Below, piece after piece: positions 1 to 64,000 of a DNA stretch of 64,000 nucleotides (its first letter is position 1; every line of letters begins with the position of its first letter). The position numbers were made by a program, and so were the translations under genes. The notes under the pieces are model-generated. The model was not told the DNA's origin. It did not search any database and saw only the letters and a program-made list of their open reading frames with translations. This stretch comes from an uncultured Slackia sp. (lineage in GTDB: Bacteria > Actinomycetota > Coriobacteriia > Coriobacteriales > Eggerthellaceae): assembly GCF_944321625.1 (NCBI RefSeq), contig NZ_CALUMA010000085.1, forward strand, positions 1-64,000, in the 5' to 3' direction.

Positions 1-512
1 TGGGAGCCGTTGTCGCGCAGATGACGCACCAGCGCGCGGGTGTCGATGCCCTCGATAGCCACGACGTTGCGCTCTTCGAGGTATTCGGGAAGCGACATCT
101 CGGAGCGCCAGTTGGAAGGCGTCTCGCACATCTCGTGCACGATGAGGCCGCGCAGCGCGGGGCTAGCGTTGCCGCAATATTCCTGCGGGAACTGCGGCGC
201 CATCTGCGTATCGCCCGTGTTGATGCCGTAGTTGCCGATCTGCGGATACGTCATGGTGACGATCTGGCCGGCATACGAAGGGTCGGTGATGACCTCGAAG
301 TAACCTTCGAGCGAGGTATTGAAGCACACCTCCCCCGTTACCTCTCCGCTTGCTCCGCAGGCGCGACCGTAGAACACGGTCCCGTCTGCGAGCATTAAAA
401 TAGCCGCACTCCGAGCCTTTTTGCTCGTGGCGGCTATCAGTTCTTGTGCTAATGAGTTCGGACGCGCGTGCGACGCGACCCGGCACAGCGTGCCGTTGCT
501 GGATGTGCTCAT
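1..512 (-). CDS. carA: Carbamoyl-phosphate synthase small subunit, 5' part (cut by window edge)
   Basis: This subunit hydrolyses glutamine and passes ammonia to CarB, giving carbamoyl phosphate for pyrimidine and arginine synthesis in the cytoplasm. About 170 codons are visible and the frame runs off the left edge, so the class I amidotransferase domain is not seen. After about 38 non-conserved residues comes the usual family start LADGTVFYG, then TSLEGYFEVITDPSYAGQ and GIDTRALVRHLRDNGS, all typical of the CarA N-terminal domain. The ATG at 512 is chosen because AAGGAG lies 8 nt before it; a start at the later internal ATG would fit the family length better but has no ribosome site. A long AT-rich leader with an inverted repeat precedes the gene. 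Confidence 0.93.
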   Translation of the reverse strand, partial: MSTSSNGTLCRVASHARPNSLAQELIAATSKKARSAAILMLADGTVFYGRACGASGEVTGEVCFNTSLEGYFEVITDPSYAGQIVTMTYPQIGNYGINTGDTQMAPQFPQEYCGNASPALRGLIVHEMCETPSNWRSEMSLPEYLEERNVVAIEGIDTRALVRHLRDNGS

Positions 513-546
513 GCGCTTGTCTCCTTTTCGGTCTCTCGGTACCGGA

Positions 547-624
547 TTAAAGGCATTCCACGCTACCCCGCATTCGCCGAATTCCCACTTGCGCACGCTT
601 ACGCACACGTCTCAAGACGCGCAT
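547..624 (-). other. Possible arginine-rich leader ORF upstream of carA (25 codons)
   Basis: A 25-codon frame begins with ATG at 624 and ends with TAA at 547-549, 34 nt before the carA start and on the same strand. It reads MRVLRRVRKRAQ and continues with IRRMRG, so 8 of 25 residues are arginine. Carbamoyl phosphate feeds arginine synthesis, so an arginine-sensing leader peptide is conceivable. No good ribosome site precedes it and no clear attenuator hairpin was recognised, so this is speculative. Confidence 0.2.
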
Positions 625-690
625 GAGCGGTGACACGTAGATTCATCGACTGCTGGATAATGTCGAGGAATGTACAAACAACCCGTTTTT

Positions 691-720
691 TGCACTTGGT
701 GGATTATAAGGCCAAGTGCA
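691..720 (-). promoter_or_regulatory. Inverted repeat around a -10 box upstream of carA
   Basis: Perfect 9-bp arms TGCACTTGG (691-699) and CCAAGTGCA (712-720) flank a 12-bp centre that holds TATAAT on the minus strand (703-708). The start of transcription would fall near 696, about 185 nt before carA. A poor -35 (TTGTAT, 15-bp spacing) fits an activated or repressed promoter. A second candidate upstream, TTGTGG-16-TATTAA near 730-760, is also possible. The layout looks like an operator for a dimeric regulator; the regulator is unknown. Confidence 0.5.
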
Positions 721-894
721 TGAATACAAGCGTGAAATTAATATTCTGTTCATAATTGACCACAAATAGTTTTCAAAATGGAAATATATACAATTACGCG
801 GCGTCATAGGGCTGGAGATTACACCAGGATGACATACATCGTGCAAACGCTGCACGTCATGGACCTGGGGAACAGAGCGATGGACGTACGCGCC

Positions 895-1242
895 CTACAG
901 CAGCACGGGGCCGTAAGTAAGCACGGCCAACGACCCGACGCCAACGACGATGCACCACGCCATGGACTTCGTCTTCGCACCGACGATAACAACGAATGCG
1001 GCAGCAATCAGAGGCGCAAGCCAGCTCCATACATCGCCGCTCGTCACCTTGGCGGGATCAAACAGGTCGTTCGCTACGAGCGCCGCAAAGGCCGCAGGCG
1101 GAATGAAGTTCAGGGCACGTACGACGGTCTCAGGCAGCTGCCTGCCCTTCAGAAGGAAGACGGGAAGCACGCGGCATGCCAGCATGGTGATTGCGACGGC
1201 GACGAACACGATGAAGAAATCGTTGACGGACACGCTAATCAC
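895..1242 (-). CDS. azlD: AzlD-family branched-chain amino-acid export subunit
   Basis: Small hydrophobic partner of AzlC; in known systems (AzlCD, YgaZH) the pair exports branched-chain amino acids or analogues across the cytoplasmic membrane. The 115-residue protein has about four membrane segments and the family's central pattern ACRVLPVFLLKGRQLPETV followed by LNFIPPAAFAALVAND. Length is normal for AzlD. Its first codons overlap the end of azlC by 8 bp (1235-1242), so the two are probably translationally coupled. The substrate cannot be read from sequence. Confidence 0.9.
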   Translation of the reverse strand: MISVSVNDFFIVFVAVAITMLACRVLPVFLLKGRQLPETVVRALNFIPPAAFAALVANDLFDPAKVTSGDVWSWLAPLIAAAFVVIVGAKTKSMAWCIVVGVGSLAVLTYGPVLL

Positions 1243-1897
1243 CCACCTTGATGGCGGAATCGTCGGATCCGCCCGTCTTGAGGCTGAACAGCAGTGCGCA
1301 GCCTACACCCACCAAAGCTCCAATAAGGATCGCGGGCCCAGAAAGGCCCACGCATTTGCAGAGGATGACGCCCAGAATAGCGCCGACAACGGCGACTGCG
1401 TTGGCTTTGGACACCTTTTGCATGCACAGAAGGCAGATGAACAGCGACGTCATGGCGAACGAAGCAAGCGCCGTAGGAAGCGAGACGGCAGCGCCGATGA
1501 GGGCGCCGGCAATATTGGACAGAATCCATGCACTCTGTGAGAACAGGTTCACGAAGAGCGCCGCGCGCACGGTCCATCCTCCGTTGATGAAGCGTGCGAG
1601 GTTCACGCCGAAGCTTTCGTCGGTGACGGTAGCCCCGAAGATGAAGGAAAGGCGCTTGGACACGTTGCCGCAAAACTGCGAAAGCGACGCGCCGTAGAGC
1701 ATCTGCCGCGTGTTCACCAGCGTGACGCTGAGGATGATAGCCGACAGCGGGTTGCCTGCGAGATACATGTTGGGGATCATGTATTGACCTGCGCCGGAGT
1801 AGAACAGGATACTCATGACGGCGGTCATCCACCAGTCCATGCCCGCGGCGGCGCACAGGATGCCGCACGGCAGGCCCAGCACGACGTAGCCCGCCAT
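1235..1897 (-). CDS. azlC: AzlC-family branched-chain amino-acid permease (5' end uncertain)
   Basis: Main membrane subunit of an AzlCD-type exporter. The open frame from the ATG at 1897 gives 220 residues with several membrane segments and family features such as FYSGAGQYMIPNM and LVNTRQMLYGASL. However, the ATG has no ribosome site, and family-like sequence continues upstream in the same frame (TIRDSLTAAFPIMAGYVV) to about 1945 and beyond. No ATG, GTG, TTG or CTG occurs there until ATG 2014, and a TAA at 1985-1987 stands between (MLSTDNEHI then stop). Either the gene is broken by a nonsense change, or translation starts at 1897 or at a non-standard codon. It precedes azlD with an 8-bp overlap. 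Confidence 0.75.
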   Translation of the reverse strand: MAGYVVLGLPCGILCAAAGMDWWMTAVMSILFYSGAGQYMIPNMYLAGNPLSAIILSVTLVNTRQMLYGASLSQFCGNVSKRLSFIFGATVTDESFGVNLARFINGGWTVRAALFVNLFSQSAWILSNIAGALIGAAVSLPTALASFAMTSLFICLLCMQKVSKANAVAVVGAILGVILCKCVGLSGPAILIGALVGVGCALLFSLKTGGSDDSAIKVGD

Positions 1898-2011
1898 GAT
1901 AGGAAACGCCGCGGTAAGCGAATCGCGAATCGTTGGAGTGCCCCCCGCGCTCTGCGAATCGGGTTCGCAAGAGGTGTCAGACTGTTAGATATGTTCGTTA
2001 TCGGTTGAAAG

Positions 2012-2054
2012 CATAGCGCGCGGTATTATACGGCATCCGAACGCACCCAGCCAA
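2012..2054 (-). promoter_or_regulatory. Probable azlC promoter, apparently leaderless
   Basis: On the minus strand TTGGCT (2049-2054), an 18-bp spacer and TATAAT (2025-2030) form a good sigma-70-type promoter. Transcription would begin near 2018, only a few bases before the ATG at 2014, so the message would be leaderless. That ATG is in the azlC frame but meets TAA after nine codons. Confidence 0.6.
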
Positions 2055-2087
2055 GCTTTCTTCCGAAGCAAAGAGACCCCTCTTCGG

Positions 2088-2252
2088 TCATGTCGACGCC
2101 GAGACCCGTCCTGCTGCAACGCATCCGATGACCATGGGCATCTGAGGCTCGGTACCTAGCACGACTACGCATACGAACATCGCTGCCGCGAGCAGCCCGA
2201 ACGCAGCGATGCCATGACGAAACTCAGCGTGCTTCGATTTATTCTCGGACAC
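2088..2252 (-). pseudogene. NhaC-like Na+/H+ antiporter N-terminal remnant (54 codons)
   Basis: A GTG at 2252, preceded by GAAAGG, opens a 54-codon frame ending in TGA at 2088. It reads MSENKSKHAEFRHGI, a hydrophobic stretch (AAFGLLAAAMFVCVVVLG), then TEPQMPMVIGCVAA. This resembles the first membrane segment and following loop of NhaC antiporters, whose N-termini run (hydrophobic)-G-(x)PH(I/M)P-(L/M). After GCVAA the similarity stops abruptly and the frame ends just before the azlC promoter, as if the rest of an nhaC gene had been deleted. The match is from memory of the family; a small independent membrane peptide is the alternative. Confidence 0.45.
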
Positions 2253-2488
2253 AAAACAACCTTTCAATCGACAAAGCGCTTAGCGACTTTTGAGCCGCAC
2301 GCGCAATGTCGCCTTTTCTATCAATCCTCGATATTGCTTGCATATCTAAGCATGAACGTATGAATTGCGTTGAATGAACGCTCTTGCGTGACGCCCACAC
2401 GCCATGCCTATCACGCCTGTTACAATCGAGGTAAATCCGACCAATAACGTCTCATTTATGTTCGCATGCAAGACGAGGAGACCCGCCT
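2253..2488. other. Intergenic region before the antiporter gene
   Basis: This 236-bp gap lies between the divergent NhaC-like remnant and the antiporter. It is relatively AT-rich. TTACAAT near 2420 could be a -10 box for the plus-strand gene; no matching -35 was found. GAGGAG just before 2489 serves as the ribosome site. No further gene was seen. Confidence 0.4.
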
Positions 2489-4918
2489 ATGCATCATATC
2501 CCCCTGCTCATCACCGACCTCGCGCTGATCCTTACCGTGGCCGCGGCGGCCACCATCATCTGCCGCAAGCTCAAGCAGCCGCTCGTTTTAGGCTACGTGG
2601 TGGCCGGCTTCCTAATCGGCCCCGCTGTGGACTGGTTCCCCAACGTAGGAGATTCCGAGGGAATTTCGACCTGGTCTGAAATCGGCGTCATCTTTCTGAT
2701 GTTCGGCCTCGGACTCGAGTTCAGCATCGTGCGACTGCTCAACGTGGGCAGGTCGGCTGTCATCACCGCCGTGACCGAAATGGCGCTCATGATTGCCGCC
2801 GGCATGCTGTGCGGAACGGCGCTCGGGTGGTCGTTCTTCTCCAGCCTCTTCCTGGGCGGCATGCTGGCCATCTCGTCTACCACCATCATCATCAAAGCGT
2901 TCGACGACCTGGGCCTTAAAGGCAAGAAGTTCACCGAACTCGTATTCGGGTCGCTCGTCGTGGAAGACATCATGGGCATCTTTATGATGGTCGTTCTGTC
3001 CACGATGGCAGTGAGCGCCAGCCTCGACAGCGGAGCCGTGGTGGTTGAGCTGGGGCAGATGGCTCTCTACCTGGTCGCCTGGTTCGCCTTAAGCGTCATC
3101 TTCGTGCCCTCGCTGATTTCGCGCGTCGTCCATATCGTATCCGACGAAATCCTGCTGGTGGCCTCGCTCGCGCTGTGCCTGTGCATGGTGGCGCTTGCGA
3201 ACGCCATCGGTTTTTCCTCGGCGCTCGGCGCCTTCCTCGCGGGATCCATCCTTGCAGGAACCGCACAGGTCCATCGCATCGAAAGCCTGTTCAAATCGGT
3301 GAAAGACCTGTTCGGAGCCGTGTTCTTCGTCTCAGTAGGCATGTTGCTTTCACCGGATGCCGTCGTCCAGAACGCTCCCGCCATCATTGCCATCACCTTG
3401 GTCACGTTGCTCGGCAAGCCAGTATTCACGTTCTTGGGTGCCATGCTATCGGGACAATCGCTGAAAACATCCGTCAAATGTGGCATGAGCCTCTCGCAGA
3501 TTGGCGAGTTCTCGTTCATCATCGCCGCCCTCGGCGCATCGCTCGGCGTCACGGGCGATTTCCTCTACCCCATTATCGTGGCCGTCTCCGTCATCACCAC
3601 GCTCACGACGCCCGTATATGTGAAGAATTCCGACAGGCTTTATCGCGCCCTCGCCAAAGTTCTTCCAGGCCGCATCCTCGAACGTATCGATTCCGCCAAG
3701 GATGAAACCGACAGCACCGAAGGAGCATCGAACCTGTGGGCCAACCACGCGAAACGCTGGACGCTGAAGGTAGTGCTTGTGGTGCTCTCGGCCACCGCGT
3801 CGGTCGAGGTGCTGAAAAAAATCATCGAGCCGCTTCTTGCCACCGCCATTCCCAACGAAGCGCTCAGCTGGACCGTCATGGTGACCTGCGTGGTCATCAC
3901 CGGCCTGTTCATGTCCAATGTGTTTCACGCCGACCGCACCACCGAGTTCAACGTGCTATGGATGAAGGATAAAAGGAACCATATACCCCTCACCCTGCTT
4001 ACCATCATTGGAGCCGTTATCTGCGTCGGGATGGTCTTTTTCATCGTGAATGCCTCCGGCGTCGGACAATCGCCTATCCCCTATCTGATCGCCCTCATCG
4101 TGACTGGCGCGATGGCGGTATCTAAGCGCATCCATTCCCTGTTCATCAGACTTGAGACGAGTTTTATCGGCAATCTCAATGAGAGCATCATCGCGGAAAG
4201 GCGCGATGCGTTAAGCGACGAAGAGCGCGAAGCCTGGGTCAAGCGCAATCTGTATGTGGTGGAGGTAGAAACCACCCGCATGCTCCAGCACCGCGAGGCC
4301 ATTCCGCCCTTGGGCCTGTCGCCCCTGAAAAGCCTTGCCAATGCCCCGGCCGCAAAGCAGCAGCCGCAGGGCGAGCAGTCCGCCGACTTCATGTATGGGC
4401 TCGCGTACGGCCTGGACCTGATAGCAATCCAGCGCGGCGACCGCCGTATCGAATGCGCCACTCTCGCCAGATTGACCAAGTCCGAGCTCGCGCAACGCAT
4501 CATTGACCCGTCGGACCCGCTTTGCATCCAAGAGGGCGACGTGCTGACGTTCCTGGGAACCGAAGACGAGGCGGATGCCTATTTGCAAAGCCTCGTGGCC
4601 GACGGCGTGCTGGACGAGGAACAGGCATGCAGCATTTCGCTCGACGAATACCTGAGCGGCAGGCCCGCCATCCCCGACGCGACGTGCTTCGCGATCGATG
4701 TCGACGCGTCTTCGCCCCTTGCCGGAACGACCATCGCCGCATCGCAGCTTAAGGAACGCTACGGCAGCCTTGTGGTGGCGCTGCGCCATAACTGGCTGCT
4801 CAAGCTGAGGCCGCAGCATAACATGCGCATCTCTGCGGGCGACCGCATCTGGCTTATGGGCAAGGCAGACCTGGCCGACCCGCTCATCAAGCGTGAAGAC
4901 GCCACGGTGCTCGAATAG
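2489..4918 (+). CDS. CPA2-type cation:proton antiporter with C-terminal RCK_C (TrkA-C) domains
   Basis: Predicted K+ or Na+/H+ antiporter (KefB/RosB-like) of the cytoplasmic membrane, 809 residues. Residues about 5-385 form the Na+/H+ exchanger domain with roughly a dozen membrane segments, including PLVLGYVVAGFLIGP and SSTTIIIKAFDDLGL with VVEDIMGI, both characteristic of CPA2. A second hydrophobic block follows (about 425-555). The hydrophilic tail holds one TrkA-C-like domain around 640-705 (ITDP-like IIDPSDPLCIQEGDVLTFLG) and a second around 735-805 (ERYGSLVVALRH, AGDRIWLMGKADLADPL). No nucleotide-binding TrkA-N domain is present. GAGGAG precedes the start. The exact ion is not predictable. 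Confidence 0.88.
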   Translation: MHHIPLLITDLALILTVAAAATIICRKLKQPLVLGYVVAGFLIGPAVDWFPNVGDSEGISTWSEIGVIFLMFGLGLEFSIVRLLNVGRSAVITAVTEMALMIAAGMLCGTALGWSFFSSLFLGGMLAISSTTIIIKAFDDLGLKGKKFTELVFGSLVVEDIMGIFMMVVLSTMAVSASLDSGAVVVELGQMALYLVAWFALSVIFVPSLISRVVHIVSDEILLVASLALCLCMVALANAIGFSSALGAFLAGSILAGTAQVHRIESLFKSVKDLFGAVFFVSVGMLLSPDAVVQNAPAIIAITLVTLLGKPVFTFLGAMLSGQSLKTSVKCGMSLSQIGEFSFIIAALGASLGVTGDFLYPIIVAVSVITTLTTPVYVKNSDRLYRALAKVLPGRILERIDSAKDETDSTEGASNLWANHAKRWTLKVVLVVLSATASVEVLKKIIEPLLATAIPNEALSWTVMVTCVVITGLFMSNVFHADRTTEFNVLWMKDKRNHIPLTLLTIIGAVICVGMVFFIVNASGVGQSPIPYLIALIVTGAMAVSKRIHSLFIRLETSFIGNLNESIIAERRDALSDEEREAWVKRNLYVVEVETTRMLQHREAIPPLGLSPLKSLANAPAAKQQPQGEQSADFMYGLAYGLDLIAIQRGDRRIECATLARLTKSELAQRIIDPSDPLCIQEGDVLTFLGTEDEADAYLQSLVADGVLDEEQACSISLDEYLSGRPAIPDATCFAIDVDASSPLAGTTIAASQLKERYGSLVVALRHNWLLKLRPQHNMRISAGDRIWLMGKADLADPLIKREDATVLE

Positions 4919-5093
4919 CGATGGCTTAAGGACGAATCGGCGCGTGGTGCCCGTCCCTGGTTCGCATCACGCTTATGTCGTTTTGTGTTCGATTCGCCAA
5001 GATTCTTTCAAACAGTGCGCAATTGGAGGAAGATGGGCGGGCTGCTCTCCAGGGCGGCTTGCGTACAAACCTATGACAGTGGCGGAAGGAATC

Positions 5094-6017
5094 ATGGAAG
5101 ACGCGCTTATCAAAGTGGCGGCGTTCGTCGTCACCATCGTTGTCGGATATATCGCAGGACGAAGCGGAAAGCTGGGAAGTCGTCCCGGTGTGACGGTTTC
5201 GACCATCGTATTCAACTTCACGCTGCCCTGTGCGGTCATCCATGCATTCGGCGCTGCTGAGTTCGATACGTCTCTTCTTATCTTGGTGCCCATCGGGTTC
5301 GCCTGTGCGGCCGTTCCCTATCTCGTGACCACGCTCATCACGCTTAAGAGGCCGCGCGAGGAACGCGTGTTCTTAATGATGGGCGGCAATTCGTTCAATA
5401 TCGGGTGCTTCGCACTGCCGTTCATCCAGACCGTATTCCCGGCTCCCATGGCCGTGACTGCCTGCCTGTTTGACGCAGGAAATTCCGTCGTGGGCACGGG
5501 CGGCTCGTACGCCGTGACGGGCCTCATCGCCTCGGAGAAGCCCGTCGAGCATCCCGTCAAGTTCCTCGCCAAGCGTCTGTTCGGCTCCGCGGCCTTCGAC
5601 TGCTATGTGGTGCTGTTGGTGTTGGCCATAGCAGGAATCCGCATCCCCGAGCCCATCGTGACCTTCACCGAGCCCATTGCAGGCGCCAACGCATGCCTCG
5701 CCATGCTCATGCTGGGTCTCATGCTCAGCCTGAGGGTGGATTCGCAGAAGCTGAAACTTGTGGCGCAGGATATCGCCCTCCGCGTGGTGTTCAGCGCCAT
5801 ACTCACGGCATTGGTCTGGGCTTTCCTGCCGTTCGACGCCACCACGAAGGCCGTGGTGTCCATCATGCTCTGGGCGCCTGCCACGGCCATCTCCACCACG
5901 TTCACGCTCTGGCTTGGCGGCGATGCAGGACTTGCGGGCTTCGCAAACGCCATCACCATCGTGATAGGTGTAGTAGCCGCCGTGGTTATCCTGCTTACCA
6001 CAGGCGTGATTGCATAA
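5094..6017 (+). CDS. AEC-family transporter (auxin efflux carrier-like permease)
   Basis: Polytopic permease of the AEC family, whose bacterial members carry small organic acids such as malate or malonate. The 307-residue protein has about ten membrane segments in two five-helix halves. Typical signatures are VSTIVFNFTLPCAVIHAFG near the N-terminus, GGNSFNIGCFALPFIQTVFP in the middle of the first half, and LAMLMLGLMLSL in the second. The ATG at 5094 is chosen because GGCGGAAGGA lies just before it; an in-frame ATG at 5073 has no ribosome site. It follows the antiporter by 175 bp on the same strand. The substrate is unknown. Confidence 0.85.
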   Translation: MEDALIKVAAFVVTIVVGYIAGRSGKLGSRPGVTVSTIVFNFTLPCAVIHAFGAAEFDTSLLILVPIGFACAAVPYLVTTLITLKRPREERVFLMMGGNSFNIGCFALPFIQTVFPAPMAVTACLFDAGNSVVGTGGSYAVTGLIASEKPVEHPVKFLAKRLFGSAAFDCYVVLLVLAIAGIRIPEPIVTFTEPIAGANACLAMLMLGLMLSLRVDSQKLKLVAQDIALRVVFSAILTALVWAFLPFDATTKAVVSIMLWAPATAISTTFTLWLGGDAGLAGFANAITIVIGVVAAVVILLTTGVIA

Positions 6018-6124
6018 ACGCAAATCCTCGTAGAGAGAGCAAGGCGTCGATTGCGCATTCGTGCATCATTATGCGTGGATGCACACGTATTGCCGCATGG
6101 AATACGTCATGATACCGTTGCCCC

Positions 6125-7408
6125 TCAGGTGAGCCACCAGCTTGTTACCCCTAACGGATTCTGCGCCAAGTCGGCAACGATGATGGGCTGAACGAATTCA
6201 ATCCAATATGCGAAAACTACAGCCATGGCCACAAGCCACAGTGCTGCAACAACCACGCGAACCGCAACGGGAATGGTGAATCCTTGTTTAATACGCTCCT
6301 CTAGCTTCAAATTAGGCATCATGAGCGCTGCTAGCACACCGCCGATCAATCCTCCTGCATGCGACGGAATGCCAATATTTGTGCTTTCACCGAATAAGAA
6401 GTAAACGGCAATTGGCCCACCGATGCCGAGAAGGAAAGCCAAGAAGGCATAGCCGCAAAGAAAGCCATAGAGGGCTTCAGCATCTGTATTCGAAAGAGCG
6501 CGCGGGTTAACCACTCCGATTAGCAACGCCGCACCGGCCATGCCAAACGCCAAATCCGAAGCGCCGCCGCTGGCAAAGCTGAAATCGTTTGTGATAATAA
6601 CCCCAAGAAGCTGAACGACGGTAGACGTCACGATGGAAACCGCCGTCGTTAAGACGAATCCCACCTTGCCGTACGCATATTCCACGAAGCAGCAAGTCGG
6701 GAAGAGCAGCAACAGGTTGACCGCAAGATGCTCAATGTCGGCATGCAGAAGCGATGATAAAAACATCCGGGGCCATTCTTCAGGAAGCAAAAAGGAGAAC
6801 GGAGCAAACGCGCCCATTTCGTACATAACGGTAATAGAACGGGGGTCGGATGCGCCTGCACCTCCGCCAAGATGCACCTCGAGCGCGAACATGCCGATAA
6901 GAATGACGACTGTAGCGATTGAGAACGAAAAGCGCCATAAAAACTTGAGCAAGCTAGTAAGCTCTGGTTCATGTTTCGGCCCCAACGGTTTACACGCGAA
7001 ATCCCTAAGAGCCTTGAAGAATCCCTTCAAGACACCGCCGACTGCATCGAAAACCGTCCGGAACGACGGCTTAGGCTTATTCTTTTGAAGCCATGCTTCG
7101 GCCTTCTCCGCAGCACGCACGGGGCGGTGGTTCAGCTTGATGCTTTTATCCATGAGGTCAAGACCGAGATTCGACGGACTCTTCGTCCCAGGAATGACCT
7201 TTTCCGATTCGGGAATCGTATCTACATAATCCTGAAACGATTGGGCCGCTCTGTCCATGAGATCAATCGTGTAGAACAGCATAAGACGCGATTCTTCATA
7301 TGCCCACTGCGCACCACGGCCTTTACGCATGGTTGAATCAGCGGCTTGAAGCGCAAGCTCGAAGAATGATTCCGATGATTTGTAGTCCAACAAAATATCG
7401 TAATTCAT
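6125..7408 (-). CDS. Rhomboid-family intramembrane protein, paralogue 1
   Basis: Predicted rhomboid-family membrane protein, 427 residues from the ATG at 7408 (AAGAGG precedes it; a TTG at 7429 is less likely). The first about 150 residues are soluble and largely helical. The rhomboid core follows: LLHADIEHLAVNLL in the second core helix, SGGASDLAFGMAG carrying the serine, and SHAGGLIGG carrying the histidine. In normal rhomboid proteases the serine motif is GxSG; here the second glycine is Asp (GASD). Activity is therefore uncertain. The next gene upstream is a diverged paralogue with the same change, so the pair is a tandem duplication. Confidence 0.82.
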   Translation of the reverse strand: MNYDILLDYKSSESFFELALQAADSTMRKGRGAQWAYEESRLMLFYTIDLMDRAAQSFQDYVDTIPESEKVIPGTKSPSNLGLDLMDKSIKLNHRPVRAAEKAEAWLQKNKPKPSFRTVFDAVGGVLKGFFKALRDFACKPLGPKHEPELTSLLKFLWRFSFSIATVVILIGMFALEVHLGGGAGASDPRSITVMYEMGAFAPFSFLLPEEWPRMFLSSLLHADIEHLAVNLLLLFPTCCFVEYAYGKVGFVLTTAVSIVTSTVVQLLGVIITNDFSFASGGASDLAFGMAGAALLIGVVNPRALSNTDAEALYGFLCGYAFLAFLLGIGGPIAVYFLFGESTNIGIPSHAGGLIGGVLAALMMPNLKLEERIKQGFTIPVAVRVVVAALWLVAMAVVFAYWIEFVQPIIVADLAQNPLGVTSWWLT

Positions 7409-7462
7409 CGACAGGTCCTCTTTCGACAACGCTGAAAAGCGGCGACGTTGAACGCGGAAGCC

Positions 7463-7486
7463 GCATCGGCACGAATATGCCGATGC
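7463..7486. repeat. Inverted repeat between the two rhomboid genes
   Basis: Perfect 8-bp arms GCATCGGC (7463-7470) and GCCGATGC (7479-7486) with an 8-nt loop lie in the 105-bp gap. No U-run follows on either strand, so it is not a standard terminator; it may stabilise or process the transcript. Confidence 0.45.
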
Positions 7487-7513
7487 ATATGCCCTCCGCT
7501 CGCTTACGCTCCA

Positions 7514-8713
7514 TCATATATCCGCGAAAACATCGGGGCTTTCAAGTAAATCAAATAGCGTGATAACGGGCGGATGCATATCGTCACGTATCGGTTGAAC
7601 ACCCATATACCATGCGAAGAACGCGCCGATTGCCGCCATCCACGCGACGGCCGCTGCGATGCGCAACCAAATGGGCGTCTTCAAATCGCGCTTGGGAACC
7701 ATGAGCGCCGCAATTGCACCTCCCAGCGCACCGCCAACGTGTGCGGCAATAGACACGTTGCTTTCGACGCCCGCAATCCAGCTCAAAATGGAGCCGTCGC
7801 CCACAAATAGGAAGTTCATCGCCGTCCAGAACGCCGCAAGGTAGAACGCTTCAGGCACATAGCCCAGCGACTGCGTTTTCTTAGGATGGATGGCGATCGC
7901 CACCAAACCGGCCGCAATCATGCCAAACGCGAGGTCGGATGCACCGACAGAGATAATGTTCACGTTGCCGGTAGCGTTCGCCACACCGAGCGAGACTGCG
8001 GTGGACGTGACCATGGAGACAAACGCCACGAGAAGAAATCCGATTTTGCCGTACGCCATCTCAACGGCCATAAGCGCCGGGATAAGGCAGATGAGGTTGT
8101 TCGCGATATGCGCCCCGTCCGCATGCAAAAGCGACGGAAGGAAGATGCGCGGCCATTCGCCAGGGAGCGCGAACAACGCCGGATCGAATCCTCCCATGAC
8201 GTAGAGCACATCCGACGGAACGCTGCCAAGCATATTGGTTTCAGGGAAGGAGCCGCCTCCCTCTAAGTATTTCTCCAGGAGGAACGTCGCCACGATGAGC
8301 ACCACGGCGATACTTGAGAACGAACAGGGCCAGATGGTAGTCGCGGCATCTCTGATACAGTCGCCAACGAATAGCATGAAGTCTTCGAACGTGGTTCTCT
8401 CCTGCGAATAAGAGTGCTCCGAATCAGCAGCCCCCTGCATATTCATGGAAGCCTCGTCGCCTTCGATTGCAGCGCCCGCGAATGACCCATCAGTAGAGTG
8501 CCTCGGTTCCTCGGAACGAGATGGCGCATTGTCAGAACGGAATCCCTCATCGTGCGATCCCAACCGAGCATTCCGCCGTCCCAACGCCGCACGAAGCACT
8601 TCTCGCGCACGGATATCCGCTTCAGGCGAACCGTTGCCCTCGCGGATAATCCTCTCGGCCTCCTCCTTGGCGCGCTGCATAATCTCATCAGAAGCTTCGT
8701 TATGCGACGCCAT
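7514..8713 (-). CDS. Rhomboid-family intramembrane protein, paralogue 2
   Basis: 399-residue protein from the ATG at 8713, preceded by GGAGGAGG. Residues 1 to about 130 are hydrophilic and acidic, with a helical start (EIMQRAKEEAERIIREG). The rhomboid core shows SLLHADGAHIANNLI, SVGASDLAFGMIAAG and AAHVGGALGG. It aligns with the neighbouring rhomboid along the whole core, including LGGG/EGGG near the first helix, EYAYGKVGF/EMAYGKIGF and the C-terminal VQPI. As there, the GxSG motif is GASD. The soluble N-termini differ, suggesting different partners. No substrate can be named. Confidence 0.82.
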   Translation of the reverse strand: MASHNEASDEIMQRAKEEAERIIREGNGSPEADIRAREVLRAALGRRNARLGSHDEGFRSDNAPSRSEEPRHSTDGSFAGAAIEGDEASMNMQGAADSEHSYSQERTTFEDFMLFVGDCIRDAATTIWPCSFSSIAVVLIVATFLLEKYLEGGGSFPETNMLGSVPSDVLYVMGGFDPALFALPGEWPRIFLPSLLHADGAHIANNLICLIPALMAVEMAYGKIGFLLVAFVSMVTSTAVSLGVANATGNVNIISVGASDLAFGMIAAGLVAIAIHPKKTQSLGYVPEAFYLAAFWTAMNFLFVGDGSILSWIAGVESNVSIAAHVGGALGGAIAALMVPKRDLKTPIWLRIAAAVAWMAAIGAFFAWYMGVQPIRDDMHPPVITLFDLLESPDVFADI

Positions 8714-8742
8714 CGAAACCTCCTCCACCCTGCGCATACACC

Positions 8743-8772
8743 AAGAAAGGCGACCTTTTCAGATCGCCTTTC
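8743..8772 (-). terminator. Intrinsic terminator after ppdK
   Basis: Nine-bp arms GAAAGGCGA (8764-8772 read on the minus strand) and TCGCCTTTC with a 10-nt loop, followed on the minus strand by CTT. It lies 60 nt past the ppdK stop and before the rhomboid gene. The T-run is weak. Confidence 0.6.
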
Positions 8773-8830
8773 AAGAATATCACGTTACGTCGCGCGATTC
8801 GCCTTGGTACGCGTTTTGCGCAAGAGCGCG

Positions 8831-11551
8831 TTACTGCTTGTCGGCAAGCGCCGCCTGCGCCGCAGCCAGACGCGCCAGGGGCACGCGATAGGGGCTGCAG
8901 GACACGTAGTCCAGGCCGATCTTATGGAACGTCTTCACGGAGTCGGGATCGCCGCCGTGCTCGCCGCACACGCCGCACACGATGTTCGGATTGCCCTCGT
9001 GACCCAGCTCGACGCCCATCTTGACCAGCTTGGCAACGCCGGGGTCAACCGTGGCGAACGGGTTGTAGGGCAGAATCTTCTGCGACAGGTACTGCGGGAT
9101 GAACTCGGCCTCAACGTCGTCGCGGCTGAAGCCGAACGTGGTCTGGGTGAGGTCGTTGGTGCCGAAGCTGAAGAAGTCGGCCTTGGTGGCGATTTCATCG
9201 GCGGTGACGGCCGCACGCGGCAGCTCGATCATGGTGCCGATGGGAATCTCCAACTCGACGCCCTGTTCCTCGGCTACCTCGGCGATGGCCTTCTCGGCAT
9301 AGCCGCGCATGACCTCGAGCTCCTTCACCGTGGAAACCAGAGGAATCATGATCTCGGGCTTGGGATCGAGGCCCTCTTTCTTGAGCTTGGCCATAGCGGT
9401 GGCGATGGCGCGCACCTGCATCTGCGGCAGGATGGGATACACGATACCCAGACGGCAGCCGCGAAGGCCCAGCATCGGGTTGGCTTCGCTCATCGCGTCG
9501 ATCTGCTCCATGAGCTTGCGCTTGGCAGCGATCTCGGCGTCGTCGGCGCCAGCGGCTTCCATCTTGGCGATCTCAACGTCGAGGGCACGGGGGCTCTCCA
9601 GGAACTCATGCAGCGGCGGATCGAGCAGACGCACGATAACCGGCAGGCCGTCCATAGCCTTGAACATGCCGTAGAAGTCGCCGGTCTGAGCCTCGAAGAG
9701 GTCGTTGACGGCCTTCTCGCGAATAGCCTCGTCCTCGTTGAGGATGAAGGTCTGGATGATCTGCTTGCGCTCGCCCAGGAACATGTGCTCGGTACGGTCA
9801 AGGCCGATGCCCTGCGCGCCGAAGTCACGGGACAGCTGAGCGTCCTCGGGGTTGTCGGCGTTGGCGCGCACGCCCAGCGTGCGGAACTCGTCGGCCCACT
9901 CGAGAATGGTATCGAGGTCGCCGGAAAGCTCGGGCATGACCAAGTCGACAGCGCCCAACACCACAATACCGGTGGTACCGTCGAGAGAGATCATGTCGCC
10001 CTCATGAATCACGATGTCGGTGCCGGTGACGGCGGCTTCCTTCTTCTCGGCGTCGATCTTGAGCGCCTCAACGCCGCAGACGCAGGGAGCGCCCATGCCG
10101 CGAGCGATAACGGCAGCATGGCTGGTCTTGCCGCCATGGGAAGTTAGAATGCCCTCGGCGGCGATCATGCCGGCCAGGTCATCGGGAGTGGTCTCCCAGC
10201 ACACGAGCACGCACTTGCGGCCCTCTTCGGCGGCCTTCACCGCATCGACGGCGGAGAACACGGCCTCACCCACTGCGGCGCCGGGGCTCGCATTGAGGCC
10301 CTTGGCCAGAACGTCGTACTCGGCGTCTTTGTCGAACTGCGGATGCAGCAGCTGGTCAAGCTGCTCGGGGTCGACGCGCATGACGGCCTCTTCCTTGGTG
10401 ATGAGGCCCTCCTCCACCATGGAGATGGCGATGTGCAGAGCGGCGGCAGCGGTGCGCTTGCCTACGCGGGTCTGAAGCATCCACAGCTTGCCCTGCTCGA
10501 TGGTGAACTCGATGTCGCACATGTCGCGGTAGTGGTTCTCCAGGATGGTGAACACGCCCTCGAGCTCACGACCGGCCTCCTGCAGGCCGTCCACATGCTT
10601 GAGCTCGGCGATGGGGCTGGTGTTGCGGATGCCGGCAACGACGTCTTCGCCCTGGGCGTTCACCAGGTAGTCGCCGTAGAATTCCTTCTCGCCGTTAGCG
10701 GGGTTGCGCGTGAAGGCAACGCCGGTAGCAGAGGTCTCGCCCTTATTGCCGAAGACCATGGCCTGCACATTGACGGCGGTGCCCAGGTCGTCGTCGATCT
10801 TGTTCTGCTTGCGATAGAGCGTGGCGCGCGGATTGTTCCAGCTGCCGAACACGGCCTCGATGGCGAGTTTCAGCTGCACATCGGGATCCTGGGGGAACTG
10901 AACCGTGCCGTCCACGACCAGATTCGGGTACTCCTCGGCAGAAACGTTCTCGGAGAAGATCTGCTTGAATTCGGCCACGAGCTCCTGCAGGTCTTCGGCG
11001 GTGAGCTCGGTGTCGCTCTTCACGCCGCGAGAGAGCTTCTTGGCGGTGATGGCGTTCTCGAACAGGTCGCCGTCCAGGCCCATAACCACGTTGGAGAACA
11101 TCTGGATGAAGCGGCGATAGCTGTCCCACGAGAAACGCGGGTTTTCAGTATGCTTGATCAGGCCGTTGATGGACTGGTCATTGAGGCCAAGGTTCAAAAC
11201 GGTGTCCATCATGCCAGGCATGGACATGGGGGCGCCAGAACGAACGGACACGAGCAAGGGGTCTTCGGCATCGCCGATCTTCTTGCCGATGCGGCGCTCG
11301 AGGTCCAGACGGTACTCCTGGATGGTGTCCAGGGCGCCCTCGGGCCAGGTGTTGTCCGCATTGGCGTACTCCATGCAGGTTTGGCAGCTGATGGTGAATC
11401 CCGGAGGCACAGGCAGGCCGATAACGGCCATCTCGGCAAGGTTTGCGCCCTTGCCGCCCAGGATATACTTCATATCCTTGTTGCCCTCGGTAACGTTGTT
11501 GCCTTCTGCATCCTTACCGAATGCATAGACACGCTTGACGTCTGCAGCCAC
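8831..11551 (-). CDS. ppdK: Pyruvate, phosphate dikinase
   Basis: Cytoplasmic enzyme interconverting pyruvate + ATP + Pi and PEP + AMP + PPi. 906 residues from a GTG at 11551 that has AAGGAG 7 nt upstream; the frame opens further upstream but without a ribosome site. The N-terminal nucleotide-binding domain starts with VKRVYAFGKDAEGN and LGGKGANLAEM. The phospho-carrier domain has ILTSHGGKTSHAAVIARG with catalytic His478 and the regulatory Thr476. The C-terminal PEP/pyruvate barrel ends with GVCGEHGGDPDSV, catalytic Cys862. It lies 64 bp downstream of its regulator gene, pointing to one operon. In anaerobes it can run in the glycolytic or gluconeogenic direction. Confidence 0.97.
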   Translation of the reverse strand: MAADVKRVYAFGKDAEGNNVTEGNKDMKYILGGKGANLAEMAVIGLPVPPGFTISCQTCMEYANADNTWPEGALDTIQEYRLDLERRIGKKIGDAEDPLLVSVRSGAPMSMPGMMDTVLNLGLNDQSINGLIKHTENPRFSWDSYRRFIQMFSNVVMGLDGDLFENAITAKKLSRGVKSDTELTAEDLQELVAEFKQIFSENVSAEEYPNLVVDGTVQFPQDPDVQLKLAIEAVFGSWNNPRATLYRKQNKIDDDLGTAVNVQAMVFGNKGETSATGVAFTRNPANGEKEFYGDYLVNAQGEDVVAGIRNTSPIAELKHVDGLQEAGRELEGVFTILENHYRDMCDIEFTIEQGKLWMLQTRVGKRTAAAALHIAISMVEEGLITKEEAVMRVDPEQLDQLLHPQFDKDAEYDVLAKGLNASPGAAVGEAVFSAVDAVKAAEEGRKCVLVCWETTPDDLAGMIAAEGILTSHGGKTSHAAVIARGMGAPCVCGVEALKIDAEKKEAAVTGTDIVIHEGDMISLDGTTGIVVLGAVDLVMPELSGDLDTILEWADEFRTLGVRANADNPEDAQLSRDFGAQGIGLDRTEHMFLGERKQIIQTFILNEDEAIREKAVNDLFEAQTGDFYGMFKAMDGLPVIVRLLDPPLHEFLESPRALDVEIAKMEAAGADDAEIAAKRKLMEQIDAMSEANPMLGLRGCRLGIVYPILPQMQVRAIATAMAKLKKEGLDPKPEIMIPLVSTVKELEVMRGYAEKAIAEVAEEQGVELEIPIGTMIELPRAAVTADEIATKADFFSFGTNDLTQTTFGFSRDDVEAEFIPQYLSQKILPYNPFATVDPGVAKLVKMGVELGHEGNPNIVCGVCGEHGGDPDSVKTFHKIGLDYVSCSPYRVPLARLAAAQAALADKQ

Positions 11552-11615
11552 TGTCTTCTCCTTACACGCTAGTTCCAACATACTGCACAGTCAGATTTTT
11601 CAATCCAAACGGGAA

Positions 11616-12527
11616 TTATCCCTCAATTGCCGATTTCTGTACCGGATGAGCAAGCTCATAGTACCGCAAAATCTCCTGAGCGGTTTCTTCCACGGCTTTG
11701 TTTGAAGTGTTTATGACGATACAGCCAATTTTACGCATGAGCGCGCGGGCCTCTTCGAGGTCCCGGTACACCATTTCGGGGTCGGCGTAGCTCGACGCAA
11801 CCGCCACCGCCTGCCTGCCGGAGCCGCCGAGACGACGCTGGCGGATGCCCACGAGGACATCCGGCGATGTCATAAGTCCGAACACGCGCGTCGGGTCGCA
11901 GTCGAAGATCTCGCGCGGAGGCTCGGTGCCCAACGCCAGCGGCACGTTGGCCACCTTATAACCTTCCATGCCCATGTAGATGGAGATAGGAGTCTTCGAA
12001 GAACGGGAAACGCCGAGCAATACGATATCGGCCTCAGGAAGGTCCTGGGGGTTGCGCCCGTCGTCGTGCTCGACCGTGAACTCCATCGCGGCGATGCGCT
12101 TGAAATAATGCTCGTCGGTGGTTCGAAGCAGGCCCGGGTCGTTAAGGGGGCGCAGTCCGGTGGTCGACTGGATGGCGTGAATGGGCGAGCTCATGATATC
12201 CACGGGGTGCATCCCGCGCTCGTAACAGAAGTCGCGCACGCGTGCGCGCAATGCGGAATCGACCAGCGTGAAGAACACGAGCAGATCGCCGGACAGCCCG
12301 GAATCGATGTGCTCCTGCTGATGCTTCGTCAGATATGCCGCGATCTCTTCGAAATCGCGCGCCTTGGGAAACACCTCAATATACGGCTCCACTACGCCGA
12401 ACTGCCCTGCCGCGGCGCGGGCGACGGCCGTTGCAGTGGCGCCCAACGAGTCGCTGATGATATGGATGGTGGGCAGGGGCGAATCGTTGGTCACATGAGC
12501 GAAGCCCCTTAGATCTGCTGCTGACAT
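11616..12527 (-). CDS. ppsR: Pyruvate, phosphate dikinase regulatory protein (bifunctional kinase/pyrophosphorylase)
   Basis: DUF299-family regulator that inactivates PPDK by ADP-dependent phosphorylation of the threonine next to the catalytic histidine and reactivates it by Pi-dependent dephosphorylation. The 303-residue protein shows IHIISDSLGATATAVARAA near the start, the P-loop-like GVSRSSKT at 172-179, and FGLMTSPDVLVGIRQRR. The ATG at 12527 has AAGGAGGAGG upstream. Placement directly before ppdK supports PPDK, not PEP synthase, as its target. A terminator separates it from glyS. Confidence 0.95.
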   Translation of the reverse strand: MSAADLRGFAHVTNDSPLPTIHIISDSLGATATAVARAAAGQFGVVEPYIEVFPKARDFEEIAAYLTKHQQEHIDSGLSGDLLVFFTLVDSALRARVRDFCYERGMHPVDIMSSPIHAIQSTTGLRPLNDPGLLRTTDEHYFKRIAAMEFTVEHDDGRNPQDLPEADIVLLGVSRSSKTPISIYMGMEGYKVANVPLALGTEPPREIFDCDPTRVFGLMTSPDVLVGIRQRRLGGSGRQAVAVASSYADPEMVYRDLEEARALMRKIGCIVINTSNKAVEETAQEILRYYELAHPVQKSAIEG

Positions 12528-12544
12528 GCATCCTCCTCCTTATA

Positions 12545-12572
12545 GAAAAAGGCCCGCCGGAAAGCGAGCCTT
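12545..12572 (-). terminator. Intrinsic terminator between glyS and ppsR
   Basis: On the minus strand AAGGCTCGC and GCGGGCCTT form a 9-bp stem (one G-U pair) with a 6-nt loop, followed by TTTC. It ends the glyQ-glyS transcript; the ppsR ribosome site starts right after. Confidence 0.85.
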
Positions 12573-12638
12573 CACGGTTCAACCGTATTGTACATGGAGT
12601 AGGAGCATGCCGCACACGTTGGAGAGCGGCGAAATGAC

Positions 12639-14726
12639 CTACTTCGAAAGCTGTCCGAAATCCGCGACGTTCGCGAACACGCCGACGAAGCGGTTGAGCA
12701 GGCTCAAACGGTTCTCACGCAGTTTCTGATCGTCGTCCATGACCTTCACGCGGTCGAAGAACAGGTCGACAGGCTTACGAAGCGAGGCCAGCTCGGCAAT
12801 CGCAGCGGAGAAGTCGTGCGCGTCCATGGCGCGGGCGACGCGGCCCTCGGCCTGAACCACGGCGCAGAACAGCGCATGCTCGACCTCGTTGATGAGCGAC
12901 TCGTCAACATCGGCGCCAAGCGAAGCATCGCGCAGGTTGTTGGCGCGCGCGTATGCCGTAGCAAGGTTCTCGAACGTCTCGGCGTCGTTGCTGCGGGCGT
13001 CCTCGAGCGCGTGAGCAAGCACAAAGAAGTCGGCGGGTACCGTCACGGAGCCGGCGGAAACGGCTGCAACCGTATCGGCGGAGAGGCCTTCGTCGCGCGC
13101 CATCTGCTCCATACGGCCGTGGATGAACGCGCGCACGTTATCGGCGACCTCATCGTGCTCGAAGGAAAGACCCTGGCTGGAGTACGCATCGAGCGCAACG
13201 TCGACGATCTTGTCGTACCCGCACTTCAGACGCGTACGAAGGATGTTGAGCACGCCGATGGCGCTACGGCGCAACGCGAAGGGGTCCTTGGAGCCCGTAG
13301 GAGGCTCGTCGATGGCGAACATGCCGGCGATGGTATCCAGCTTGTCCGCGACGGCCACGATACAGCCCTCGATTCCCTCGGGAAGCTCATCGCCCGCGAA
13401 GCGAGGGCGATAATGGTCGCGAATCGCGGATGCGACGGCATCCGACTCGCCGGCAGCCTTCGCGTAATAGCCGCCCATGACGCCCTGCTGGCTGGTGAAC
13501 TCGATAACGGCAGAGGACACCAGGTCGGCCTTGCAGAGGTGCGCAGCGCGGCAGGCAGCAGTCGCCGCTTCCCCATCGACGCCTGCTTCTGCGGCGAGCG
13601 CAGCGGCGATAGCCTCGATGCGCTCGGACTTCTGCAGTACGCTACCCAGCTTCTCCTGGAAGGCGACGCTCGCAAGGCGGGCGCGGAACTCCTCCATGGG
13701 AACCTTCAGGTCCTCGTCGTAGAAGAACTTTGCGTCGTAGAGACGGGCGCGCACCACACGCTCGTTGCCGTCGATGATGGTGTCGGCGCACTCGGGCTTG
13801 CCGTTGCCCACCACGACGAACTCGCGGGTCAGGCTGCCGTCCTTGTCGTAGATGGGGAAATAGCGCTGATTGGACAGCATGGACTCGCAGATGATTTCAT
13901 GCGGAACGCCCAGGAACACCTCGTCGAACGTGCCCACCAGAACCGTAGGCCACTCGCAGAGGTTGACAACCTCGTCGAGCACCTTCTTAGGCGTGTCCAC
14001 GTGGGCGCCGCCGCGCTCCTCCTCAATGCGCTTGATGCCTTCGGCGATCACCTCGCGGCGACGTTCCTCGGCAAGCACGCCCGCCCCTTCAAGCACCTGC
14101 TCATAGACATCGGGGTTAGCGACAACGTGCTCGCCGGCGCCCAGCACGCGATGACCGCGCGTGGTGTTGCCAGACGTGACGTCGGCATACTGGACGGGAA
14201 TCACTTCCTCGCCCAGGAGCGCGCAAATCCACCTGACGGGACGCACGAACGTGTCATGGGACGAGCCCCAGCGCTGGCTGCGGTAGTTGGGCCACTCAAG
14301 CTTGGCGATCACATCGTGGCAGATGGCGGAAAGCAGCGGCACGGCGGGAGCCGCCGGGATGTCTTTCTCGGCGAACACGTACTCGCGGCCGTCGGTGTCC
14401 TCACGCCTCACGAGCTCGGTCGCAGCAATGCCGCATTTGCGGGCGAAGCCCTCGGCCGCCTTGGTGGGGTTGCCGTCGGCGTCGAACGCGATGTTCGCGG
14501 CCGGGCCGCGCTTCACGTCGTGCACCGCATCAGTCTGGGTGGCCACCGTCGAAAGCATGGCAAGGCGGCGCGGCGTCGAGACGACGCGCACATCGCCGTG
14601 CGCAAGGCCGACCGCATCAAGACCGGCGCACATAAGCTTGGGGAGCTGTTTGACAGCATTCATAAGAGGCGCCGCAGGCATTTCCTCGGTGCCGATTTCA
14701 AAGAGAAAACTACGGGTATCTGCCAT
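12639..14726 (-). CDS. glyS: Glycyl-tRNA synthetase beta subunit
   Basis: Beta chain of the bacterial heterotetrameric glycyl-tRNA synthetase, needed for tRNA(Gly) binding and charging. 695 residues from the ATG at 14726, normal for the family. It begins SFLFEIGTEEMPAAPL, the canonical GlyS start, and has RCHRVLGAG-like TTRGHRVLGAGEHV and FAIDEPPTGSKDPFALRR later. The C-terminal part corresponds to the anticodon-binding DALR-like domain. One base separates its ATG from the glyQ stop, so the two are translationally coupled. Confidence 0.97.
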   Translation of the reverse strand: MADTRSFLFEIGTEEMPAAPLMNAVKQLPKLMCAGLDAVGLAHGDVRVVSTPRRLAMLSTVATQTDAVHDVKRGPAANIAFDADGNPTKAAEGFARKCGIAATELVRREDTDGREYVFAEKDIPAAPAVPLLSAICHDVIAKLEWPNYRSQRWGSSHDTFVRPVRWICALLGEEVIPVQYADVTSGNTTRGHRVLGAGEHVVANPDVYEQVLEGAGVLAEERRREVIAEGIKRIEEERGGAHVDTPKKVLDEVVNLCEWPTVLVGTFDEVFLGVPHEIICESMLSNQRYFPIYDKDGSLTREFVVVGNGKPECADTIIDGNERVVRARLYDAKFFYDEDLKVPMEEFRARLASVAFQEKLGSVLQKSERIEAIAAALAAEAGVDGEAATAACRAAHLCKADLVSSAVIEFTSQQGVMGGYYAKAAGESDAVASAIRDHYRPRFAGDELPEGIEGCIVAVADKLDTIAGMFAIDEPPTGSKDPFALRRSAIGVLNILRTRLKCGYDKIVDVALDAYSSQGLSFEHDEVADNVRAFIHGRMEQMARDEGLSADTVAAVSAGSVTVPADFFVLAHALEDARSNDAETFENLATAYARANNLRDASLGADVDESLINEVEHALFCAVVQAEGRVARAMDAHDFSAAIAELASLRKPVDLFFDRVKVMDDDQKLRENRLSLLNRFVGVFANVADFGQLSK

Positions 14727-14727
14727 G

Positions 14728-15642
14728 TTAGGCGACCTCCCCTTCGGAATCGTTCGAACCGGCGACTTCGGCGAGATACGCTTCGCAGCATGCCTTGGCG
14801 ACGGCACGCACGCGAAGGATATAATTGGCGCGCTCCACGGCGGAAAGGGCTCCGCGCGCGTCGAGGATGTTGAACGCGTGGCTGCACTTCATCACGCAGT
14901 CGTACGCCGGAAGCGGCAGCTTGGCCTCGAGGCAGCTGTGGCACTCGCGCTCGTAGTCGTCGAACTTCTGACGCATCATGGGAACATCGGCCACCTCGAA
15001 GTTGTAGGCCGAGAACTCGCGCTCGTTCTCCAAGAACACATCGCCGTAGGTCATGGGCGTGCCGTCGGGCAGATAGCTCCACACCAGGTCGTAGACGGAG
15101 GTGACGTTCTGCACGTACATGGCAAGACGCTCCAGGCCGTACGTGATTTCAACGGGAACGGGGTCGACCTCGATGCCGCCCACCTGCTGGAAGTAGGTGA
15201 ACTGGGTGACCTCCATGCCGTCGACCCAGACCTCCCAGCCCAGGCCCCAGGCGCCAAGCGTCGGGCTTTCCCAGTCGTCCTCGACGAAGCGCACGTCGTG
15301 GTCGGCCGGATCCAGTCCGATGGCCTTGAGGGAATCAAGATACAGCTCCTGCGAGTTCTCAGGGCTCGGCTTGATGAGCACTTGGAACTGGTAGTAATGC
15401 TGCATGCGGTTGGGGTTCTCGCCGTAGCGGCCGTCGGCGGGACGGCGGCAGGGCTGGGCGTAGCATGTGCGCCACGGCTTCGGGCCGAGCGAACGCAGCG
15501 TGGTGGCGGTGTGGAACGTGCCTGCGCCGACTTCGGAGTCGTACGGCTGCAGCACAACGCAGCCCTGTTCCGCCCAGTAGCGCTGCAGCGTCAGGATGAT
15601 GTCCTGGAACGTAGGCGCATCGGGGCTCACGGAATGGCTCAT
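14728..15642 (-). CDS. glyQ: Glycyl-tRNA synthetase alpha subunit
   Basis: Catalytic chain of the alpha2beta2 glycyl-tRNA synthetase. 304 residues from the ATG at 15642. Hallmarks are [37 protein letters not shown], and [20 protein letters not shown], which belong to the class II aminoacylation site. The preferred ATG follows the lepB stop by two bases, with GGAG inside the lepB end. The order lepB-glyQ-glyS suggests one transcript. Confidence 0.97.
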
Positions 15643-15644
15643 AG

Positions 15645-16214
15645 CTAAAGCACTCCTATATGATCGAGGGGCCAATAGATCATAGCCGCCCGCCCGGATA
15701 CGGACGAGACGGGAATGGGACCGAAATAGCGGGAGTCAGCCGAACTGGTGCGGTTGTCCCCCATCACCCAGATGTGACCATCCGGGATGGTATACGGATA
15801 CGAGATATCCACGTCGACGGCCGTCTTGAGCGGCTCGCTGGGCTTGCCCTGCGTATAGGGCTCGTCAAGCGGCACGCCGTCGACATACACGAGGCCGTCG
15901 ATGAGGTCGACCGTCTGGCCTTCGGTCGCGATCACGCGTTTGATAAGCGTGCGACCAGCGATTTCAGGGTCGGCGAACGTCACGATGTCGCCCTGCTCGA
16001 TGTCACGGAAATAGTACGACACCTTCTCGGACCACACGTTGTCGCCCACTTCGATAGTGTCTTCCATCGAACCCGAAGGAATGGTGTACGGGCACACGAT
16101 AAACGTCTGGACCAGCCACACAATCCCCACGATGACAACGATGTAGAACACCCAGGAAAGCAGCGAACGAAGAGGTCCGCGCGATTCCGAGGAGACATGC
16201 TGGCCGTAGCCCAT
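15645..16214 (-). CDS. lepB: Signal peptidase I
   Basis: Membrane-bound endopeptidase that removes signal peptides from Sec- and Tat-exported proteins. 189 residues from the ATG at 16214, which has GGAAGG upstream; an ATG at 16232 is possible but less well placed. A single membrane segment lies at about 18-40, followed by the catalytic PSGSM with Ser49, the general base Lys92 in TLIKRVIA, and the C-terminal [14 protein letters not shown] box. It sits after trmD, whose terminator lies between them, so lepB may have its own promoter in the GC-rich gap. Confidence 0.95.
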
Positions 16215-16286
16215 CAAAACAAATCCTTCCATGTATCCCGCGGCGGCACAAGGCCGGCGGGCAAAGCCGGCAGGGCCGGCGAACGT

Positions 16287-16316
16287 TCAAACAAAGAAGG
16301 CGCCCCGCGGCGCCTT
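16287..16316 (-). terminator. Intrinsic terminator overlapping the trmD stop codon
   Basis: Arms AAGGCGCC (16309-16316 on the minus strand) and GGCGCCTT (16297-16304) with a 4-nt loop, then CTTTGTTT. The first arm includes the trmD stop codon. The 80-bp gap beyond it contains three further GCCGGC motifs of unknown meaning. Confidence 0.85.
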
Positions 16317-17046
16317 AGGCAAGGTCGGTGCTCAATGATAGCAAAAAGTCACGTTCGGCTTGCGTCATATTGGCACACTCCAACAAATCCGGACGCAACC
16401 GGGCGGTACGCTCGAGCGACTGCCTCCTTCGCCATTCGTCGATCACCGCGTGATTGCCCGAAAGCAGCACGTCGGGCACGGCCATGCCGCGAAATTCAGC
16501 AGGCCTGGTGTACTGAGGGTACTCCAGGAGACCGTCGTAGAAGCTCTCGTCCACGGCGCTCCCCTCGTCTCCGAGCACGCCCGGCAGAAGCCTCACGACC
16601 GCATCGATGACCACCATCGAGGCAAGCTCTCCGGACGTAAGCACGTAGTCGCCCAGCGAAATGCAGCGGTCGGCAAGCGTGTAGGCGCGCTCGTCGATGC
16701 CCTCGTAATGCCCGCAGATGAAAAGCAGACGGTCTTTGTCCGCCAGCTCGGTCGCAACCCCCTGGTCAAAGGGCTGACCGCAGGGCGTGAGGAAGATGGT
16801 GTACGGCTTGACGCCTTGCGCAGCGATTTCATCATACGCCTCGAAGATGGGCTCGCACTTCATGACAAGGCCCTGGCCGCCGCCATACGGAGCGTCGTCG
16901 GTGGTGCGATGGCGGTCATGGGTCCAATCACGCAGGTCATGCGCATGAAACTCCAACGCGCCACATGCCTGAGCGCGCTTCATGATGGACTCCCCCATCA
17001 CCGAGTCATACATATGAGGAAACGTCGAAAGCGTATCGATGCGCAT
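16315..17046 (-). CDS. trmD: tRNA (guanine-N1)-methyltransferase
   Basis: SAM-dependent SPOUT methyltransferase making m1G37 in tRNAs, which prevents +1 frameshifting. 243 residues. Seen are MRIDTLSTFPHMYD at the start, TDDAPYGGGQGLVMK, the trefoil-knot cofactor loop FICGHYEGIDERA and SLGDYVLTSGELA, and the C-terminal helical domain. It ends the rpsP-khpA-rimM-trmD operon and its stop lies in the terminator stem. Confidence 0.97.
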   Translation of the reverse strand: MRIDTLSTFPHMYDSVMGESIMKRAQACGALEFHAHDLRDWTHDRHRTTDDAPYGGGQGLVMKCEPIFEAYDEIAAQGVKPYTIFLTPCGQPFDQGVATELADKDRLLFICGHYEGIDERAYTLADRCISLGDYVLTSGELASMVVIDAVVRLLPGVLGDEGSAVDESFYDGLLEYPQYTRPAEFRGMAVPDVLLSGNHAVIDEWRRRQSLERTARLRPDLLECANMTQAERDFLLSLSTDLA

Positions 17047-17059
17047 GAAAAGCGCCTTT

Positions 17060-17599
17060 CTACAGCGAGGAATTCAAGGAAAGGAGGCTCTGCGGCACGC
17101 GAAGGCGCACGATGCCCTCATCTTCGTCCACATCGACGACGAACTCGTCGACAAAGGGAATCAGCACTTCCTCGCCCTCACGCTCGACGACCAGCAGGTC
17201 CTGCATCGGCATCTCACGCACGTCGACGATAGGGCCCAGCATGCCAAGCTCCTCGTCGACGGCCGTATAGCCGCTGACATGCGTGGCATCCGCCCGAAGC
17301 AAGTCGTCGAAATCTTCAGGAAGCTGGTCGCGCGAAAGAAGGCAGTGACTTCCCACGAGCGACTCCGCCATATCGCGATCTTCCACCTGCGAGAAGGCGA
17401 CAAGGTAGTCATCGGCTCCCGTGTGCTGCACGGAGACGATACGGACATGGCGCGGGCCGTTCAGCGTAGGCGGAACGAAATCCACCTCCATGCCTTCTTC
17501 GAGCAAAAAAGGAAGGCCGCGCACGGAACGTGCGACGAACCTTCCCTTCAAACCTTGCGTTGCGATGAGTTCGGCCACGTCGGCCCAACGACGCGTCAC
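17060..17599 (-). CDS. rimM: 16S rRNA processing / ribosome maturation factor RimM
   Basis: Assembly factor for the head of the 30S subunit that binds S19. 179 residues. The N-terminal barrel domain has IATQGLKGRFVARSV and the C-terminal PRC barrel has DEELGMLGPIVDVREM and EVLIPFVDEFVVDVD, both typical. The GTG start at 17599 lies three bases after the khpA stop, so translation is coupled. It sits between khpA and trmD as in most bacteria. Confidence 0.93.
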   Translation of the reverse strand: MTRRWADVAELIATQGLKGRFVARSVRGLPFLLEEGMEVDFVPPTLNGPRHVRIVSVQHTGADDYLVAFSQVEDRDMAESLVGSHCLLSRDQLPEDFDDLLRADATHVSGYTAVDEELGMLGPIVDVREMPMQDLLVVEREGEEVLIPFVDEFVVDVDEDEGIVRLRVPQSLLSLNSSL

Positions 17600-17602
17600 G
17601 GG

Positions 17603-17857
17603 CTAGTCCTCGATGAGCTCTACATCGACATCGGTGTAGTCGGCCGCGGCGGCGCGGGCGAGCACGCGAATGGACTTGATGACGCGGCCCTGACGGCCGA
17701 TGACCTTGCCGGCGTCCTCGGGAGCCACCTTGATTTCGATGAGTTCAAGGCTGTCGTCGGCCACGGTAGAGGTGACCTGCACGGCTTCCTTGTCCTCCAC
17801 CAGGGGAAGGACGATGCCGCGGACGAGTTCGACGAGGTCGGGCGACGTCTGACCCAT
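17603..17857 (-). CDS. khpA: KH-domain RNA-binding protein KhpA
   Basis: Small 84-residue single KH-domain protein (YlqC/KhpA family). In other Gram-positives it pairs with KhpB and binds many RNAs, affecting cell division and elongation. The KH signature is APEDAGKVIGRQGRVIKS with the GxxG loop GRQG. It lies two bases downstream of rpsP and directly before rimM, the conserved place for this gene. Confidence 0.93.
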   Translation of the reverse strand: MGQTSPDLVELVRGIVLPLVEDKEAVQVTSTVADDSLELIEIKVAPEDAGKVIGRQGRVIKSIRVLARAAAADYTDVDVELIED

Positions 17858-17859
17858 GG

Positions 17860-18105
17860 CTACTGGGCCTTCTTGGCGGTCTCGATCAGACGCTTGACGG
17901 TGTCAGTGGGCTGAGCGCCGTTCTTGATCCACTGGTCGAGCTTCTCCATGTCGAAGGAGATCTCAGAGGGATCGGTGTTGGGGTTGTAGCGACCGATCTG
18001 CTCGATGAAACGGCCGTCGCGAGGGCTGCGAGCATCGGCGACGACAACGCGATACACGGGGTGCTTCTTGGCGCCATGGCGGGCAAGGCGAATCTTAACT
18101 GCCAT
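17860..18105 (-). CDS. rpsP: 30S ribosomal protein S16
   Basis: 81-residue ribosomal protein S16, an early 30S assembly protein. It starts [19 protein letters not shown] and continues [20 protein letters not shown], which is diagnostic. A TAAGGAG ribosome site precedes the ATG at 18105. It is the first gene of the rpsP-khpA-rimM-trmD operon and lies 126 bp after pnp. Confidence 0.98.
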
Positions 18106-18183
18106 TGTATGGACTCCTTAATGTAAAACTTGCTTCAAAAAACATGCAAGGGAGCATGATATATCGTGTTCCCCGCATTTTCA

Positions 18184-18223
18184 AGCGTCCGACGAGGTTT
18201 ACAGAAATCGCACGTCGGACGCT
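18184..18223 (-). terminator. Inverted repeat after pnp, possible terminator
   Basis: Perfect 11-bp arms AGCGTCCGACG and CGTCGGACGCT enclose an 18-nt loop right after the pnp stop. Only TT then GAAAA follows on the minus strand, so it may be a weak or factor-assisted terminator, or a 3' stabilising hairpin. Confidence 0.5.
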
Positions 18224-18231
18224 CGGATGCA

Positions 18232-20475
18232 CTACTGCTCGTCGCGGTGGCGGCGGCGCGGGGTGCGGCCATCGCCGTGTCCGCCGTTGGACTCACGGTT
18301 GCTGCGGCCCGGACGACGGTCGCGATGCTCGCTGCGGCCGGGACGGTCCTCGCGCTCGCGACGCGGCGCGGGAGCGGAACCTTCGGGCGCCTCAGGCTTG
18401 TCGAGGCGGTCGAGCGAAATCTTACCGGACTTGGGGTCGATCTCGATGACCTGGACCTTGACGACATCGCCCATGTTGAGGACGTCCTCCACCTGGCCCA
18501 CGCGGCCGTTGGCCATGCGGGAGATGTGCAGCAGGCCGTCCTGGGAGGGCGTCAGTTTGATGAACGCGCCGAAGCTCTGGATGCCCACGACGGGACCCTC
18601 GTAGATCTCGCCCACCTCGGGCTCCTTCACGATGGCCTCGATCTGGGCGCGCGCGGCACGGCCGGCATCCTGGTCAACTGCGGCGATGTGCACGGTGCCG
18701 TCCTCTTGGATGTCGATGGAAGCGCCGGTAGCGTCCTGAATGCCGCGGATGGTCTCGCCTCCCTTGCCGATGACCTCACGAATCTTGTCCACGGGAATGT
18801 GGATGGTGTCGATGCGGGGCGCGGTGTCGCGCAGCTCCTCGCGCGGGGCGGGAATCTGCTCGAGCATGGCGGACAGGATGAAGTGGCGGCCTTCCTTGGC
18901 CTGCATCAGGGCGCGACCCAGAATCTCAGTGGACAGGCCCTTGGCCTTGTTGTCCATCTGCAGCGCGGTGATGCCGTGCTCGGTGCCGGTGACCTTGAAG
19001 TCCATATCGCCCAGGAAGTCCTCGAGACCCTGGATGTCGGACAGGATCACCACGTCGTCGCCCTCTTTGATGAGGCCCATGGCGATGCCGGAGACGGGAG
19101 CCTTGATGGGCACGCCTGCGTCCATGAGCGCCAGGCACGAACCGCAGGTAGATGCCATGGAGGACGAGCCGTTGGACTCGAGCACCTCGGACACCACGCG
19201 GATGGCGTAGGGGAACTCGTCCTCAGAGGGAAGCACGGGCAGCAGAGCGCGCTCTGCCAGGGCGCCGTGGCCCACCTCGCGACGCTTGGGAGCGCCCATG
19301 CGGCCCACCTCGCCGGTGCAGTACGGCGGGAAGTTGTACTGATGCATGTAGCGGCGGTGGTCCTGAGGATCGATGGTATCAAGACGCTGGGCCTCGTTCA
19401 GAAGGCCCAAGGTGCACGTGGAGAGCACCTGGGTCTGGCCGCGCTGGAACAGGCCGGAGCCGTGCACGCGCGGCAGATAGCCGGGACGGATGTAGAGCGG
19501 GCGAATCTCGTTGGCCACGCGGCCGTCGGCGCGCTCGCCGGTCTCGATGACCATCTTGCGCATCGCATGCTTCTCAAGCGCCTTGCAGGCGGCGGCGATA
19601 TCACTCTTCCAAGCGTCGCGCTCCTCCTCGGAGAAGTCATTCTCCTTGATGGCGTCCTTGAGGGCCTCCACCTTGGTCATGCGGGTCTGCTTGTCGGCGT
19701 CCTTGAGGGCGGCGCTCATCTCGTCGAAGTGTGCGTTCACGCGCTCGGCGATGCAGGGATCGGGCTCGTGGATGGGATACGCTACAGGCTCGGGAGCAAC
19801 CTTAGCCAAGAACTCGGCCTGCTTCTCGCAGAACGCGGCGATGGCCTCCTGGCCGAACTCCATGGCGGCCAGCATGTCCTCCTCGGTCACTTCCTCGGCG
19901 CCTGCCTCGACCATGGAGATGTAGTCCTTGGTGCCGGCGATGGTGAGCTCCATGTCGGAGATTTCCTGCTCGGCATAGGTGGGGTTCACGATGAACTCGC
20001 CGGTCTCCTTGTTGCGGGCGATGCGCACGCAAGCAGCGGGGCCGTCGAAAGGCGTGCCGCCGCACAGAAGCGCAGCGGAGGCACCGCCCACGCAGATGCA
20101 GTCAGGCGGGTTCTGGCCGTCGATGGCGAGCGTGGTGGCCACGATGTGGACCTCCTGCTTGAAGCCGTCGGCGAAACCAGGACGAATGGGGCGGTCGATC
20201 ATACGCGCAGTGAGCGTGCCCTTGTCGGACGCCTTGCCCTCGCGCTTCAGATAGCCGCCGGGAATACGGCCGACAGCGTACATCTTCTCCATGAAGTCAA
20301 CCGTCAGCGGGAAGAAGTCGTAGTCTTTCTGCTCCTTGGACACCACGGCCGTGACCAGGCAGGTGGTCTCCCCCTGCGTGACCAGCACGGCGCCGGTGGC
20401 CTGCTTGGCGAGCTCGCCCGTCTCAAGGCGGTACTGCTTGCCGTAAAGCTCAAAGCTCTCGACGATCTTTTCCAT
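18232..20475 (-). CDS. pnp: Polyribonucleotide nucleotidyltransferase (PNPase)
   Basis: 3'-5' phosphorolytic exoribonuclease of the RNA degradosome, acting with RNase Y and RNase J, both encoded here. 747 residues from the ATG at 20475, starting MEKIVESFELYGKQYRLETG; the frame stays open upstream with two more ATGs but no family similarity. Two RNase PH domains flank a helical domain, then a KH domain (IREVIGKGGETIRGIQ) and an S1 domain (GPVVGIQSFGAFIKLTPSQD). The tail is long, basic and disordered (rich in R, G, E, S, N). rpsO lies upstream with a terminator between. Confidence 0.97.
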   Translation of the reverse strand: MEKIVESFELYGKQYRLETGELAKQATGAVLVTQGETTCLVTAVVSKEQKDYDFFPLTVDFMEKMYAVGRIPGGYLKREGKASDKGTLTARMIDRPIRPGFADGFKQEVHIVATTLAIDGQNPPDCICVGGASAALLCGGTPFDGPAACVRIARNKETGEFIVNPTYAEQEISDMELTIAGTKDYISMVEAGAEEVTEEDMLAAMEFGQEAIAAFCEKQAEFLAKVAPEPVAYPIHEPDPCIAERVNAHFDEMSAALKDADKQTRMTKVEALKDAIKENDFSEEERDAWKSDIAAACKALEKHAMRKMVIETGERADGRVANEIRPLYIRPGYLPRVHGSGLFQRGQTQVLSTCTLGLLNEAQRLDTIDPQDHRRYMHQYNFPPYCTGEVGRMGAPKRREVGHGALAERALLPVLPSEDEFPYAIRVVSEVLESNGSSSMASTCGSCLALMDAGVPIKAPVSGIAMGLIKEGDDVVILSDIQGLEDFLGDMDFKVTGTEHGITALQMDNKAKGLSTEILGRALMQAKEGRHFILSAMLEQIPAPREELRDTAPRIDTIHIPVDKIREVIGKGGETIRGIQDATGASIDIQEDGTVHIAAVDQDAGRAARAQIEAIVKEPEVGEIYEGPVVGIQSFGAFIKLTPSQDGLLHISRMANGRVGQVEDVLNMGDVVKVQVIEIDPKSGKISLDRLDKPEAPEGSAPAPRREREDRPGRSEHRDRRPGRSNRESNGGHGDGRTPRRRHRDEQ

Positions 20476-20601
20476 GTGCTTTTCTTTCTCTTTCTCTTCT
20501 TCTTCGGGACGCATGCCCTTCACGCGTCCTCGCGAGCAATGCAGGCCCCTGCCCACATCGACCGCACGCGGCCTTTGCCGAAAGGCGCGCGGCCGCATAC
20601 G

Positions 20602-20626
20602 CAAAAAGCCCGCTTTGCGCGGGCTT
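20602..20626 (-). terminator. Intrinsic terminator after rpsO
   Basis: On the minus strand AAGCCCGC and GCGGGCTT form an 8-bp stem with a 5-nt loop, followed by TTTGC. It lies ten bases past the rpsO stop and inside the region upstream of pnp, so pnp transcription may depend on readthrough or a separate start. Confidence 0.85.
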
Positions 20627-20636
20627 GATGCTGAAA

Positions 20637-20927
20637 CTAGATGTTGTCGCGGATGCCGAGCTTCTTGATGAGAGCGCGGTACTCTTCGATGTCGCGCTTC
20701 TTGATGTAGGCCAGCAGACGACGACGCTTACCAACGAGCATCAGCAGACCGCGGCGGGTGTGATGGTCCTTCTTGTGGACCTTCAGGTGCTCGGTCAGGT
20801 TCTTGATGCGGACGGTGAGGATGGCAACCTGGACCTCGGCGGAGCCGGAGTCCTGCTCGTTCTTGCCATACTCCTTGATGATCTCTGCGATCTGCTCCTT
20901 GGAGATGGAGCGGGTTTCCTGAGACAT
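20637..20927 (-). CDS. rpsO: 30S ribosomal protein S15
   Basis: 96-residue ribosomal protein S15, which binds the central domain of 16S rRNA. It begins [20 protein letters not shown] and contains [19 protein letters not shown] and [20 protein letters not shown], all typical. The ATG at 20927 has AAAGGTGGG just upstream; the longer frame before it is the leader. In many bacteria S15 represses its own mRNA through leader structure, and a long leader is present here. It is followed by a terminator and pnp. Confidence 0.97.
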
Positions 20928-21091
20928 GAGTCCCACCTTTCTTCGGGCGTGCGCCCTTAGGCGGCCGTTGCGCGCCGCATGTACAGATTCGCCCGGAGCC
21001 GCGACGCCATGCAGGTGGTGCGTGGTATCGAAGCCGCGGGTAGCTTTCCGATTCGGCACAACATGCGAACCGGAAAATTTGCAACCGTTGC
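20928..21091 (-). promoter_or_regulatory. Long rpsO leader, possible S15 autoregulation site
   Basis: From the predicted start of transcription near 21085 to the ATG are about 158 nt. Close to the ribosome site is GGGCG-CAC-GCCC-like hairpin GGGCGCACGCCC (20938-20950 region), placed so it could affect translation. I cannot assign it to a known S15 leader class without folding. Confidence 0.35.
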
Positions 21092-21120
21092 AGTATACGC
21101 ACTGAAGCCTTTTGGCGCAA
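21092..21120 (-). promoter_or_regulatory. rpsO promoter
   Basis: Minus strand TTGCGC (21115-21120), 17-bp spacer, TATACT (21092-21097): a good sigma-70-type promoter. Confidence 0.7.
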
Positions 21121-21275
21121 TGCTCAAAATACGCATGCGGCAAACTTCACGTTGCGTGCACAACCAGGCACGATTCCCGTGAACGCTCATCCTGGTACAG
21201 CAGAGCAACAAGCAAGAGTTGAAAGCAAAGGACACGCCCTCGCCTGAGCGCCGCACGCACGGCGGCGCCAAAGCC

Positions 21276-22232
21276 TTACTCGCGTTCCTCGAGCCCCGCT
21301 ATGACCTCCTGCAAATCCGCGGGAAGCGAGTCCTCGAACTCCATGCGCTCCCCCGTCACGGGATGCGTGAACGCAAGCTTATAGGAATGAAGGAACTGGC
21401 GCTCAAGGCCGAGATTATCCTTCTTCTGCCAGCCGTACACCGGGTCGCCCACGCAAGGATGCTTGATGTACTCCATGTGAACGCGAATCTGATGCGTGCG
21501 TCCCGTGAAGAGCTTGCAATCGATAAGGCTATAGCCGTCGTCGTTTTTGCCCGGCTCGAAGCGACGCAGAACCTTGAACGTGGTGATCGAAGGCCGCGCG
21601 TTGTCACGGTCGGAGATCCTCATGCGCATGCGGTCTCGCTCGCCTCGCGCGATGGGCGCATCCACGAGGCCGGTTTCAAGCGAAATCCACCCGTGAACCA
21701 GCGCAAGGTAATGACGGTCGACATCGCGCAGGCGAATGTCCTCCATCAAAGCCAGACCCACCTCATTGGTCTTGGCGCACAGCATGAGGCCGCTCGTATC
21801 GCGGTCGAGGCGATGCACGATGCCCAAGCGGTCCTGCTCGCCCTGCACGTCGCACAGGTGGTCCTTGCCGCAATGGGCAATCAAGGCGTTCACCAGCGTG
21901 TCGCCGTAGTGCCCTTCGGAAGGGTGGCACACCAGGCCCGCCTGCTTGGAGATGACCAGCAGGTAATCGTCCTCATACCTGATGTCGAGAGGAATCTCCA
22001 CCGCCTCGAGTTCGGGCGCGTGAGGATCTTCGTACACAGCGTATTGGAGCATATCCCCCGCCTGCACGCAGGAGCTTTTGCGCGCTGGCTTGCCATTGAG
22101 GATAGCGTTGCCCTCGGCGATGCACTTGGCGGCGGCGGAACGCGTGGGATACAGACCCTCGGCGGCCATGAAGGCGTCAAGACGCATGCCAGAGGCGTTG
22201 TCAGGAACGATCGCGATCGACATATCAGCCAC
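21276..22232 (-). CDS. rluD: RluD-family 23S rRNA pseudouridine synthase
   Basis: RluA/RluD-family enzyme converting uridines to pseudouridine, typically in helix 69 of 23S rRNA. 318 residues from the GTG at 22232, preceded by GGAGGGGG; the ATG at 22223 is in frame but 9 nt further. Residues about 10-75 form an S4 domain (RLDAFMAAEGLYPTRSAAAK). The catalytic motif is GIVHRLDRDTSGLMLCAKT, and LFTGRTHQIRVHM follows. The start overlaps the lspA end by 8 bp; lspA-rluD is a common pair. The exact target site is inferred. Confidence 0.94.
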   Translation of the reverse strand: MADMSIAIVPDNASGMRLDAFMAAEGLYPTRSAAAKCIAEGNAILNGKPARKSSCVQAGDMLQYAVYEDPHAPELEAVEIPLDIRYEDDYLLVISKQAGLVCHPSEGHYGDTLVNALIAHCGKDHLCDVQGEQDRLGIVHRLDRDTSGLMLCAKTNEVGLALMEDIRLRDVDRHYLALVHGWISLETGLVDAPIARGERDRMRMRISDRDNARPSITTFKVLRRFEPGKNDDGYSLIDCKLFTGRTHQIRVHMEYIKHPCVGDPVYGWQKKDNLGLERQFLHSYKLAFTHPVTGERMEFEDSLPADLQEVIAGLEERE

Positions 22233-22851
22233 GGCGGTCCCCCTCCTCTTCATCGCAGGAAGAAGCAGCTTCGGAGCCAGTGAGCCCCTCGGCGCGCGCT
22301 GCCTTTCTGTCCGCGATAAGGAAACCGAGCACTATAAGCACGAACCCGCAGGTCACACCGATATCGGCGATATTGAATACCGGGAAATCCATGAAGGTGA
22401 GGTCGATGAAATCCACCACATAGCCCTGGGCGAAGCGATCGATGGCGTTGCCCAACCCTCCGGCGAACACGAGAGAGAGCCCGAGCGTTTCAAGCCATAT
22501 CAGTCGATGCCCCGAAAAGCGCGGCCAAAGAAGAAAGGCTGCAAGGATGGCGATGCACACCACGCAGGACAGAACACCCAAGGCGAACGTGGAATCGCCG
22601 AACATGCCCCACGCCATGCCCGTGTTGTGCACGAGTCGGAATCGGAACAGCCCGAAGTCGCCCGACGAGGTCTGACCAAGCTCGTAGGCTCCCTGGAAGT
22701 ACGCCTTCGTAATCTGGTCGAACACGAGCCAAGCAAAGGCGACGACGCAAAAGAGAACCATGGCCGTTCGGCCAGGACGCGTCGGAGAAACCTCCGCAGA
22801 CGCCGCAGGCGTCTGCGGCTGCAAATCGTTCTTTGAAGAGGAAGTTGTCAC
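22225..22851 (-). CDS. lspA: Lipoprotein signal peptidase (signal peptidase II)
   Basis: Membrane aspartic protease that cleaves prolipoproteins before the lipid-modified cysteine. 208 residues, a little longer than the usual 160-170 owing to a polar N-terminal extension of about 28 residues and an acidic tail. Four membrane segments. Catalytic Asp residues lie in GGLGNAIDRFAQGYVVDFID and VFNIADIGVTCG; RLVHNTGMAWGMF is the other conserved box. The start is a GTG at 22851 with AAGGAG upstream. The FMN-binding lipoprotein at 52.6-53.1 kb would be a client. Confidence 0.95.
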   Translation of the reverse strand: MTTSSSKNDLQPQTPAASAEVSPTRPGRTAMVLFCVVAFAWLVFDQITKAYFQGAYELGQTSSGDFGLFRFRLVHNTGMAWGMFGDSTFALGVLSCVVCIAILAAFLLWPRFSGHRLIWLETLGLSLVFAGGLGNAIDRFAQGYVVDFIDLTFMDFPVFNIADIGVTCGFVLIVLGFLIADRKAARAEGLTGSEAASSCDEEEGDRRG

Positions 22852-22925
22852 CTCGTGGAATCTCCTTATATCTCAACATCGCTTCGATGCTACAAGCCTT
22901 CCGCAGCGCAGGCAGACGGCTGGAC

Positions 22926-22960
22926 GCAAAGGAGGGCGCCAACCGCAAAGCTGGCGCCCT
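22926..22960 (-). terminator. Intrinsic terminator after ileS
   Basis: Arms AGGGCGCCA and TGGCGCCCT (9 bp) with a 10-nt loop, then CCTTTGC on the minus strand, between the ileS stop and lspA. Confidence 0.75.
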
Positions 22961-22997
22961 TGCATAGTAAGGACAAAATGAACGCGACGCTCGATCG

Positions 22998-25838
22998 CTA
23001 CGCAAGCTTGTCCAGCACGTCGCCGCAACGCTCGCAGACGTCGGCGTGATTGGGGTTACCTCCGAGGGCGCGATAGTTCCAGCAGCGCGGGCACTTCGGG
23101 GCTTCGGTCTTGGTGACGGTCGCGCGAATCTCGTCTCCCTCGGCAACCGCCAGCGTCACCTTGGCTACAATGAACAGCTCCTCGAGGTCCGCCGCATCGA
23201 ACGTGGACACCACATCGATAACGGAAGCGGGCGCCTCGATGGTGATCTCGGCCTCCTGGCTCTTGTTCATGACCTTGGCGTTGCGAGCCTCCTCGATGGC
23301 CTTGGTCACGGAGTCGCGCACCTCGAGCAGCGTCGCGAACCTCTTCATAAGCGCCTCAGCCTCATCGCCCTGCGGCAGCGCGGGCGTGAAGTCGTCGTCG
23401 GTCGGCCAGCCGGCAAGCTGAACGCTCATGGGACGGCCCTCGCGATTGCGCTCGGACGTCGGATAATGCTCCCATACCTCGTCGCAGGTGAAGCTCAGGA
23501 TGGGGCTCAACACGCGCACCATGACTTCGAGGATGTTCATGAGCACGGTCTGAGCGGCGCGGCGCGACGTAGAATCGGGCGCCTCGGCGTACAGGCGGTC
23601 CTTGATGACGTCCATGTAGATGGCCGACAGGTCGGTGATCACGTACTCGTAAAGCGAACGGAACACCTGGTGGAACTTGTACTCGTCGTAGCCGCGCTCC
23701 ACCTCGTGCAGCACCTCGCGCAGGCGCAGCAGGGCCCACACGTCGATAGGCGCAAGATCCTCGAAGGATACGCCGTCGCGCTCCATGTCGAAGTCATCGA
23801 GGTTGCCCAGCAGGAAGCGGAATGTATTGCGGAAACGGCGGTACGCATCGGAGGTGCGCTGCAGGATGGTGTCGCCGATGGACACGTCAACGGAGTAGTC
23901 GGTGGATGCGACCCACAGACGCAGCACGTCGGCCCCGTACTTGTCGGTCACTTCCTTGGGGTCGATGCCGTTGCCCTTGGACTTGGACATCTTCTCGCCG
24001 TTCTCATCCACGGTGAAGCCGCAGCACATAACGCTCTTGTAGGGCGACTGGCCGAATGCGCCCGTGCCCAAAAGCAGCGAGCTCTGGAACCAACCGCGAT
24101 GCTGGTCGGAACCCTCAAGATACATATCGGCAGGCCAACGCAGATGATCAGCCTCGGCGCGATGCTTGAGCACGCCCACATGGCTCACGCCGCTCTCCCA
24201 CCACACGTCGAGGATGTCCTTCTCGGGGATGAGCTCGTCGCAGCCGCAGGCCTCGCAATGAGCGTCCGCCGGCAGGTATTCCTTGGGGTCCTTGGTGAAC
24301 CAAGCGTCGGCGCCTTCGGTGTTGAACAGGTCGATGACCGCGTCGAAGATGGCCTCGTTGGCAACCGTCTCGCCGCACTTGGCGCACTTGAACACGGGGA
24401 TAGGCACGCCCCAGGAACGCTGGCGCGAGATGCACCAGTCGGGACGATCGGCCACCATGGCGCCGATGCGGTTGGAGCCCCACTCGGGAATGAACTGGAT
24501 ATGGTTGTTGATCTGGTCAAGAGCGGCCTCGCGCAGCCCCGTCTTTTCCATGGACACGAACCACTGGTCGGTCGCGCGGAAGATGACGGGCTGATGGCAG
24601 CGCCAGCAGTGAGGATAGCTGTGCGAGATTTCCTTGCCCGCCACCAGCGTGCCGCGCTCACGCAGCCATTCGATGATGTGCGGGTTGGCCTCGTCGGTGT
24701 CCATGCCGCCGAAATACGGCACGCTCTCCATGAAACGGCCGTCGTCATCCACGGGCATGAGCGTATCGATGCCGAACTGCTGACCCACCAGGTAGTCCTC
24801 GACGCCATGGCCAGGGGCGGTATGAACCGCGCCCGTGCCGGCGTCAAGCGTCACGTGGTCGCCCCAGATGATGCGGCCCGTGCGCTCGAGGATGGGGCAC
24901 TGGTAGGTGATGCCGTCGAACTGATCGCCCTTCATGAGCACCGGCTCGCCGCCCGCCTCCACGATGCGGTAGCTTTCCCAACCGGCCGCCTCGGCGACAA
25001 CTTCCACCATCTCGTGGGCGAACAGCATGAACGCGCCGTTAGCCTCGACGAAGCAGTAATCGATGTCGGGGCCGAAGGACACGGCAGTGTTGGCAGGAAG
25101 CGTCCACGGCGTGGTGGTCCAGATCAGCACATAGGCGCGCTCGAGCTCGACACCGGCATCGGCGAACTTCTGCGGAATCTCATTGAGCTTGAAGTTCACA
25201 TAGATGGAGGGCGACGTCTCGTCAGAGTATTCGATCTCGGCCTCGGCCAGAGCGGTATGGCAATGCTTGCACCAGTGGATAGGCTTGCGTCCGCGATACA
25301 CGGCGCCGTCGAGGTAGAGCTTCTTGAACACCTCGACGTTGGCGGATTCGAAGGAGGGCTGGAAGGTCAGGTACGGATGGTCCCAATCGCCGTTCACGCC
25401 CAGGCGCTTGAAGCCGTCGCGCTGGACGTCGATGAACTTCTCCGCCCATTCGCGGCACATGCGGCGAACGGTAGCCTGCGGGAGCTCGCGCATCTTCTCG
25501 GTGCCGAGCTTCTTTTCGACCTCATGCTCGATCGGCTGGCCATGGCAGTCCCATCCGGGGATATACGGCGTGAAATAGCCGCGCTGCGCATGGGACTTCA
25601 CCACGAAGTCCTTCAAGATCTTATTGAACGCGTGACCGATGTGAATCGGGCCGTTCGCATACGGAGGACCGTCATGCAGGATGAACGGCTCGCCGTCTTT
25701 GTTCTTCTCCAGGATGCGCCCGTACAGATCCTCTTCTTCCCACTTGGCCAAGCGCTTGGGCTCGTTCTCGGGAAGATTCGCACGCATGGCGAAATCGGTC
25801 TTGGGCAGATTCATCGTGTGCTTGTAATCGTTTCCCAT
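22998..25838 (-). CDS. ileS: Isoleucyl-tRNA synthetase
   Basis: Class Ia aminoacyl-tRNA synthetase charging tRNA(Ile), with an editing domain that removes valine. 946 residues from the ATG at 25838, which has CGGAG upstream; the frame is open for 53 more codons without similarity. Seen are HDGPPYANGPIHIGHAFNK with HIGH at 66-69, the editing-domain TTPWTLPANTAVSF, KMSKSKGNGIDP, and a C-terminal zinc site CPRCWNYRALGG...CERCGDVL. lspA and rluD follow after a terminator. No T-box leader was found upstream. Confidence 0.98.
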   Translation of the reverse strand: MGNDYKHTMNLPKTDFAMRANLPENEPKRLAKWEEEDLYGRILEKNKDGEPFILHDGPPYANGPIHIGHAFNKILKDFVVKSHAQRGYFTPYIPGWDCHGQPIEHEVEKKLGTEKMRELPQATVRRMCREWAEKFIDVQRDGFKRLGVNGDWDHPYLTFQPSFESANVEVFKKLYLDGAVYRGRKPIHWCKHCHTALAEAEIEYSDETSPSIYVNFKLNEIPQKFADAGVELERAYVLIWTTTPWTLPANTAVSFGPDIDYCFVEANGAFMLFAHEMVEVVAEAAGWESYRIVEAGGEPVLMKGDQFDGITYQCPILERTGRIIWGDHVTLDAGTGAVHTAPGHGVEDYLVGQQFGIDTLMPVDDDGRFMESVPYFGGMDTDEANPHIIEWLRERGTLVAGKEISHSYPHCWRCHQPVIFRATDQWFVSMEKTGLREAALDQINNHIQFIPEWGSNRIGAMVADRPDWCISRQRSWGVPIPVFKCAKCGETVANEAIFDAVIDLFNTEGADAWFTKDPKEYLPADAHCEACGCDELIPEKDILDVWWESGVSHVGVLKHRAEADHLRWPADMYLEGSDQHRGWFQSSLLLGTGAFGQSPYKSVMCCGFTVDENGEKMSKSKGNGIDPKEVTDKYGADVLRLWVASTDYSVDVSIGDTILQRTSDAYRRFRNTFRFLLGNLDDFDMERDGVSFEDLAPIDVWALLRLREVLHEVERGYDEYKFHQVFRSLYEYVITDLSAIYMDVIKDRLYAEAPDSTSRRAAQTVLMNILEVMVRVLSPILSFTCDEVWEHYPTSERNREGRPMSVQLAGWPTDDDFTPALPQGDEAEALMKRFATLLEVRDSVTKAIEEARNAKVMNKSQEAEITIEAPASVIDVVSTFDAADLEELFIVAKVTLAVAEGDEIRATVTKTEAPKCPRCWNYRALGGNPNHADVCERCGDVLDKLA

Positions 25839-25881
25839 CGTGTACTCCGATCCTCGCTTTCTCAACAGGCCGCACACAGGC

Positions 25882-25908
25882 GGCAAAACCACAAGTTTTG
25901 CCATTATA
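25882..25908 (-). promoter_or_regulatory. ileS promoter -10 and adjacent hairpin
   Basis: TATAAT on the minus strand (25903-25908) would start transcription near 25896. Directly beside it, arms GGCAAAAC (25895-25902 read on minus) and GTTTTGCC (25882-25889) with a 5-nt loop would form the first 20 nt of the message. No good -35 was found. The hairpin could be an operator or a 5' mRNA stabiliser. Confidence 0.5.
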
Positions 25909-26071
25909 GATAAAAGCTGAACGCGGGGAAGCAAAAATGCCTGAATGAGATGCCATATGCAAGGTTTGACCACGAAAACGGCGGGCTGGGAGCACACGCA
26001 GGTGCCAAACGATTATACTTTGCATTTATCAAGCGTCATCGCGCACCACCAGGCAGAGAATAGGAGCAGCA

Positions 26072-26941
26072 ATGGCATTTCAGATCGTTACGGATTCGGC
26101 CTGCAACCTCACCGAGGAGATGATCGACCAGTTCGGGCTCGAAGTCCTTCCCCTTACGTTCATGATCGACGGCGTGCAGCACCGCAGCTATCTCAAGGGG
26201 CAAAAGACCGACCTCAAGCAGTTTTACACGATGATGCGCGAGGGCAAGGTCATCACCACCTCGCTTCCCAATATGCAGGAGTCGGAAAGCACCCTGCACG
26301 CCATCGCCGAATCGGGGAAAGACATCCTGTATCTGGGATTCTCCAGCGCGCTTTCGGGCACATACGAGGCCACTGACTTGCTGCTGAAGCAGATGGCGCC
26401 CGACTTCCCCGACAGGACGTTCATCTCCGAAGAGACCTTCGCTGCCTCCGGCGGCCAAGGCATGCTCGTATACCTCGCCTGCAAAAAGGCGCAGGAAGGC
26501 GCTAGCATCGAGGAGGTCGCACAGCTGGTGCGCGACACGCGCGACCACCTGTGCCATTGGTTCACCGTCGACGACCTGATGTTCCTGTTCCGCGGCGGTC
26601 GCGTGAGCCGCACAAGCGCCTGGGCGGGCACCCTCCTCAACATCAAACCCGTTCTGCACGTCGACAACGCCGGCGCGCTCATTCCCATGGAAAAGGTGCG
26701 TGGTCGCAAGAAGTCAATCAAGGCGCTCGTGGACCACATGGAGAAGACCGCGATCGACCCCGAGAATCAGACTATCTTCATCACGCATGGAGACTGCATA
26801 GAAGATGTCGAGGCGTTGAAGGCCGAGATCACCGAGCGATTCGGCATCACCGATTTCGTGGTGAACTACGTGGACCCGGTTATCGGCGCCCACTCTGGCC
26901 CCGGCACCCTCGCCCTCTTCTTCGTCGGAACGGAGAAATAA
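26072..26941 (+). CDS. DegV-family fatty-acid-binding protein (FakB-like)
   Basis: DegV/EDD-fold protein; characterised members (FakB) bind a fatty acid and present it to the kinase FakA. 289 residues. Family marks are IVTDSACNLTEEM at the start, ITTSLPNMQESE around residue 66, LGFSSALSGTYEATDLL and AHSGPGTLALFFVG at the end. AGGAG precedes the ATG and TATACT (26014-26019) is a likely -10 box. It is a lone plus-strand gene between ileS and dut; no fakA is seen nearby. Which lipid it binds is not predictable. Confidence 0.92.
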   Translation: MAFQIVTDSACNLTEEMIDQFGLEVLPLTFMIDGVQHRSYLKGQKTDLKQFYTMMREGKVITTSLPNMQESESTLHAIAESGKDILYLGFSSALSGTYEATDLLLKQMAPDFPDRTFISEETFAASGGQGMLVYLACKKAQEGASIEEVAQLVRDTRDHLCHWFTVDDLMFLFRGGRVSRTSAWAGTLLNIKPVLHVDNAGALIPMEKVRGRKKSIKALVDHMEKTAIDPENQTIFITHGDCIEDVEALKAEITERFGITDFVVNYVDPVIGAHSGPGTLALFFVGTEK

Positions 26942-26970
26942 AGCTCGGCGATACACGCACATTCGAAATC

Positions 26971-27012
26971 AAGAAGCGGCTGTTGACCATCTGCCAGCAG
27001 CCGCTTCTTCAT
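26971..27012. terminator. Bidirectional terminator between degV and dut
   Basis: Perfect 12-bp arms AAGAAGCGGCTG (26971-26982) and CAGCCGCTTCTT (26998-27009) with a 15-nt loop. The U-rich end CTTCTT works on both strands, fitting the convergent genes. Confidence 0.8.
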
Positions 27013-27059
27013 ATGCGGCGCTCTACGACACCGACCAAAACGTTTCTTGCAAAGATCTT

Positions 27060-27506
27060 CTACTGTACGCCGCTTGAGCCGAAGCCGCCTTGGCCTCGTT
27101 CGGTTTCATCAAGGGAATCGACAACGTTCCACACAACGTTCTCTACCTTCTGAATCACAAGCTGAGCGATGCGGTCGCCCGGGTTGACCTCAAACGTGTT
27201 GTTCGGGTCAAGGTTGATAAGGGCAACTTTTAACTCGCCGCGGTAGTGGCTGTCAATGAGGCCTGGGGTGTTAAGGACGGTGACACCCTGCTTGATGGCG
27301 AGCCCGCTGCGCGGCTGCACAAAGCCTGCATAGCCTTCGGGGATGGCAACGGCCAGACCCGTGGAAACTAAGGCGCGCTCGAACGGAGCGAGCTCCACAT
27401 GCTCGATAGCACGAAGATCCATGCCCGCATCCCCCGGATAGGCGTACGAAGGAATGGTCACACCGTCCGTGAGACGGGTGATGTCGATGGAAAGCTGCTG
27501 GGTCAA
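27060..27506 (-). CDS. dut: dUTP diphosphatase
   Basis: Trimeric dUTPase that hydrolyses dUTP to dUMP + PPi, keeping uracil out of DNA and supplying dTMP synthesis. 148 residues with the five family motifs: PGDAGMDLRA, PRSGLAIKQG, NTPGLIDSHYRGELKVAL, GDRIAQLVIQ, and the C-terminal GQGGFGSSG arm. The start appears to be TTG at 27506 with AAGGCGG upstream. nrdR lies 144 bp upstream on the same strand, linking it to nucleotide supply. Confidence 0.96.
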   Translation of the reverse strand: MTQQLSIDITRLTDGVTIPSYAYPGDAGMDLRAIEHVELAPFERALVSTGLAVAIPEGYAGFVQPRSGLAIKQGVTVLNTPGLIDSHYRGELKVALINLDPNNTFEVNPGDRIAQLVIQKVENVVWNVVDSLDETERGQGGFGSSGVQ

Positions 27507-27650
27507 AGAAATCTACCGCCTTTCATAAGGTGGAGCAAAACAATATGCGGTGCTCTTGGGTAAATCCAATAATCATCTTTCGAATAGCCTCAAAAAGAAT
27601 CCATTGTCATCCATGAAGCCAATTGCCGAGGCGTCAAGGCCGTGGAGATG

Positions 27651-28103
27651 CTATTCCTCAAGGCCCTTCAGTGCTTCCTGAAATTCCTCAAGCGTCTGGA
27701 AATCCTTATAGACGCTAGCAAAGCGGATGTACGCCACGTCATCAAGACCCTTGAGATGCTCAAGAACGATATCGCCGAGATCCTTGGAGCGAATTTCCAT
27801 ACGACCTGAATTGCGGAGCTCAGACTCAATGGCATCGATAATCTCGGTCTTCTTCTCATTGGGGATGTTCGGTCGTTTGGCACAGGCGATGGAGATACCG
27901 CGGTACAGCTTTTCACGATCGAACACCTGGCTCGAACCGTCAGCTTTGATAACGATGATGGGGTTATCACCCAAGCGCTCATACGTAGTAAAGCGATTGC
28001 CGCATTTAAGGCATTCGCGGCGACGCCTAATGGAATTAAACTCGTCGGAAGGACGAGAGTCGACTACCTTGGATTCAGGATGGCCGCATACGGGACAGCG
28101 CAT
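27651..28103 (-). CDS. nrdR: Transcriptional repressor NrdR
   Basis: Nucleotide-sensing repressor of ribonucleotide-reductase genes. 150 residues from the ATG at 28103, which has GGAGG upstream (an ATG 12 bases earlier is less well spaced). The N-terminal zinc ribbon is CPVCGHPESKVVDSRPSDE with RRRRECLKCGNRFTTYER, followed by the ATP-cone domain from about residue 48 (VIKADGSSQVFDREKLYRG). No nrd genes are in the window. An imperfect palindrome surrounds its likely -10 box. Confidence 0.97.
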   Translation of the reverse strand: MRCPVCGHPESKVVDSRPSDEFNSIRRRRECLKCGNRFTTYERLGDNPIIVIKADGSSQVFDREKLYRGISIACAKRPNIPNEKKTEIIDAIESELRNSGRMEIRSKDLGDIVLEHLKGLDDVAYIRFASVYKDFQTLEEFQEALKGLEE

Positions 28104-28134
28104 TCGATCCTCCATTCGCTCAAGAGAGCATAGG

Positions 28135-28165
28135 GTTCAGTGCGTGCCTATCATACACGCTGAAC
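28135..28165 (-). promoter_or_regulatory. Imperfect palindrome around the nrdR -10 box
   Basis: On the minus strand GTTCAGCGTG and CACGCACTGAAC pair with one bulge around TATGAT. It does not match the known NrdR box. It may be an operator. Confidence 0.35.
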
Positions 28166-28257
28166 GGCAAAGTGGGGACCGAATGAGAAAAAACATGCGA
28201 CACACAAGAGGCTTTAAATGCACTCAATAAAGCGAAGTTGAGAACAAGCCGTCAAGA

Positions 28258-28548
28258 TTAGAGAACGAGAAGCATCCCAAAAACGAACGTTGCAATGCAG
28301 GAGCCCAGTACAGCGGGGATAGACGGGCAAATGCGACTTGCGCCAGATGCAGAGCCCTGCCCCATCGAAGAAGCGAAATCATCGATGCCAGAGGCATTGC
28401 AAAGAATTCGAAGATCATCGGAGAAATAGGACTGGCGCGCAGGCTGAGGGCGACGTCCGCCGGGAAGAACGGTAAAGCGGTCTTGGCCGTCATCAATCTT
28501 GAGGGCAGAGGTTCCGTCGATATACCTATTCATTTCACGAGCAGCCAT
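28258..28548 (-). CDS. Small SOS-controlled protein with C-terminal membrane anchor (candidate division inhibitor)
   Basis: 96 residues, not recognised as any named family. Residues 1-70 are polar (MAAREMNRYIDGTSALKIDD at the start, a short proline/arginine stretch near 32-38, SDDLRILCNASGIDDFASS near 43-61). Residues about 74-96 are hydrophobic (IPAVLGSCIATFVFGMLLVL), a tail anchor. GGAGG lies 9 nt upstream of the ATG at 28548. It is divergent from lexA across a region with three LexA boxes, and its TTGACA-17-TATTAT promoter has one box in the spacer. In Bacillus (YneA), Mycobacterium (ChiZ) and Corynebacterium (DivS) the gene next to or facing lexA is an SOS-induced division inhibitor. The same role is inferred here from position and topology only. 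Confidence 0.75.
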   Translation of the reverse strand: MAAREMNRYIDGTSALKIDDGQDRFTVLPGGRRPQPARQSYFSDDLRILCNASGIDDFASSMGQGSASGASRICPSIPAVLGSCIATFVFGMLLVL

Positions 28549-28566
28549 TTTGTTGCCTCCGAACTC

Positions 28567-28643
28567 TTGCAACGAACCTTTGTTCGGATATATAATAAAT
28601 CGCACAAAAGTTCGTGTCAATGATTTTCTCAAACATTTGTTCG
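28567..28643. promoter_or_regulatory. Divergent SOS promoter region with three LexA boxes
   Basis: Boxes fitting the Gram-positive consensus CGAAC-N4-GTTYG: CGAACCTTTGTTCG (28573-28586, perfect), CGCACAAAAGTTCG (28601-28614, one mismatch) and CAAACATTTGTTCG (28630-28643, matches on the minus strand). Minus-strand promoter: TTGACA (28615-28620), 17 bp, TATTAT (28592-28597), second box in its spacer. Plus-strand promoter: TTGCAA (28567-28572), 18 bp, TATAAT (28591-28596), first box in its spacer. Confidence 0.9.
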
Positions 28644-28787
28644 TCTCATTGACATGAAAGGCAGTAGGGCTGACGTCGCCCCGACGGGCCCGTCCACATT
28701 CGTGGGCGCGGGGCGTATGAACCTGCTGCATCGGCAGAACATGCCGGCGGCCTGACAAAGATAGCCGCATGAAAGGATTGGAGAACC

Positions 28788-29462
28788 ATGAACCAGCCCG
28801 AGGTCAAGAACACGAAAAAGATTACAAAGAAGCAGAAGGCCGTGCTTGATTTCATCGAGAAGACCATTGATGAAACCGGTATAGCTCCTACCGTGCGCGA
28901 CATTTGCGAGGGTCTTGGACTCTCCTCCCCCTCAACCGTGCACGTACACCTCAAAACCCTTGAGGACAAGGGGCTCATCCACCGTGATCCGCTCAAGTCA
29001 CGCTGCATCACCATCGTTGGCCATGACAGAAAGCCCGCGCCGGAGCCCGAGCCCGAAGATGCAATCGGCGTGGGGAGCTTCTCCAACGTGGTCAGCCTAC
29101 CCGTTGTAGGCAACGTCGCCGCCGGCATCCCCATCCTTGCCGAGCAGAACATCACCGAAACCATTCCGCTCCCGACCGATATCGTGGGCGATGCTAGTTC
29201 GTTCCTGCTCAAGGTGCGAGGCGATTCCATGATTGAAATCGGCATCAACGACGGCGATTTCGTGGCAGTCAAGCAGCAGCCCACCGCCAACAACGGTGAC
29301 ATCGTGGTCGCCATGGTTGAAGACGGCGCAACGGTAAAGAGGTTCTTCAAGGAAAACGGCTATATTCGCCTTCAGCCTGAGAATTCTTCGATGGAGCCCA
29401 TCATTGTGACCGAGAACGTCTCTATCGTCGGCAAGGTCACGGCGGTGTTCCGTCGCCTGTAG
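28788..29462 (+). CDS. lexA: SOS repressor LexA
   Basis: Repressor of the DNA-damage regulon; RecA filaments trigger its self-cleavage. 224 residues. The winged helix-turn-helix covers about residues 10-75 (APTVRDICEGLGLSSPSTVH). Cleavage is expected at Ala112-Gly113 (GNVAAGIP). The catalytic dyad is Ser147 in RGDSMIEIGI and Lys184 in ATVKRFF. The linker has a PEPEPEPED-like acidic stretch. Three LexA boxes lie upstream, so it is autoregulated. GGATTGGAGAACC precedes the ATG. A strong terminator follows. Confidence 0.97.
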   Translation: MNQPEVKNTKKITKKQKAVLDFIEKTIDETGIAPTVRDICEGLGLSSPSTVHVHLKTLEDKGLIHRDPLKSRCITIVGHDRKPAPEPEPEDAIGVGSFSNVVSLPVVGNVAAGIPILAEQNITETIPLPTDIVGDASSFLLKVRGDSMIEIGINDGDFVAVKQQPTANNGDIVVAMVEDGATVKRFFKENGYIRLQPENSSMEPIIVTENVSIVGKVTAVFRRL

Positions 29463-29491
29463 TTCATCGCTTATTAAGGCGCATAATCGTA

Positions 29492-29519
29492 GCGGGGCAT
29501 CAAATGATGCCCCGCTTTC
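29492..29519 (+). terminator. Intrinsic terminator after lexA
   Basis: Ten-bp arms GCGGGGCATC and GATGCCCCGC with loop AAAT, then TTTC on the plus strand. Confidence 0.88.
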
Positions 29520-29569
29520 GTATCCGGCTCCATTCAACTGGATACAACTATATAGCAGCCGGATAGGCT

Positions 29570-30877
29570 TTATTCAACGTCAGTGCGAAACTCCTCGAAT
29601 GCTTTCGCGAAGCTCGGGGGCACGCGAAGCGTCATGACAGTCCCCTGCTCCTCATAAGACTCAGCAACCACCGTGCATTTACCGTGTGCGAGCGACGCGA
29701 GATCGCCCCGGGAATACGGAATCAAGACCTCCATCGTTGATTCGCTTGCCGTAGCGGCGCGCTCGATCGCCTTGATCAGCGCATCGGTCCCCTCACCCGT
29801 TTGGGCGGAAACCAGTACCGATTCCGGGTACCGCGCGGCAAGCACCTGCTTTTCGATGTCGTCAATCAAATCGCATTTATTGAACACGATGATGCGCGGA
29901 ATCTCATGGGCGCCGATCTGCTCTAGCGTCTCGTCGACGGCAGCCATCTGGCGATCGCGTTCCGGCGACGACGCATCGACCACATGCAGGATGAGATCCG
30001 CGCCGCGAATCTCATCAAGCGTGCTGTTGAACGCCTCAACAAGCGTGGTGGGAAGCTTCTGGATGAAACCGACGGTATCGGTGAGCGTGACCTCTCTGCC
30101 CTCGGGAAGCACAAGCTTGCGCGTGGTTGAATCGAGCGTGGCAAACAGCTTGTCATAGCTCAGCACATCGGCGTCAGCAAGGCGATTGATAAGGCTCGAT
30201 TTGCCTGCATTCGTATACCCCGCCTCTGCAACCTTATAAATTCCCGAGGCATAACGAGCCGCACGCTGGGTCGAACGCATCTTGGACACCTGCTGAAGCT
30301 CGCGCCGAATGGAGGTAATACGCTTGCGCACCATACGGCGGTCAACCTCAAGCTGGCTTTCGCCCTCACCGAAGCGCGAACCCACGCCGCCACCCATGCG
30401 GTTGCTTGCAAGGTGAGCCCACATGCCGCGCAGACGCGGATACAGATATTGGTTCTGGGCAAGACGAACCTGGAGCCTACCTTCTTTGGTAGTCGCATGA
30501 AGCGCAAAGATATCAAGAATCAAAGCGGTGCGGTCGATGACCTTCACATCTTTGGGAACAACCTTCTCAAGGTTGCTCTGCTGGGAAGGCGTGAGTTCCT
30601 CGTCGAAAATAACCACGTCGGCGGCAAGTGAGCGACACATATCGGCAATCTCTTCGGCTTTGCCGCTGCCGACGAAGGTGCGAGGGTTGGGCGCATCCAG
30701 GCGCTGCGTCGTGGTGGCGACCACCTCGGCGCCAGCGGTATCAGCAAGCCTCGCAAGCTCTTCAAGCGACGACTCTGCCGAAGCCGAGTCCAAAACGTTC
30801 TTGTATTCAATGCCCACCAGAATGGCGCGTTCGAGCCCTTCGGTCAGACTGTTTACCGATGTATCGGAAAATGACAT
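29570..30877 (-). CDS. hflX: GTPase HflX (ribosome splitting/rescue)
   Basis: Ribosome-associated GTPase that splits stalled 70S ribosomes and 100S dimers after stress. 435 residues from the ATG at 30877 with GGAGG upstream. The N-terminal domain has LADTAGAEVV and PRTFVGSGKAEEIA; the linker has RLRGMWAHLASNRMGGGVG and RFGEGESQLEVDRR, an HflX hallmark. G1 is GYTNAGKSS, G3 DTVGFIQ, G4 NKCD. It lies 13 bp downstream of miaA, the usual miaA-hflX linkage. Confidence 0.95.
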   Translation of the reverse strand: MSFSDTSVNSLTEGLERAILVGIEYKNVLDSASAESSLEELARLADTAGAEVVATTTQRLDAPNPRTFVGSGKAEEIADMCRSLAADVVIFDEELTPSQQSNLEKVVPKDVKVIDRTALILDIFALHATTKEGRLQVRLAQNQYLYPRLRGMWAHLASNRMGGGVGSRFGEGESQLEVDRRMVRKRITSIRRELQQVSKMRSTQRAARYASGIYKVAEAGYTNAGKSSLINRLADADVLSYDKLFATLDSTTRKLVLPEGREVTLTDTVGFIQKLPTTLVEAFNSTLDEIRGADLILHVVDASSPERDRQMAAVDETLEQIGAHEIPRIIVFNKCDLIDDIEKQVLAARYPESVLVSAQTGEGTDALIKAIERAATASESTMEVLIPYSRGDLASLAHGKCTVVAESYEEQGTVMTLRVPPSFAKAFEEFRTDVE

Positions 30878-30890
30878 GCATACCTCCGAA

Positions 30891-31847
30891 TCACGCATCG
30901 AGCGATTGAAGGATCTTATCCGCGATGCGGTTCGCATCCCCATCGTCGGCATCGATCCAATGAATTCGCGCGTCGCCGCGCCACCAGGTGCGTTGGCGCT
31001 TCGCATACCGGCGCGTAGCAAGCTTTATCGCATCGATGGCGTCCCCCATCGAACACTCGCCTCGGAGCGCGGCGACAACCTCTTTATAGCCGATAGCGTC
31101 CCGTGCCGTACAGGCGCGTTCGAACCCTGCGTCAAGCAGTCCTTGAACCTCATCTATCAGACCGCTTTCCACCATGCGATCGACTCGTTTGTCTATGCGT
31201 GCCTTCAAGATTTCAGGGACTACCGCAAGACCAAAGAACACGGCAGGCACCAGCTGGCGAAGCGCCGCAAGGCCCTCATGCTGACGGGCATAGCTCATCC
31301 CTTCGAGCTCGATCATCTCGAGCGCCCTGATGACTCGCTTCGAGTTGTTGGGGTGAATGATGGCGGCGCTTTCCGGATCGCGCTCATTGAGCCTATCCCA
31401 CAGCGCAGAAGCGCCGTTGGCCGCAAGGTAGGAATTCCATTTATCCCTAACGGGATTGTCCACCTGCTCGCCTTGGGGGAAGTTATAGTCATCTATCGCG
31501 GCACGAACATAGAAGCCCGTCCCGCCTGCGAGAACCGAACGAGCCCCTCGCGCGTCGATGTCCTTAAAGCATGCGCGCGCATATTCCTGGAACAGCGATG
31601 CCGAATACGGCTCGCCGGGATCAACCAGGTCGAATCCGTGATGAGGCACGATGCGCTCCTGCGGCAGAAGCTTTCCCGTTCCTATATCCATCCCGCGATA
31701 CACCTGCATCGAATCGGCGGAAACAACCTCCCCGCCCAGACGCTGCGCCACAAGCTGCGCCACGTCGGTTTTGCCCGATGCAGTAGGCCCTACGACGCAT
31801 ATGACGGGATGCGTCAAAGAAAACTCGGTGGAATGGCCGCTACCCAC
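30891..31847 (-). CDS. miaA: tRNA dimethylallyltransferase
   Basis: Adds the dimethylallyl group to A37 of tRNAs reading UNN codons; MiaB next door then methylthiolates it. 318 residues from the GTG at 31847, which has GGGAGAG upstream and overlaps the miaB stop by 8 bp; the frame is open to an ATG at 31886. P-loop GPTASGKT at 20-27, SADSMQVYRGMDIGTGK and the C-terminal TRRYAKRQRTWWR are diagnostic. Confidence 0.96.
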   Translation of the reverse strand: MGSGHSTEFSLTHPVICVVGPTASGKTDVAQLVAQRLGGEVVSADSMQVYRGMDIGTGKLLPQERIVPHHGFDLVDPGEPYSASLFQEYARACFKDIDARGARSVLAGGTGFYVRAAIDDYNFPQGEQVDNPVRDKWNSYLAANGASALWDRLNERDPESAAIIHPNNSKRVIRALEMIELEGMSYARQHEGLAALRQLVPAVFFGLAVVPEILKARIDKRVDRMVESGLIDEVQGLLDAGFERACTARDAIGYKEVVAALRGECSMGDAIDAIKLATRRYAKRQRTWWRGDARIHWIDADDGDANRIADKILQSLDA

Positions 31848-33195
31848 GAACGATCTCTCCCGAAAGGTACCAGGTCTTTGCCTCATCGATTCTCACGGGA
31901 ACGATGGAGCCCTGAAGCTCTTCGATCGAAACGCCTGCGGGAAGCTTAGCATGAACCGTTACATTATGGGGGCTATGCCCGGTGCACATCGATTCGTCAC
32001 GCTTCGATGTGCCCTCGATGAGCACGTCGACAACGCGGCCGGCAAAGCGCTGATTTTGCTCGTGGGCGGAATCCTGAACCAGGTCGACCAGCGATTGGAA
32101 GCGGTTCTGAATCACCTCGCGGGGCGTCGCATCCTCCATCTTTGCAGCGGGCGTTCCCTCACGACGCGAATAGATGAACGTGAACACCTGAGAATACCCG
32201 ATGGATTTCACCAGGTCGTAGGTCGCCTGAAAGTCCTCTTCGGTTTCACCGGGGAAGCCCACGATGATGTCGGTAGAAAGCGAGATATCGGGGCACACGG
32301 CACGAACTTTGTCGACAAGCCCACGATAATGCTGAGAGGTGTAGCGACGGTTCATCGCTTTGAGAATGCGGTCGCTTCCCGACTGCACGGGAAGATGAAG
32401 CGCAGGCATGAGGTTGGGCAATTCCCCGAACAGGCCGATAACCTCATCCGTCAGATCCTTGGGATGCGATGTGGCAAATCGGATGCGCTCAACGCCCGTC
32501 TCGGAAACAGCACGCAGCACATCGGCAAAACGCGGCTCGCCATAGAGGTCGCGCCCATAGGAATTCACGTTCTGGCCCAGAAGGGTAATCTCGCGCACGC
32601 CGTCGGCGACAAGCGAACGCGCTTCGGCGGCAACATCCTCAAGCGTGCGAGAGCGTTCCCTGCCGCGCACATAAGGAACAATGCAGTACGTGCAGAAATT
32701 ATTGCACCCCACCGTGATGGGAAGCCACGCCGCCCAAGGATGCACGCGCTTCGCAGGCAGGTCCGTCGAGAACGTGGTCGAAGAGTCGAGCGTTTCCACG
32801 CGATTGGTGCCGCCGTCGATCGCCTCTTCGAGAAGAAGCGGAAGGTGCTCGATGTTCTGCGTACCGAACACCACATCGACATGCGGGAGAGCATCGATGA
32901 GCTTCTGGCCATCGCGCTGACCGATGCAGCCGCCGATGCAGATCATGCGCTTATTGAAATCGCTTCCCTCGGGAAGCGGGATGTTCTTGATGGAAGCCAC
33001 CTGCCCCATCAGGCGCACATCGGCAGCCTCGCGGATGCAGCAGGTGACGAATACGGCGATTTCGGCATCTTCGACCGCATCAACCTGGACGGCACCCAAA
33101 GATTCAAGCATGCCGGCGATGCGCTCGGAGTCATGCTCGTTCATCTGGCAACCGTATGTATAGAGGCAGAATGTGCGTTCCGACAAAGAGGACAT
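31840..33195 (-). CDS. miaB: tRNA-2-methylthio-N6-dimethylallyladenosine synthase
   Basis: Radical-SAM methylthiotransferase acting on i6A37 of tRNA. 451 residues. The N-terminal UPF0004 domain has YTYGCQMNEHDSER, a second cysteine in VTCCIREAAD and a third in CIGGCIGQ, which bind the auxiliary Fe-S cluster. The radical-SAM site is CNNFCTYCIVPYVRG. The C-terminal TRAM domain begins about residue 385. The substrate-making gene miaA overlaps its end, and spoVS lies 85 bp upstream. Confidence 0.96.
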   Translation of the reverse strand: MSSLSERTFCLYTYGCQMNEHDSERIAGMLESLGAVQVDAVEDAEIAVFVTCCIREAADVRLMGQVASIKNIPLPEGSDFNKRMICIGGCIGQRDGQKLIDALPHVDVVFGTQNIEHLPLLLEEAIDGGTNRVETLDSSTTFSTDLPAKRVHPWAAWLPITVGCNNFCTYCIVPYVRGRERSRTLEDVAAEARSLVADGVREITLLGQNVNSYGRDLYGEPRFADVLRAVSETGVERIRFATSHPKDLTDEVIGLFGELPNLMPALHLPVQSGSDRILKAMNRRYTSQHYRGLVDKVRAVCPDISLSTDIIVGFPGETEEDFQATYDLVKSIGYSQVFTFIYSRREGTPAAKMEDATPREVIQNRFQSLVDLVQDSAHEQNQRFAGRVVDVLIEGTSKRDESMCTGHSPHNVTVHAKLPAGVSIEELQGSIVPVRIDEAKTWYLSGEIVRG

Positions 33196-33280
33196 GGAAC
33201 CTCGCTTTCGGCGATGAAGGAATGGATGCGCCCGGCGTCAGACCGACGCATACGTATGAAAGTGATGGCTGGGCGGGCGT

Positions 33281-33619
33281 TTACTGCGCGAACGATTCCG
33301 TCGAGTCAACGGATGAGGCGCTGCGCGCATGCCTGGGTTCGACATCGAACCTGATGGCCGTACGGTATTCGCCATCGATGACGATATCCGCGAAAGACGG
33401 AATGCATACGATTTCGATACCGATAGGCGAAAGGAATCCGCGCGAGATGGCGATGGCCTTGACCGCCTGATTGACGGCACCGGCTCCCACGGATTGGATC
33501 TCCACGCACGAGCCGTCTTTGATCATGCCGGCAATGGCGCCGGCGACCGACGCGGGAGATGATTTCGATGAGACTTTCAGACAGCTAACCTGCGGCCTGC
33601 GTTCGACGTCGTTGGACAT
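33281..33619 (-). CDS. spoVS: Stage V sporulation protein S family protein
   Basis: 112 residues; residues about 10-90 match the SpoVS family (SCLKVSSKSSPASVAGAIAG, SVGAGAVNQAVKAIAISRGF, ADIVIDGEYRTAIRFDVEPR). In Bacillus it affects stage V of sporulation and septation; it is an ALBA-like fold and probably binds nucleic acid. The last about 18 residues are a serine-rich tail. It lies in the order rny-ATPase-spoVS-miaB, close to the Firmicutes order rny-ymdB-spoVS-miaB. Sporulation is not otherwise indicated, so a different role is likely. Confidence 0.93.
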   Translation of the reverse strand: MSNDVERRPQVSCLKVSSKSSPASVAGAIAGMIKDGSCVEIQSVGAGAVNQAVKAIAISRGFLSPIGIEIVCIPSFADIVIDGEYRTAIRFDVEPRHARSASSVDSTESFAQ

Positions 33620-33708
33620 AGGGTTCCTTACGGTGTTTGAACTGCGTTTAGTGGTACATAGTGCTTTGCGCGGCACAGGCATCGCAAATGCCGCAAGTCA
33701 TTATTCTA

Positions 33709-34788
33709 CTACAGCTGCTTGCGCACGGGAAACGTGACGTGCACGCTGTCATGCGAAATCCGAATAGAAGGCTCGATATCCTGCTCGAGGAAATACCGGT
33801 CGGCAAGTTCGCGCCACGCCCTCAGAAGGCCACGCGAGAAATCGTCCACATCCTCAGAGGCGACCTTCAGGCCGCGATAGTCACGCCCCGCATTCTGCTT
33901 CGTCTGACGGCGCGGAGCGTCGCCCTCACGTCGACGGTCCAGCATCTCGAGGAACGGCGGTAGCGGTTTCACCTGCCCCTGAAGTATGCGATGAGCGCTG
34001 CGAGAAGACATTTCAAGCCCCATCTTCGAAGCGATGGCCGCGAATTCAAGGGAATCGGACGCAAGGGCAAGTCGCTTGACAACGGGAATCAGCGCAGGGT
34101 CAGACCCATAAGACGAATGCTGCGAGGAACGTGCGAATGCAAGCAGGGTTGCTGCTATTTCCACAGGGCTGCCGAAATACACGGTGCATGAATGTCTGTT
34201 CGCAAGCGCGAATTCGGCGGTAGTTCGTGCGATATTGTGGGGACTCGGCCCCACAGACCACGTGCCGTCGGCGCACTTCACAAGATCCGGAAGCGTGCTT
34301 TGGTCGCGCCGTTCAGTAATCTTGGAGGTATCGAACTCGATAACGAACGAACTGCCTTTGCCTGAATCCGAAGCAGCGATAAAGGCGTCCTCGGCGTTGG
34401 CCTTGATCGAATACAGCGCCATGCCCCTGCCATGCACGCCCCAATCGTCCATGGTCATCGAGTCAAGCTTGGATGTGACGCGAGGCTCGAACACAGCTTC
34501 ATGAAGGTAGCCAGGGATGCCGTCCCCGTCATCCAGCATCGTGAAACGACGGATATCGCCCGATTTGGACACGGCGAAGAAGATAGAGCGCGCATGGGCG
34601 TCGCGGGCGTTGCGGAGCATCTCGATTGCAGCATCTTCGACGCAACGAATATCCTGCTTAGCCTGGCGCCTCTCCGCCTCGGATACCCTGAGACGGACAA
34701 AGCCGTCCCCGAGGTCGCTCTCAACCCGAAGACGGCTCTCATGCGTAGCCTGATCTATGAATTGCGAAAGACTCGATACATCAGCCAC
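33709..34788 (-). CDS. MutL-like GHKL-superfamily ATPase of unknown function
   Basis: 359 residues, function unknown. The N-terminal half has a GHKL ATP-binding fold: N box DAAIEMLRNARDA (52-64), DDGDGIP (86-92), TSKL (105-108) and GVHGRGMALYSI (117-128). The last two resemble the ATSKI and GFRGEALASI motifs of MutL, so a MutL-related ATPase module is suggested. The C-terminal half (about 200-359) resembles nothing I know and has no MutL endonuclease motif. It lies between spoVS and rny, where Bacillus has ymdB. It is intact, with conserved ATPase residues. It may act in DNA repair or RNA turnover like its neighbours; this is inference. Confidence 0.8.
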   Translation of the reverse strand: MADVSSLSQFIDQATHESRLRVESDLGDGFVRLRVSEAERRQAKQDIRCVEDAAIEMLRNARDAHARSIFFAVSKSGDIRRFTMLDDGDGIPGYLHEAVFEPRVTSKLDSMTMDDWGVHGRGMALYSIKANAEDAFIAASDSGKGSSFVIEFDTSKITERRDQSTLPDLVKCADGTWSVGPSPHNIARTTAEFALANRHSCTVYFGSPVEIAATLLAFARSSQHSSYGSDPALIPVVKRLALASDSLEFAAIASKMGLEMSSRSAHRILQGQVKPLPPFLEMLDRRREGDAPRRQTKQNAGRDYRGLKVASEDVDDFSRGLLRAWRELADRYFLEQDIEPSIRISHDSVHVTFPVRKQL

Positions 34789-34889
34789 AGCTCAACTCCA
34801 AGTAGAAGACGTTCTCAGGAATGAAGGCTACAAATAAAGGCCATGCGCAGAAGCCATTCAAACCATGCGGAATCGGAACGAAACAGCGA

Positions 34890-34989
34890 AACGCGCCCTC
34901 GTGCCGGAGATTCGTGGGGTTTCGCTGGCGTAGCGTACGTTGTACGTGAGCCTGCGAAAGCACGCGAAGATTCGGTGCGAGGGCGCGTT
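34890..34989. repeat. 100-bp imperfect palindrome between rny and the GHKL ATPase gene
   Basis: Outer arms AACGCGCCCTCG (34890-34901) and CGAGGGCGCGTT (34978-34989) are perfect. Inner arms TTTCGC (34920-34925) and GCGAAA (34954-34959), and the apex CGTACGTTGTACG (34934-34946), share the same centre. RNA from either strand would form one long hairpin. No open frame or U-run. Confidence 0.75.
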
Positions 34990-35013
34990 GCAGCGTCGCA
35001 GCGCCTCATCGAG

Positions 35014-35044
35014 TAGTTACGACGGCCGTAGGCCGCCATAACTA
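35014..35044. repeat. Hairpin overlapping the rny stop codon
   Basis: Arms TAGTTACGACGGCC and GGCCGCCATAACTA pair over 14 bp with two mismatches and a 3-nt loop. It includes the rny stop codon. No U-run follows; it may act with the larger palindrome downstream. Confidence 0.55.
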
Positions 35045-36583
35045 TTTAGCGTAGTCGACGGCGCGGCTCTCGCGGATGACGACGACCTTGACCTGGCCGG
35101 GATACTGCATCTCGTCCTCGATCTGCTTCGCGATGTCGTGAGCGAGCACTACGGCGGCAGCCTCGTCCACCAGCTCGGGGACCACCATGACGCGGACCTC
35201 ACGGCCAGCCTGCATGGCATAGGTGCGCTCAACGCCCTTGTGAGCGTTCGCGATCTCCTCGAACTTCTCGAGGCGCTTCACATAGCTCTCGAGGCTTTCC
35301 TTACGAGCGCCGGGACGGGCGGCAGAGACGGCGTCAGCGGCCTGAACCAGCACGTCGAGCACGCTGTTAGGCTCAACATCGGCATGATGCGCCTCGATGG
35401 CGTGAACGATCTCGGGCTTCTCGCCGAAACGACGGGCGAGATCGGCGCCGATGACGGCATGGGGGCCCTCGACCTCATGGTCAACGGCCTTGCCAAGGTC
35501 GTGAAGAAGGCCGGCGCGCTTCGCAGGAACAGGATCAAGACCCAGCTCGGAAGCCATGACGCCGCACAGGTATGCGACCTCGAGGGAGTGGTTCAGCACG
35601 TTCTGACCGAAGGAGGTGCGGAAGCGCAGGCGTCCAAGGGTGCGGACCAGCTCGGGATGCAGGTCATGAATCCCCACATCAAACGTGGCCTGCTCGCCTG
35701 CCTCCTGGACCTGCTGGTTGACCAGCTTCTCGGCCTTGGCGTACATCTCCTCGATGCGAGCGGGATGAATACGGCCGTCAGCGATGAGGTTTTCCATCGT
35801 GACGCGGCCAATCTCGCGGCGCACGGGATCGAAACAGGAGATGGTGACGCACTCAGGGGTGTCGTCAATCAGAAGATTGACGCCCGTGAGTTGCTCGAAG
35901 GAACGAATGTTGCGACCCTCGCGACCGATGATGCGGCCCTTGAGGTCGTCGGAGGGAATATGGATGGTCTTGACGGTGGTCTCGGCCGCGTGATCGGCGG
36001 CGACGCGCTGGATGGCAAGGCTCAGAATCTCACGCGACTTCTTGTCCGCCTCGGCGCGGGTGCGCTGCTCGGCCTCACGAATGATTGCGGCGCTTTCGTG
36101 CGTGACCTCATCCTTAAGGGTGTCGAGGAGCTCCTTCTTGGCCTCTTCGGGGGTCATGCCGGCAACGTGCTCCAGACGAGCATTCACCTCCTGCATGGCC
36201 TCCTTCAGGTCGCGTTCGCGACGCTCGACCTGGCCTTGCATGGAGGAAAGCTGGTGCTCGCGCGCATCGAGGCTCTCGACGCGGCGGTCAAGCGACTCCT
36301 CGCGCTGGTTAAGGCGATTCTCGGCGGCGCGAACTTCGCGCATACGCTCCTTGTTCTCAGCCTGGGCCTCCTGCTTCATCTTGAAGACCTCGTCCTTGGC
36401 CTCGACGATCGCCTCGCGGCGCATCGTCTCAGCCTGACGCTCGGCGTCGGACACGAGCTGACGAGCCTCCTCAGCGGCGCGCTTGGTGGACGAATTTGCA
36501 AGGTAGCGGGTGATTACGAAACCGACGGCAACGCCGACGATGATACATACAACGCCGACGATGACAGGAAGCAAATCTGGCAT
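35042..36583 (-). CDS. rny: Ribonuclease Y
   Basis: Membrane-tethered endoribonuclease that starts mRNA decay. 513 residues from the ATG at 36583 with AGGGGAGG upstream; the frame is open further but without similarity. A membrane anchor at about 5-25 ([20 protein letters not shown]) is followed by a long coiled coil (about 30-200), a KH domain ([20 protein letters not shown]) and an HD domain ([27 protein letters not shown]). The window also encodes PNPase and RNase J, completing a Gram-positive degradosome set. Confidence 0.97.
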
Positions 36584-36632
36584 CGGCCTCCCCTTTCTTT
36601 CATCTAAATCAAACGGTCTAGGTGTACCGGAA

Positions 36633-36664
36633 ATAAAAAATGCCGGGCATAGAACACCTGGCAT
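36633..36664 (-). terminator. Intrinsic terminator between recX and rny
   Basis: On the minus strand ATGCCAGG and CCCGGCAT pair (one mismatch) around a 9-nt loop, followed by TTTTTTATT. It lies about 130 nt past recX and 50 nt before the rny start. Confidence 0.7.
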
Positions 36665-36793
36665 GAGCGAAGCGCACGAAAGACAAGCATGCGATATGCG
36701 ATTGTTTATCGAAAAGCACCAAATACATTCGGCGCGAATACACTCAAGCTTGATTATGATACACCGACTTGCGGCGAATGGCACCGCCGTTCG

Positions 36794-37342
36794 TTAAAAA
36801 TACTCAGAGTGCTCGGCTACTTCCTCGGCATAGAGACGCGCGGCATCGTAAGCGACCTGCTGGCTATACCCTTTGCCCACAAGGCGGCGAAACGCCGCCC
36901 CGCGCACGTCTTTGGCTCGCGGGGGCTTGCGGCGCAAAAGCCCCAAAGCCCGCTCAAGCTCTGAAGGCGTATCCTCATGGAAGAAATCTTCAGGCCATCC
37001 AGGTACCATCGTCGCGTCGATGCCTGCGCGTTCGAGCTCAGAGACGATGCCCGACTTGCCCCTACCCTGCGAGATGCGCGAGCGAATGAGGACGCCCGCA
37101 TACCGCATGTCATCCACCAGGCCGCAGGCAACGGCACGGCGCACCGCGGCGTCGGCGTCTTGCGCCGTGAATCCGTCGCGAGCGAGCCGCGCACGCAGTT
37201 CGCTCTCGCACCGTTTGCGCACGCAGGCCAGACGCTGCACCTTCGCGAAGGCTTTCTGCTCGCCCTCCGGGATCTCACGCACCACCGGCTCAAGCTCGAC
37301 GGCGGCAAGCTTTGCGAGAAATTCTTCATCGATGACGGGCAT
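36794..37342 (-). CDS. recX: RecX-family regulator of RecA
   Basis: Small protein that modulates RecA filaments. 182 residues, mostly helical, with the repeat-type pattern of the family: RKRCESELRARLARDGFTAQ (a tandem three-helix unit), VDDMRYAGVLIRSRISQGRGK, and a last unit RRLVGKGYSQQVAYDAARL. GGAG precedes the ATG at 37342. It lies downstream of recA as in many bacteria. Confidence 0.9.
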   Translation of the reverse strand: MPVIDEEFLAKLAAVELEPVVREIPEGEQKAFAKVQRLACVRKRCESELRARLARDGFTAQDADAAVRRAVACGLVDDMRYAGVLIRSRISQGRGKSGIVSELERAGIDATMVPGWPEDFFHEDTPSELERALGLLRRKPPRAKDVRGAAFRRLVGKGYSQQVAYDAARLYAEEVAEHSEYF

Positions 37343-37439
37343 TACTGCTCCTTACCGCTATGTCGTTACGGCGCACGCGCAACAGAAGATCCCATACGAA
37401 GCACCCAGGGCGCACGGTAACGCACGGCAAATCGAAAGT

Positions 37440-37474
37440 GCCTCGCAACGGTTCGACCGAACGTATTGCGAGGC
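37440..37474. repeat. Hairpin between recA and recX
   Basis: Perfect 9-bp arms GCCTCGCAA and TTGCGAGGC enclose a 17-nt loop that itself contains TTCGACCGAA-type symmetry. No U-run follows. It may reduce recX expression relative to recA. Confidence 0.5.
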
Positions 37475-37539
37475 GCAAGAGAAACGCTTTACGCATCAGG
37501 CACAGTCGAGAATAGAACCGGCCCGATGCGGCAGCCGCA

Positions 37540-38559
37540 TTAGTTCTCGGACTGTTCAGGAGTGGCAACAGGGATATCGAAATGCTCGCGAACCTTTGCC
37601 TCAATCTCATCGCGCACATCGGGGTTGGTGCGCAGCATTTCCTTCGCGGCCTCGCGACCCTGCCCCAGGCGCTGTTCGCCATAGGTGTACCAGGCCCCGC
37701 TCTTCTTTACCACGCCGGCCTCAACGCCCATATCGACGATGCACCCTTCGCGAGAGATGCCCGTACCGTACATGAGGTCGAACTCGGCCTGGCGGAACGG
37801 AGGCGCAACCTTGTTCTTGACCACCTTCGCGCGAACGCGATTGCCTACGGGCTCGCCGCTCTTGCTCTTCAGCGTTTCGATGCGACGAATGTCGATGCGG
37901 ACGCTGGAGAAGAACTTGAGGGCACGGCCGCCCGTGGTGGTTTCGGGGCTGCCGAACATCACGCCGATCTTCTCGCGGAGCTGATTGATGAAGATGCAGG
38001 TGGTGTTGGATTTGGAAAGCGAGCCGGCGAGCTTGCGCAACGCCTGGGACATGAGGCGCGCCTGCAGACCGACGCTGCTATCGCCGATTTCGCCTTCGAT
38101 TTCCGCCTTAGGCACCAAAGCGGCCACCGAGTCGATGACGATGGCGTCAATGGCGTTGGAGCGAACGAGCATATCGCAGATCTCAAGCGCCTGTTCGCCC
38201 GTGTCGGGCTGAGAGATAAGCACCTCGTCGATATCGACGCCGAGGCGAGCGGCATAGGTGGGATCGAGCGCATGCTCGGCGTCAATGAACGCCACGATGC
38301 CGCCCAGCGCCTGAGCCTCCGCGAGAATCTGCAGGGCAAGCGTGGTCTTGCCGCTGGATTCAGGACCGTAGATTTCTACGATACGCCCGCGCGGCACTCC
38401 CCCGATACCCAAGGCGGCATCCAGCGGAAGAGCACCGGTGGGGATGACGCCCACCTCCAGGCTGTTGCCCTGGCCCAGCTTCATGATGGAGCCCTGACCG
38501 AACTTGCGCTCAATCTGTTCGGTGGTGAGCTCGAGAATCTTATCTTTATCTTGAGTCAT
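37540..38559 (-). CDS. recA: Recombinase RecA
   Basis: Strand-exchange ATPase and SOS co-protease that triggers LexA cleavage. 339 residues. P-loop GPESSGKT at 65-72, DAEHALDP, the L1/L2 DNA loops ([33 protein letters not shown]) and [13 protein letters not shown] are all present. AAGGAG precedes the ATG. A LexA box lies in its promoter. The tail is acidic (VATPEQSEN). recX follows. Confidence 0.99.
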
Positions 38560-38627
38560 ATACGCTCCTTGCAGCAGACGATGCGTTGCGATGCGACGGG
38601 ATTCCCCGCAAATCTTGCATAGCCCTA

Positions 38628-38655
38628 TTATTACGAACGGATGTTCTCATGTCAA
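38628..38655 (-). promoter_or_regulatory. recA promoter with LexA box
   Basis: Minus strand TTGACA (38650-38655), 16-bp spacer, TAATAA (38628-38633). The spacer contains AGAACATCCGTTCG (38634-38647), the LexA box with one mismatch to the consensus. So recA is SOS-inducible like lexA. Confidence 0.88.
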
Positions 38656-38847
38656 GAAATTATCGCCTGGCCGCCATGCCGGCATCAGCGACCATGCGGT
38701 TTTCTTGGCTGGCTTTATGAAACCATACAAACCTTGCCAAACCATTGCGGATTTCTGACCGAAACCTTGCCGAATTCTTGCCGAAAACCCCTCAAGCTCT
38801 CGAACGAATCTTGCGCAAATCCCCTTGGCGCCTCCAATGAAAGAAGG

Positions 38848-39996
38848 TTAGATTTTTTCGATTTCTTCCAGCATCACGCCAAGAGCCGCCTCGACGGTCT
38901 GACGACGAACGGCATCGCGGTCGCCGTCGAAATGGTGAAGCCGCGCGGAGGTTCCCAAATGCGAAGAAACGCCGATCCACACGGTTCCCACGGGTTTGCC
39001 GGGAACGGCACCGCCCGGCCCCGCGATGCCCGTGACCGACACGGCCACATCGACCGAAAGCTCCCTGCGGGCACCTGACGCCATCTGGCACGCCACTTCC
39101 TCGCTTACCGCGCCCTTGTCCTCAAGGGTCTGAGCGTCGACGCCAAGACGATCGCGCTTGACCTCGTTGGCATAGCTCACGATGCCGCCGGCAAGCGCCG
39201 CGGAAGCGCCGGGAACATCGGTAAGCGTGGCAGCGATAAGACCGCCCGTGCAGCTTTCCGCCGTGCCCAGAGTGACGCCCTTTGCGGATGCCTTCTGGAT
39301 GACGCGCTCTTCGACGGCCGACTCCTGGGCCTTCGCGGCAGCCTGCTCCGTGGCAGAGCCCTTACGCGGCTTGAACCCGATGAGATGGCGTGCCTTGGAA
39401 ATGTAATCGAGCATGGAGACGATGGTCAGCACGAGCGCGATTGCCATGATCAGCCAGCTCAGGGCATACAGAGCGCCATACGCCGATGAGGACCACTCCA
39501 AGATTACGGTGTTCTCCTTGACCACGAACAGCACGATGGCGATCATCTGGAACACGGTCTTGAACTTGCCGTACCACGACGCAGCGATGACCTCGCCCTT
39601 GTTGGCCGCCACCATGCGAACGCCCGAAACGATGAATTCGCGCGCGACGATGATCAGCACCACCCAGCTGGGAAGCGCTCGCAGTTCGACAAGCACCAAG
39701 AGCGCCGCTATGACCAGAATCTTATCGGCCAGCGGATCCATGAACTTGCCGAAGTCGGTCACCTCGTTGCGCTTGCGCGCGAGATAGCCGTCCAGCCAGT
39801 CGGTGCAGGAGATGATTACGAACACCGCGGCGGCGATCCAGCTTTTCCACTGGTCAAGCCAATCGTAGCCGATCCACTCGGGCCAGGGGCTGATGAGCAC
39901 GGCGACGAACACCGGCACCAGGCAGATGCGCACGAGCGTCACGATGTTCGCAGGAGTGAGAATGGCGTCAGAGCCTTTGGGGCGGGAATCAGTCAT
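38848..39996 (-). CDS. Fused phosphatidylglycerophosphate synthase (PgsA) and CinA C-terminal amidase domain
   Basis: One 382-residue frame joins two proteins usually encoded by separate neighbouring genes. Residues about 10-220 are PgsA, a membrane enzyme making phosphatidylglycerophosphate from CDP-diacylglycerol and glycerol-3-phosphate; its CDP-alcohol motif is complete (D66, D69, G70, A73, R74, G83, D87, D91). A linker rich in alanine and charged residues follows. Residues about 240-382 are the CinA C-terminal (PncC) domain, which deamidates nicotinamide mononucleotide: LGTAESCTGGLIAATLTDVPG and SVTGIAGPGG. The ATG at 39996 overlaps the rimO end by 8 bp. No stop or frameshift is seen at the junction. 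recA is 290 bp downstream. Confidence 0.93.
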   Translation of the reverse strand: MTDSRPKGSDAILTPANIVTLVRICLVPVFVAVLISPWPEWIGYDWLDQWKSWIAAAVFVIISCTDWLDGYLARKRNEVTDFGKFMDPLADKILVIAALLVLVELRALPSWVVLIIVAREFIVSGVRMVAANKGEVIAASWYGKFKTVFQMIAIVLFVVKENTVILEWSSSAYGALYALSWLIMAIALVLTIVSMLDYISKARHLIGFKPRKGSATEQAAAKAQESAVEERVIQKASAKGVTLGTAESCTGGLIAATLTDVPGASAALAGGIVSYANEVKRDRLGVDAQTLEDKGAVSEEVACQMASGARRELSVDVAVSVTGIAGPGGAVPGKPVGTVWIGVSSHLGTSARLHHFDGDRDAVRRQTVEAALGVMLEEIEKI

Positions 39997-41326
39997 AGAT
40001 GATATCGCCTTCCATCTCATACACGAGGGTGTCGGTAATCTTCACGCGCACGATGTCGCCCGGCTCTCCTTCCTCGAGGTAGACCACGCCGTCCACCTCG
40101 GGGGCCTGACACATGGCGCGGCCATACAGCTGGCCGTCCTCTTCGCGGCCAAGCACAAGCACGTCCATTTCCTGCCCGATCCGCTGGGACACATGCGCCT
40201 CGCCAATGGAGTCGGCAAGGTCGCGCACCTCTTGGGCGCGGGCGATCTTGACGTCCTCGTCCACCTGGTCGGGAAGCGTGGCGGCACGGGTCCCCTCTTC
40301 GGCCGAATAAGGGAACACGCCGGCGTAGTCGAACTCGGCCTCTTCGAGGAACGAGATCAGCTCTTCGAAATCCTCGTCGGTCTCGCCCGGGAAGCCGGCG
40401 ATGAGCGTGGTGCGCAACGTGATGCCCGGCACGCGCTCGCGCATGCGGGCAACCAGGTCAAGATGCTTCTGGGCATCGCCCCTGCGATTCATGGAACGCA
40501 GAATCTTCTTGGAGGCATGCTGCAGGGGCACATCAAGGTAGGAGCAGATGTTGGGACGGGCGGCTATGACATCAAGCAGCTCGTCGGTCACGCCCTGCGG
40601 CTCTATATACATAAGCCTGAACCACGTATCGGAAAATTCATCGGCAAGGCGGTCAAGCAGATGGGCGGTGGTGTCGGCATCATCGAAGTCCTCCCCCCAC
40701 CTGCCGGTATCCTGGGCGATAAGCGTGATCTCGCGCACGCCCGCCGCCACGCGCTCGGCCACCGCCGCCCTCACGTCCTCATAAGGGAAGCTGTGATAGG
40801 CGCCGCGGATGTAGGGAATGGCGCAGAACGAGCAGAATCGGTCGCACCCGTCGCTTATCTTCACGTACGAGGCGGGGCTTGCAGCGTACGGCGATACGGC
40901 CCTGGTCGCCGAAGATGCCCCCTTGAAGCCAAGCAGTTCGCGCAAGACGTCTGCGATATCGTCCTCTTTGGAGCAGGGCACGAACGCGCTGGCCTCGGCC
41001 AACTCTCCTTCGAGGTCAGTTCCGTAGCGAGCCGGCATGCAACCCGCGACAACGAGCTTCGCACGCCCGCTCTCAAAGTTCTCGAGCCCGCAGATGTCGA
41101 AGATGCATTCGATGCTTTCCTCGGTCGCAGCCTGGATGAACGAGCAGGTATTCACCACCACGGCATCAGCAGCCCCAGGATCGTCGACCACGGAGAATCC
41201 TGCCGCCGTAACGCGCTTGGTCATCTCAGCGGTGTCGACTTCGTTCTTGGCGCACCCAAGCGTCACAAAGCACACCGAGGGTGCCGAAGACACGCAATGG
41301 GCTGTGGTTACGTCGATATTGCTCAC
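39989..41326 (-). CDS. rimO: Ribosomal protein S12 methylthiotransferase RimO
   Basis: Radical-SAM enzyme that methylthiolates an aspartate of ribosomal protein S12; paralogue of MiaB, also in this window. 445 residues from a GTG at 41326. VTLGCAKNEVDTAEM, VVNTCSFIQAATEES and VVAGCMPARY carry the auxiliary-cluster cysteines; the radical-SAM site is CDRFCSFCAIPYIRG. RimO-type LGCAKN and the C-terminal TRAM domain ending VKITDTLVYEMEGD separate it from MiaB. The pgsA-cinA fusion overlaps its end. Confidence 0.95.
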   Translation of the reverse strand: MSNIDVTTAHCVSSAPSVCFVTLGCAKNEVDTAEMTKRVTAAGFSVVDDPGAADAVVVNTCSFIQAATEESIECIFDICGLENFESGRAKLVVAGCMPARYGTDLEGELAEASAFVPCSKEDDIADVLRELLGFKGASSATRAVSPYAASPASYVKISDGCDRFCSFCAIPYIRGAYHSFPYEDVRAAVAERVAAGVREITLIAQDTGRWGEDFDDADTTAHLLDRLADEFSDTWFRLMYIEPQGVTDELLDVIAARPNICSYLDVPLQHASKKILRSMNRRGDAQKHLDLVARMRERVPGITLRTTLIAGFPGETDEDFEELISFLEEAEFDYAGVFPYSAEEGTRAATLPDQVDEDVKIARAQEVRDLADSIGEAHVSQRIGQEMDVLVLGREEDGQLYGRAMCQAPEVDGVVYLEEGEPGDIVRVKITDTLVYEMEGDIIYD

Positions 41327-41345
41327 GAATGCATCATCCTCATCA

Positions 41346-41399
41346 GAATAAAAGCGCCCGCAGGCGCAGCAAGGCGCATCCCCAACAAAGGGATGCGCC
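41346..41399 (-). terminator. Tandem terminator hairpins after the YajQ-family gene
   Basis: On the minus strand GGCGCATCCC and GGGATGCGCC (10-bp stem) come first, then GCGCC-TGCG-GGCGC followed by TTTTATT, a proper intrinsic terminator. Confidence 0.85.
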
Positions 41400-41413
41400 C
41401 AAAACGATTGAAC

Positions 41414-41911
41414 CTAGCGATAGTTGACGTACTGAAGCGGCTGGCCGTAATCCTTGCTCTTGAGGAAGGCGATAACGTCCTGGAGCGCGTCCTTGGAAGC
41501 GGAGCTCACGCGAAGCTTGTCGCCCTCGATGGTGACCTTCACCTTGAGCTTCTGGGCCTTGATGTCCTTGTTGATGGCCGATGCGGTTTCTTTGTCGATG
41601 CCCTCGATGATGTCCGCCACCTGGCGAACGCTCTGGCCGGCGGCGGGGACAGGGTCGCCCCACTTCACGGATGCCAGGTCAATGCCGCGGCGGATGAGCT
41701 TGCTCGACATTACGTCGATGACCTGCTTGGCAACGAAGTCGCTGGGAGCACTCACCGTGATCTTGCGCGAGCCCTTGTCGAACGAGACCTCGGCACCGGA
41801 ATCCTTGAGGTCGTAGCGCTGTGCGAGCTCGCGCTTGGTCTGCTGGAATGCGTTATCGAGCTCCTGCATGTCAACCGTGGACACGACGTCGAAGCTGGAA
41901 TCTTTAGCCAT
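41414..41911 (-). CDS. yajQ: YajQ-family nucleotide-binding protein
   Basis: 165-residue protein of the YajQ family; some members bind cyclic-di-GMP or other nucleotides and RNA. It begins DSSFDVVSTVDMQELDNAF and has RYDLKDSGAEVSFD and QVIDVMSSKLIRRGI, which are diagnostic. AAAGGGAAACCC precedes the ATG. It lies between rodZ and rimO on the same strand, ending in a tandem terminator. Its role in this organism is unknown. Confidence 0.94.
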   Translation of the reverse strand: MAKDSSFDVVSTVDMQELDNAFQQTKRELAQRYDLKDSGAEVSFDKGSRKITVSAPSDFVAKQVIDVMSSKLIRRGIDLASVKWGDPVPAAGQSVRQVADIIEGIDKETASAINKDIKAQKLKVKVTIEGDKLRVSSASKDALQDVIAFLKSKDYGQPLQYVNYR

Positions 41912-41949
41912 GGGTTTCCCTTTCTGTCCAAAATGATGTCGGTCGGAAG

Positions 41950-43269
41950 TTATTCGGCCGCGTCCGTCGAGCCATCGAATGAGGCATCGCCGGACGAAGC
42001 ATCATCGGAGGCCCCGTCTTCGTCGGACGCGGAAGACGCATCGCCCTCGTCCGCAGGCGTCGAACCATGCTCCTTGTTCCACGCGTCGAGAACCTCCTGG
42101 AAATCGACGCTATAGCGGAAGATGCCGCTGGACACGTTGTCGTCGATGTTGACCTTCTCGCCGTCCTGCGTCACCGTAAGGCCGTCGTAGGGACTTGCAA
42201 CGATCTCGAACGTGCCCGTGACGTCGAAGCTCTCGGTGGCGGGACCGGTGACATCGCTCGCAAACGTGCAGTTGTCGCCCTCCCAGATCTCGATATACGG
42301 AGTCTCACCGTCGGCAACTTCATAGGAAATCGTGGTCTTGGTGGGAGCGACTTCCTTGGGCTCGGTCTCCTTGGCCTGCTGAGAGGCCTCATCGGTCGCG
42401 GCCTCGCCGTCGGACGCGGTATCGTCCTGCTGGACGTTCTCGGAGCCGGGCATGCCCGTCACGTTCATAGGCTGGCTTGCGGGCTCGGAGGTGGCCGCCC
42501 TGTTCATGCCGTTAACCATGACCACGATGACCACAACCAGCAGCAAGATGACGATGCCCGCGATGAAGAACGGGAGCTTCTCGCGCAATCCGGACCCATG
42601 GTTATGCACGCCCAGATTGGAAGGCGCAGCATACAGGTTGCCGTAGTGTTCCTCGGAAAGCGCCGAGCGGCGCGCGCGATGCGTTGAATGATGGCGGTCG
42701 TCGATGGGGTCCATCACACGCGTCTCGCCCGCCGAACGGGCGGCGGCACGCTGCGAGAGCCCTTGCCCGTAGGCGTTATAGGAGCCCACGTGGACCGCGC
42801 CGATCCTACGTGTGGTGGCCGCAGGCGGAATGGAAGTGGGAGCGGGCCCGTTGAAGAACTCATCGTCGGAAGCGGGCAGGCCGCGGCTGTACGAGGAGCC
42901 CGCAGAGCTCGAAAGATGGGCGCGCGTCTCCGACGAGGAAACGGTTTCGCGGTTGTGACCCCGACGCCTGCCGGCGGACATGTCGAATCCGGTAGGACGG
43001 ATGTTCTCGCGCGCTTTTTCGACCTGGTTGCGGTACTGAGCATCCAGATACATCTTCACCACTTCAGTGGGATTAAGCCCCAGGTAGCGTGCATAGGCGT
43101 TGATCATGTTGCGCGAATAGCCGCGAGGCGGCATGCCGTCGAGGTCGGATGCCTCGATGCGCTCCAGGATGTCGGGGCGGATGCGAATGCGGCGGGCGAC
43201 GGAGACGATATCCTCGCCGCTGCGCTCGCGCGCCTGGCGAAGAACGTCGCCGAAATTCATGGCATCCAC
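41950..43269 (-). CDS. RodZ-like membrane protein with N-terminal helix-turn-helix
   Basis: 439 residues. Residues about 4-75 form an Xre-type helix-turn-helix (FGDVLRQARERSGEDIVSVA, GYSRNMINAYARYLGL), as in RodZ, which links MreB to the cell wall machinery. A long low-complexity cytoplasmic region rich in S, R and A follows. One membrane segment lies at about 232-253. The outside part has a DUF4115-like beta domain (about 310-400) and an acidic, serine-rich end. The GTG at 43269 has AGGAGG 8 nt upstream. Lying between ftsK and rimO, it is probably a morphogenesis protein; presence of MreB is not known. Confidence 0.82.
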   Translation of the reverse strand: MDAMNFGDVLRQARERSGEDIVSVARRIRIRPDILERIEASDLDGMPPRGYSRNMINAYARYLGLNPTEVVKMYLDAQYRNQVEKARENIRPTGFDMSAGRRRGHNRETVSSSETRAHLSSSAGSSYSRGLPASDDEFFNGPAPTSIPPAATTRRIGAVHVGSYNAYGQGLSQRAAARSAGETRVMDPIDDRHHSTHRARRSALSEEHYGNLYAAPSNLGVHNHGSGLREKLPFFIAGIVILLLVVVIVVMVNGMNRAATSEPASQPMNVTGMPGSENVQQDDTASDGEAATDEASQQAKETEPKEVAPTKTTISYEVADGETPYIEIWEGDNCTFASDVTGPATESFDVTGTFEIVASPYDGLTVTQDGEKVNIDDNVSSGIFRYSVDFQEVLDAWNKEHGSTPADEGDASSASDEDGASDDASSGDASFDGSTDAAE

Positions 43270-43352
43270 GCGTGGTACCTCCTTATATTCGTGCGGCCAA
43301 GGGGCCGCTCAAAAAACGCGACAAGCCGGACGGTGCCTCCGCCCGGCAATCA

Positions 43353-46214
43353 TTAGTATACAGAATCCTCGGCGTCATGCGCCTCGAACGCCTTGAGGCT
43401 CTCCAGCTCCATGGCGTCCACCAGGACTTCGCGGGGCTTGCTGCCGTTCGGCGGACCCACGATGCCCTTTTCTTCGAGCATATCCATGATACGCCCTGCT
43501 CGCGAATAGCCTACACTCAAACGGCGCTGGATATTCGACGTCGAGCCCAATCCACTCGAAACCACTATATCGGCCGCCTCCCAGATCAGCGGATCGTCCG
43601 AGCTTGAACCTCCACCGCTGCCGTCAGGCATGGAGGACCCGATGCCTATCACGTTGGTCTGCAGAATCTCGTTGTGATATTCTGGCTCGCCTTGCGACTT
43701 AAGATGCTCGACCACCGCTTCAATCTCGTCCTCGGAGACGAAGCAGCCCTGCAAACGCTGCGGCTTCGCCCACTCAGGCTTGCTGAAGAGCATGTCGCCC
43801 CATCCGATGAGCTTCTCGGCGCCCGGCGTGTCCAGGATGACGCGCGAGTCGATGCCGGAGGCAACCAAAAACGCGATGCGGTTGGTGATGTTGGCCTTGA
43901 TCAGGCCTGTAACCACGTTGGTGGACGGGCGCTGTGTGGCGATGATCATGTGAATGCCCGCGGCGCGCGCCAGCTGAGCGATGCGGCTGATGGAAAGCTC
44001 CACCTCTTTACCCACGTTCATCATGAGGTCGGCAAGCTCGTCGATCACGATGACGATATAGGGCATCTTCTTGGGCGCCTGAGGAATGTCGTCGATGGAA
44101 AGCTGCTTGGTGCCGCTAGCCGGCTGGGACTCGTCGGGGCCGTCGGGATCGAGCGCGCCCGACTCGACCTTCGCATTGTACTGGGCGATGTTGCGCACGC
44201 CTGCCTTCGACATCACCTTCAAACGGCGCTCCATCTCGGCCACGCCCCAAGCCAGAGCGCTTGCCGCCTCCTTGTTCTCGGTAACCACGGGAACATAGAG
44301 ATGAGGGATGCCGTTGTACAGCGTGAACTCGACGCGCTTGGGGTCGATCATGATGAAGCGCACCTCGTCGGGCGTCGCACGCATGAGGATGGACATGATC
44401 ATCGAGTTGATGCCCACCGACTTACCGGAGCCCGTGGTGCCGCCGATGAGCAGGTGAGGCATCTTGGCGAGGTCCACGAGGATGGTATTGCCCTCGACAT
44501 CCTTGCCGATGGCCATCTCGAGCGGGCCGCCCTTGGCGTCTTTGAGCACGTCGCCCAGAAGCACCGTCTGACGCACCTTGTTCGGCACTTCGATGCCTAC
44601 GTGGTTGGTACCTGGGATGGGCGCGAAGATGCGCACGCCCGGCGCGGCCAGCGCAAGCGCGATGTCGTCCTGGAGCGCGAGGATGCGGCTCACGCGCACA
44701 CCCGAAGGCAGATCGACCTTGAACAACGTGACTGTAGGGCCGGCCACCCAGCCCACGACCTGGGCCATAATACTGAAGTCCTCGAGCGTTCCCTGGAGCT
44801 CGGCGGCCACTTCGCGCAGTTCATTCTCGTCGGCTTTTTCGGCCTTGGAGGTATGCTTGATCAGGCTGAACGCAGGCAGCGTGAAGCCGCCGCGCGTCTC
44901 GCCCGGCGCGTCATCGAGCTTGGGCTTCTGTGCCAAAGAGCGCGTTTTCGGAGCCGGCTGAGCGGCAGGGGCATGAGCGGCGGGAGCATCCTCTTTGCGC
45001 GCAAGACGGCGCGTCATAGGCTTGGGCTCCTCGACGGGCGCCTCAGGAGTATCCGCTTCGTCGTTCCAGGGAAGCGCCACCGTCTTGTCAGCAGGCCCGT
45101 CGTTCACGCGAGCACGTGAGCTTTTCTTCATGCGGGGGCCCTCGTCGACTCCAAGCACGCGCGTCTTGGCCGCCTGCGCCGCCTGCATCTCCTCGGCCTC
45201 CGCCAGGCCCTCGTCATAGGCGTAGTCGGACGGCCAGTACATATCGACGTCGGAGGCATGAGGGCCGCCGTACATGGTGCGCGAATCGCCCAGAACCTGG
45301 GTGATGGACTGCGACGCGCGGCGAGGACGCGAAAGGTCGCGGGGAACACGCGCCGCAGGCTCCGGACGGTACGGCGCCTGCTCGACGGTATGGTCGGGGT
45401 CGACGGAGCGGCGAATGCCGCCGAAAGGACGATTGCGCTCCGGACGAGGCTGGTCGTAGGGCTGGCTGTCCAGTGCGGTCATGTCGTCTTCCTGCTCGGC
45501 CGCATGGCGCTCGCGACGCATCTCGCGAAAGTCATGTCCCTTGTCGCGAATGGCAGAAAGCGCACCCGAAATCGAGAAGCCGATGATGACGACGCCGCCC
45601 AATGCGACGCCGATCAGCAGCACGCACCCTACGGCCTGCCCGAAAAGCTCGAGCAACGCCCAGGCTATGCCGGCGCCGATATAGCCCCCGCGAACAGCAA
45701 GCGGGTCAACCGACGCCGCAGGGTCGCGCGAGAACACGGCATAGGGATCCGTCGCAGCGCCAGGCGTGAACAGCGCCAAGAGAGACATCAGCGCTATCAG
45801 GATGAGGAACAGTCCTATGCCCACGCGCAAGCCAAGATGGCTATGCTCGGTGCGTACCAGCATGCAGACGCCTGTCGCAAGCATCATGATGGGAAGCAGA
45901 TAGCACCCGAAGCCCAGCCCTAGATGCAGGCCCTGCGAGAGCGCGGAGGTGATGAAGCCTGAAGGAGGAAGCACGGCGATGACGAACAGCGCGACGGCCA
46001 CGACGCCGCACAGAACGCCCGCGATGTCGCGCCTGGTGCGGTCGTCGAAGATCCTTGGCTCGCTGAAATCAAGCTCTGCCTGAGCGCGAGCAGCAGCCGC
46101 CTTGCGGCCGTTGCCGGCCTTGGCGCCCGCCTCTTTCAAGGCGACGCGGCCGGAATTGCGCTTGCTTGAACTGCTCTTCGGTTGTGCTTCGGCTTTCTTG
46201 GAACCGCGAGCCAC
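43353..46214 (-). CDS. ftsK: DNA translocase FtsK/SpoIIIE
   Basis: Membrane-anchored DNA pump that moves chromosome ends through the closing septum and activates dif recombination. 953 residues from a GTG at 46214 with AAGGAG upstream. An N-terminal basic stretch (about 1-50) precedes four to five membrane segments (about 60-220), then a low-complexity linker (about 225-440). The motor has the P-loop GTTGSGKSVGINS and Walker B IVIVIDELADLMM. The C-terminal gamma winged-helix domain has LSVGYSRAGRIMDMLEEKG. The 370-bp region upstream holds a dispersed repeat. Confidence 0.96.
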   Translation of the reverse strand: MARGSKKAEAQPKSSSSKRNSGRVALKEAGAKAGNGRKAAAARAQAELDFSEPRIFDDRTRRDIAGVLCGVVAVALFVIAVLPPSGFITSALSQGLHLGLGFGCYLLPIMMLATGVCMLVRTEHSHLGLRVGIGLFLILIALMSLLALFTPGAATDPYAVFSRDPAASVDPLAVRGGYIGAGIAWALLELFGQAVGCVLLIGVALGGVVIIGFSISGALSAIRDKGHDFREMRRERHAAEQEDDMTALDSQPYDQPRPERNRPFGGIRRSVDPDHTVEQAPYRPEPAARVPRDLSRPRRASQSITQVLGDSRTMYGGPHASDVDMYWPSDYAYDEGLAEAEEMQAAQAAKTRVLGVDEGPRMKKSSRARVNDGPADKTVALPWNDEADTPEAPVEEPKPMTRRLARKEDAPAAHAPAAQPAPKTRSLAQKPKLDDAPGETRGGFTLPAFSLIKHTSKAEKADENELREVAAELQGTLEDFSIMAQVVGWVAGPTVTLFKVDLPSGVRVSRILALQDDIALALAAPGVRIFAPIPGTNHVGIEVPNKVRQTVLLGDVLKDAKGGPLEMAIGKDVEGNTILVDLAKMPHLLIGGTTGSGKSVGINSMIMSILMRATPDEVRFIMIDPKRVEFTLYNGIPHLYVPVVTENKEAASALAWGVAEMERRLKVMSKAGVRNIAQYNAKVESGALDPDGPDESQPASGTKQLSIDDIPQAPKKMPYIVIVIDELADLMMNVGKEVELSISRIAQLARAAGIHMIIATQRPSTNVVTGLIKANITNRIAFLVASGIDSRVILDTPGAEKLIGWGDMLFSKPEWAKPQRLQGCFVSEDEIEAVVEHLKSQGEPEYHNEILQTNVIGIGSSMPDGSGGGSSSDDPLIWEAADIVVSSGLGSTSNIQRRLSVGYSRAGRIMDMLEEKGIVGPPNGSKPREVLVDAMELESLKAFEAHDAEDSVY

Positions 46215-46585
46215 TCTTCTTGCTCCTTACACTGCTGCGTATCTGCTTCGTTTTTTTTGGACTGGGAGATTATACCTGGTGTGCCGGTCGTTGGCTAAAT
46301 TGCATGGTTTTTTGCAAAATGCGAGGGTTTGAAAGGGGGAGGGGGAAGAGGAAGGGTCCTCTTCCCCCTCCCCCTTTGCATCCCCCTCCCCTTGCTCCTC
46401 GCTCCAGGGCGCATGAGACACCGGCTGCTTACGGCCTCATCGCCCACCGTGCGGGCATCGCTTGCGCTCGCCCGCAGCTCGCAAGGACGGTGGAACTTGA
46501 AATACTGCCAAGTGCCTCACGGTCTTTGGGTTCGCGCTTCGCGCGCGTGGGGTTCGCTTCGCTCCCCCACGGCTGCCCCGTAAGC
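46215..46585 (+). repeat. Dispersed intergenic repeat, copy 1
   Basis: This gap between RNase J and ftsK has no gene. From 46332 it holds a perfect 21-bp purine/pyrimidine hairpin (arms 46332-46352 and 46357-46377, AAAGGGGGAGGGGG start, loop AGGG). Then comes CTCGCTCCAGGGCGCATG (46398 on), CATCGCCCAC, then GCCAAGTGCCTCAC near 46508 and GGGTTCGCGCTTCG. The same blocks occur in the same order on the other strand at 57.4-57.7 kb. The first about 115 bp (46215-46331) hold the ftsK ribosome site and nothing else recognised. Confidence 0.75.
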
Positions 46586-48526
46586 TTATAGCTCGATGAT
46601 GCTTGAGACCACCATGGGGCGCTGCTTGGTGCGCTCCCACAGAAGCGACAGCAGGGAGTCGCGGCAGGTCTTTTCGAGGTCGCGACCCTTGGTGCCCTTC
46701 TCGAGCGCGCGGCGCAGCGTGCCCTTCACGGTGTCGGTGGCCTCGCGGCGCAGATCCGATACATCGCCGCCGGTGATGCCGCGCATCTCGACGCGCACGT
46801 TGCCAAGAATCTGCTTCTTGCGCGGGTCGACCGCGGCGCAGATCAGGGCCACGCCGGCACCGCCGAGCGTCTGACGCTCGTCGAGGACGTCCTTGGAGGT
46901 ATCGCCCACCGAGAGGCCGTCCACGTACACGATACCGCTTTCCACAGGCTCGCCGAAGCGAACGCCTTCCTGAGTGAGCTCGAGGGTGTCGCCGTTCTCG
47001 CACAGGAAGATATTGCGGGCGGGCACGCCCGTGGCCTCGGCCAGCTTGGCGTGGGCGCGCAGATGCGTCGCCTCGCCGTGGACGGGCATGAAGTTCTTGG
47101 GCTGCACGATGGAGAGCACCAGCTTGAGTTCCTCGGCTCCGGCGTGACCGGATACGTGCACGGTGGCACGACGCTTGTCGTATACATCGCAGCCAATCTT
47201 GGCGAGCGAATTGACCACGCGGGTCACCGCCTTCTCATTGCCGGGAACGGGCGTGGCGGAAATGATGACCGTATCGCCCTCGTCGATCTGAATGGTGCGA
47301 TGCTCGCCATTGGCGATGCGCGCCAAAGCAGACAGCGGCTCGCCCTGGCTGCCGGTACACATGATGACGACCTTGTCCGCAGGCATGTCTTTGAGGTCGT
47401 AGGCGTCGATGAGGTCGACGTCCTGAATCTTCAGATAGCCCAAACGGCGCGCGATATCGGTGTTTTGCACCATGGAGCGCCCGGTCACGACCACCTTGCG
47501 GCCGCAGGCCACAGCCGCATCGGCGATCTGCTGCAAGCGATGGATATGGCTTGCAAAGCTGGCGATGATGACGCGGCCCTTGGCGTTTTCGATGATAGGT
47601 CGCAGCGCACGACCCACCTCGGCCTCGGAAGGCGTGAAGTTGGGGTTCATAGCGTTGGTGGAGTCCGACATCATCAGATCGACACCGATCTTGCCGAATC
47701 GGGCGAGCGCACCGAAGTCGGTGTGCACGCCGTCGATGGGGCTCTGGTCGAGCTTGAAGTCGCCGGTATGAAGCACATTGCCCGCAGGCGACTGCAGGAA
47801 CACGCCCAGCGCGCCGGGGATGGAGTGATTCACCGCAAAGAAGTCAATCACGAAGCACCCGAGCTTGATTTCGTCGCCCGCCTTGACCTCGGCGAGGCGC
47901 GCCTTCACGCGGTGCTCGTTGAACTTGCCCTCGACCAGGCCAAGCGTCATCTTGGTGGCGTAGATGGGCACCTTGCGAGACAGGTCCTTCATCAGATACG
48001 GAAGGCTTCCCGTGTGGTCCTCGTGGCCGTGCGTGATGATGATGCCACGCAGCTTGTGCTCGTTTTCCAGCACGTAGGTGTAGTCGGGCAGAATCAGGTC
48101 GATGCCCGGATGGTCGTCATCGGGGAACATCAGGCCCGCATCGACCAGAATCATGTCGTCGCCGCACTCGAACGCCGTCATGTTCTTGCCGATGGCATCC
48201 AGACCGCCCAGGGGGATGACCTTGAGCATCGCATCGGGCTTGCGCTCGACGCTGCCGCGACGGCGGGCGCCGCCACGCGCTTTACGCGTACGGGGCTTGG
48301 AGAACGTCTCCTTCTCCATCTGGTCCTCGGGGGTGATCTGGGGTCGCTTGTGCTCGACCGTGACCGTCATGTGACGCTTCGTGCGATGGCGGCGATTCTT
48401 GCCCTGACCCGCCTGCGATGCGCCCTGCTCGGAATCGTTGGCGCGCGTCTGCTTAGAGCCGGAACGCTTGCCGGCGTCAACGTTGCTGGCGGTCTCATTG
48501 CCGCCATGGATATGTTCGTTAGCCAA
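46586..48526 (-). CDS. rnj: Ribonuclease J
   Basis: Metallo-beta-lactamase/beta-CASP nuclease with endo- and 5'-3' exonuclease activity in mRNA decay and rRNA maturation. 646 residues. The first about 98 residues form a basic, disordered extension (GKNRRHRTKRHMTV, RTRKARGGARRRGS) absent from the basic Firmicutes form but seen in actinobacterial enzymes. The core starts LKVIPLGGLDAIGKNMTAFE; the metal site is HGHEDH at 166-171. NHSIPGALG and the beta-CASP motifs VVTGRSMV and SGHAG follow. The start is TTG at 48526 with AAGGAG upstream. PNPase and RNase Y are also in the window. Confidence 0.96.
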   Translation of the reverse strand: MANEHIHGGNETASNVDAGKRSGSKQTRANDSEQGASQAGQGKNRRHRTKRHMTVTVEHKRPQITPEDQMEKETFSKPRTRKARGGARRRGSVERKPDAMLKVIPLGGLDAIGKNMTAFECGDDMILVDAGLMFPDDDHPGIDLILPDYTYVLENEHKLRGIIITHGHEDHTGSLPYLMKDLSRKVPIYATKMTLGLVEGKFNEHRVKARLAEVKAGDEIKLGCFVIDFFAVNHSIPGALGVFLQSPAGNVLHTGDFKLDQSPIDGVHTDFGALARFGKIGVDLMMSDSTNAMNPNFTPSEAEVGRALRPIIENAKGRVIIASFASHIHRLQQIADAAVACGRKVVVTGRSMVQNTDIARRLGYLKIQDVDLIDAYDLKDMPADKVVIMCTGSQGEPLSALARIANGEHRTIQIDEGDTVIISATPVPGNEKAVTRVVNSLAKIGCDVYDKRRATVHVSGHAGAEELKLVLSIVQPKNFMPVHGEATHLRAHAKLAEATGVPARNIFLCENGDTLELTQEGVRFGEPVESGIVYVDGLSVGDTSKDVLDERQTLGGAGVALICAAVDPRKKQILGNVRVEMRGITGGDVSDLRREATDTVKGTLRRALEKGTKGRDLEKTCRDSLLSLLWERTKQRPMVVSSIIEL

Positions 48527-48907
48527 TGTCGCAGTCTCCTTAGATTGAGGAATCGATTACAATACAAACACGCCGTTCGCCAAGGCCCAAGCCATAAAGA
48601 GGACCGGCGACGACGAACCGTCCAAACTGAAGAGTTACGCCCTTTTTCGCCAAACAAATCATTGCCGGCAAAATCGTATCCGACAATTTTACGCCAAATC
48701 ATACCGGTCAACCAAATCTCACCTTCAAATTGAGGAGAAACGGTGGCGAGGTCGCATGCGCAATCAAAGATTAAGGATATACTATAAACGCTTCACGAAT
48801 GTAGTCAAATAGCTATCAATCGGCTTAATTCTGATCGCATCGGCATTCGCGAGCCGAACTACGATGCGCCAGCAGAATTCCGCAAGAACCGAAACCCGAG
48901 GTGCCCC
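48527..48907. promoter_or_regulatory. Divergent promoter region between RNase J and the MarR-type gene
   Basis: This 381-bp AT-richer gap has no gene. For RNase J, minus-strand TTGGCG-16-TGTAAT ending near 48550 is a plausible promoter. For the regulator, TATACT (48778-48783) is a possible -10 box without a clear -35; it would leave a leader of about 120 nt. No operator was recognised. Confidence 0.4.
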
Positions 48908-49870
48908 ATGTCAGAAACCGCCGCATCCTTTACAGCGCCAGTACCCAGCGCACAAGGCACCCCGCCCCGATTCGATTCCGCGTTCTTCGTCGCCTTCCGC
49001 CTCACGCATGAGGCGCTCAAAGGAGCGTTGCACGAAGCGAGCGACCTCAACGTCACCCAATACCGCGTGCTCGTGAAAGTGGCCTCGGCAACCCCGGAAG
49101 GAATAGGCCAAGGAAAGCTCGGTGAAAGCCTGCGGCTCAAGCCCAATGTGGTCACACAATCGCTCAACGTGCTTGCAAGCCACTCCTTTATCGAACGCGA
49201 AGAAGGCCAATCGGACCGCCGAGCCAAAATCGTCCACGCCACTGGCGAGGGCATTCGCCATATCGAAGGTGTCAATAAGAAGATCGTGGGGCTTCTCTAT
49301 GAGCTCTTCCCCACCGAAAACGCTTCATGGCGCGCTATCCTCGAAGCCTCGGTTGCCGCAGGCGCCACGATCGATCCTCCCCTGTCGCGCAAGGCAGAGC
49401 GCTACCCCGCTTCCAAAACGCTCGTGTCCATCGAGCTCGTAAGGCTCGAAATCGAACGCGAACTCAAGCATTCGTGCGGCGTGCCGCTGAGCGAAGCGCT
49501 CATCATGATGCGCCTTAACGAAGTTGCGACGCCCCAGCGCGTCGTCGATATCGCTGCAGCACTGGACACATCGACCGCCAACATGACGCGCACGGTGGAT
49601 CGTTTGGCGAGCCACGGCTGGATCAAACGCATGGGAAGCCCGTTTGACAAGAAAGCCGTCTACGCGGTTTTAACCGAAGAGGGCGCGTTCCAAGCGAATG
49701 TAATCAGCGACACTACCGACCGCATCGCATCTGAGCTGCTGTGGAGCAAGCTCGATGACAAGGGGCGCGACGCCATCGCGCAGGTAGGCACGGTGGTGAT
49801 TGACGGATTGCGCGCACGCAAACATGCTGCGCAGCAGGTCAACTACGACGACCTGCTCCCCATCCAATAA
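48908..49870 (+). CDS. Double MarR-domain transcriptional regulator
   Basis: 320 residues containing two MarR-type winged helices in one chain. Domain 1 (about 25-140) has LGESLRLKPNVVTQSLNVLA as recognition region and a wing with EEGQSDRRAKIVHATGEG. Domain 2 (about 172-305) has VVDIAAALDTSTANMTRTVD and SPFDKKAVYAVLTEEG. MarR proteins normally dimerise, so this may act as a single-chain pseudo-dimer and could bind an asymmetric site. It converges on the minus-strand reductase locus and may regulate it. GAGGTG precedes the ATG. Confidence 0.85.
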   Translation: MSETAASFTAPVPSAQGTPPRFDSAFFVAFRLTHEALKGALHEASDLNVTQYRVLVKVASATPEGIGQGKLGESLRLKPNVVTQSLNVLASHSFIEREEGQSDRRAKIVHATGEGIRHIEGVNKKIVGLLYELFPTENASWRAILEASVAAGATIDPPLSRKAERYPASKTLVSIELVRLEIERELKHSCGVPLSEALIMMRLNEVATPQRVVDIAAALDTSTANMTRTVDRLASHGWIKRMGSPFDKKAVYAVLTEEGAFQANVISDTTDRIASELLWSKLDDKGRDAIAQVGTVVIDGLRARKHAAQQVNYDDLLPIQ

Positions 49871-49890
49871 ACGCACCTGGCCATTAGCGT

Positions 49891-49922
49891 CAAAAAGCCT
49901 CCGAGCAAGATGCCCGGAGGCT
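49891..49922 (-). terminator. Intrinsic terminator of the reductase locus
   Basis: On the minus strand AGCCTCCG and CGGAGGCT (8-bp stem, 11-nt loop) are followed by TTTTTG. It lies 40 nt past the membrane protein gene. Confidence 0.88.
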
Positions 49923-49962
49923 GGAGGGGGATATGCGCGATCGGCTCTTGTGAACCCCTACG

Positions 49963-50688
49963 CTAGACAGCGGCTTTTCTCACAAGCACGCGCGGAGCGA
50001 CCAGGAGGATGACGAGGTTGCATACGAGGTCGGCAGCGAACCACATCAGAAGCGCTCCGGTATCGACCGACGCCGCGCTGAGGGCGGAAAACGTCCCCAC
50101 GGTAAGAAGCATGACGGGAACGCCGCAGCAAAGCGCCGCGGCCACCAGTCGTACGCAGGCGCTCTTCTCGCCGTTCGCGCCTTCGAGGCATGCGGATGCC
50201 ACCATCGATGCGGCACCGAGCAACGTGCCGATGAACGCAGAGAATCCCACGATACCCGCTACAATCACACCCATTCCGGGCAGCTTGCTGCTCATCGAGC
50301 CAACCTGGACCGCCGACAGAATTCCGCTTGCCACGATGCCCAGGCATACGATCGCAACCAGCGCGGTCGCCCATCCCCAAAGAAACGCCGAGGCGGAATG
50401 CGCGCGCAGGCCCTTGCATCGGCACAACGCGACATAGAGGGCAACGCCTGCCGTCGAGAGCGTGAGCGCCAGCCCTGCGTCGAAGAGAAACGCCACCAAA
50501 GCCGAACCGGTAAGAATCGAGCACACCACATCGAGCATGGGAACACCCGAGGCTGATATGTAATCATACGAGAGCGATCCCGTGACATCCATGACGGCTA
50601 ACCCCGCGCGAGCCAATACCGCCACCACCAACGCAATCGCGAACAGCGTCGCATAAGGACGCGCCATCGCTTTCATTTGACCGAGCAT
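49963..50688 (-). CDS. Polytopic membrane protein of unknown function in the reductase locus
   Basis: 241 residues with about six predicted membrane segments (about 12-32, 50-72, 73-92, 100-125, 137-165, 175-235 in two). No family was recognised. The ATG at 50688 lies two bases after the flavoprotein stop, with GGAGG inside that gene, so translation is coupled. This points to a membrane partner of the flavoprotein, for example an anchor or quinol-linked electron donor. There are no obvious heme-binding histidine pairs, so the electron role is inference. Confidence 0.7.
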   Translation of the reverse strand: MLGQMKAMARPYATLFAIALVVAVLARAGLAVMDVTGSLSYDYISASGVPMLDVVCSILTGSALVAFLFDAGLALTLSTAGVALYVALCRCKGLRAHSASAFLWGWATALVAIVCLGIVASGILSAVQVGSMSSKLPGMGVIVAGIVGFSAFIGTLLGAASMVASACLEGANGEKSACVRLVAAALCCGVPVMLLTVGTFSALSAASVDTGALLMWFAADLVCNLVILLVAPRVLVRKAAV

Positions 50689-50690
50689 TC

Positions 50691-52544
50691 CTATTCGCCT
50701 CCCTTCACGTTCTCATTCTCGAACTCATGCTCGATGACCGACGTGCCGCATAGGTACCCGCCGCAGAACGCCAGCCCCACATCGCCCATGAGCGATCCGA
50801 GAATGGGGTCGCCGATATAGCTGTTCTCGCCGCATGCACCGCCGGCGGTATGCCATCCCGCATACAAGCCCGGAATCACCCGTCCGCCGGTGCCGACCAC
50901 CTGCATCTGATCGTTGATCAGCAGACCCGCCTTAGTGCCGTACAGGTTGCCCCCGATACGACAGCCGTAGAACGGCGGCTCCTTGATGGCATGGAGCCAT
51001 TCAGGAGGCATGGGATACATGAAATCGTCCTCGCCGCGCTCGCAGCATTCGTTCCACTTTGCCACTGCCTCGGTGAGCACGCCCTCTGCCAGGCCGAGGT
51101 CGCGCTCAAGCTCCTCAAGGGTGTCGCGGCGCTTGAGAACGTCGGCGTCGATGGCGTCCTGAACGCCGTGATGCCAATCGCGATAATGCTCAGGGACCTT
51201 CTCGATCTGCTCAAGGTCGGGCGTGATGAGCTTGCGGCAGTGCTCCTGCGCGAACCCGGCCAGATGGTCTTCGTAGTTCGCGTCGAAGATGATGTAGGAG
51301 CGATGACCGGGCGGCGTCATCTGGATCGTAGCCAAATCGCCCAGCGCATAGATCGCGTTGGCCCCGTCTTCGGCAACGCGCGAGTCCATATAGCGAAGGC
51401 GATTGCCGCAGCGGTCGATGGTGAGCCACGGTTGGCGTGAAAGCTGCGTCATGCCGTCGTAGAGGAAACGCGCCCACTGACCGCCTTCGGCCTGCCAATC
51501 TACGCCGCCGTCGAAGCTCGCGGAGCTATTGAAACCCGACACGTCGGCGCCGACGCCAAGCCCCATGCGGAAGCACTCGCCAGTCTCGCCGCCCACCAGG
51601 TAGCTTGAGGCACACCCCATGGCAGCTGTAGGAATATACCGCTCGAGCAGCGCCTTGTTGTTGCAGAAGCCGCCTGCGGTAAGAATGACGCCCCGCTGCG
51701 CGTGGATGTACACCTCATTTTGAAAGTCCTCTTTGGCCACTACACCCACGATACGGCCCGACTCGTCTTGGACCAACGCCTCAGCCGGGCAGCGGAACTT
51801 GTACGAAACGCCCTTCTTCTGCCCATAGAAGAACATGGCATCGGTCGCATCCTTCATCTTGAGAACGTGATGATCGAGCGTAGAACGCTTGGGCGCGACG
51901 TATACCGGCACCTCACCCAGACGCCAATCGACACCGCAGTCCGCCATCCAGTCGAGCGACGGGCCGCCTTGCTCGGCAATACGATAGATGAGCTTGGGGT
52001 CGGCGGCATAATGGTACTCGTCCATCGCCCAATCGGTAAGCGCCTGCGGGTCGAACGGATAGCTGGGAAATGCGAAACGCTTCTCCTCTTGCTTACTGTA
52101 TCCGCCCAAAATGCCGCACATGCCAGCGGATTGAGCGTTTCCGCCCCATGTCGCCATCGATTCAACACACATGACTGTCGCTCCGAGCTCGGCCGCACGG
52201 GCGGCAGCGTTCAGCCCGCCGCCTCCGGCTCCGACGACTACGACATCGCACTCGTAATCCCAGGCGTCGGGCACTGACCGAGGCGGTATCGGTGTCGCAT
52301 CGTTGGCCGGAAACGCAGCGGCATTATGCTCGCGGTACGTACCGTCAGAAGAGCTCGCATTGCCCGTCGCGCTATCGGGCACCGCCACTTCCGCGCTGCC
52401 GTCGCGGGCCCAATCGCCAATCACTCCTTCATCGACGGCAAACGCGGAACACGGCGTCGCGCATGCGGCAACGCCTGCGACGGCTGCTGCGCCAACAAGA
52501 AAATCGCGCCTCGAAACAGCGGGGCTTCCTTTCAAATCGTTCAT
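50691..52544 (-). CDS. Tat-exported FAD-dependent reductase (fumarate reductase flavoprotein-like)
   Basis: 617 residues of the fumarate reductase/succinate dehydrogenase flavoprotein superfamily. The Tat signal has SRRDFLV at 11-17 and a hydrophobic core ending near SAFA (residue 36), so the protein acts outside the membrane. FAD site GAGGGGLNAAARAAELG at about 105-121; C-terminal FAD box GLYAGWHTAGGACGENSY. Relatives in Eggerthellaceae reduce organic electron acceptors (drugs, catechols, enoates) for respiration. The substrate here is unknown. GGGGAGG precedes the ATG at 52544. The next gene is a FMN-binding lipoprotein, a likely electron-relay partner. Confidence 0.88.
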   Translation of the reverse strand: MNDLKGSPAVSRRDFLVGAAAVAGVAACATPCSAFAVDEGVIGDWARDGSAEVAVPDSATGNASSSDGTYREHNAAAFPANDATPIPPRSVPDAWDYECDVVVVGAGGGGLNAAARAAELGATVMCVESMATWGGNAQSAGMCGILGGYSKQEEKRFAFPSYPFDPQALTDWAMDEYHYAADPKLIYRIAEQGGPSLDWMADCGVDWRLGEVPVYVAPKRSTLDHHVLKMKDATDAMFFYGQKKGVSYKFRCPAEALVQDESGRIVGVVAKEDFQNEVYIHAQRGVILTAGGFCNNKALLERYIPTAAMGCASSYLVGGETGECFRMGLGVGADVSGFNSSASFDGGVDWQAEGGQWARFLYDGMTQLSRQPWLTIDRCGNRLRYMDSRVAEDGANAIYALGDLATIQMTPPGHRSYIIFDANYEDHLAGFAQEHCRKLITPDLEQIEKVPEHYRDWHHGVQDAIDADVLKRRDTLEELERDLGLAEGVLTEAVAKWNECCERGEDDFMYPMPPEWLHAIKEPPFYGCRIGGNLYGTKAGLLINDQMQVVGTGGRVIPGLYAGWHTAGGACGENSYIGDPILGSLMGDVGLAFCGGYLCGTSVIEHEFENENVKGGE

Positions 52545-52618
52545 CGAATCCTCCCCTGTACAGTGCGGACGCGAACGGATTGCATTCACATCCGCGAATC
52601 AGACTGATGAGTTTCGCG

Positions 52619-53146
52619 TCACTCCCCGTCCGGCAACGCGCCGGAGCCCATTTCACGAGGCTCTATTGGTGCGCCAGCCTGAATCAAGGCATCATCGACC
52701 GCCTGCTTTACGCCAGACGTGGTGAACGTCGCCCCGGAGATCGTATCGATATCGGAGCACTGCGCCGCGTCGATCATCGCCGCATAGGTGCCGTCCCTAA
52801 TCGCTTCGAAGCCTCCTACGCTCTGGGTCTCTCCTTCCTGGGACACCCCGAGACAGGTGATGCGATCGTCCTGGATGAAGAGCTGCACGGTAATAAGGCC
52901 GTCCATGCCTAAGCCCGTGCCCGTATACACTCCGTCCGCAAGACCCGTGTACACCGGAGCGGCCTGCGAGCTTTCCACCTCGAACACCCAAGGATCGTCC
53001 GCACGAAGCGCCAACTGCTCGGCGCTGGCAGCGTCTTTACTCCCCGATCCTTCGAACGACGGCCCGCAGCCGCTGAGGCCTGCTGTCAGAAGAATCGCTC
53101 CGCACGCAGGAAGCACGCGCGCCATTTTCGATTCAAAAGAACTCAT
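52619..53146 (-). CDS. FMN-binding (flavinylated) lipoprotein
   Basis: About 175 residues from the ATG at 53146; an ATG at 53167 is possible. A lipoprotein signal has the lipobox LSGC with Cys27, so the protein is anchored outside the membrane. Residues about 75-155 form an FMN-binding domain like those in NqrC and RnfG: DGVYTGTGLGMDG and IDTISGATFTTSG. In such domains ApbE attaches FMN to the threonine of SGAT, here about Thr140. It sits directly upstream of the Tat flavoprotein and is divergent from the TetR gene, suggesting an external electron-transfer pair. No apbE gene is in the window. Confidence 0.85.
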   Translation of the reverse strand: MSSFESKMARVLPACGAILLTAGLSGCGPSFEGSGSKDAASAEQLALRADDPWVFEVESSQAAPVYTGLADGVYTGTGLGMDGLITVQLFIQDDRITCLGVSQEGETQSVGGFEAIRDGTYAAMIDAAQCSDIDTISGATFTTSGVKQAVDDALIQAGAPIEPREMGSGALPDGE

Positions 53147-53167
53147 CCCCTCACCATCCTTCTTCAT

Positions 53168-53358
53168 CGACTTTCATTACTTCTTCGAAGCTGTTTGTTT
53201 GCTTCTTCTGTGAACTGTTTAAACCATATCACAGATTTAGAATGAGACATATTCCCAGATAGATAAAACTTTCCGTGATTGACGATTCGTCAAAAGTGTA
53301 CATTGACGCATAGTCGATTAATTCACATACTGTAAATACCTTGAAGTGAGGAGGGCAT
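53168..53358. promoter_or_regulatory. Divergent control region between the FMN lipoprotein and TetR genes
   Basis: A perfect palindrome TTGACGATTCGTCAA (53279-53293) is a probable TetR operator. For the TetR gene, TTGACG (53303-53308), 17 bp, CATACT (53326-53331) form a promoter 12 bp away; another half site TTGACG overlaps it. AGGAGG is the ribosome site. The minus-strand promoter for the reductase genes was not pinned down but must lie close to the palindrome. Confidence 0.7.
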
Positions 53359-53931
53359 ATGGGCCGAAAGGAAGACATAGTCTCGTGCGCTAGAGAGCTT
53401 TTCGAAGAAAAGGGGCTTTCGCGGACGTCTGTCCAAAGCATAGCCGACCGCATGGGCGTCGCGCGCAGCCTGTTCTACCACTACTTCCCCAGCAAGGAAG
53501 AGCTCACCGCTGCGGTGCTGGACACCTATGTGGAAGAGTTCATCGCGTCGCTGCGTTCCTGGAACGAACAGCGACGCGTCGGCGATATCGAGCATGCGCT
53601 CTCCACGGTCGTCGTGCTCGTTCGAAACGAACTCTTCGATTGCGAAAGCGCTCATAAGCCGTTTCGCCGCGCGCTTGCCACACGTGAGAATGCGGCGCTA
53701 TACCTCGCGTTCGTCAACCGCGTCGCCGAACGCGTGACCCGCTACATCATGGACACGACGGTGGAGGATTACCGACGATTGCATTCCGTCGACATACAGC
53801 ATCCGTACGAGACCATCTATACGCTGATCCTGGGGCTGGTTGGCTATCTGAGGCAGCACCCTGATGTTGATGACGAAGTAATCAAGGACATCATTGCCCA
53901 AACCCTTCACCTGGAGCGAGCACAACCGTAG
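53359..53931 (+). CDS. TetR-family transcriptional regulator
   Basis: 190 residues. The N-terminal DNA-binding domain (about 1-50) has RELFEEKGLSRTSVQSIADR and GVARSLFYHYFPSKEEL, classic TetR. The C-terminal ligand domain is unassigned. It is divergent from the lipoprotein-flavoprotein-membrane protein genes and a perfect 15-bp palindrome lies between, so it probably controls that locus and itself in response to the electron acceptor. AGGAGG precedes the ATG. Confidence 0.92.
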   Translation: MGRKEDIVSCARELFEEKGLSRTSVQSIADRMGVARSLFYHYFPSKEELTAAVLDTYVEEFIASLRSWNEQRRVGDIEHALSTVVVLVRNELFDCESAHKPFRRALATRENAALYLAFVNRVAERVTRYIMDTTVEDYRRLHSVDIQHPYETIYTLILGLVGYLRQHPDVDDEVIKDIIAQTLHLERAQP

Positions 53932-54064
53932 CCGCGAAGAGTCTCTTGAATGTCAGCATGCCAGCAGGGCGCGCAGCCGGCATGCCGCAACCATATCTGA
54001 AGTATAGGTATTGCGCCGGTCTCGCATCGGCTCGATAACGTACGCATCAAGGAGGAGATGCACC

Positions 54065-55060
54065 ATGTTGTTCGACGTCTATGGCGAAAACGCCGTCTAC
54101 CAGTGGATAGGATGGATCGTCGTATTCATCGGATTAATCCTGTTCAACGAGATCGCCCGTCGGTCCAAAGTGGGTGGTATCACAATGTTTCTTGTGGTCC
54201 CCGGGCTTCTCACCGCCTACTTCATCGCCATTGCGATAGGTGCGTCCATGGGCGCCGAATGGGCGCTCAACAACCCCACGCACCTGTACATGAACAGCTG
54301 GTTCCATTATTGGAAGCTCTATGCCGCGACGGCGGGCTGCATCGGCTTCATGATTCTGAAATACCAGTGGGGGCCTCTTGGAAAGGCACACTGGTTCAAA
54401 TGCTTCCCGTTTGTGATTGTGGCCTTCAACATCCTCATCGCCGTGGTGAGCGATTTCGAGAGCGCGATTCGCGCCTGGGGTACCACATGGGTGTCTTCCG
54501 AGGGAATCACGCTGTACGGCGGCTGGCATAACGTCTTCAACGGCGTCGCGGGCATCCTGAACATCTTCGTGATGACCGGCTGGTTCGGCATCTATATTTC
54601 CAAGAAGAAGCAGGACATGCTGTGGCCCGACATGACCTGGGTGTTCATCATCAGCTACGACATCTGGAACTTCTGCTACACCTACAACTGCCTGCCCAAC
54701 CACTCCTGGTACTGCGGCCTGGCGCTGCTGCTCGCCCCCACCGTGGCGAACGCGCTTTGGAACAAGGGCGGTTGGATTCAGAACCGCGCCAACACGTTGG
54801 CCATGTGGTGCATGTTCGCCCAGTGCATGCCCATCTTCCTGGACTACAGCCAGTTCTCCGTGTCGTCCGTGAACAACCCCGACGTGAATCTTGCCGTGTC
54901 GCTGCTGGCCCTTGGCGCTAACGTGGCCGCCCTTGGATATGTGGCATACCGCGCCAAGAAGCTTGGTCGCAACCCCTACACCAACGAGATCTTCGTCGGT
55001 ACGCGCGACTACGACAAGGCAATGGCTCGCCGCGAGGACGCAGAGCAGCTAGCGGCATAG
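54065..55060 (+). CDS. Polytopic membrane protein of an uncharacterised family
   Basis: 331 residues with about nine membrane segments, rich in Trp and Tyr (for example VIIS-like FIISYDIWNFCYTYNCLPNHSW is split by conserved polar residues). No function is recognised; it may belong to the family Pfam calls DUF5692, but this is from memory and unverified. AAGGAGGAG lies 8 nt before the ATG at 54065. It lies 133 bp after the TetR gene on the same strand and is followed by a terminator. Possible role: permease or sensor linked to the adjacent reductase locus. Confidence 0.7.
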   Translation: MLFDVYGENAVYQWIGWIVVFIGLILFNEIARRSKVGGITMFLVVPGLLTAYFIAIAIGASMGAEWALNNPTHLYMNSWFHYWKLYAATAGCIGFMILKYQWGPLGKAHWFKCFPFVIVAFNILIAVVSDFESAIRAWGTTWVSSEGITLYGGWHNVFNGVAGILNIFVMTGWFGIYISKKKQDMLWPDMTWVFIISYDIWNFCYTYNCLPNHSWYCGLALLLAPTVANALWNKGGWIQNRANTLAMWCMFAQCMPIFLDYSQFSVSSVNNPDVNLAVSLLALGANVAALGYVAYRAKKLGRNPYTNEIFVGTRDYDKAMARREDAEQLAA

Positions 55061-55086
55061 AGCGCAAACGACAGAACGGGAAAACG

Positions 55087-55118
55087 AAGCCGGCGGCCCC
55101 TGAGGCGGCCGGCTTTTT
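55087..55118 (+). terminator. Intrinsic terminator after the membrane protein gene
   Basis: AAGCCGGC (55087-55094) and GCCGGCTT (55108-55115) with a GC-rich loop, then TTTTTC on the plus strand. Confidence 0.85.
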
Positions 55119-55133
55119 CATGGGCAAGATAGC

Positions 55134-55438
55134 TTGTTGGCAGTTTTTCCGAGTATGTAATCCAGATTGATGCCCAAATCACTTCTTTCTGCCAGTTTCT
55201 CAAAGTATGTAATCCAAAATCCGGCATCAGAGAAGCAGTACTGAACCCTTCAACCGCCAGCTCATCTGTAAATCCAGCATAATCCCAGGTCAGAATTTTC
55301 AATAGGGCAGCACGAATACACTATCGCCATTCTGAGGCAGAAATTTCTTCCGAATTGGATTACATACTCGGGAAAACTGACGCAGGAAAGGTAATTCGGC
55401 GCGGCCACGGATTACATACTCGGAACAACTGCCAACAA
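55134..55438. mobile_element. 305-bp element with paired inverted terminal repeats (MITE-like)
   Basis: Four copies of a 30-bp repeat ending GAGTATGTAATCC: R1 55134-55163 and R2 55186-55215 (plus orientation), R3 55357-55386 and R4 55409-55438 (inverted). R1 and R4 differ at one base of 30 (TTGTTGGCAGTT(T/G)TTCCG...). R1-R2 and R3-R4 have the same 52-bp offset, so the element is symmetric. The 141-bp centre has no gene. Two transposase-binding sites per end is the layout of some transposon ends. No clear target duplication. It lies just after a terminator. Confidence 0.8.
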
Positions 55439-55470
55439 AAGCGCACGCGGACGAAACAGCCAGCGAGCGC

Positions 55471-57309
55471 TTACTCCAAATATGCGCCCGTTTGGCGGCT
55501 CCAAAGGTGGGCATATTCACCGCCTTGCTCGATGAGGCGAGCATGCGGACCGTCCTCAACCACTTTGCCGCCGTCCAACACCACAATGCGGTCAAGGCTC
55601 GCCACCGTAGAGAGGCGATGCGCCACAACTATAGAAGTGCGACCACGCATCAGCTCCTCGAGCGCATCCTGCACCATCTTCTCGCTTTCAGAGTCGAGCG
55701 CACTCGTGGCCTCATCAAGCACCAGAACAGGACAATCGGCAAGCATCGCGCGGGCAATGGCGATGCGTTGACGCTGCCCTCCGGAAAGCTTCACGCCTCG
55801 CTCACCGGTTACGGTATTGAACCCCTGCGGCAGACGCTCAATGAACTCAAGAGCGTTGGCGCGCCGGGCCGCTTCGCGAATCTGATCCATGGTGGCATCA
55901 GGCCTGCCATATGCAATGTTCTCGGCGATCGAGCGATGGAACAGCAGCGCCTCCTGGGGCACGTAGGCAATCTGACGACGCAGGCTTTGCTGCGTGCACC
56001 GAGAAATATCCTGGCCATCCACCATTATGCTACCTTCCTGGATATCGGACAGGCGCAGCAAAAGCTTGGTGAGCGTAGTTTTACCTGCGCCGCTCATACC
56101 CACCAGACCAACACGCTGTCCTGCAGGAATGTATAGATCAAGCCCGTCGAATACACGCGTTTCCACGCCGCCGTCCTCGTAGGAAAACCCGATGCCCTCG
56201 AAATCGATGGCGCCTTCACGTACCTTCAGGTCGGGCGCGCCGGGAGCGTCGGCCACCAGGCGGGGCTCATCAAGGACCTGCGTCATGCCGCTCGCGTCGC
56301 CGAAAGCGCGGTTGAAGCGCTGCAGGCCCAAATTCACGAAGTTGAACTGCTGCGTCATGGTGTAGGTGTAGGTGAACATCACCACCAGCGTGCCCGGCGT
56401 GATGCCGAACCACGCATTGCCACCCGAAATGAACACGGCCACCACGCTCATGATGATCACGGCGATACCCGCAGTTAACACGCCGCGCAGAAGCGAAGAT
56501 CGCATGCGCTTGGAGTCACGCGCCACCACCTCTCGATTGGCCCGATCGAACAGCTCACGCTCGTAGTCTTCGCGACCGTAGGTTTTCACGGTAAGAATAT
56601 TGGTCACCGCGTCGGAGAGCTCGCCAGAGAGATTGTTTTGAGCTCGGGCGGCATTTTCATTAAGGTGGAGAATGCGCTTGTACATGATATAGGACACGCA
56701 CGCGTATACCGCAAACAGCGCCATGAGAATGACCACATACACCGGCACGCGCGGCCCTAGCAGGATACACACGAATACGACCGAACCCAACACCGGCAAA
56801 AACGGATGCACCAGCGCTTCGACCAGCTGGTTGTACGCCGCCATGAATTTGGAGGTCTGCGAAACCAGCGTGCCGCCGAAGCGATTGGAGTGAAACGTCA
56901 TGGACTGGTTAGATAGCGCGTCGAAGCTCATGGTTGCCAGATCGTAGCTCACCGCAATCTCGAGCTTCCACAGCGCATAGTCCTGCAGCTTGCTGCACGT
57001 TTGCCCGCACACATTCACCAGTACCAGAGCGGCAATGTAGGGTCCAAACACGGTAAACACCTGGTCGGCTGTCACAGGAGCAGCGCTTACGCGATCCACG
57101 ATCAGGCCCATGACAAACGGGTTGCCATACGTTTGGAATCCGCCGAAGAACAGCGTGGAAAGCACCAGCAGTGCAAACAGCCCAAAATGCTTGCGCGTGA
57201 CTATCCAGTAATAATGAAGCGTCCGCCGCGTCGTGGAAGGAACGCCCGAGCGCCGAGTCGATGCAGAAGCATCTGGGCGCGCACCAGAAGAATTCGAAGA
57301 AGCTGCCAT
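55471..57309 (-). CDS. ABC-type exporter half-transporter (fused membrane and ATPase domains)
   Basis: 612 residues. Membrane domain at about 40-335 (six segments), ATPase domain at about 365-605. Walker A GMSGAGKTT, signature LSGGQRQRIAIARAML, Walker B PVLVLDEATSALD, H-loop HRLSTV. Such half-transporters form homo- or heterodimers that export drugs, lipids or peptides. No partner gene is adjacent, so a homodimer is likely. AAAGGCG precedes the ATG. The MITE-like element lies 32 bp past its stop. Substrate unknown. Confidence 0.93.
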   Translation of the reverse strand: MAASSNSSGARPDASASTRRSGVPSTTRRTLHYYWIVTRKHFGLFALLVLSTLFFGGFQTYGNPFVMGLIVDRVSAAPVTADQVFTVFGPYIAALVLVNVCGQTCSKLQDYALWKLEIAVSYDLATMSFDALSNQSMTFHSNRFGGTLVSQTSKFMAAYNQLVEALVHPFLPVLGSVVFVCILLGPRVPVYVVILMALFAVYACVSYIMYKRILHLNENAARAQNNLSGELSDAVTNILTVKTYGREDYERELFDRANREVVARDSKRMRSSLLRGVLTAGIAVIIMSVVAVFISGGNAWFGITPGTLVVMFTYTYTMTQQFNFVNLGLQRFNRAFGDASGMTQVLDEPRLVADAPGAPDLKVREGAIDFEGIGFSYEDGGVETRVFDGLDLYIPAGQRVGLVGMSGAGKTTLTKLLLRLSDIQEGSIMVDGQDISRCTQQSLRRQIAYVPQEALLFHRSIAENIAYGRPDATMDQIREAARRANALEFIERLPQGFNTVTGERGVKLSGGQRQRIAIARAMLADCPVLVLDEATSALDSESEKMVQDALEELMRGRTSIVVAHRLSTVASLDRIVVLDGGKVVEDGPHARLIEQGGEYAHLWSRQTGAYLE

Positions 57310-57732
57310 AGATAACGCCTTTCAGTAGAATGGCGCCCATTATGGCACATAGAGTGAACTCAAACGCAAGAGGAACACAGGAATAGCCTCAAGCACACCC
57401 GTGGCAAGCAAAGCAACGCTCACCACGCAAAGCGCGAATCAAAAAGAGCCTGAGACACTTGGCGGTGTCTCAGGCTCAATTGTTGTTACGAACCGCGGAA
57501 GAGCGAAAGCGAATTCCGCCGCACGAAGTGCGAACCAAAAGCTCGAGACACTTGGCGGTGTCTCAGGCCATACTGTCGCTGCAAGCCGCGGAAGAGCGAA
57601 GCGAATTCCGCTTTGTGGGCGATGAAGCCCCGATTGGCCGGTTTCCCATGCGCCCTGGTGCGAGGGTGAGGAGATAGGGGTTCCTAAGGGGGAAGAGGAG
57701 GGGAAACCTCCCCTCCTCTTCCCCCTTAGACA
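57310..57732 (-). repeat. Dispersed intergenic repeat, copy 2, with internal 93-bp tandem duplication
   Basis: No gene. Read on the minus strand: a perfect hairpin with 20-21-bp purine/pyrimidine arms (57685-57704 and 57709-57728, loop AACC), then CTCGCACCAGGGCGCATG (57664-57637), CATCGCCCAC, and a unit of CCGCGG...TTCGC plus GAGACACCGCCAAGTGTCTC. That unit is repeated with a 93-bp period (GCGG copies at 57493-57519 and 57586-57611; hairpins at 57446-57477 and 57545-57564). Copy 1 at 46.3 kb shows the same order once. Confidence 0.75.
57441..57477 (-). terminator. Strong intrinsic terminator at the end of repeat copy 2
   Basis: On the minus strand GAGCCTGAGACAC and GTGTCTCAGGCTC form a perfect 13-bp stem with a 6-nt loop, followed by TTTTTG. 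It would end the NSS transporter transcript about 260 nt past its stop. Confidence 0.85.
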
Positions 57733-59145
57733 TTATCCAAACCACACAGCAAACTTAGGCGCATACCCCATGATGAAGATGATGATAATCAGCACAGGGA
57801 TGCCGTACTTCACCCACAGGCGGCTCCATGCGGGGAACTTCATGCCCTCGCCCGCATCGGCCTCGGCCAGGAACTTATCCCAGCCCCAACCGTAACGGCA
57901 CGTGCAGAACAGCACGAAAATCAACGAGCCCAAAGGCAGCATGTTGTTGGAAACCACGAAGTCCTCGAACGTCTGGATGTCGCCGATGCCAGGCACCGTG
58001 AATCCGGACCACAGGTTGAAGCCCAACGCACACGGCAGGCTCAGCACGATAACAAGCGCGCCGTTGATCAGCACGGCTTTCGTGCGGCTCATGCCCCACT
58101 TGTCCATGCAGAAGCTGATGAGGTTCTCGAAGACGGCAATCACGGTGGAAAGCGCCGCGAAGCTCATGAACACGAAGAACAGAGCGCCCCATAAGTTACC
58201 CAGCGGCATCTGGCCGAACACCACGGGCAGGGTCACAAATACGAGCGACGGGCCAGAGTCGGGCGTGACGTTATAGGCAAAGCAAGCCGGGAAGATGATG
58301 AGGCCCGCCAGGATGGCGACAAGCGTGTTCAGCACCGTGACGTTCACGGCCTCGCCGGTCAAGCTGCGCTCCTTGCCCACCTTGGAACCGAAGATCTCCA
58401 TAGCGGCGATGCCGAGCGACAGGCTGAAGAACGCCTGACCCATGGCGGCGTACACCGCTTCGCCGAACGTGCCCCACCCGCCTTCGAACATGCGGCTGAA
58501 ATCAGGAATCAGATAGAACGCGATGCCCTCGCCCGCACCGGGAAGCGTCATCGCGCGGATGCACAGCGCGATCATAGCGACGAACAGGATGGCCATCATC
58601 CATTTCGTGATGCGCTCCACGCCCTTCTGCAGACCCATAGCGCAGATGATGAAACCGATGAACACCGCCACAAGCATCCAGGCAATAAGTTCGCTGGGGT
58701 TGGCCAGCATCGCATTGAACGCCTCGCCCGTCACCGCGGCATCGGCGCCGTTGAACATGCCGGACGCCATCTTGGGAATGTAGGCGACCATCCAGCCGGC
58801 AACCGTGGTGTAGAACATCATGAGGATCATGCATCCGATGTAGCCCCACCAGCTGAACCAATGGAAACGGCGCTTGGGCTCCAAGATGTCGAACGCCTGC
58901 GCGCAGCTCTTCTGGCTGGCACGGCCCACAGCGAACTCCATGACCATGACGGGCAGGCCCAGGATGACCAGGAAGATCAGGTACAGCAGCACGAACGCAC
59001 CGCCGCCGTACTCGCCCGTGATGTACGGGAAGCGCCAAACGTTGCCCAGGCCGATTGCGCAGCCTGCTGCTACGAGAATGAAGCCGATGCGCGACGCGAA
59101 ATGCTCGCGTTTGGGCGCCTCGGCGGGCTGATTGGCTTCAGCCAT
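57733..59145 (-). CDS. NSS-family sodium-dependent transporter
   Basis: 470 residues, about 11-12 membrane segments. Neurotransmitter:sodium symporter (SNF) family; bacterial members take up amino acids, tryptophan or similar with Na+. Diagnostic N-terminal box SRIGFILVAAGCAIGLGNVWRF is split around the unwound helix; FPYITGEYGGGAFVLLY follows. Central FFSLSLGIAAMEIFGS and FAALSTVIAVFENLIS match helices 6-8. GGAG precedes the ATG at 59145. A perfect hairpin begins right after the stop. Substrate unknown. Confidence 0.93.
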   Translation of the reverse strand: MAEANQPAEAPKREHFASRIGFILVAAGCAIGLGNVWRFPYITGEYGGGAFVLLYLIFLVILGLPVMVMEFAVGRASQKSCAQAFDILEPKRRFHWFSWWGYIGCMILMMFYTTVAGWMVAYIPKMASGMFNGADAAVTGEAFNAMLANPSELIAWMLVAVFIGFIICAMGLQKGVERITKWMMAILFVAMIALCIRAMTLPGAGEGIAFYLIPDFSRMFEGGWGTFGEAVYAAMGQAFFSLSLGIAAMEIFGSKVGKERSLTGEAVNVTVLNTLVAILAGLIIFPACFAYNVTPDSGPSLVFVTLPVVFGQMPLGNLWGALFFVFMSFAALSTVIAVFENLISFCMDKWGMSRTKAVLINGALVIVLSLPCALGFNLWSGFTVPGIGDIQTFEDFVVSNNMLPLGSLIFVLFCTCRYGWGWDKFLAEADAGEGMKFPAWSRLWVKYGIPVLIIIIFIMGYAPKFAVWFG

Positions 59146-59378
59146 GGTGACTCCTTGCTAGCTTCGTCGTTTGGCACGACGTCGCAATCTCTCGTAATTG
59201 ACAGAAACGCACAAATTCTACCACCTACGACGGACAGATTGGAGAAATGGTCCGCCTGCGGCGCATCTCGAAACATTTCTGAAACAATTGCATATGCAAG
59301 TTTTTCAATCTGATACCCGAGGCGCGAACCCCATCATGTGCTTGCAAGGTCAATCCGAGCACAAGCAGCCGAACGCAA

Positions 59379-60302
59379 TCAGAGGTCCTTGGCCAGCTGT
59401 TCGAGACGGCGAACGCGATGGTATACGGCGCTCTTGGACAGGGGCGGATTGGCACGCTCCCCCAACTCTTTCAGACTCGCATTGGGGTACTGCAGGCGCA
59501 GGCGCACAAATTCCTGCAGCCCGGGAGCCAGATCGGCCACCTTGCCGCTTTCCGCAAGCTTGCGGATGCTCACAATCTGCTCGACAGCGGCCTCGGAACT
59601 CTTCGCTTGATTCGCGACCTCGGCGTTGACCTTGCGATTCACGTTGTTGCGCACGCTTTTGCGCACCCGCTCGTTCTCCATGCGCAGAGCGCTTTGGTGC
59701 GCACCCACAAAAGCGAGAAAATCCGAGATGGCGGTGCCGCTTTTCAGATACACGATAAACGAGCTGCGGCGCTGGAGAATGCGCGCCGTGATATCGCGCT
59801 CGGCAAGAAGGGCGACGATTCCGTTGGCCATCTCCTCGCTGGCCACCGTGATCTCGAAATGGAAGTCGCCTCTCGGATCGGCGATGAAGCCGCTTCCCAG
59901 GAATGCACCGCGCAGATACGCCGCAGCGCAGCAAGTCTTCTCGACGAGCTTCTCGTCGATTCCCATCTCCAGGCCGCCGTCGGCCAGCACGCCCAAATCG
60001 CGCAGCGCAGCCTCAAGCTTCGGTTGAGACGGAACCGTAATCAGGAAGTTCGGAGTCTTGTGCAGCACGCTGCGGCGGACCGTAAGCTCGGTGCGAAGCG
60101 CATAAATCTGATGGAGCGAGCGAATGACCAGGCGCGCAACCGAACTGATCTCAGTGGCGATTTCCAATCGATAGCGACCGGGGCCAGAAAAGAACAACGT
60201 GCCCTCGATGCGCACGAGCGCAGCAAGGGTGGCCTTGTCGCAATGACTGCAACCGGGCATTACGCGCGTAAGTTCGTCTTTAACTTCCGAAGTAAACGAC
60301 AT
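59379..60302 (-). CDS. whiA: DNA-binding protein WhiA
   Basis: 307 residues. WhiA joins a degenerate LAGLIDADG homing-endonuclease fold (about 90-200, RGAFLGSGFIADPRGDFHFEI) with a C-terminal helix-turn-helix (about 235-300, LKELGERANPPLSKSAVYHR). In actinomycetes it controls sporulation septation; in Firmicutes it affects division and chromosome segregation. It starts MSFTSEVKDELTRVMP, typical. The order rapZ-yvcK-whiA, with uvrC upstream, is conserved in Gram-positives. Confidence 0.95.
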   Translation of the reverse strand: MSFTSEVKDELTRVMPGCSHCDKATLAALVRIEGTLFFSGPGRYRLEIATEISSVARLVIRSLHQIYALRTELTVRRSVLHKTPNFLITVPSQPKLEAALRDLGVLADGGLEMGIDEKLVEKTCCAAAYLRGAFLGSGFIADPRGDFHFEITVASEEMANGIVALLAERDITARILQRRSSFIVYLKSGTAISDFLAFVGAHQSALRMENERVRKSVRNNVNRKVNAEVANQAKSSEAAVEQIVSIRKLAESGKVADLAPGLQEFVRLRLQYPNASLKELGERANPPLSKSAVYHRVRRLEQLAKDL

Positions 60303-60361
60303 GGTCTCTGATTTCTAGCTTTCTCACGAATAGGTATGCCAAACAGTCAATCGACCGCGAA

Positions 60362-61510
60362 TCAACGAATACCGCGGGCGCGCGACAGCCTGATGACGGA
60401 ACGGAACGCGTCGCGCAGGGCCTCGGGGTTGTGCCAGGTGGGACGCAGCGAATCGACGACGTTGCGCACCAGTACGACCGTACCGCGGTCCTGAATGGTA
60501 CAGGCCGAGGCGTAATCGATACGCACGGGACGAATCACGGGGCCCGACGCCGTCTCGTCTTTATGCATGCGGAATCGCTCGACCGAATCTTTCAGCGAGG
60601 GCGCATCGACCCGCGAACCTGAAACGGAAGGCCTCAGCGCGTCGGGGCTGTGAACAAGCATGTAATCAATCAGCCCCGCCATGCCGTGACGTTCGAGGGA
60701 CTCGTAATGCTCGAGTGCAGAAAGCCCCCAGGTCTCCCCCTGCATGTCGGCGAGAGAACACACGAAAAGCGTCACACCGCGCGATGCCCGAATGGCGTCG
60801 ATAACGCCGGGCACAAGCAGATTGGGAATGATAGACGTAAACAGCGAACCGGGACCGAGCACAATCAGATCAGCCTCGCGAATCGCGTCCAACGCAGGCG
60901 CGTACGCCCGAATAGGCTCATCGGATTCCAGCCACACCCGACGCAGCGCGGTCTGCGATTTACATGCCGCAGCCTGGCCGCTAATGCGCATGCCGTCATA
61001 TGTCTCGGCACAAAGCCGCACATGCTCGAGCGTCGAAGGAAACACATGCCCGCGCGCATCCAAAAGCCTGCCGCAAATAGCGATAGCCTCCGGAAGCGAG
61101 CCCGTGGCATCTTCCAGCGCCGAAAGCATGAGGTTGCCCAACGTATGATTGCGTGCGAACGAGAAGCGACACTTGAACGCACGGGTCAGCGGATCCTCAT
61201 CGTCAGCGGCCATCGCAGCGAGGCATTTGCGGATATCGCCCGGCGGAAGCACGCCCGCCTCTTCGCGCAGGATTCCCGTCGACCCGCCGTCATCAGCCAT
61301 GGCGACGACGGCCGATACGTCGGCCTCAAGCGTAAGAAGCGTGCGGATGGAAACCGGCGCGCCGGTGCCGCCACCAATCACCACGGCCTTGACGGGAGCC
61401 GCCGTATCATGCAGGGCCGTCTCCCCCACCTTCTCGCGCAACCGTGCGAACGCGGCCGTTGCCGCAGGGTCGTATTTGAAGGGGCGGCTCATATCGGTGG
61501 AGCCGTCCAT
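60362..61510 (-). CDS. yvcK: YvcK/GlmR-type gluconeogenesis factor (CofD-like)
   Basis: 382 residues. CofD-like fold protein; in Bacillus YvcK (GlmR) binds UDP-GlcNAc and helps direct carbon to cell wall precursors on gluconeogenic carbon sources. Seen are KAVVIGGGTGAPVSIRTL, MADDGGSTGILREE, PPGDIRKCLAAMA, FARNHTLGNLMLSAL and LGPGSLFTSIIPNLLVPG. Its ATG shares one base with the rapZ stop (TAATG); GGAGG precedes it. whiA follows 59 bp later. PPDK in this genome suggests gluconeogenic flux matters. Confidence 0.94.
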   Translation of the reverse strand: MDGSTDMSRPFKYDPAATAAFARLREKVGETALHDTAAPVKAVVIGGGTGAPVSIRTLLTLEADVSAVVAMADDGGSTGILREEAGVLPPGDIRKCLAAMAADDEDPLTRAFKCRFSFARNHTLGNLMLSALEDATGSLPEAIAICGRLLDARGHVFPSTLEHVRLCAETYDGMRISGQAAACKSQTALRRVWLESDEPIRAYAPALDAIREADLIVLGPGSLFTSIIPNLLVPGVIDAIRASRGVTLFVCSLADMQGETWGLSALEHYESLERHGMAGLIDYMLVHSPDALRPSVSGSRVDAPSLKDSVERFRMHKDETASGPVIRPVRIDYASACTIQDRGTVVLVRNVVDSLRPTWHNPEALRDAFRSVIRLSRARGIR

Positions 61511-62463
61511 TACGCCTCCTTCTTTTCAGGCGCAGGAACAGGCTCAAGCGCCGATTTCACCGACTCGGCCAACGCCAGGTCGCGATGGGACACGCTCACG
61601 CGATAGCCCTTCGTCTTCAGATGGTCGCCCGTGGCCTCGGCGATGGCGACGCTTCGATGCTGGCCGCCCGTGCACCCCACGGCAATCGCCAGCTGCTGCT
61701 TGCCTTCCTTGACATAGCCCGGCATGACCACATCCAAAAGGCCCTTCCACTTGTCCAGGAATTCAACCGTCTCGTCGCGGAACATCACGAAGTCGCGCAC
61801 AGGAGCATCAAGTCCGGTCAGCGGGCGCAGCGCGGGATCGTAGTAGGGATTGGGCAGGAAACGCACGTCCATCACGATATCGGCGTCATCGGCGGCGCCG
61901 TGCTTGAAGCCGAACGAATACACCGTGACCGCCAAACCCTCGCGTTCGCTGTTCGACGAGAACAGCTCGCGGATGCGAGAGCGAAGCTGCATGGGCAGAA
62001 GTTCGGTCGTATTGATGACATCGTCGGCAGCGGAACGAAGCGAGAACAGCAGTGCGCGCTCGGCCTCGATGCCTTGGGCGATGGTCATACCCTCTTCGCA
62101 CATGGGGTGGCGACGACGGCTCGCCTTGTAGCGCGCCACCAGCTTGTCGTCGTCGGCGTCCAGAAAGAGGACGCGGTACTTCACGCCCTGCTTTCGAAGC
62201 TCGTCGAGCTCGCCCTCGAGGTCGGCGAAGAACGCCTTGTTGCGCGCGTCGCACACCACCGCAAGACGACGCGTCTTATCGGTGTCCGAGGCGGTTGCTA
62301 CCGCGAGAAGATTGGTTATAAGGCTTGCGGGAAGGTTGTCGATGCAGAAATACCCGAGGTCTTCGAACGCATGCATCGCCTCAGTGCGGCCGGCGCCGCT
62401 CATGCCGGTGATGATTACGAAGCTGTTGCGCTCATCGACGCAAGGGGTGTTCGTCTCGCTCAT
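61510..62463 (-). CDS. rapZ: RNase adapter / nucleotide-binding protein RapZ
   Basis: About 317 residues. RapZ-family P-loop protein; in enterobacteria it controls glmS through small RNAs, while the actinobacterial role is less clear. The P-loop is GMSGAGRT (20-27): arginine in place of the usual lysine, which is common in actinobacterial members. AFEDLGYFCIDNLPASL and VGCTGGQHRSVAIAE with the C-terminal FLPNPYYDPALRPLTG are diagnostic. ATG 62466 or 62463 both possible; AAAGG fits the second. It overlaps yvcK by one base. Confidence 0.94.
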   Translation of the reverse strand: MSETNTPCVDERNSFVIITGMSGAGRTEAMHAFEDLGYFCIDNLPASLITNLLAVATASDTDKTRRLAVVCDARNKAFFADLEGELDELRKQGVKYRVLFLDADDDKLVARYKASRRRHPMCEEGMTIAQGIEAERALLFSLRSAADDVINTTELLPMQLRSRIRELFSSNSEREGLAVTVYSFGFKHGAADDADIVMDVRFLPNPYYDPALRPLTGLDAPVRDFVMFRDETVEFLDKWKGLLDVVMPGYVKEGKQQLAIAVGCTGGQHRSVAIAEATGDHLKTKGYRVSVSHRDLALAESVKSALEPVPAPEKKEA

Positions 62464-62547
62464 CATGAAACCTTTCTCTTTCTACAGCCCGGGTACAAGG
62501 GCAAAGCGTGCATGCGATCATATTGGTTGAATGACGCGGAATCGTTG

Positions 62548-64000
62548 CTAGTCGTCGGAATCCGGATCCGGATCGGCGGTCTTCGCATCAAGGGGTTTTG
62601 AGACCTGATCATTATACTGCGACAATACCGCGAACACCTCTTCGGCGACCTCGTCCGGTACGGCGCGCGCGGCCTTGATTTCGTCGAGCGTGGCCTCGCG
62701 CAGCTTGCGGAACCCGCCCATCGCCTTGAGCAGCGCCTTCTTTCGCACAGGGCCGAGACCCACCACATCATCCAGAATCGACTTGGTCATGCCCTTGCCG
62801 CGAAGCTCGCGATGGAACGTGATGGCAAAACGATGACTCTCGTCACGCACATGCTTGACCAGGTACAACGAAGCAGAACCGCTGGGAAGCACCACGGGGC
62901 CCGTCTCCTGCCACGGCACGAACAGCTCCTCGTCGCGCTTAGCGAGGCCTGCCATGGGGATGTCGGTGATGCCCATGGAGGCGAGCTGCTCCATCGCGGC
63001 CGACAGCTGCGGCTTGCCGCCGTCGAGGATCAAGAGGTCGGGCTTCTTTCCGAACCGTTCATCGGCCATGCGTTCGGGCGCATAGCGGCGTCCTAGCACC
63101 TCCTGCATGCTCAAGAAATCGTTCGCCTCGTCGAGGGGCGTCTTGATCTTGAAGCGGCGGTACTGGTTCTTATCGGGGCGGCCTCCCGTGAACACCACCA
63201 TGGAAGCAACGGTGTACGACCCGTGAATGGTGGAGATGTCGAAGCATTCGATGCGCATAGGCGGGGCGTCGAGCGCGAGCGCGCTTTCCAGCTGCAGAAG
63301 CGCGTCGTTGATGCGCTTGTCCTCGTAGTTGGTGCGCACCTTGTAGCGGTTGAGCGTATGCCCCGCATTCTTGCGCGCCATGGCCAAAAGCTCCGCCTTC
63401 TCACCGCGCTGAGGCACCGTGAAGCGCACCTTGGCGCCGTGCGGGCTTGCCAGCTTACGCGCGAGCCACTCCTCCATGGCCGGCGCGTCCTCGAGCTCGG
63501 TCTCCACGATGACCTCGTGCGGAATCGATTCGGTAGCATCATAGTAACGCAGCAGGAAGTTATGCAGCAGGTCCTCGTCGGGCACATCGCGGCCGCGGTC
63601 CAGCACGAACTCGTTGCCATTGATGATGCGCCCCTCGCGGATCATGAACACGTGCACGCCGGCGATGGTTTCCTCGCGCTCGATACCAATGACGTCGGCA
63701 TCGAGGTTGCGAGACGATACGGCGTGCTGGCGGTCGGAAAGCGCATTGATGGTGTCGATGCGTTGCTTCACGCGTCCCGCCCGCTCGAAGTCAAGGTCGG
63801 CGGCGGCGGTGCGCATCTCCTCCTCCAGCTCTTCAATGAACTCACGACGGTTGCCGGCAAGAAAACGCTCGATGCGCTGCACGTTCTTGCCGTATTCTTC
63901 GGGCGTTATCCAGCCGCAGCAGGCACCGGGCCCCAAGCCCACATGAGCGTCGAAGCACGGACGGGTACCCTCCTCAGACAAAAAGGCATCGAGCGACCCG
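62548..64000 (-). CDS. uvrC: Excinuclease ABC subunit C, 3' part (cut by window edge)
   Basis: UvrC makes both incisions in nucleotide-excision repair. The frame runs off the right edge; about 484 codons are visible, lacking the N-terminal GIY-YIG nuclease. Seen are the zinc/cysteine-like end RPCFDAHVGLGPGACCGW, the UvrB-binding UVR motif (EEEMRTAAADLDFERAGRVK), the RNase H-like second nuclease (IECFDISTIHGSYTVASMVV, LLILDGGKPQLSAAM, FAITFHRELRGKGM), and the helix-hairpin-helix end (LDDVVGLGPVRKKALLKAMG). It ends in an acidic tail. It leads the uvrC-rapZ-yvcK-whiA series. Confidence 0.97.
   Translation of the reverse strand, partial: GSLDAFLSEEGTRPCFDAHVGLGPGACCGWITPEEYGKNVQRIERFLAGNRREFIEELEEEMRTAAADLDFERAGRVKQRIDTINALSDRQHAVSSRNLDADVIGIEREETIAGVHVFMIREGRIINGNEFVLDRGRDVPDEDLLHNFLLRYYDATESIPHEVIVETELEDAPAMEEWLARKLASPHGAKVRFTVPQRGEKAELLAMARKNAGHTLNRYKVRTNYEDKRINDALLQLESALALDAPPMRIECFDISTIHGSYTVASMVVFTGGRPDKNQYRRFKIKTPLDEANDFLSMQEVLGRRYAPERMADERFGKKPDLLILDGGKPQLSAAMEQLASMGITDIPMAGLAKRDEELFVPWQETGPVVLPSGSASLYLVKHVRDESHRFAITFHRELRGKGMTKSILDDVVGLGPVRKKALLKAMGGFRKLREATLDEIKAARAVPDEVAEEVFAVLSQYNDQVSKPLDAKTADPDPDSDD

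Follow-up and report, generated by a model that had tools for sequence, protein, structure and literature searches.

The 64,000-nucleotide stretch of Slackia DNA that we analyzed (the window) carries the gene order dut, nrdR, a 96-codon gene, lexA, and hflX. The lexA gene (224 codons; positions 28788 to 29462, plus strand) matched Pfam LexA_DNA_bind at 2.5e-22 and Peptidase_S24 at 5.4e-36, and its product is 94% identical to LexA of Slackia equolifaciens, which places the genome in Slackia. The 96-codon gene lies divergent from lexA at 28258 to 28548 on the minus strand and is preceded by a GGAGG ribosome-binding site (28555 to 28559, minus strand); 78 of 84 family members retain a Shine-Dalgarno sequence, with four to six matches. 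An ORF finder also proposed a 170-residue version starting at 28770, but we rejected this start because the extension runs across the promoter.

AlphaFold2 predicted no structure for residues 1 to 40 of the 96-residue protein (pLDDT 56 to 61), helices at residues 41 to 53 and 55 to 64, and a hydrophobic C-terminal helix at residues 77 to 95 (28264 to 28320, minus strand) with a pLDDT of about 96, which leaves one residue after the helix. Together with hydropathy, the model predicts this to be the only membrane-spanning helix. We did not detect a Pfam or NCBIfam domain in 38 members, and LysM was absent from them; searches of PHROGs and the PDB returned no matching family for the 96-residue protein. 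An earlier note on this DNA had described a 96-codon gene with GGAGG facing lexA, whose product has a C-terminal anchor and no known domain; the sequence and ORF list confirmed the gene, and the structure prediction, hydropathy, and domain searches supported the description of its product.

An independent promoter scan recovered the TTGACA-17-TATTAT promoter that the earlier note had assigned to the gene (28592 to 28620, minus strand; 11 of 12 matches). By itself, a single match of this type does not exceed what chance would give in this region, but its conservation does. Exact TTGACA was found in 76 of 86 gene-bearing loci versus one of eight measurable gene-less loci. The lexA promoter, TTGCAA-18-TATAAT (28567 to 28596, plus strand), faces and overlaps the promoter of the gene and is retained in gene-less loci. 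As the −35 element is lost from nearly all gene-less loci while the lexA promoter is kept, the TTGACA promoter belongs to the 96-codon gene and decays with it. The two promoters converge on one shared AT-rich −10 region (28567 to 28620), an arrangement conserved across the family, and polymerase at either promoter should therefore exclude polymerase at the other.

The LexA boxes reported in and around this promoter were also recovered, as three sites with at most one mismatch to CGAAC-N4-GTTCG that are conserved in lexA loci. Box 1 (CGAACCTTTGTTCG, 28573 to 28586, no mismatch) lies inside the spacer of the lexA promoter, box 2 (CGCACAAAAGTTCG, 28601 to 28614, one mismatch) inside the spacer of the gene's promoter, and box 3 (CAAACATTTGTTCG, 28630 to 28643, one mismatch) upstream of the gene's −35 element. 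At this threshold the 64 kb hold eight sites, three of them within 71 bp at lexA. Another of the eight (38634 to 38647) lies in the promoter of recA (37540 to 38559, minus strand), between TTGACA and an AT-rich −10 region as in the promoter of the 96-codon gene, and this like placement supports CGAAC-N4-GTTCG as a true LexA site. The genome-wide number of sites with at most one mismatch (167 per strand) is below that of the reversed control (244) and thus uninformative, so we used clustering and conservation of the boxes instead. Across 99 lexA loci, upstream regions contained a mean of 2.25 LexA-like boxes versus 0.016 in shuffles; successive boxes were spaced 26 to 29 bp apart, and their distance from the start codon hardly varied. 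In the window and in S. equolifaciens, about 130 bp more DNA separates the boxes from the lexA start than in the remaining Slackia genomes (28644 to 28787 in the window).

The earlier note had proposed an iterated profile search of lexA neighbors. Applied to ORFs opposite lexA in these 99 loci, which were sampled from the genus and family, this search, supplemented by position, motif, and promoter, found a lexA-divergent gene in 87, conserved together with LexA boxes; lexA-adjoining homologues, whose lack in related genomes the note had named as grounds against its proposal, thus do occur. Of these genes, 81 encode tail-anchored proteins. Eighty come from 84 profile matches less four duplicates (distinct loci, E < 0.01), and L067 was added by position and motif. 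The other six are reduced to a free-standing hydrophobic helix of 23 to 34 residues at an equal position and with an equal promoter (micro forms). The gene is absent from 12 of the 99 loci, among them two of 12 Slackia genomes, and is therefore dispensable. Direct searching turned up relatives of the 96-residue protein in three further genomes of Slackia. Scanning genome contigs with the single sequence detected none, because the protein diverges too fast, and the collection anchored on lexA was what succeeded. Weak profile matches elsewhere in other genomes (E of 1e-3 to 1e-2, several with internal stops) were discarded unless they adjoined lexA.

The best conserved segment among 80 aligned members is the cytoplasmic motif G-[TS]-[SA]-A-L (G in 97%, A in 100%, and L in 90%), which reads G-T-S-A-L at codons 12 to 16 of the window gene (28501 to 28515, minus strand). 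It is followed in conservation by I-I-x-F-P, a G-x-x-x-G stretch ahead of the anchor, and the hydrophobic C terminus. All 81 tail forms end zero to five residues beyond the helix. The nearest relative of the window protein is 55% identical, compared with 94% for LexA, and gave a dN/dS of 0.25. Other pairs gave 0.09 to 0.53 where finite, with synonymous sites near saturation in several, and the micro forms, which are short sequences, gave 0.08 to 0.39. The lexA-divergent gene is fast-evolving and under purifying selection. Free-standing helices opposite lexA were observed at L024, L031, L049, L073, L078, and L080, which represent two genera of the family; a separate set, at L165 to L167 and L171, comes from another order of the class. 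Together these helices span 23 to 38 residues, and annotation has probably missed them.

Other members of the class carry a LysM domain at the equivalent locus. In families f4 and f10 of Slackia's order, which are probably Atopobiaceae and Coriobacteriaceae, the lexA-divergent gene encodes a [DS]G[TN]xAL...[LV]IEGG segment, an anchor, and LysM, and in other orders (f12 and f15 to f18) it encodes an anchor and LysM without the motif. Each of the five class members tested had a significant Pfam LysM match, as did one Firmicutes member. The NCBI YneA model (cutoff, 60 bits) scored 59.6 bits in one LysM-bearing class member, 0.4 below the cutoff, and 43.6 and 38.3 bits in two further class members. 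Tail forms and the LysM forms of the sister families have the N-terminal motif G-T/N-x-A-L in common, as seen in the similarity of YIDGTSALKIDDGQDRFTVLPGG in the window to YMDGNAALDLSCNTRPAFTVIRGG in a LysM form. With an N-terminal profile of the tail forms, three LysM forms scored 14.3 to 17.8 bits versus 11.2 for the best of 2508 scored shuffles, and the remaining nine fell inside the shuffle range. An hhalign comparison of tail and LysM forms gave an E of 2.8e-05, but over its 29 columns the probability reached only 74%. The anchors are too short for sequence comparison to decide homology; their position and a weak E/Q signature weakly suggest it.

In a LexA tree of 107 loci, which represents a single gene and on which gene types were assigned by hand from locus inspection, the LysM-less families f1, f3, f5, f6, f8, and f9 formed one clade (support, 97/87) with LysM forms outside it. 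Family f7 is a LysM-less exception on a very long branch and of uncertain placement, and a second LysM-less group comprises the micro forms of f11, f13, and f14. The simplest history is probably one loss of LysM before Eggerthellaceae and their neighbors and another in the other order, with later shrinkage or loss of the gene. These comparisons indicate that the C-terminal anchor of the tail forms would correspond to the anchor preceding LysM in the sister families, and the best reading is that the 96-residue protein descends from the YneA/ChiZ type, with a tail anchor but no LysM, and does not form an independent class. The earlier proposal of a new class of SOS checkpoint protein consequently holds for an unrecognized lexA-divergent membrane protein but not for a new class, since LysM-bearing lexA-divergent relatives exist within the class.

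Bacillus subtilis YneA reaches the divisome through a membrane helix that binds TM7 of FtsW, which requires residues K5, E6, F10, V11, and F14, and its LysM domain is required for the division block (PMC13396833). YneA without LysM gets to midcell and does not inhibit division. Three FtsW/RodA-family proteins are encoded in the Slackia genome. Of 81 tail forms, 58 have E or Q immediately before the helix. The expectation is 26% once the way of setting the helix edge is taken into account, a figure that supersedes an unconditioned 36% for E/Q within four residues. E/Q lies within four residues of the helix in 15 of 16 proteins with LysM and in 12 of the 13 micro forms; the window protein has P directly before the helix and no E/Q. 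The signature, which recalls YneA K5/E6, fits a retained targeting function, but such residues also commonly cap helices, which leaves it suggestive only. The N-terminal side of the helix is the more positive (mean, +1.35) and nothing follows the helix, which predicts a cytoplasmic N terminus.

We propose, with a probability of about 0.6, that Eggerthellaceae have in this gene their own version of the SOS division inhibitor encoded opposite lexA, one that has lost LysM and would reach FtsW via its helix; we infer its induction, topology, FtsW binding, and division block from sequence. DNA damage would lead to LexA cleavage and free the three boxes, switching on the gene and lexA together. The product would be inserted with its N terminus in the cytoplasm, its last 19 or so residues in the membrane, and almost nothing outside, and its helix would bind the septal synthase FtsW and delay septation, with the conserved cytoplasmic segment helping or itself supplying the block. 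Since B. subtilis YneA does not block division with its anchor alone, inhibition must work differently here or the role must have shifted. The micro forms hint that the helix may have become inhibitory on its own, and the conservation of the cytoplasmic segment hints that this part may assist; alternatively, the protein may have taken on another task. A new mechanism, in which a tail-anchored protein stops FtsW from the membrane or cytoplasm with no extracellular part and has shrunk in several lineages to a helix of 23 to 34 residues, is a tentative suggestion that we hold at somewhat less than even odds.

Among other explanations, an SOS checkpoint with a cytoplasmic target is unlikely but the most plausible; here the anchor would only tether the protein, and the G-T-S-A-L segment would bind a different division or envelope protein, such as FtsZ or one of the membrane tethers of FtsZ. 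Conservation of this motif above all other parts of the full forms, together with the disappearance of the extracellular part, favors such a target, but the motif is missing from the micro forms and from LysM forms in other orders. We consider it rather improbable that the product is an SOS membrane toxin of the TisB kind, with a helix that depolarizes the membrane and slows growth and a merely positional likeness to YneA loci. The micro forms, which barely exceed a hydrophobic helix, would suit a toxin, as would the tight repression suggested by three LexA boxes. The helix of TisB is charged, however, whereas the helices here are uniformly hydrophobic; moreover, most forms keep the conserved cytoplasmic part, and the N-terminal motif is common to LysM-bearing proteins at the equivalent locus.

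That the gene is a functionless, decaying remnant of a YneA-type gene is very improbable. The loss of LysM, the fast divergence, and the missing gene in 12 of 99 loci could be read as decay, but dN/dS is well below 1 in every computed pair, micro forms included, the exact promoter persists in 76 of 86 loci, and the ribosome site is kept.

Compared with known systems, the putative Slackia division inhibitor resembles B. subtilis YneA and Mycobacterium tuberculosis ChiZ in adjoining and diverging from lexA, in its LexA boxes, and in being a small single-pass protein, but it differs in lacking LysM, in having almost no extracellular part, and in its long cytoplasmic N terminus and C-terminal anchor. 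Staphylococcus aureus SosA is likewise lexA-divergent, small, and without LysM, and is SOS controlled (PMC6851548), as we infer for the Slackia gene. However, the anchor of SosA is N-terminal (residues 10 to 30), and its extracellular C terminus, which is needed for activity and turnover (PMC6851548), has no counterpart in any of the 81 tail forms. DivS of Corynebacterium glutamicum, compared by description rather than sequence, is a lexA-linked actinobacterial SOS division inhibitor also without LysM, but it has a predicted extracellular C terminus. Caulobacter SidA, from another lineage and again compared by description rather than sequence, is an SOS-induced small membrane protein that acts on the FtsW/FtsN complex, and its build is nearest to that of the 23- to 34-residue forms; we know of no relationship between SidA and the Slackia protein.

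The novelty is in the build of the protein and, if division is stopped, in the mechanism. The YneA model needs the helix to find FtsW and LysM to block it (PMC13396833), but the gene, its promoter, and the boxes persist without LysM across a family of common gut bacteria, and several lineages retain hardly more than the helix. If the protein is a division inhibitor, the block comes either from the helix alone or from the cytoplasmic motif. Our literature search found no publication describing a lexA-divergent tail-anchored protein of Eggerthellaceae and no paper joining Coriobacteri*, LexA, and regulon; papers on Eggerthella, LexA, and SOS apparently do not concern this protein. Coriobacteriia, for which we found no SOS division inhibitor described, thus gain a candidate in a protein that domain libraries do not recognize. 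Downstream of its gene on the same strand lie nrdR and dut (27060 to 28548 with the 96-codon gene). A sequence scan found no terminator-like site between the gene and nrdR, so SOS transcription might reach nrdR and dut.
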